Below, piece after piece: positions 1 through 13,596 of a DNA stretch of 13,596 nucleotides (its first letter is position 1; each line of letters opens with the position of its first letter). The stretch lies in assembly GCA_003157295.1 (NCBI GenBank), contig PMJF01000009.1, positions 2,475 through 16,070 of the forward strand. Reading direction: 5' to 3'. The position numbers and the translations under genes are program-made. This stretch comes from Candidatus Moraniibacteriota bacterium. Lineage in GTDB: Bacteria > Patescibacteriota > Minisyncoccia > Moranbacterales > UBA11712. A model generated the notes under the pieces. It saw only the letters and a list, made by a program, of their open reading frames with translations, was not told the origin of the DNA and did not search any database.

Positions 1-1
1 T

Positions 2-340
2 TTGGGTGGCGGCAATCAGCAGGGAAGACCTGGAGGAGGAGCTGGAGGAGGAAGAGCGTTCGGTGGCGGGCAAGGCGGAAATGGTGGCCCAAATGGCGCG
101 CAGGGTGATTTTACCAGCGGACAAATTCTATCAAAAGATGATAAAAGCATCACGATCAAGACACGGGACGGCGGATCAAAGATCGTCTATTTTTCCGATT
201 CGACTACGATCGGAAAAGCGGTCAGCGGAGCGTCTTCGGATCTTGCGACAGGGCAGCAAGTGATGGTGAACGGAAAAAGCAGCCCCGACGGCAGTCTTTC
301 GGCGCAAAGCATCCAGATCCGACCGGACCAGCAAAACTAA
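2..340 (+). CDS. Glycine-rich DUF5666-like protein, 3' end only
   Basis: The reading frame is open at the left edge and stops at TAA 338-340, so this is the C-terminal 112 residues of a longer gene. The TTG at 2-4 is more likely an internal Leu codon than a start. Roughly the first 35 visible residues are Gly/Gln/Asn-rich ([20 protein letters not shown]), a flexible low-complexity linker. Residues about 38-110 look like a small beta-rich domain, with the pattern '[15 protein letters not shown]' followed by '[10 protein letters not shown]...[11 protein letters not shown]'. That pattern resembles DUF5666, often found in secreted or membrane-anchored proteins with a Gly-rich tail. I infer an exported protein, but the signal peptide would be outside the window. 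Its role is unknown. A terminator follows directly. Confidence 0.8.
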
Positions 341-360
341 ATAATTCATACCAGGTAGCG

Positions 361-390
361 AAAACCGCTTTAATGCGGTTTTTGCTTTTT
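361..390 (+). terminator. Rho-independent terminator after the DUF5666-like gene
   Basis: An 8-bp perfect stem (AAAACCGC 361-368 with GCGGTTTT 375-382) has a 6-nt loop and a T-rich tail reaching 390. It lies 20 nt after the stop codon. Its tail overlaps the -35 box of the next promoter. Confidence 0.85.
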
Positions 391-410
391 ATCAATTCAA
401 AAAGTATAAT
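382..410 (+). promoter_or_regulatory. Sigma70-type promoter for the membrane-anchored gene at 447
   Basis: TTGCTT (382-387), a 17-nt spacer and a perfect TATAAT (405-410) predict transcription starting near 417, about 30 nt before the ATG at 447. The -35 box is embedded in the T-tail of the preceding terminator, so one unit ends as the next begins. Confidence 0.55.
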
Positions 411-446
411 GAACTTACAGAAAAATAATCGAATAAAGCTAAATTT

Positions 447-734
447 ATGGAACAAAAAGTAAAAGACGAAAATAAAGCGAGCGAAAAAAATTTACCGCCT
501 GTGAAAAAAAATAACAATAAAATGCTGCTTTGGATCTTGGGAGGATGCCTGGCCGTTATTCTTATTTTTGGCCTTATTGCCGCCGGGTTATTTTTTTGGG
601 GCATGAATAAAATAAAAAACGAAATTAAGAACAATGACGCCAGAATGGGACAATGGGAAAGCAATCCCAAGCAAGCTGAAGGGCAGGCGGGGGCTCCAAC
701 GAACAAACAAACCCAGCATCTGATGCGTCGATAA
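447..734 (+). CDS. Membrane-anchored protein, N-terminal part (frame broken)
   Basis: This is the N-terminal half of what looks like one gene running to 1228. Residues 1-26 are hydrophilic and Lys-rich. Residues about 27-51 form one strong membrane helix (MLLWILGG... to ...GLFFWGM). A polar linker follows. The topology suggests a short cytoplasmic tail, one membrane span and an outside domain. The frame ends at TAA 732-734 after a run of unconvincing residues (QTQHLMRR). Another frame opens after the stop at 677-679 and carries a plausible Ser/Asn/Gln-rich linker (NPASDASINS...) into the domain at 812-1228. A single-base loss, perhaps in the G-run 689-693, would join them into about 260 residues. 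I do not recognise the family. No SD precedes the ATG. Confidence 0.6.
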   Translation: MEQKVKDENKASEKNLPPVKKNNNKMLLWILGGCLAVILIFGLIAAGLFFWGMNKIKNEIKNNDARMGQWESNPKQAEGQAGAPTNKQTQHLMRR

Positions 735-811
735 ATTCCGAAACCGGTGATTCGGGATCGTCGGCATCACAGCTGCAAGATAATTCAAACGCTTCCCAAA
801 ATGCTGAAGGG

Positions 812-1228
812 ATGCAGCCATTTTCCGGCGAAAAACAAATCGGCTATATCAAAAAAGTTTACACAAAGGGTGGGAAAAATTATTTGGATATTGATTATAT
901 CCAATGGCTGACCGGTGCCGAAGCGCAAAAGGCGATGCGGGAAGATGGGGAGTGTCCAAAAACCGGGGAATGCATAGTGATGGATGATTATTATATCCGC
1001 AATGTGAATCCCCAGATCAGAACTTTTGAGATCTTACCAAATATTGAGATCATGATGCAAACCTATACAATGGAAAAGACAGGACAGATCCAACCCAAAA
1101 AAATAAGCTTTTCCCAGTTTAGCCAAATTTGGAATACGAACACCAAATCGAGCCTGAAAAACGTTCCGTATATTGTTGAAATCAGCAGCAATCAAATTAT
1201 CAAAATAAACGAGCAATACGTTCCGTAG
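812..1228 (+). CDS. C-terminal domain of the same membrane-anchored protein
   Basis: This 138-residue frame is most likely the extracytoplasmic domain of the gene that begins at 447. The frame is open from 680 and has no ATG, GTG or TTG codon until 812. The ATG at 812 lacks a usable ribosome site, because GAAGGG abuts it. Visible features are 'IGYIKKVYTKGGKNYLDIDYIQWLTGAEAQKAM', a Cys pair (CPKTGEC), and 'YYIRNVNPQIRTFEI'. This resembles small domains of Gram-positive and CPR lipoproteins of unknown role that carry 'L.IDYVQWLTG..A..A' motifs. Read alone it would be a soluble orphan, so a frameshifted or misread single gene is the simpler explanation. guaA begins 38 nt downstream. Confidence 0.6.
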   Translation: MQPFSGEKQIGYIKKVYTKGGKNYLDIDYIQWLTGAEAQKAMREDGECPKTGECIVMDDYYIRNVNPQIRTFEILPNIEIMMQTYTMEKTGQIQPKKISFSQFSQIWNTNTKSSLKNVPYIVEISSNQIIKINEQYVP

Positions 1229-1266
1229 ATTTTTTTAAGCATTATTTTGGGATATTCTAAAAAATT

Positions 1267-2793
1267 ATGAAACAGATCCAAATTCTCATCGTTGACATGG
1301 GCTCGCAGTATACTTTGGTAATTGGGCGGACATTGCGCGAACTGGGATATCGCAGCGCAATTTTGTCTCCGGGAAAAGCGGAAAGTTGGCTCAAGAGCAA
1401 CAAGCCGAGTGCGATCATCCTTTCGGGCGGAAGCGCTAGCGTATATGAAGAAAATTCACCGCAGCCGCCAAAAAATATTTTCAAAATGAACGTTCCCATC
1501 CTCGGGGTGTGCTATGGCATGCAGTGGATCGCGCACACGATCGGCGGCGAGGTTATTTCGCACCATGAGCGCAAAGAGTACGGCGAAGCGGTGGCCCAAT
1601 TCGATACGAAAGACCCATTGTTCTATGGGATCAAAAAGAAAAATGTGGTTTGGGCAAGCCATGGGGACAGCGTGGAAAAAGTGCCGGCTGGTTTCAAGGT
1701 GGTCGCGCGATCGGAAGACGGAAAAGTTATCGAGGCCATGAGCAATCCAGCCAAAAAAATCTGGGGGGTCCAGTTTCATCCAGAAGTAACGCACACCAAA
1801 GAAGGCAAAAAAATCATCATAAATTTCATTGACAGAATCGCAAAATGCGAAAAAGATTGGCAGCCGGCTGACATGATCGATGATATCCGCAACGAGATCG
1901 CAAAAGCAACCCAAAATAAAAAAGCGATCATCGGTTTCAGCGGGGGAGTCGACTCGACGACCCTTTCAGCGGCGATCGCGCCGGTTTTCCAGAAAAATAT
2001 TTTGGCAATTTGCATTGATACGGGCGGTCTCAGAAGAAATGAGATCGAAGAGATCAAGCTGAACGCTAAAGCGGCCGGCGTGAAATTGAAAATTGTGAAA
2101 GCCGCCAAACGTTTTCAAAAAGCGATCGGAAAACAAACTCATTCGGAACTCAAACGCAGAAATTTCAAAAAAATATATGGCCGAATTTTTGAAGAAGAGG
2201 CCAAGCGCTTCAAGGCCGATCTCATCGTGCAAGGGAGCCTCGCGACCGATCTCATTGAATCCGGCTCAGCGGGAAAAGCGGATCTTATCAAATCCCATCA
2301 CAATGTCGGACTCAACCTCAACGTGAAAGAGCTGCATCCTTTTCGGAATTTGTTCAAATATGAAGTACGGGAATTGGCGCGCCAATTGAAGCTTCCGGAA
2401 TCAATTTCCGAACGGCAGCCTTTTCCGGGTCCGGGACTGTTCATCCGCGTGATCGGAGAGCCGCCGACAAAAGATAAACTCGACATTGTGCGCTGGGCGG
2501 ACGGAGAAGTAACGGATATCCTAAAAAGGAATAAGGTCTTTCAAGATGTTTCGCAACTCATTGTGGCGCTGGATTGCCAAAGAACCGTTGGGATCAAAGG
2601 CGACGGGCGGGTTTATGCGTATTCGATCATTGTGCGCGGAGTGAAAACTCTGGATTTTATGACGGCCGAAGGGTACCAATTTCCTGCGAACGTCCGGCGT
2701 GAAATTTCAAACACTGTCACAAAACATCCGAAAATTGTCCGCGTCTTTTTTGATGAAACCAACAAACCGCCAGCCACGACGGAGATGGAGTGA
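1267..2793 (+). CDS. guaA: GMP synthase (glutamine-hydrolysing)
   Basis: GuaA converts XMP to GMP in the cytoplasm, using ATP and ammonia from glutamine. The 508 residues cover the whole family architecture. The N-terminal class I glutamine amidotransferase has nucleophile Cys82 (GVCYGMQ) and His171/Glu173 (FHPEVTH). The ATP pyrophosphatase domain has the P-loop SGGVDS at 225-230. The C-terminal dimerisation domain has KSHHNVG and FPGPGLFIRVIGE. Two features differ from textbook GuaA. The N-terminus reads DMGSQYTLVIGR where many homologues have GSQY.QLIARR. The C-terminus ends PPATTEME instead of the usual PP.TIEWE. Neither removes a catalytic residue, so I expect an active enzyme. There is no SD. 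A TATTCT box at 1253-1258 lies 8 nt before the ATG. Confidence 0.97.
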   Translation: MKQIQILIVDMGSQYTLVIGRTLRELGYRSAILSPGKAESWLKSNKPSAIILSGGSASVYEENSPQPPKNIFKMNVPILGVCYGMQWIAHTIGGEVISHHERKEYGEAVAQFDTKDPLFYGIKKKNVVWASHGDSVEKVPAGFKVVARSEDGKVIEAMSNPAKKIWGVQFHPEVTHTKEGKKIIINFIDRIAKCEKDWQPADMIDDIRNEIAKATQNKKAIIGFSGGVDSTTLSAAIAPVFQKNILAICIDTGGLRRNEIEEIKLNAKAAGVKLKIVKAAKRFQKAIGKQTHSELKRRNFKKIYGRIFEEEAKRFKADLIVQGSLATDLIESGSAGKADLIKSHHNVGLNLNVKELHPFRNLFKYEVRELARQLKLPESISERQPFPGPGLFIRVIGEPPTKDKLDIVRWADGEVTDILKRNKVFQDVSQLIVALDCQRTVGIKGDGRVYAYSIIVRGVKTLDFMTAEGYQFPANVRREISNTVTKHPKIVRVFFDETNKPPATTEME

Positions 2794-2825
2794 TATAAAA
2801 GTACAAAAAATTTGTATAAATCTAA

Positions 2826-2835
2826 GGGAGGAGGT
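2826..2835 (+). promoter_or_regulatory. Strong Shine-Dalgarno site for the gene at 2844
   Basis: GGGAGGAGGT lies 8 nt upstream of the ATG and is nearly a full anti-SD match. It fixes the start of the 2844 gene. Almost every other gene in the window lacks such a site. Confidence 0.85.
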
Positions 2836-2843
2836 AAGGGTTC

Positions 2844-3203
2844 ATGGAACCTTTGAGAATGGTATTGGTGGAAATTGGCGGACAGCAGGAGTTCTCTGAT
2901 AAGATCGCTGAGGCGGCAAGACTCTATAAGGAGGGTCTATTCGATAAAGTTTACCTTCTAGGAGGGAGTTTTAGCCAGCTACATTATGCGAGTAGGGATT
3001 GCAAACGTCATGGCGTCCCCACTAAGGATGTGGTTAACGATGAACCGAGTCTCGCTGCTTTCATTAAGGATTGTGAGAGAGGAGTCAGGCTCATAGTAGT
3101 AATCACGTCTTGGTTGAGATATGTGAAAACATGGTACATATTCAGGCAGTATCCGGAATGGGTCTGGACCCCAATCGAGTTTCATATTGCAGGTATAATA
3201 TGA
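2844..3203 (+). CDS. Short YdcF/DUF218-like protein
   Basis: A 119-residue cytoplasmic-looking protein with no signal peptide or membrane helix. Its order of motifs fits the DUF218 (YdcF/SanA/ElyC) fold: a first beta strand (MVLVEIGG), then 'AARLYKEGLFDKVYLLGGS', 'HYASRDCKRHGVPTKDVVND', and 'RLIVVITSWLRYVKTWYIFRQ'. The last corresponds to the family's 'VTS.yH..Ra...f' segment. DUF218 proteins are usually longer, often membrane-bound and linked to envelope or nucleotide-binding roles. The biochemical activity of this short form is unknown. Codons such as AGG, CTA and GTA are commoner here than in guaA, and the strong SD is also unlike its neighbours, hinting at separate origin or high expression. 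A large hairpin and a terminator follow, so it is probably transcribed alone or as the tail of the guaA transcript. Confidence 0.8.
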   Translation: MEPLRMVLVEIGGQQEFSDKIAEAARLYKEGLFDKVYLLGGSFSQLHYASRDCKRHGVPTKDVVNDEPSLAAFIKDCERGVRLIVVITSWLRYVKTWYIFRQYPEWVWTPIEFHIAGII

Positions 3204-3230
3204 GACATGAGCTAAGAGCGACAAGTATAC

Positions 3231-3262
3231 GGGGGCTGGTCCTAAAATTTGGAACAGCCTCC
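3231..3262 (+). other. Long RNA hairpin downstream of the DUF218-like gene
   Basis: GGGGGCTG (3231-3238) pairs with CAGCCTCC (3255-3262), with one G-T pair. After one mismatch the stem continues as TCC/GGA around an 8-nt AT loop. There is no T-run after it, so it is not itself a terminator. The terminator comes 22 nt later. It could stabilise the 3' end of the mRNA. Confidence 0.6.
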
Positions 3263-3283
3263 TGGTAATTTTAAGGTTAATAT

Positions 3284-3308
3284 AAATACCCTTTGCGGGT
3301 GTTTTTTT
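3284..3308 (+). terminator. Rho-independent terminator
   Basis: The core stem ACCC/GGGT (3288-3291 with 3297-3300) is extended by a T-G pair and A-T pairs to 3284/3304. It has a 5-nt loop and runs into a run of seven Ts (3302-3308). It ends the transcript of the 2844 gene before the flippase gene. Confidence 0.75.
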
Positions 3309-3351
3309 GTGGCCGGTATGCTAAGATTTTATCAGGGTTTAAGAAATCCAA

Positions 3352-4644
3352 ATGAAAATTATAATAAAAGCTCTAAAAAACCGATATATAAAGGATAATA
3401 TTATCTTTATGTCCGGAACCGTACTGGCTGGTTTTCTGGGATATTTGTTCCATTTTTTTGTGGCGAGAAAGCTGACAGTTTCCGCATATGGAGAAATGCA
3501 GAGCGTTTTTTCCCTGGTCGCGATGTTCGGCGTGTTCGCCACCGGTTTTTCATTTTTCATCATAAAATATTCTTCACTTTTCGCGGCGCAAAACGATTAT
3601 TCCGCAAACGACGAATTTGTATCATATATCAACAAAAAAATATTCAAGGTCGTGATCGTTATTTCAGTGCTGCTTCTCGTTTTCAGCCCTCTTATCAAGA
3701 ATATCTTGCACTTATCTGGCATTTGGGGGATCGCAGCGGCAGCGCTGGCCGTTATTTTCGGGACGGCCACAGTAGCTTTTCAGGAAAGCCTGAGAGCCTG
3801 GCAAAAATTTTTGGCCATTGCGATTGTCGGGGTATGGGGAGCGGCGCTCAAGCTTGTTTTTGGCTACGGCTTTGCGGTTTTTTTCGGAAAAGCAACGCCC
3901 GTGGTTTTTTCGGTCGCAATCGCGTCTTTTTTGGGGTGGATCAGCGTGATATATTTTTGGAAAAAATTGGGAAAAGAAACTCGAGGGACAAAAGGGAAAA
4001 GATGGGATGAGTATGCGTCGAGAAAAAAGATATGGAAAAACGCGGTTCAGATATTTTTCTTTTCCTTTGTGGCCGCTCTTATTCTCAACATAGATATTTT
4101 GCTCGTGAAAAGCCTGACCACGCCGGAAATGGCCGGTTATTATAGCGCTTTAAGCGTATTGGGGAAAATCATACTGCTCCTTAATATGTCCGTGGTCGGC
4201 GTGGCTCTTCCTCGGGCCTGCCAAGACGGACACATGGGAAATAATCTGAAACCGAAGATATTTCTTTTTTCCCTTTTTTTGATGGTCGCGATCGGTTTGT
4301 CTCTTATAGCAGTTTACTATCTTTTTCCGGAAGCGCTCGTGGTCACTCTATTCGGAAAAAAATATCAGCACATATCAGGAAATCTTTGGCTGTTCGGCGT
4401 TATGGCTTTCATCCTGTCCCTTCTCAAATTTGAGGCAAATCTGGCATTCGCGCGGCATGATTTTCGGATAAATTATTTATTGCTTTTTACCACGATACTG
4501 ATGTCGCTGGCGGTTTTTCGATATCACGACACTCTTTTCAATATTACCGTTTCAATGAGCGTTTCATTGTTGATCGGATATGTTTTGGCCATAATCCTCA
4601 ATAATTTTTTCGATAATAAAAAGGTTTTTGAACCATTGATCTGA
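3352..4644 (+). CDS. Wzx-type polysaccharide flippase
   Basis: A 430-residue polytopic membrane protein of the MATE/PST superfamily (oligosaccharide flippase). It probably turns a lipid-linked glycan from the inner to the outer face of the membrane. It opens with a polar segment and the typical first helix followed by 'FVARKLTVSAYGEMQSVFSLVAMFG', matching the 'L....YG.y....s' signature after helix 1 of this family. About 12 hydrophobic stretches follow to the C-terminus, with Lys/Arg-rich loops (e.g. residues ~203-225). 'NIDILLVKSLTTPEMAGYYSALSVLGKIILLL' is the repeat half, with the familiar D.l.v......AG.Y.a pattern. Length is usual for the family. The stop overlaps the next gene's start by one base (TGATG), indicating coupled translation with the glycosyltransferase. 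Confidence 0.9.
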   Translation: MKIIIKALKNRYIKDNIIFMSGTVLAGFLGYLFHFFVARKLTVSAYGEMQSVFSLVAMFGVFATGFSFFIIKYSSLFAAQNDYSANDEFVSYINKKIFKVVIVISVLLLVFSPLIKNILHLSGIWGIAAAALAVIFGTATVAFQESLRAWQKFLAIAIVGVWGAALKLVFGYGFAVFFGKATPVVFSVAIASFLGWISVIYFWKKLGKETRGTKGKRWDEYASRKKIWKNAVQIFFFSFVAALILNIDILLVKSLTTPEMAGYYSALSVLGKIILLLNMSVVGVALPRACQDGHMGNNLKPKIFLFSLFLMVAIGLSLIAVYYLFPEALVVTLFGKKYQHISGNLWLFGVMAFILSLLKFEANLAFARHDFRINYLLLFTTILMSLAVFRYHDTLFNITVSMSVSLLIGYVLAIILNNFFDNKKVFEPLI

Positions 4645-5627
4645 TGTTAAGTATAAAATATACCTTCGTCATACCGGTAAAGGAGATAAATGATTATATA
4701 AAGGAAACAATTCCGAAATTGCTTTCTTTGCCTTCGGACAATTTCGAGATTTTAGTTTATCCGGACGAGATCACGGACGATACTTGGCCAAAAACCCGCC
4801 AGATCGCGAGCGGTCCGATTGGTCCTGCTGCAAAGAGAAATCTCTCCATCCGGGACGGCAGGGGCGAGATCCTTATTTTCATCGACGATGATGCCTATCC
4901 CAAGGATGATTTTTTGAATGTGCTGGATAAAGATTTTCAGGACGAAAATATCATTGCCGTTGGAGGACCGGCCATGACCCCCCGTGAGAGCAAATTCTGG
5001 CAAAAAGTTTCCGGAGCGACATTTCTGAGCTCGCTTTCCGGCGGTTTTCCGGAAAGATATCGGCCGCATGGAAAAAAGAAGTTCGTGGTCGACTGGCCAA
5101 CCGTCAATCTCTCCATTCGGACATATGCTTTTGAGGAACTTGGCGGCTTTGGCGGTGACTACTGGCCCGGAGACGACACGAAGCTTTGTTTTGATCTGCT
5201 GACGAAAAAAAATACCCAGATCCTCTATGATCCGGAACTCGTCGTCTTCCATCATCGGCGCGAAGGGCTGACGAAGCACGTGCAGCAGATCAGCGCCTAC
5301 GGCCTCCATCGCGGATTTTTCGCCAAAAAATATTCCAAAACGTCTTTCAATTGGAGATATTTTATGCCGAGCCTTTTCGTGCTGTTCATAATCGCTGGAG
5401 GAGCGCTGAGCTATTTTTCAAAAATATTTCTCGATCTCTATATACTGGGTTGGATAATATATTTCGTGGCGCTTCTCAATGCTTTCTATGACATATACCG
5501 GCACGAAAAAAATATTTTTGTCACTTTGGCTGCGTCTTACTATATTTTCCTCACCCATATTTTCTATGGGGTCAGATTTCTGCAGGGGCTGATATTCACA
5601 AGGAATTTAAAAAGTAAATTAAGATAG
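4644..5627 (+). CDS. Membrane-anchored family 2 glycosyltransferase
   Basis: 327 residues. The N-terminal GT-A domain (about 1-230) starts with 'FVIPVKEINDYIKETIPKL'. The metal/nucleotide-sugar motif is Asp81-Asp82-Asp83 (FIDDDAYP), and 'GDDTKLCFDLL' (Asp177/Asp178) holds the catalytic-base acidic pair. 'AAKRNLSIRDGRGEILIF' is the usual segment before the DXD. The C-terminal ~85 residues contain two or three hydrophobic helices (from about 240), so the enzyme sits at the membrane and most likely works on a lipid-linked glycan. It is coupled to the flippase by a one-base overlap, supporting a common pathway. Donor and acceptor cannot be told from sequence. A palindromic element begins 25 nt after the stop. 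Confidence 0.92.
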   Translation: MLSIKYTFVIPVKEINDYIKETIPKLLSLPSDNFEILVYPDEITDDTWPKTRQIASGPIGPAAKRNLSIRDGRGEILIFIDDDAYPKDDFLNVLDKDFQDENIIAVGGPAMTPRESKFWQKVSGATFLSSLSGGFPERYRPHGKKKFVVDWPTVNLSIRTYAFEELGGFGGDYWPGDDTKLCFDLLTKKNTQILYDPELVVFHHRREGLTKHVQQISAYGLHRGFFAKKYSKTSFNWRYFMPSLFVLFIIAGGALSYFSKIFLDLYILGWIIYFVALLNAFYDIYRHEKNIFVTLAASYYIFLTHIFYGVRFLQGLIFTRNLKSKLR

Positions 5628-5652
5628 TTTTATATAAGACACAAACATTTTT

Positions 5653-5733
5653 TGTCATCCCGCACTTGATGCGGGATCCAGTGGTCTTGAATTAATCGTT
5701 CATTTCTGGATCCCCGCTTTTGCGGGGATGACA
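5653..5733. repeat. Intergenic REP/MITE-like palindromic element, copy 1
   Basis: An 81-bp nested dyad. The left arm has an 8-bp hairpin, ATCCCGCA/TGCGGGAT with a 5-nt loop. The right arm has ATCCCCGC/GCGGGGAT with a TTTT loop. The two arms are also complementary to each other (TGTCATCCC with GGGATGACA, GGATCCAG with CTGGATCC). It fills the gap between the glycosyltransferase and the radical SAM gene. A diverged copy lies at 11689-11790. It may act as a bidirectional terminator. Confidence 0.85.
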
Positions 5734-5775
5734 ATTAATATATTTTCTACAGTAAGCATAATTATTTTTATTTAC

Positions 5776-7266
5776 ATGCTCAAAATATCCATATCTTATC
5801 CGCCGCTCGAATCCAAAAAAGGAACGCCGCTTCTCTCCCAAAATCGGCAGTTTCAGTGGTTTTCCGACCCGACCTATATCTATCCAATGATTCCCGCCTC
5901 GGCCGCGACGCTTCTCAAAGCAAACGGATGTGAAGTTTTTTGGGACGACGCGATCGCGGAAGGTTTGGGCTATAAGGAATGGAAAGAAAGGCTGATCCGC
6001 GAAAAACCGGACGTTGTTGCCATTGAAACCAAGACGCCGGTCGTGAAACGCCATTGGAAAATCATTGATGAACTAAAAAAAGAAAGTTTGGAAATTGGAA
6101 ACCCGCCTGCCGGCGAGGCAGGTTGGAATCCGAAAATTGTCCTGATGGGCGATCATGTTACTGCTCTTCCGGAAGAATCTCTCAAAAATTCGAGAGTTGA
6201 TTATGTGATCGCCGGCGGAGATTATGATTTTATTCTTTTAAATATTGCGAATAAACTTTCGGGCCAAGGGGAATTGGAAGGGGGAGTCTGGTATCGTGAG
6301 GGGGATAAAATTATCGATTCGGGAAAATACGATTTGCAAAAACATTCCCTTGATAACCTCCCACCAATTGACCGCGAACTGACAAAATGGAAATTATACG
6401 CCTATAAAAACGGAAACTACAAATATACTCCCGGATCATATGTTATGAATGCCCGCGACTGCTGGTGGGGGAAATGCACTTTTTGCTCTTGGACAACAAT
6501 GTTTCCGGCAGATATGTGCCGCACGCGCTTGGTCCAAAAGGCGCTTGATGAGATCGGCGCGCTGATAGACTTAGGTGTGAAGGAAATAATGGAAGATTCC
6601 GGAACACTGCCGATCGGAAATTGGCTGAAAGTTTTTTGCGAAGGAATGATTGCGAAGGGATACAACGAAAAAGTTATAATTAGCTGCAATATGCGTCTCA
6701 ATGCGATCAAAGATATCGAAATATGGAAACTGATGAAAAAAGCGGGATTCAGAATGATACTCTTCGGCCTTGAATCTGCAAATCAGGAAACACTTGATAA
6801 GATCAATAAAGGCCTCCAAGTCAAGGAGATCGAGCCGGCGCTCAAAATATGCAAATCTGCCGGACTCGAACCGCACATCACGGTGATGGTCGGCTATCCT
6901 TGGGAAACAAAAAAGGACGTTGAAAATACCCTGAGCTTTTTGAAAAAATTATGGGAATATGGCTATATTGATTCGCTTCAAGCCACGCTCGCCATCCCAT
7001 ATCCCGGCACGCCGCTCTTTAAATATTGCCGAGAGAATGATCTGCTTTTGACAGAAGATTATGACCGTTTCGACCAGCGCGAGCCGGTGATGAAAATGGA
7101 AATGTCCGCCGATGAGCTCAAAAAAATGATCGGCAAACTGTATCGCTCGTTCATCACGCCCAAATTTTTGGCAAAAAAGATCACCGGCATCCGCGGGTGG
7201 CAGGATATAAAACATATCAGCCGGGCAGGCAAAAAAGTCCTCGGCCATCTCACCGATTTTTCTTGA
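5776..7266 (+). CDS. B12-binding-type radical SAM enzyme
   Basis: 496 residues from the ATG at 5776. An in-frame ATG at 5728 lies inside the palindromic element and would add 16 hydrophobic residues, so I prefer 5776, which gives the expected 'KISISYPP' start. Residues ~1-190 resemble the cobalamin-binding Rossmann domain, with 'GDHVTALPEE' matching the GGpHat.lPEE pattern. The radical SAM core follows, with cluster ligands Cys229, Cys234 and Cys237 in 'CWWGKCTFC' (CX4CX2C spacing). 'MEDSGTLP', 'MILFGLESANQETLDKINKG' and 'ITVMVGYPWETKKDVENTL' are typical later core motifs. Such enzymes carry out methylations and other radical reactions. The substrate is unknown, and the glycan context suggests a tailoring step. 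A palindrome-derived insert occupies residues ~108-118. Confidence 0.9.
   Translation: MLKISISYPPLESKKGTPLLSQNRQFQWFSDPTYIYPMIPASAATLLKANGCEVFWDDAIAEGLGYKEWKERLIREKPDVVAIETKTPVVKRHWKIIDELKKESLEIGNPPAGEAGWNPKIVLMGDHVTALPEESLKNSRVDYVIAGGDYDFILLNIANKLSGQGELEGGVWYREGDKIIDSGKYDLQKHSLDNLPPIDRELTKWKLYAYKNGNYKYTPGSYVMNARDCWWGKCTFCSWTTMFPADMCRTRLVQKALDEIGALIDLGVKEIMEDSGTLPIGNWLKVFCEGMIAKGYNEKVIISCNMRLNAIKDIEIWKLMKKAGFRMILFGLESANQETLDKINKGLQVKEIEPALKICKSAGLEPHITVMVGYPWETKKDVENTLSFLKKLWEYGYIDSLQATLAIPYPGTPLFKYCRENDLLLTEDYDRFDQREPVMKMEMSADELKKMIGKLYRSFITPKFLAKKITGIRGWQDIKHISRAGKKVLGHLTDFS
6102..6126 (+). repeat. Short GC-rich palindrome inserted in frame in the radical SAM gene
   Basis: CCTGCC (6106-6111) and GGCAGG (6117-6122) form a 6-bp stem around GGCGA. 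It encodes the Pro/Gly/Ala-rich stretch NPPAGEAGWN between two ordinary parts of the B12-like domain. The composition is far more GC-rich than its surroundings, and the frame is preserved. Confidence 0.65.
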
Positions 7267-7291
7267 TACTAAGGGCGTTTTAGGATAGAAT
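7263..7291 (+). promoter_or_regulatory. Promoter for the structured RNA
   Basis: TTGATA (7263-7268), a 17-nt spacer and TAGAAT (7286-7291) predict a start near 7298. The -35 box overlaps the TGA of the radical SAM gene. The layout, including the spacer end TTTTAGGATAG, resembles the promoter at 8113-8141. A second, weaker candidate (TTGAAG 7334-7339, 17 nt, TTTTAA 7357-7362) would start almost exactly at the first helix (7370). Confidence 0.6.
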
Positions 7292-7369
7292 AGAGATAAT
7301 AAATTAGCCATGTTATTTTTCCAACATTAAATATTGAAGTTTTGTTATATTCGCTCTTTTAAGAACTTT

Positions 7370-7733
7370 GCGGGATTTATGGGTTCTACCTTCCGACACT
7401 CACCCCGGTTGGAAGGCATTAGACCCAGGGGAAATCCTGCGAGGAGAGCTCATTTATCGAGTTCAAAAAAACTATTCCTAGCTGTCTTCTCAAGGGGAGC
7501 GGAGGAGACATGATCACTGGAATAGAAAAAGAACTTACGTCTTCCCGTGACGAAACCGATAAATGAGTCTCGAACCATCCTGATTTGACCGCTGAAGCAG
7601 TTAGCTTGGCGGTGAGCATCGCCTTCATTTTACTGAAGGAGCCTCATGCGCGGATTGACCATCCGCACGTCAAAAGGGTGGCAACACCGAGGGGGTAGTG
7701 GCTCATTGGCCGGGACACTACCCCCTTTTTTTT
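7370..7733 (+). ncRNA. Structured non-coding RNA of unknown class
   Basis: This stretch lacks a convincing plus-strand gene but is packed with complementary helices. P1 is 7370-7378/7432-7440 (9 bp), enclosing 7389-7394/7411-7416 (CCTTCC/GGAAGG). P2 is 7444-7459/7557-7571 (15 bp with one bulged G), enclosing 7472-7478/7519-7525, 7483-7491/7502-7510 and a small hairpin 7538-7541/7549-7552. Then come hairpins at 7588-7613, 7622-7639 and 7650-7666, a GGTG-GCAA-CACC hairpin with a GNRA loop (7677-7688), and a terminator. The helices nest without conflict. The transcript may begin near 7298, giving about 435 nt, or near 7370. I see none of the conserved cores of RNase P RNA, tmRNA, SRP RNA or 6S RNA. 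It could be a free RNA or an attenuating leader, but its own terminator and the 478-nt gap to the next plus-strand gene favour a free RNA. Confidence 0.65.
7691..7733 (+). terminator. Strong terminator of the structured RNA
   Basis: A perfect 10-bp stem (GGGGGTAGTG 7691-7700 with CACTACCCCC 7716-7725) has a 15-nt loop and is followed by eight Ts (7726-7733). It is the strongest terminator in the window. Confidence 0.92.
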
Positions 7734-7746
7734 CTTGATAAAATAG
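7733..7746. repeat. 14-bp direct repeat, left copy
   Basis: TCTTGATAAAATAG here is identical to 8111-8124. The two copies bracket the small minus-strand gene unit. The right copy forms the -35 region of the dipeptidase promoter. The left copy follows directly on the RNA terminator. Confidence 0.6.
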
Positions 7747-7766
7747 GACGCCCCTGAAAGGCGCCC
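7738..7766 (-). terminator. Terminator of the small minus-strand gene
   Basis: Read on the minus strand, GGGCGCC and GGCGTCC pair over 7 bp with one G-T wobble, followed by TATTTTAT. On the plus strand the same position is an A/C mismatch. The structure is therefore better as a minus-strand RNA, fitting the gene at 7842-7997. Confidence 0.65.
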
Positions 7767-7841
7767 TTTACGTCGAATTCAATTCAGCCGGAATTGTGTT
7801 ACGCTATCTCGTTGTAGCGTTTTTGCGCGGCTCCAAAGAGC

Positions 7842-7997
7842 TTAGCTTTTGGCAGTGCAGCCATTGCATATTCGGCTGCCGCCATTTTTCTGCTTCTTGC
7901 ACGCGGGGCTGCCAAACTGCTGGCCGCATCTGGGCTGACCCTTAGCTCTGCCCTGTTGTGGTCCACGTGGCTGATCAATTTGCCGTTTCTTGCCCAT
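7842..7997 (-). CDS. Small four-cysteine basic protein, 51 residues
   Basis: The frame reads from ATG 7997-7995 to TAA 7844-7842. It is preceded five bases upstream by GGGAGGG, a strong SD. The protein is hydrophilic, rich in Gln, Gly, Lys and Arg, with no membrane helix. Four cysteines are arranged C24-X8-C33-X10-C44-X2-C47 (RCGQQ..., PACKK, RICNGC), which could bind one zinc ion. The basic N-terminus could contact nucleic acid. Both points are inference, and I recognise no family. The unit is complete: a promoter with perfect TTGACA, a leader of about 50 nt, SD, gene and terminator. This arrangement suggests a well-expressed single-gene transcript. A longer frame on the same strand (8029-7799) is in another register and has no SD. 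It converges on the structured RNA. Confidence 0.75.
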   Translation of the reverse strand: MGKKRQIDQPRGPQQGRAKGQPRCGQQFGSPACKKQKNGGSRICNGCTAKS

Positions 7998-8002
7998 ATG
8001 AT

Positions 8003-8009
8003 CCCTCCC
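8003..8009 (-). promoter_or_regulatory. Shine-Dalgarno site of the small gene
   Basis: GGGAGGG on the minus strand lies five bases before ATG 7997. It selects this frame over the overlapping longer frame. Confidence 0.75.
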
Positions 8010-8053
8010 GTCCAAAGGTTAATAATCAATAAGGGTAAGTAAAGATTATTATA

Positions 8054-8082
8054 ATTAAAGGAGCTAATCGCCGAAGTGTCAA
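8054..8082 (-). promoter_or_regulatory. Promoter of the small minus-strand gene
   Basis: On the minus strand there is a perfect -35 TTGACA (8082-8077), a 17-nt spacer and -10 TTTAAT (8059-8054). The predicted start is near 8047, about 50 nt before the ATG. It is the only perfect -35 box I found in the window. Confidence 0.7.
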
Positions 8083-8110
8083 TAAATGACCGGATATAAA
8101 ATTTGATTTA

Positions 8111-8124
8111 TCTTGATAAAATAG
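8111..8124. repeat. 14-bp direct repeat, right copy
   Basis: This copy is identical to 7733-7746 (TCTTGATAAAATAG), 378 bp away, with the small-gene unit between them. It may be the footprint of an insertion or a duplicated promoter fragment. Confidence 0.6.
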
Positions 8125-8141
8125 CCATTTTGGGATAGGAT
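8113..8141 (+). promoter_or_regulatory. Promoter of the dipeptidase gene
   Basis: TTGATA (8113-8118), a 17-nt spacer and TAGGAT (8136-8141) put the start near 8148, giving a leader of about 63 nt that contains a hairpin. It shares TTGATA and the TTTT.GGATAG.ATAG.G stretch with the RNA promoter at 7263-7291. Confidence 0.65.
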
Positions 8142-8174
8142 AGGGGCGAGTTTAGACTAAGATATCCATTCTTT

Positions 8175-8194
8175 CTCCCGGATTTCGGCGGGAG
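8175..8194 (+). repeat. Leader hairpin of the dipeptidase gene
   Basis: CTCCCG (8175-8180) pairs with CGGGAG (8189-8194). The loop contains the core GGATTTCGGCG (8180-8190), which recurs exactly at 8919-8929 after the gene. In the leader it lies 16 nt before the ATG and could hinder or tune ribosome access. Confidence 0.55.
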
Positions 8195-8210
8195 GCCAGA
8201 TAAGACATTT

Positions 8211-8891
8211 ATGAAAAATTTTTATAAACTCGACGGCTCTGAAGTGCAAAAAATACCGATTCAAGAATGTGGCGAAGAGATGGCAGATATTTTAAGAGAA
8301 AACGCAAGCATTGTTGTGGCAACGGAAAAAGATTATTCGCAAATTATCTCCTTTCCTTTCAGCTCTTTTTTGCGAAAGTCTGTGATCGATAAATTATCCC
8401 GGGCCCAGAAGCGTCTTCCTGAGGGAATTAAATTCAAAATTCTTGAAGGTTATCGTTCCATCGCGGTTCAGAAAATGTTATTTGAAGAGCGCAAAGAACG
8501 TTTAGCCAAGAAACATCCCGATTGGAATGAAAAACGATTGAATCAAGAGACAGCTTTATTCATTGCACCATGGAATAATACCCCGCCTCATTCAACAGGT
8601 GGCGCTTTTGACTTGACTTTGGAAACAGATCGCGGGGAAGAACTCGATATGGGAACAGATCTTGGCAAAGTATATGATGATATATTCGATGATACTTGTT
8701 TTACGGATGCGGCAGTCTTGCAGAAAGCTCGAAAGAATCGTCAAATGTTAATATCCGTCTTAGCAAAGGAAGGATTTGTAAACTATCCTGCTGAATGGTG
8801 GCATTGGTCTTACGGAGACAGATACTGGGCTTTGTTGAGTAAAAGATCCCACGCAATTTATGGAAGCGCAATAGTGCCAACAAAAGAATAG
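8211..8891 (+). CDS. D-alanyl-D-alanine dipeptidase (VanX/DdpX type, peptidase M15D)
   Basis: This zinc enzyme hydrolyses D-Ala-D-Ala. In other bacteria it serves vancomycin resistance (VanX) or D-Ala recycling (DdpX). The 226 residues carry all key sites. 'EGYRS' gives Arg82, the transition-state arginine. 'HSTGGAFDLTL' gives zinc ligands His127 and Asp134. 'EWWHW' gives catalytic Glu195 and zinc ligand His198. There is no signal peptide or membrane helix, so a cytoplasmic enzyme is likely, as for VanX. No vanH, vanA or two-component genes are visible, so resistance cannot be inferred. Nutrient use of D-Ala-D-Ala or peptidoglycan turnover is equally possible. The gene has its own promoter and terminator and is flanked by two related hairpins. 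No good SD precedes the ATG. Confidence 0.92.
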   Translation: MKNFYKLDGSEVQKIPIQECGEEMADILRENASIVVATEKDYSQIISFPFSSFLRKSVIDKLSRAQKRLPEGIKFKILEGYRSIAVQKMLFEERKERLAKKHPDWNEKRLNQETALFIAPWNNTPPHSTGGAFDLTLETDRGEELDMGTDLGKVYDDIFDDTCFTDAAVLQKARKNRQMLISVLAKEGFVNYPAEWWHWSYGDRYWALLSKRSHAIYGSAIVPTKE

Positions 8892-8910
8892 CTGCGTAAA
8901 AAATCATTCT

Positions 8911-8935
8911 TCCCCCGCGGATTTCGGCGTGGGAG
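8911..8935 (+). repeat. Hairpin after the dipeptidase gene, related to the leader hairpin
   Basis: TCCC (8911-8914) pairs with GGGA (8931-8934) and CGC (8916-8918) with GCG (8927-8929), with one C/T mismatch. The core GGATTTCGGCG is identical to that at 8180-8190, and both copies follow CATTCTT. Confidence 0.55.
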
Positions 8936-8941
8936 AAATAT

Positions 8942-8970
8942 AAAAATACTTACTTCGGTGAGTATTTTTT
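8942..8970. terminator. Bidirectional terminator between convergent genes
   Basis: A long stem (AAAAATACTTAC with GTGAGTATTTTT) closes on a TTCG tetraloop and ends in a T-run on the plus strand. A T-run also follows on the minus strand. It separates the dipeptidase gene (plus) from the TMTC-like gene (minus). Confidence 0.88.
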
Positions 8971-8999
8971 GTTGGAAGCAAAAAACGAAGAGGAGATTG

Positions 9000-10742
9000 C
9001 TAATTGCCTTGCGCTTTTGCTTCGATCACTTTCAGATTATTCTGAAGCTGTGGGTTTTGCGGATCAATTTCGAGGGCTTTTTTCATATTTTCCAGCGCTT
9101 TTTGGAAATCTCCCGCATTAAAATAAATTTGTGCCAAGTTTTGATAGGACTGCCAGAGCTTCGGATTGATGCTCAAAGCCTTTTGGTAATTCTCGATGGC
9201 TGCGTCACTTTGATTCATTTGCTCGTAGGTGTTGGCGAGATTATGGTAGGCATCCGCATAATTTGGATTGATCTCGATGGCTGTTTTGAATTCTTCCACG
9301 GCTTTTGGCAGATCTCCCTGCCGAGAATAAACGTCTCCCAAATTATTGTGGATCTGTTGGCCGGAAGGGGCGACTTGGGCGGTGGCGATCCAGAGGGTGT
9401 CCTCGCTTTTCCAGTCTTTGTTGCGAAAGATCGTCCGGATGGATAAAGAGGCGATGATCACTGTCAGAAGGAAATACCCGATCATTTTGGCGTTCTCGTT
9501 CAATTTGAGAATTCTGTCGAACAGCATCGCCACAACGACAATGATCCCCAATGTCCCGAGATAGACATATCTCTCCGCCACGATCCAGGAAATTTTGAAA
9601 GGGGTTAGAGTGGGGAGAAGCGTGACGATGAAGAAAACCAGCCAGAAAAAAACATTCTTGTTTCTGAAATAACTCCAAATGACCGTGCCCAAGAAAAAAA
9701 GAGAGATCAAAAGAAGAACGATGTATTGGGCTTGGGAAAAAGCCATCTCGGTTTGATAAAGCGTGAGCGCGGCCGGCCAGAAGATCAGTTTCAGGTATGA
9801 TCCGACGGCCACCGGGATCTGAACCAACGGATTATACATCCCGCCTCCCGCTTGGTATGACTGCGACTCGACAGCGGAGACCCGATATCCGATCTTAAAC
9901 GCATATATTATTAAAAGAAAAACACTTATTGAAAAAAAGGGCAATATTTTTTTCCAATTATATTTGAGGCTGCTGAAAGACAGCTCATAAAGCGCGAAAA
10001 CCAAAAAAAGCGCCATTGCTTTTTCTGAAGAAAGAATGGCCAGAAGGAAAAAAAAGACCGAATAGCGGAAATATTTCTTGTTGCTATCGGAAAAAAGATA
10101 GAATAGAAACGAGAGCAGAAAGAAAAAGGCGTACATTGAATACAGGCCTCCGGAGATCCAGGAAACCGATTCAGTGAGAATGGGATGAACAGCGAAAAGA
10201 GAAGCAGTGATGATAGCCACCCGCTTGTTCATGGATAGAGTGAGCAGCAGATAGATCAGCGCCACGCACCCGAGATGAAAGAAAATATTGATTATCCGAA
10301 AAGTGAAAGGATGGAGACCGCCGATATGAAAGGCAAAAAACTGGAAAAAAGCCGAGAGTGAAAAATGCATAGGACCGCCAAAAACGCTGGAAAAATGCCC
10401 AATATTTTCATTTTTGGCAAAACCGGCGATATCGTCAGACACGAATCCGTTGAAAAAAGAATTGGCATAAGAAACGAAAACCAGGAGAGCCAGATATGCC
10501 AGAATGAGGCGATTTTCACGCACAAAATGCAAAAAACTGAAAGAGGCGGTCGTTTGATCGGTAGTTGACCTGGCTGCATGCTGATTTTTCATGAATTTAT
10601 CGTACTTTTCCCGCGACCATTTTTTCTTGAGATAATCCAAAACATCGTTTTCGGGAAGCCCCAGATCGCCGGCGATCTTTGAGACCGAATAATGCCGAAG
10701 ATTCCTTTTTATATAATTTTTCTGGGAGTTGTCGAGGCCCAT
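9000..10742 (-). CDS. TMTC-like polytopic membrane protein with TPRs and N-terminal HTH-like segment
   Basis: 580 residues. Residues ~8-42 ('YIKRNLRHYSVSKIAGDLGLPENDVLDYLKKKW') look like a helix-turn-helix. Residues ~75-440 hold about ten membrane helices. The first outside loop has Asp103-Asp104 (GFVSDDIAGF), the position of the acidic pair in GT-C glycosyltransferases. 'FAVHPILTESVSWISG' (183-198) matches the HP..TE.V.W..G motif of TMTC/DUF1736 proteins, which in eukaryotes are O-mannosyltransferases. Residues ~460-575 form three or more tetratricopeptide repeats (DAYHNLANTYEQMNQSDAAIENYQKAL and two like it). I infer a glycosyltransferase using a polyprenyl-phosphate sugar, or a related envelope protein. 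Donor and target are unknown. It has its own promoter and lies opposite the flanking glycan genes. Confidence 0.85.
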   Translation of the reverse strand: MGLDNSQKNYIKRNLRHYSVSKIAGDLGLPENDVLDYLKKKWSREKYDKFMKNQHAARSTTDQTTASFSFLHFVRENRLILAYLALLVFVSYANSFFNGFVSDDIAGFAKNENIGHFSSVFGGPMHFSLSAFFQFFAFHIGGLHPFTFRIINIFFHLGCVALIYLLLTLSMNKRVAIITASLFAVHPILTESVSWISGGLYSMYAFFFLLSFLFYLFSDSNKKYFRYSVFFFLLAILSSEKAMALFLVFALYELSFSSLKYNWKKILPFFSISVFLLIIYAFKIGYRVSAVESQSYQAGGGMYNPLVQIPVAVGSYLKLIFWPAALTLYQTEMAFSQAQYIVLLLISLFFLGTVIWSYFRNKNVFFWLVFFIVTLLPTLTPFKISWIVAERYVYLGTLGIIVVVAMLFDRILKLNENAKMIGYFLLTVIIASLSIRTIFRNKDWKSEDTLWIATAQVAPSGQQIHNNLGDVYSRQGDLPKAVEEFKTAIEINPNYADAYHNLANTYEQMNQSDAAIENYQKALSINPKLWQSYQNLAQIYFNAGDFQKALENMKKALEIDPQNPQLQNNLKVIEAKAQGN

Positions 10743-10765
10743 GGATTTCTTTTAAATATGCAGTT

Positions 10766-10794
10766 ATTATATTATACTGGCAATAGAAAAACAA
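10766..10794 (-). promoter_or_regulatory. Promoter of the TMTC-like gene
   Basis: On the minus strand TTGTTT (10794-10789), a 17-nt spacer and TATAAT (10771-10766) predict a start near 10759 and a leader of only about 17 nt. A second overlapping TATAAT lies at 10776-10771. Confidence 0.6.
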
Positions 10795-10816
10795 TCTCCG
10801 AAAAAGCCCATATTTT

Positions 10817-10837
10817 CAGGGCAGTGGCCCTGTTTTT
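10817..10837 (+). terminator. Terminator-like hairpin in the divergent intergenic region
   Basis: CAGGGC/GCCCTG (6 bp) around an AGTG loop is followed by five Ts. It points along the plus strand 28 nt before the ATG at 10866, although no plus-strand gene ends upstream. It may block antisense read-through or act as an attenuator for the glycosyltransferase gene. Confidence 0.45.
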
Positions 10838-10865
10838 AGGGGGAAAATATCTATAAATTAAAAAA

Positions 10866-11672
10866 ATGCTTGTTTCGATCATCATAAACACCAAAAATGA
10901 AGAGAAGGATATCGGGAATTGCCTGGAAGCGATCAAGGAGCAGTCCTATCCGCATGACCAAATTGAAGTGATCGTCGTGGACAACAATTCGACCGATAAA
11001 ACCCGAGAAATTGCTGGAAAATATACGGACAAAGTTTTCACGCGGGGACCGGAAAGGTCGGCCCAGAAAAATTTTGGAGCGGAAAAAGCGAAAGGTGAAT
11101 ATTTTATCCATTTGGACGCGGATATGGTTTTGAGCGAAAATGTTGCTGAAGAATGCATGGAAAAAGTTTCTAAGGATAAAAATATCATCGCCCTCTATAT
11201 TCCCGAAATTGTGGCGGGGAAAAGTTTTTTCTCAAAAGTTCGGAGGTTCGAAAGGGGATTTTATGACGGGACGGCAATTGACGCTGTTCGCTTTATCAAA
11301 AAAGAAATTTTTTTGGAAGCGGGCGGATTTGATGAAAAAATGTACGCGGGTGAGGATTGGGATCTCAATAAGAGATTGAAGACGCTAGGAAAATTCGATA
11401 TTATAGAAAGTCCTCTTTATCACAACGAGTCGGAATTCCGCCTCGCAAAATACCTCAATAAAAAAGGATATTATTCGAAGAACTTGAATGTCTACGTCGA
11501 TAAGTGGGGAAAAGACGATTCGGACGTCAAAAAACAATTCGGATTCTACTATCGATTTCTTGGAGTATTTATCGAGAAGGGAAAATGGGAAAGACTCATC
11601 CGGCATCCGATCCTGGCGGCGGGAATGTATTTTCTGAGGCTAATGGTCGGTTTTAAATATTTGATGCGATAA
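10866..11672 (+). CDS. Family 2 glycosyltransferase
   Basis: 268 residues of a GT-A fold enzyme. The N-terminal strand and nucleotide-binding region read 'VSIIINTKNEEKDIGNCLEAIKEQSY' and 'EVIVVDNNSTDKT'. The DXD motif is Asp84-Ala-Asp86 (HLDADM), preceded by the acceptor-loop-like 'RGPERSAQKNFGAEKAKGEYF'. The catalytic-base ED pair is Glu163-Asp164 (YAGEDWDLNKRL). No clear membrane helix is seen apart from a weak hydrophobic C-terminus (ILAAGMYFLRLMVGF), so it is likely a soluble or membrane-associated cytoplasmic enzyme. It starts the plus-strand glycan group that continues past a palindromic element. There is no SD. A TATAAA (10852-10857) sits 8 nt before the ATG. Confidence 0.92.
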   Translation: MLVSIIINTKNEEKDIGNCLEAIKEQSYPHDQIEVIVVDNNSTDKTREIAGKYTDKVFTRGPERSAQKNFGAEKAKGEYFIHLDADMVLSENVAEECMEKVSKDKNIIALYIPEIVAGKSFFSKVRRFERGFYDGTAIDAVRFIKKEIFLEAGGFDEKMYAGEDWDLNKRLKTLGKFDIIESPLYHNESEFRLAKYLNKKGYYSKNLNVYVDKWGKDDSDVKKQFGFYYRFLGVFIEKGKWERLIRHPILAAGMYFLRLMVGFKYLMR

Positions 11673-11688
11673 ATCATAATTTTCCGCT

Positions 11689-11790
11689 TGTCATTCCTGT
11701 CCCTGTTTTCACGAGGATAAACTCCAGCGGGAATCTAGTTTAAAATAGCAAATCGTGAATTTCTGTATTCCCGCTTTCACGGGGATGACA
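11689..11790. repeat. Intergenic REP/MITE-like palindromic element, copy 2
   Basis: This 102-bp dyad has ends TGTCATTCC and GGGGATGACA. The right hairpin is ATTCCCG/CGGGGAT. It is a diverged relative of 5653-5733. Both share the central '...ATCGT..ATTTCTG.AT.CCCGCTTT' layout and the right end GGGGATGACA, but this copy's left arm is more decayed. It separates the two glycosyltransferase genes. Confidence 0.8.
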
Positions 11791-11806
11791 CAACACTAAC
11801 AATAAT

Positions 11807-12835
11807 ATGTCCAATCTCAATTTCAGCATTCTGATCCCGACCTATAACGGCGCCGAAGTGATCGGTGAAACTTTGCGCAGCATTTTGTCGCAAAGTTTCC
11901 AGCATTTTGAGATCATCATCCAGGATGATGCGTCGGAAGATAATACCGTTAAGGCCATTGAGGCGTTAAACGACTCTCGGATAAAAATATTTAAAAACGA
12001 AAAAAATCTTGGCTATCCCGGAAATCTGGAAAGCCTAAGCAAAAGAGGGATCGGAGATATTATTTATCTTATGGGGCAGGACGATATCCTGGGAGAGGGG
12101 GCTCTCGAGGAAACGCACAAAGCCTTTGAAATGTCCGATGACATTGGCGCCGTGGCGAGACCCTATTTCTGGTTCGACGAAGAGATCACAAAACCCGTGC
12201 GGGCGACAAGGCAACTCTATCCGGATAAAAATGAAATGGTCACAATGAAGGATGATTTTGAGAGAATAATTCTGACCATCGACGTGGCAGGACAATTGTC
12301 GGGTCTTGCTATGAGAAGAAAATATCTTGATACTCCTTTCCATAAAGATATTTTTCCTTGCCATGTTTATCCCTTCATTGCTATTCTCAAAAAGCACCCG
12401 ATAGTGTTCCTCAAAGACTATAACGTGGCCGTTCGGATCAGAAGCAGCCAATGCCGGAGCGTTTCCTCGATCTATGACAAGTCCCCGATCGAAAGCTGGA
12501 TCGATTTTTTCAACAACGTTTTCCCCGAGCCCGAATTCAAAAAATTCCGAGAATACGCGATCAAAAACTATGTCGCTAAAAATTATGTGGGTCTCGTCCA
12601 GATCAGAAACTATGCGAAATTTCGCCATCTTATGCGGGAAATATGGAAACTTCTGAAATACCGCCCGGAAAATATTTTCAGTCCGCCATTTTGGTTTTTT
12701 AGCCTTGGCTGTCTCGTCACCCCGTCTCTTCTTCTTATTCCGTTGGTGGATTGGTATAAAAGCAATATTAATTCAAAAAAAATCAGATATATAAACTTCA
12801 GATATAATTTGAATTATGAAAAAACTGATCGATAA
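11807..12835 (+). CDS. Family 2 glycosyltransferase
   Basis: 342 residues. The GT-A start 'FSILIPTYNGAEVIGETLRSILSQSFQHFEIIIQDDASEDNT' is textbook for the family. The metal-binding position is Gln91-Asp92-Asp93 (LMGQDDIL), a common variant of DXD. A hydrophobic stretch near residues 300-320 (FFSLGCLVTPSLLLIPLVDWY) may anchor it to the membrane. The ATG lies 16 nt after the palindromic element. The last 20 bases overlap the start of the methyltransferase gene in another frame, so the two are probably translated from one message. Donor sugar unknown. Confidence 0.92.
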   Translation: MSNLNFSILIPTYNGAEVIGETLRSILSQSFQHFEIIIQDDASEDNTVKAIEALNDSRIKIFKNEKNLGYPGNLESLSKRGIGDIIYLMGQDDILGEGALEETHKAFEMSDDIGAVARPYFWFDEEITKPVRATRQLYPDKNEMVTMKDDFERIILTIDVAGQLSGLAMRRKYLDTPFHKDIFPCHVYPFIAILKKHPIVFLKDYNVAVRIRSSQCRSVSSIYDKSPIESWIDFFNNVFPEPEFKKFREYAIKNYVAKNYVGLVQIRNYAKFRHLMREIWKLLKYRPENIFSPPFWFFSLGCLVTPSLLLIPLVDWYKSNINSKKIRYINFRYNLNYEKTDR

Positions 12836-13487
12836 GATATATCATTCCCGATTTTTCTCGAGCATCTTCCGCACCACGGTTTATTGTCTGAAAAGGGAAC
12901 TTCGGGAGTGCGAGAGCGTTCTTGATCTCGGCTGCGGTCCATCTTCACCGCTTCAATACTGCAAGAATATAAAATATAGCGTGGGCGTGGAAACTTTCAG
13001 ACCCTATCTTGAAGAGTCGAAAAAAAGGAAAATTCACACCGAGTATATTGAAAAAAGAGTCGAGGAAGTTGATTCTCCGGAAAATAGCTTTGATGCGGTG
13101 ATCCTCATTGAGGTTTTGGAACATCTTTCTGAAGAAAAAGGATATGAAATTTTGAAAAAAGCGGAAAAATGGGCGAAGAAAAAAATAATTATCTCCACGC
13201 CAAACGGTTTTTTGCCGCAAAAAGCGTTGGAAGGCAATCCATTCCAAAGACATTTATCGGGATGGAGCATTGAAACAATGGAAAAGAGGGGATTCCGTTG
13301 CCGGGGACTGTCCGGTCTCAAATGGCTTCGCCGGGAAGCGCCGCTGGAGGGAACGGGGAATGATTTTATGGCATCCGTTCGTCTCAAACCAAGATTTTTT
13401 TGGTTCATTACGGCTACGCTCAGCCAGCTGCTGACGTACAGATTTCCCAAATATGCATTTGAAATATTTTGCGTAAAAAAAATATGA
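12816..13487 (+). CDS. Class I SAM-dependent methyltransferase
   Basis: 223 residues. Motif I is VLDLGCGPSS (35-44), the SAM-binding loop. Glu59 (VGVET) is at the position that usually binds the ribose hydroxyls. 'DAVILIEVLEHLSEEKGYEIL' is the motif around the end of strand 4, and 'IIISTPNGF' is strand 5. This layout is typical of Methyltransf_11/23 enzymes that methylate sugars, lipids or small molecules. Its 20-nt overlap with the preceding glycosyltransferase and the carbamoyltransferase start just downstream suggest methylation of a surface glycan. A TATAAT (12803-12808) lies 7 nt before the ATG, so an extra leaderless message is possible. Confidence 0.9.
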   Translation: MKKLIDKIYHSRFFSSIFRTTVYCLKRELRECESVLDLGCGPSSPLQYCKNIKYSVGVETFRPYLEESKKRKIHTEYIEKRVEEVDSPENSFDAVILIEVLEHLSEEKGYEILKKAEKWAKKKIIISTPNGFLPQKALEGNPFQRHLSGWSIETMEKRGFRCRGLSGLKWLRREAPLEGTGNDFMASVRLKPRFFWFITATLSQLLTYRFPKYAFEIFCVKKI

Positions 13488-13504
13488 TCATACATCAAAA
13501 ATAA

Positions 13505-13596
13505 ATGAATATTCTCGGCTTAACAGCTCCCATTTCAGAAAATACGGCAGCTTGCGTTTTGCAGGAAGGAAAACTGATCGCTTTTGCGGAGGAAGA
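13505..13596 (+). CDS. Carbamoyltransferase (NodU/CmcH family), N-terminus only
   Basis: The window ends 30 codons into this gene. The visible start, 'MNILGLTAPISENTAACVLQ' followed by 'EGKLIAFAEE', closely fits the family's N-terminus (MNILGi......saA.l..dG.ivaaaeEER). There, NodU/CmcH enzymes have an ATPase-like YrdC/Kae1-related domain. They transfer carbamoyl groups from carbamoyl phosphate to sugar hydroxyls. The start lies 17 nt after the methyltransferase stop, consistent with one operon of glycan-decorating enzymes. With only 30 residues the family call is probable, not proven. Confidence 0.75.
   Translation, partial: MNILGLTAPISENTAACVLQEGKLIAFAEE

What the first reader, a model, noticed from the sequence alone, without database searches (positions are those of the whole stretch)
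7263..7733. Unrecognised structured RNA of about 365-435 nt with its own promoter and terminator
The sequence shows at least nine compatible helices, including a 15-bp helix closed over about 97 nt (7444-7459/7557-7571), a 9-bp helix (7370-7378/7432-7440), a GNRA hairpin and a perfect 10-bp terminator with eight Ts. No plus-strand gene explains them. I looked for the conserved cores of RNase P RNA, tmRNA, SRP RNA, 6S RNA, hammerhead ribozymes and T-boxes and found none convincing. Such a large RNA in a small-genome bacterium is unlikely to be dispensable junk.
Basis: partly seen in the sequence, partly recalled or inferred. Interest (0 to 1): 0.75.

Follow-up and report, generated by a model that had tools for sequence, protein, structure and literature searches.

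The report
Orphan structured RNA, own terminator
A stretch between two genes of a small-genome bacterium very probably makes a tightly folded RNA of about 436 letters that matches no known RNA family and was not found in any relative searched, so it looks like a real but lineage-specific RNA gene whose job is unknown.

Summary
Window 7298-7733 (+) looks like a free-standing RNA gene: promoter TTGATA-17-TAGAAT, an AU-rich leader, three independently folding domains (7366-7444, 7446-7571, 7575-7681) and an 11-bp intrinsic terminator with eight Ts. The core folds at z about -5.7 against dinucleotide shuffles, as strongly as this genome's RNase P RNA (-5.4) and more strongly than its tmRNA (-4.0). 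Rfam gives nothing; RNase P RNA and tmRNA lie elsewhere in the genome. blastn (93, 128, 383 genomes) and a covariance model (383, 379, 33 genomes; sets overlap) return only the window itself apart from short matches taken as noise. In G001, G003 and G004, of three genera, the flanking radical SAM and TPR genes are direct neighbours, so the RNA, a small ORF region and a VanY-type gene are an extra block here. It is an accessory orphan, not a housekeeping RNA. Covariation and expression could not be tested. Most likely use: a trans-acting RNA that scaffolds or titrates a protein (inferred, weak).

The parts
7263..7291 (+). promoter TTGATA-17-TAGAAT; overlaps the stop codon of the upstream radical SAM gene; expected transcription start about 7298
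   Evidence: 10 of 12; the same layout stands before the VanY-type gene at 8113-8141, in a G005 locus (by eye) and over the stop codon of the G007 orthologue (by eye)
7298..7365 (+). AU-rich 5' leader without stable structure (22% GC over 7298-7361)
7366..7444 (+). domain 1: 7366-7378/7432-7444, 7380-7384/7423-7427, 7386-7388/7420-7422, 7389-7397/7408-7416, loop 7398-7407
   Evidence: z -4.58 for 7364-7443
7446..7571 (+). domain 2: 7446-7448/7569-7571 + 7449-7459/7557-7567; inside it 7460-7464/7531-7535, 7472-7478/7519-7525, 7483-7491/7502-7510, and hairpin 7538-7541/7549-7552
   Evidence: z -4.82 for 7444-7574
7575..7681 (+). domain 3: 7575-7581/7675-7681 + 7584-7589/7669-7674 closing three hairpins (7590-7611, 7612-7647, 7650-7666)
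   Evidence: z -3.52 for 7575-7684
7677..7688 (+). alternative GNRA hairpin GGUG-GCAA-CACC that competes with the closing helix of domain 3
   Evidence: closing pair probability 0.08
7690..7733 (+). intrinsic terminator: perfect 11-bp stem (7690-7700/7716-7726) and eight Ts; 3' end of the RNA
7745..7767 (-). context, not part of the RNA: terminator-like site of the opposite strand, back to back with the RNA's own

Best explanation
A free-standing gene for a non-coding RNA of about 436 nt (7298-7733, +). RNA polymerase starts at the promoter that overlaps the stop codon of the radical SAM gene and stops at the terminator at 7733. The product has a floppy AU-rich 5' tail and three compact domains in a row. 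It is an accessory RNA that this species has and its sampled relatives lack. Shown by computation: promoter and terminator sequence, non-random fold, absence from Rfam and from the searched relatives. Inferred: that it is transcribed, and from this strand. Inferred and weak (about 0.3): it works in trans as a protein-binding scaffold or sponge, that is, as the RNA part of an RNP or a regulator. About two thirds of the core is paired (111 pairs in 329 positions) and the rest sits in short loops and joints, which suits protein binding better than long antisense pairing, and it ends before any co-directional gene it could control in cis.
For: Fold far beyond chance. Core ensemble better defined than 100 of 100 shuffles. 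Plus strand folds better than minus (core z -5.77 against -3.51), and only the plus strand ends in a T-run. z as strong as that of this genome's RNase P RNA (-5.39, reverse complement of the locus stretch, oriented by eye) and stronger than that of its tmRNA (-3.99). The promoter resembles the VanY-type gene's: 39 nt at 77%; composite pattern 2 hits against 0.01 expected (a pattern I wrote from these two sites, so partly circular). Core GC 49.5% against 43.7% for the window, the GC-rich-intergenic signature of structured RNAs (PMC8632094, abstract seen). No PHROG match for any plus frame of 7362-7705 read through its stops nor for the 69-aa minus ORF, and one Pfam match far below cut-off (12.1 bits against 30.9, E 0.15).
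Against: No homologue, hence no covariation. No expression data. Absence from all other searched genomes would also fit a young, non-functional sequence. The reverse strand folds beyond chance too, so the fold alone does not set the strand; and with leader and terminator included the ensemble is less clear-cut (2 of 60 shuffles as narrow). The scaffold role rests on anatomy only; loop-loop complementarity, which might have hinted at a tertiary fold, is no better than chance (2098 of 3000 shuffles).
Confidence: 0.6

Rival explanations
1. It is the structured 3' untranslated region of the radical SAM mRNA. The terminator at 7733 ends that mRNA, and the structured part is made only, or mainly, as its tail, perhaps released by processing.
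For: The scan lists no plus-strand terminator between the radical SAM stop (7266) and 7608, and the RNA's promoter overlaps that stop codon, so some read-through is likely.
Against: The radical SAM orthologues in G001, G003, G004, G006 and G007 have no such 3' region (two of five, the other three; best blastn E 1.4). A promoter of the same layout as VanY's stands right in front.
Confidence: 0.13
2. It is a diverged member of a known RNA class that Rfam's models no longer recognise.
For: Size and multi-domain form resemble known large RNAs; members of known classes can be missed in very divergent bacteria (inference).
Against: No match near threshold at E up to 10 on the 496-nt stretch. RNase P RNA and tmRNA are present elsewhere in the genome, and the loci holding them are not among the 25 best blastn matches of the candidate to the fetched loci.
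Confidence: 0.1
3. It is a cis-acting leader (riboswitch or attenuator) whose terminator decides read-through into the VanY-type gene at 8211.
For: Promoter, structured region, terminator, next co-directional gene; an alternative hairpin (GGUG-GCAA-CACC) competes with a domain helix. The RNA and the VanY-type gene belong to the same extra block.
Against: About 480 nt, an opposing terminator-like site (7745-7767, -) and a separate promoter at 8113 lie between the terminator and that gene.
Confidence: 0.06
4. It is non-functional DNA (decayed gene or foreign scrap) that folds well by accident.
For: No relative found anywhere searched; it lies in an extra block absent from relatives. One plus frame has few stops (3 in 114 codons from 7363).
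Against: Core z of -5.7, 0 of 300 shuffles; three domains independently significant; promoter and perfect terminator bracket it. Open frames show no family and tblastn of that frame finds no relative in the phage collection.
Confidence: 0.11

Closest known systems
OLE, ROOL and GOLLD ('ornate' large bacterial RNAs; PMC12286853, abstract and Main section seen)
   Same: large, elaborately folded bacterial or phage RNAs of poorly understood function
   Different: no Rfam match to any such family here; they are families defined by covariation, this is a single sequence; self-assembly was not testable
ModT ('raiA motif') RNA (PMC11706538, abstract and section list seen)
   Same: structured non-coding RNA; the paper's section headings say it acts in trans, and its abstract gives initial evidence for a possible association with proteins
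   Different: ModT is reported there in more than 2,500 species of Bacillota and Actinomycetota; this RNA was found in one genome only and does not match an Rfam family
Novel structured RNAs from GC-rich intergenic regions (PMC8632094, abstract and section list seen)
   Same: long, GC-enriched intergenic region encoding a structured RNA
   Different: those motifs come from comparative sequence analysis; here no relative was found to compare
RNase P RNA and tmRNA
   Same: size (about 400 nt), strength of fold
   Different: both are present elsewhere in this genome and conserved in its family; this RNA is not

Membership tests
Bacterial RNase P RNA (RF00010) | match to the family's covariance model | tested here: not met
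   no match at 7250-7745 with E up to 10; the genome's own copy is G000:C12:15680-16136, 170.7 bits
tmRNA (RF00023) | match to the family's model / ARAGORN call | tested here: not met
   none in the window; the genome's own copy is G000:C2:147-544, 146.1 bits
Any of 4227 Rfam 15 families (the library covers, as I recall, SRP, 6S, T-box, introns, ribozymes, OLE, ROOL, GOLLD, HEARO) | match at or near the gathering score | tested here: not met
   6 sub-threshold matches, highest 17.5 bits against a cut-off of 50 and on the other strand
Cis-acting riboswitch / attenuator | co-directional gene directly behind the structured region | tested here: not met
   opposing terminator-like site and ORF region behind it; next + gene at 8211 has its own promoter-like site
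Stand-alone structured non-coding RNA | own promoter and terminator | tested here: met
   sequence level only
Stand-alone structured non-coding RNA | fold beyond chance | tested here: met
Stand-alone structured non-coding RNA | covariation across homologues | not testable with these tools
   no homologue found
Stand-alone structured non-coding RNA | transcript with the predicted ends | not testable with these tools
   no RNA-seq available
Ornate self-assembling RNA (OLE/ROOL/GOLLD-like) | kissing loops / intermolecular contacts | tested here: inconclusive
   best loop-loop pairing (4-5 bp) reached by 2098 of 3000 shuffles of the loop letters

The most novel reading that the evidence does not exclude
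A new class of large structured RNA, so far seen in one genome, carried in a small extra block next to a VanY-type peptidase gene and acting as the core of an RNP or as a ribozyme of a kind not in Rfam.
Probability: 0.25. Interest if true: 0.65.

Novelty: new member of a known kind. Interest (0 to 1): 0.42.

Why it matters
If real, it adds a roughly 436-nt structured RNA without family to an organism with a genome of about 1 Mb, and shows that such RNAs can be accessory and lineage-restricted, so that comparative (covariation) screens, which need homologues, miss them by design. A single-sequence signal as strong as that of the same genome's RNase P RNA makes it directly testable.

Tried and rejected
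Known families: Rfam at lax thresholds gave nothing credible. Housekeeping RNA: rejected, since RNase P RNA and tmRNA are elsewhere, and blastn with them hits every relative given (7 relatives' loci for RNase P RNA, 6 for tmRNA; G002's weak tmRNA match was not given), best E per relative from 5e-176 to 1e-7 with the database size set to 1 Mb.

Synteny: the radical SAM gene is conserved, but the RNA is not behind it in G001, G003, G004, G006 or G007. In one search I read the wrong side of the gene for G003, G004 and G007, because loci of minus-strand matches are not turned; one search repeated it on the right side.

Homologue hunting: blastn in phages and plasmids, single-sequence covariance model R1, one seed scan of genome contigs (42 loci) and six scans of viral contigs (11 loci; one search matched 15 stretches, none confirmed). 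R1 on all 53 of these loci gave one match of 7.8 bits, E 3.4. Weak blastn hits (apart from the window itself: 6 of 93 genomes, 5 of 128, 5 of 383) are short. The best, L138 (E 1.2e-4), lies inside an open frame that looks like a sugar-transferase gene (motif recalled), the next, L139, inside a 459-aa open frame of the opposite strand; L140-L142 were only scored with R1. With filters off the best R1 score in L138-L142 is 10.7 bits, away from the blastn hit. Taken as noise.

Mobile unit: direct repeats TTTTTCTTGATA (7257-7268, 7729-7740) and CTTGATAAAATAG (7734-7746, 8112-8124) suggested insertion ends, but the motif is only slightly enriched in the genome (21 against 15 for the reversed control), the first copy is the native end of the radical SAM gene, and some similar sites elsewhere look like promoters, so I take two of the three as promoter elements and leave the middle one open. 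Kissing loops: no better than chance. Hidden gene: no family for any plus frame; the 69-aa minus ORF shares too few words with any of 5.77 billion proteins to give a candidate.

Literature: seven searches, seen as listings; no listed title is about this RNA or a structured-RNA survey of this group. Two passages of PMC11665869 on riboswitch tools were seen.

Full report
What is there. The window lies at G000:C71:2475-16070, in a genome of 1,019,217 bases in 84 contigs, about 90% complete. Behind a radical SAM gene (5728-7266, +) lies 7267-7740, without a recognised gene on either strand. It carries TTGATA-17-TAGAAT at 7263-7291, so a transcript would start near 7298, and ends with a perfect 11-bp stem plus eight Ts at 7733. 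The expected RNA is about 436 nt long.

Is the fold real? The core 7362-7690 has an MFE of -125.5 kcal/mol against -93.6 +/- 5.6 in 300 dinucleotide shuffles, z -5.67, none as low; each of the three domains is significant alone and the leader is not. The core ensemble is narrow: mean base-pair distance per nt 0.077 against 0.233 +/- 0.068, 0 of 100 shuffles; for 7298-7733 it is 0.135, reached by 2 of 60 shuffles. As a yardstick, the RNase P RNA of the same genome has z -5.39 (reverse complement of the locus stretch, oriented by eye; -5.13 the other way) and its tmRNA z -3.99 by the same script, the candidate core -5.77, and the candidate's reverse complement -3.51 (60 shuffles each). The whole reverse strand 7298-7736 has z -4.61. 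In a scan of 178 windows of the 13.6 kb on both strands the candidate is the extreme.

Orientation and autonomy. The minus strand has no T-run at the corresponding end, and a minus-strand terminator-like site (7745-7767) stands between it and the ORFs to the right. The promoter is matched by that of the VanY-type gene (7255-7293 against 8105-8143, 77% over 39 nt), by one in a G005 locus (by eye), and by TTGACA-17-CAGAAT over the same stop codon in the G007 orthologue (by eye), so it is of a type used in this lineage.

Which RNA is it? Rfam finds nothing within 7263-7733 at E up to 5 in the whole-window search and only six matches far below cut-off at E up to 10 in the stretch itself. RNase P RNA is elsewhere in the genome (matches in 8 of 8 family genomes, over Rfam's cut-off in 6), and so is tmRNA (over the cut-off in 7 of 8).

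Who else has it? blastn with 7300-7740 in 93 relatives: 7 of 93 genomes match, one being the window itself; the other six are 20-34 nt with E of 0.0029 or more. With 7362-7700 in 128 genomes of the order: 6 of 128 including itself, others E 0.0059 or more. In 383 genomes of the class: 6 of 383 including itself, others E 1.2e-4 to 0.0091; the two best lie inside open frames and none of the five is backed by the covariance model. A covariance model built from the single sequence and its MFE structure finds only the window: 1 of 383 in the class, 1 of 379 in the phylum (both with strict filters), 1 of 33 relatives with lax filters and E up to 5. These sets overlap. A single-sequence model is less sensitive than a family model, so distant relatives could be missed. 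Close ones are unlikely to be: RNase P RNA and tmRNA of this genome are found by blastn in every relative given, 7 and 6 of them. No match in phages or plasmids. A 17-base seed in about 85,000 species genomes gave 42 loci, none supported by the model.

Setting. In G001 (same genus), G003 and G004 (other genera of the family) the radical SAM gene is followed within roughly 100 nt by the end of an opposing TPR gene, the relative (62-77% identical) of the one at 9000-10742 in the window; in G006 and G007 other sequence follows, again without the RNA (blastn of the RNA against the five downstream stretches, best E 1.4). So the RNA, a small ORF region and the VanY-type gene, about 1.7 kb, are an extra block in an otherwise shared neighbourhood, most simply gained in this lineage. 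The VanY-type protein is missing from the other seven family genomes and found in 10 of 118 genomes of the order, counting this one.

What it does. Not shown. It is not a leader of a downstream gene in any simple way, because a terminator, an opposing terminator-like site and a separate promoter intervene. It could be the tail of the radical SAM mRNA, but the five orthologues looked at lack it. With about two thirds of the core paired and the free letters in an AU-rich leader, short loops and joints, a protein-binding scaffold, sponge or RNP core is the likeliest class of function; I put about 0.3 on that step, and about 0.8 on the RNA being a real transcribed structured RNA. I found no sign of kissing contacts beyond chance, and covariation is untestable for want of homologues.

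Verdict. A sound observation and a credible, unclassified RNA gene of narrow distribution. It is a new member of a known kind (stand-alone structured bacterial RNA), of moderate interest, with a small chance of being the first sighting of a new class.

Noticed in passing
7799-8029 (-): Two overlapping small ORFs (51 aa, basic and Cys-rich, with a GGGAGGG site before its ATG; and 76 aa in another frame). A database protein (P0005) starts in the 51-aa frame with 21 identical residues and then runs into the other frame, so the reading frame is not preserved between copies (or one is a sequencing error); neither is a secure gene. No Pfam or NCBIfam match for the 51-aa frame.
   Followed up: partly
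8211-8891 (+): VanY/VanX-type M15 peptidase gene, not found in the seven other genomes of the family; a second, 35% identical copy lies at G000:C57:3083-3736.
   Followed up: partly
7257-7268, 7729-7746, 8107-8124: Short direct repeats (TTTTTCTTGATA / CTTGATAAAATAG) at the start of the RNA unit, just after its terminator and at the VanY-type promoter; the middle copy has no -10 box in place and is unexplained.
   Followed up: partly
5653-5733: Palindromic intergenic element: two GC-rich hairpins with mirrored ends (GTCATCCCGC...GGATCCAG / CTGGATCCCCGC...GGGGATGAC), like dispersed palindromic repeats of other bacteria (resemblance recalled); copies elsewhere not searched.
   Followed up: no
3001-3329 (+): Second-lowest folding z of the window scan (-4.9), spanning the 3' part of a 119-aa ORF and the intergenic stretch behind it.
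   Followed up: no
7510-7566 and 7646-7738 (+): Two mini-ORFs (18 and 30 codons) inside the RNA, each behind a purine-rich Shine-Dalgarno-like stretch; the second runs through the terminator. Probably chance.
   Followed up: no
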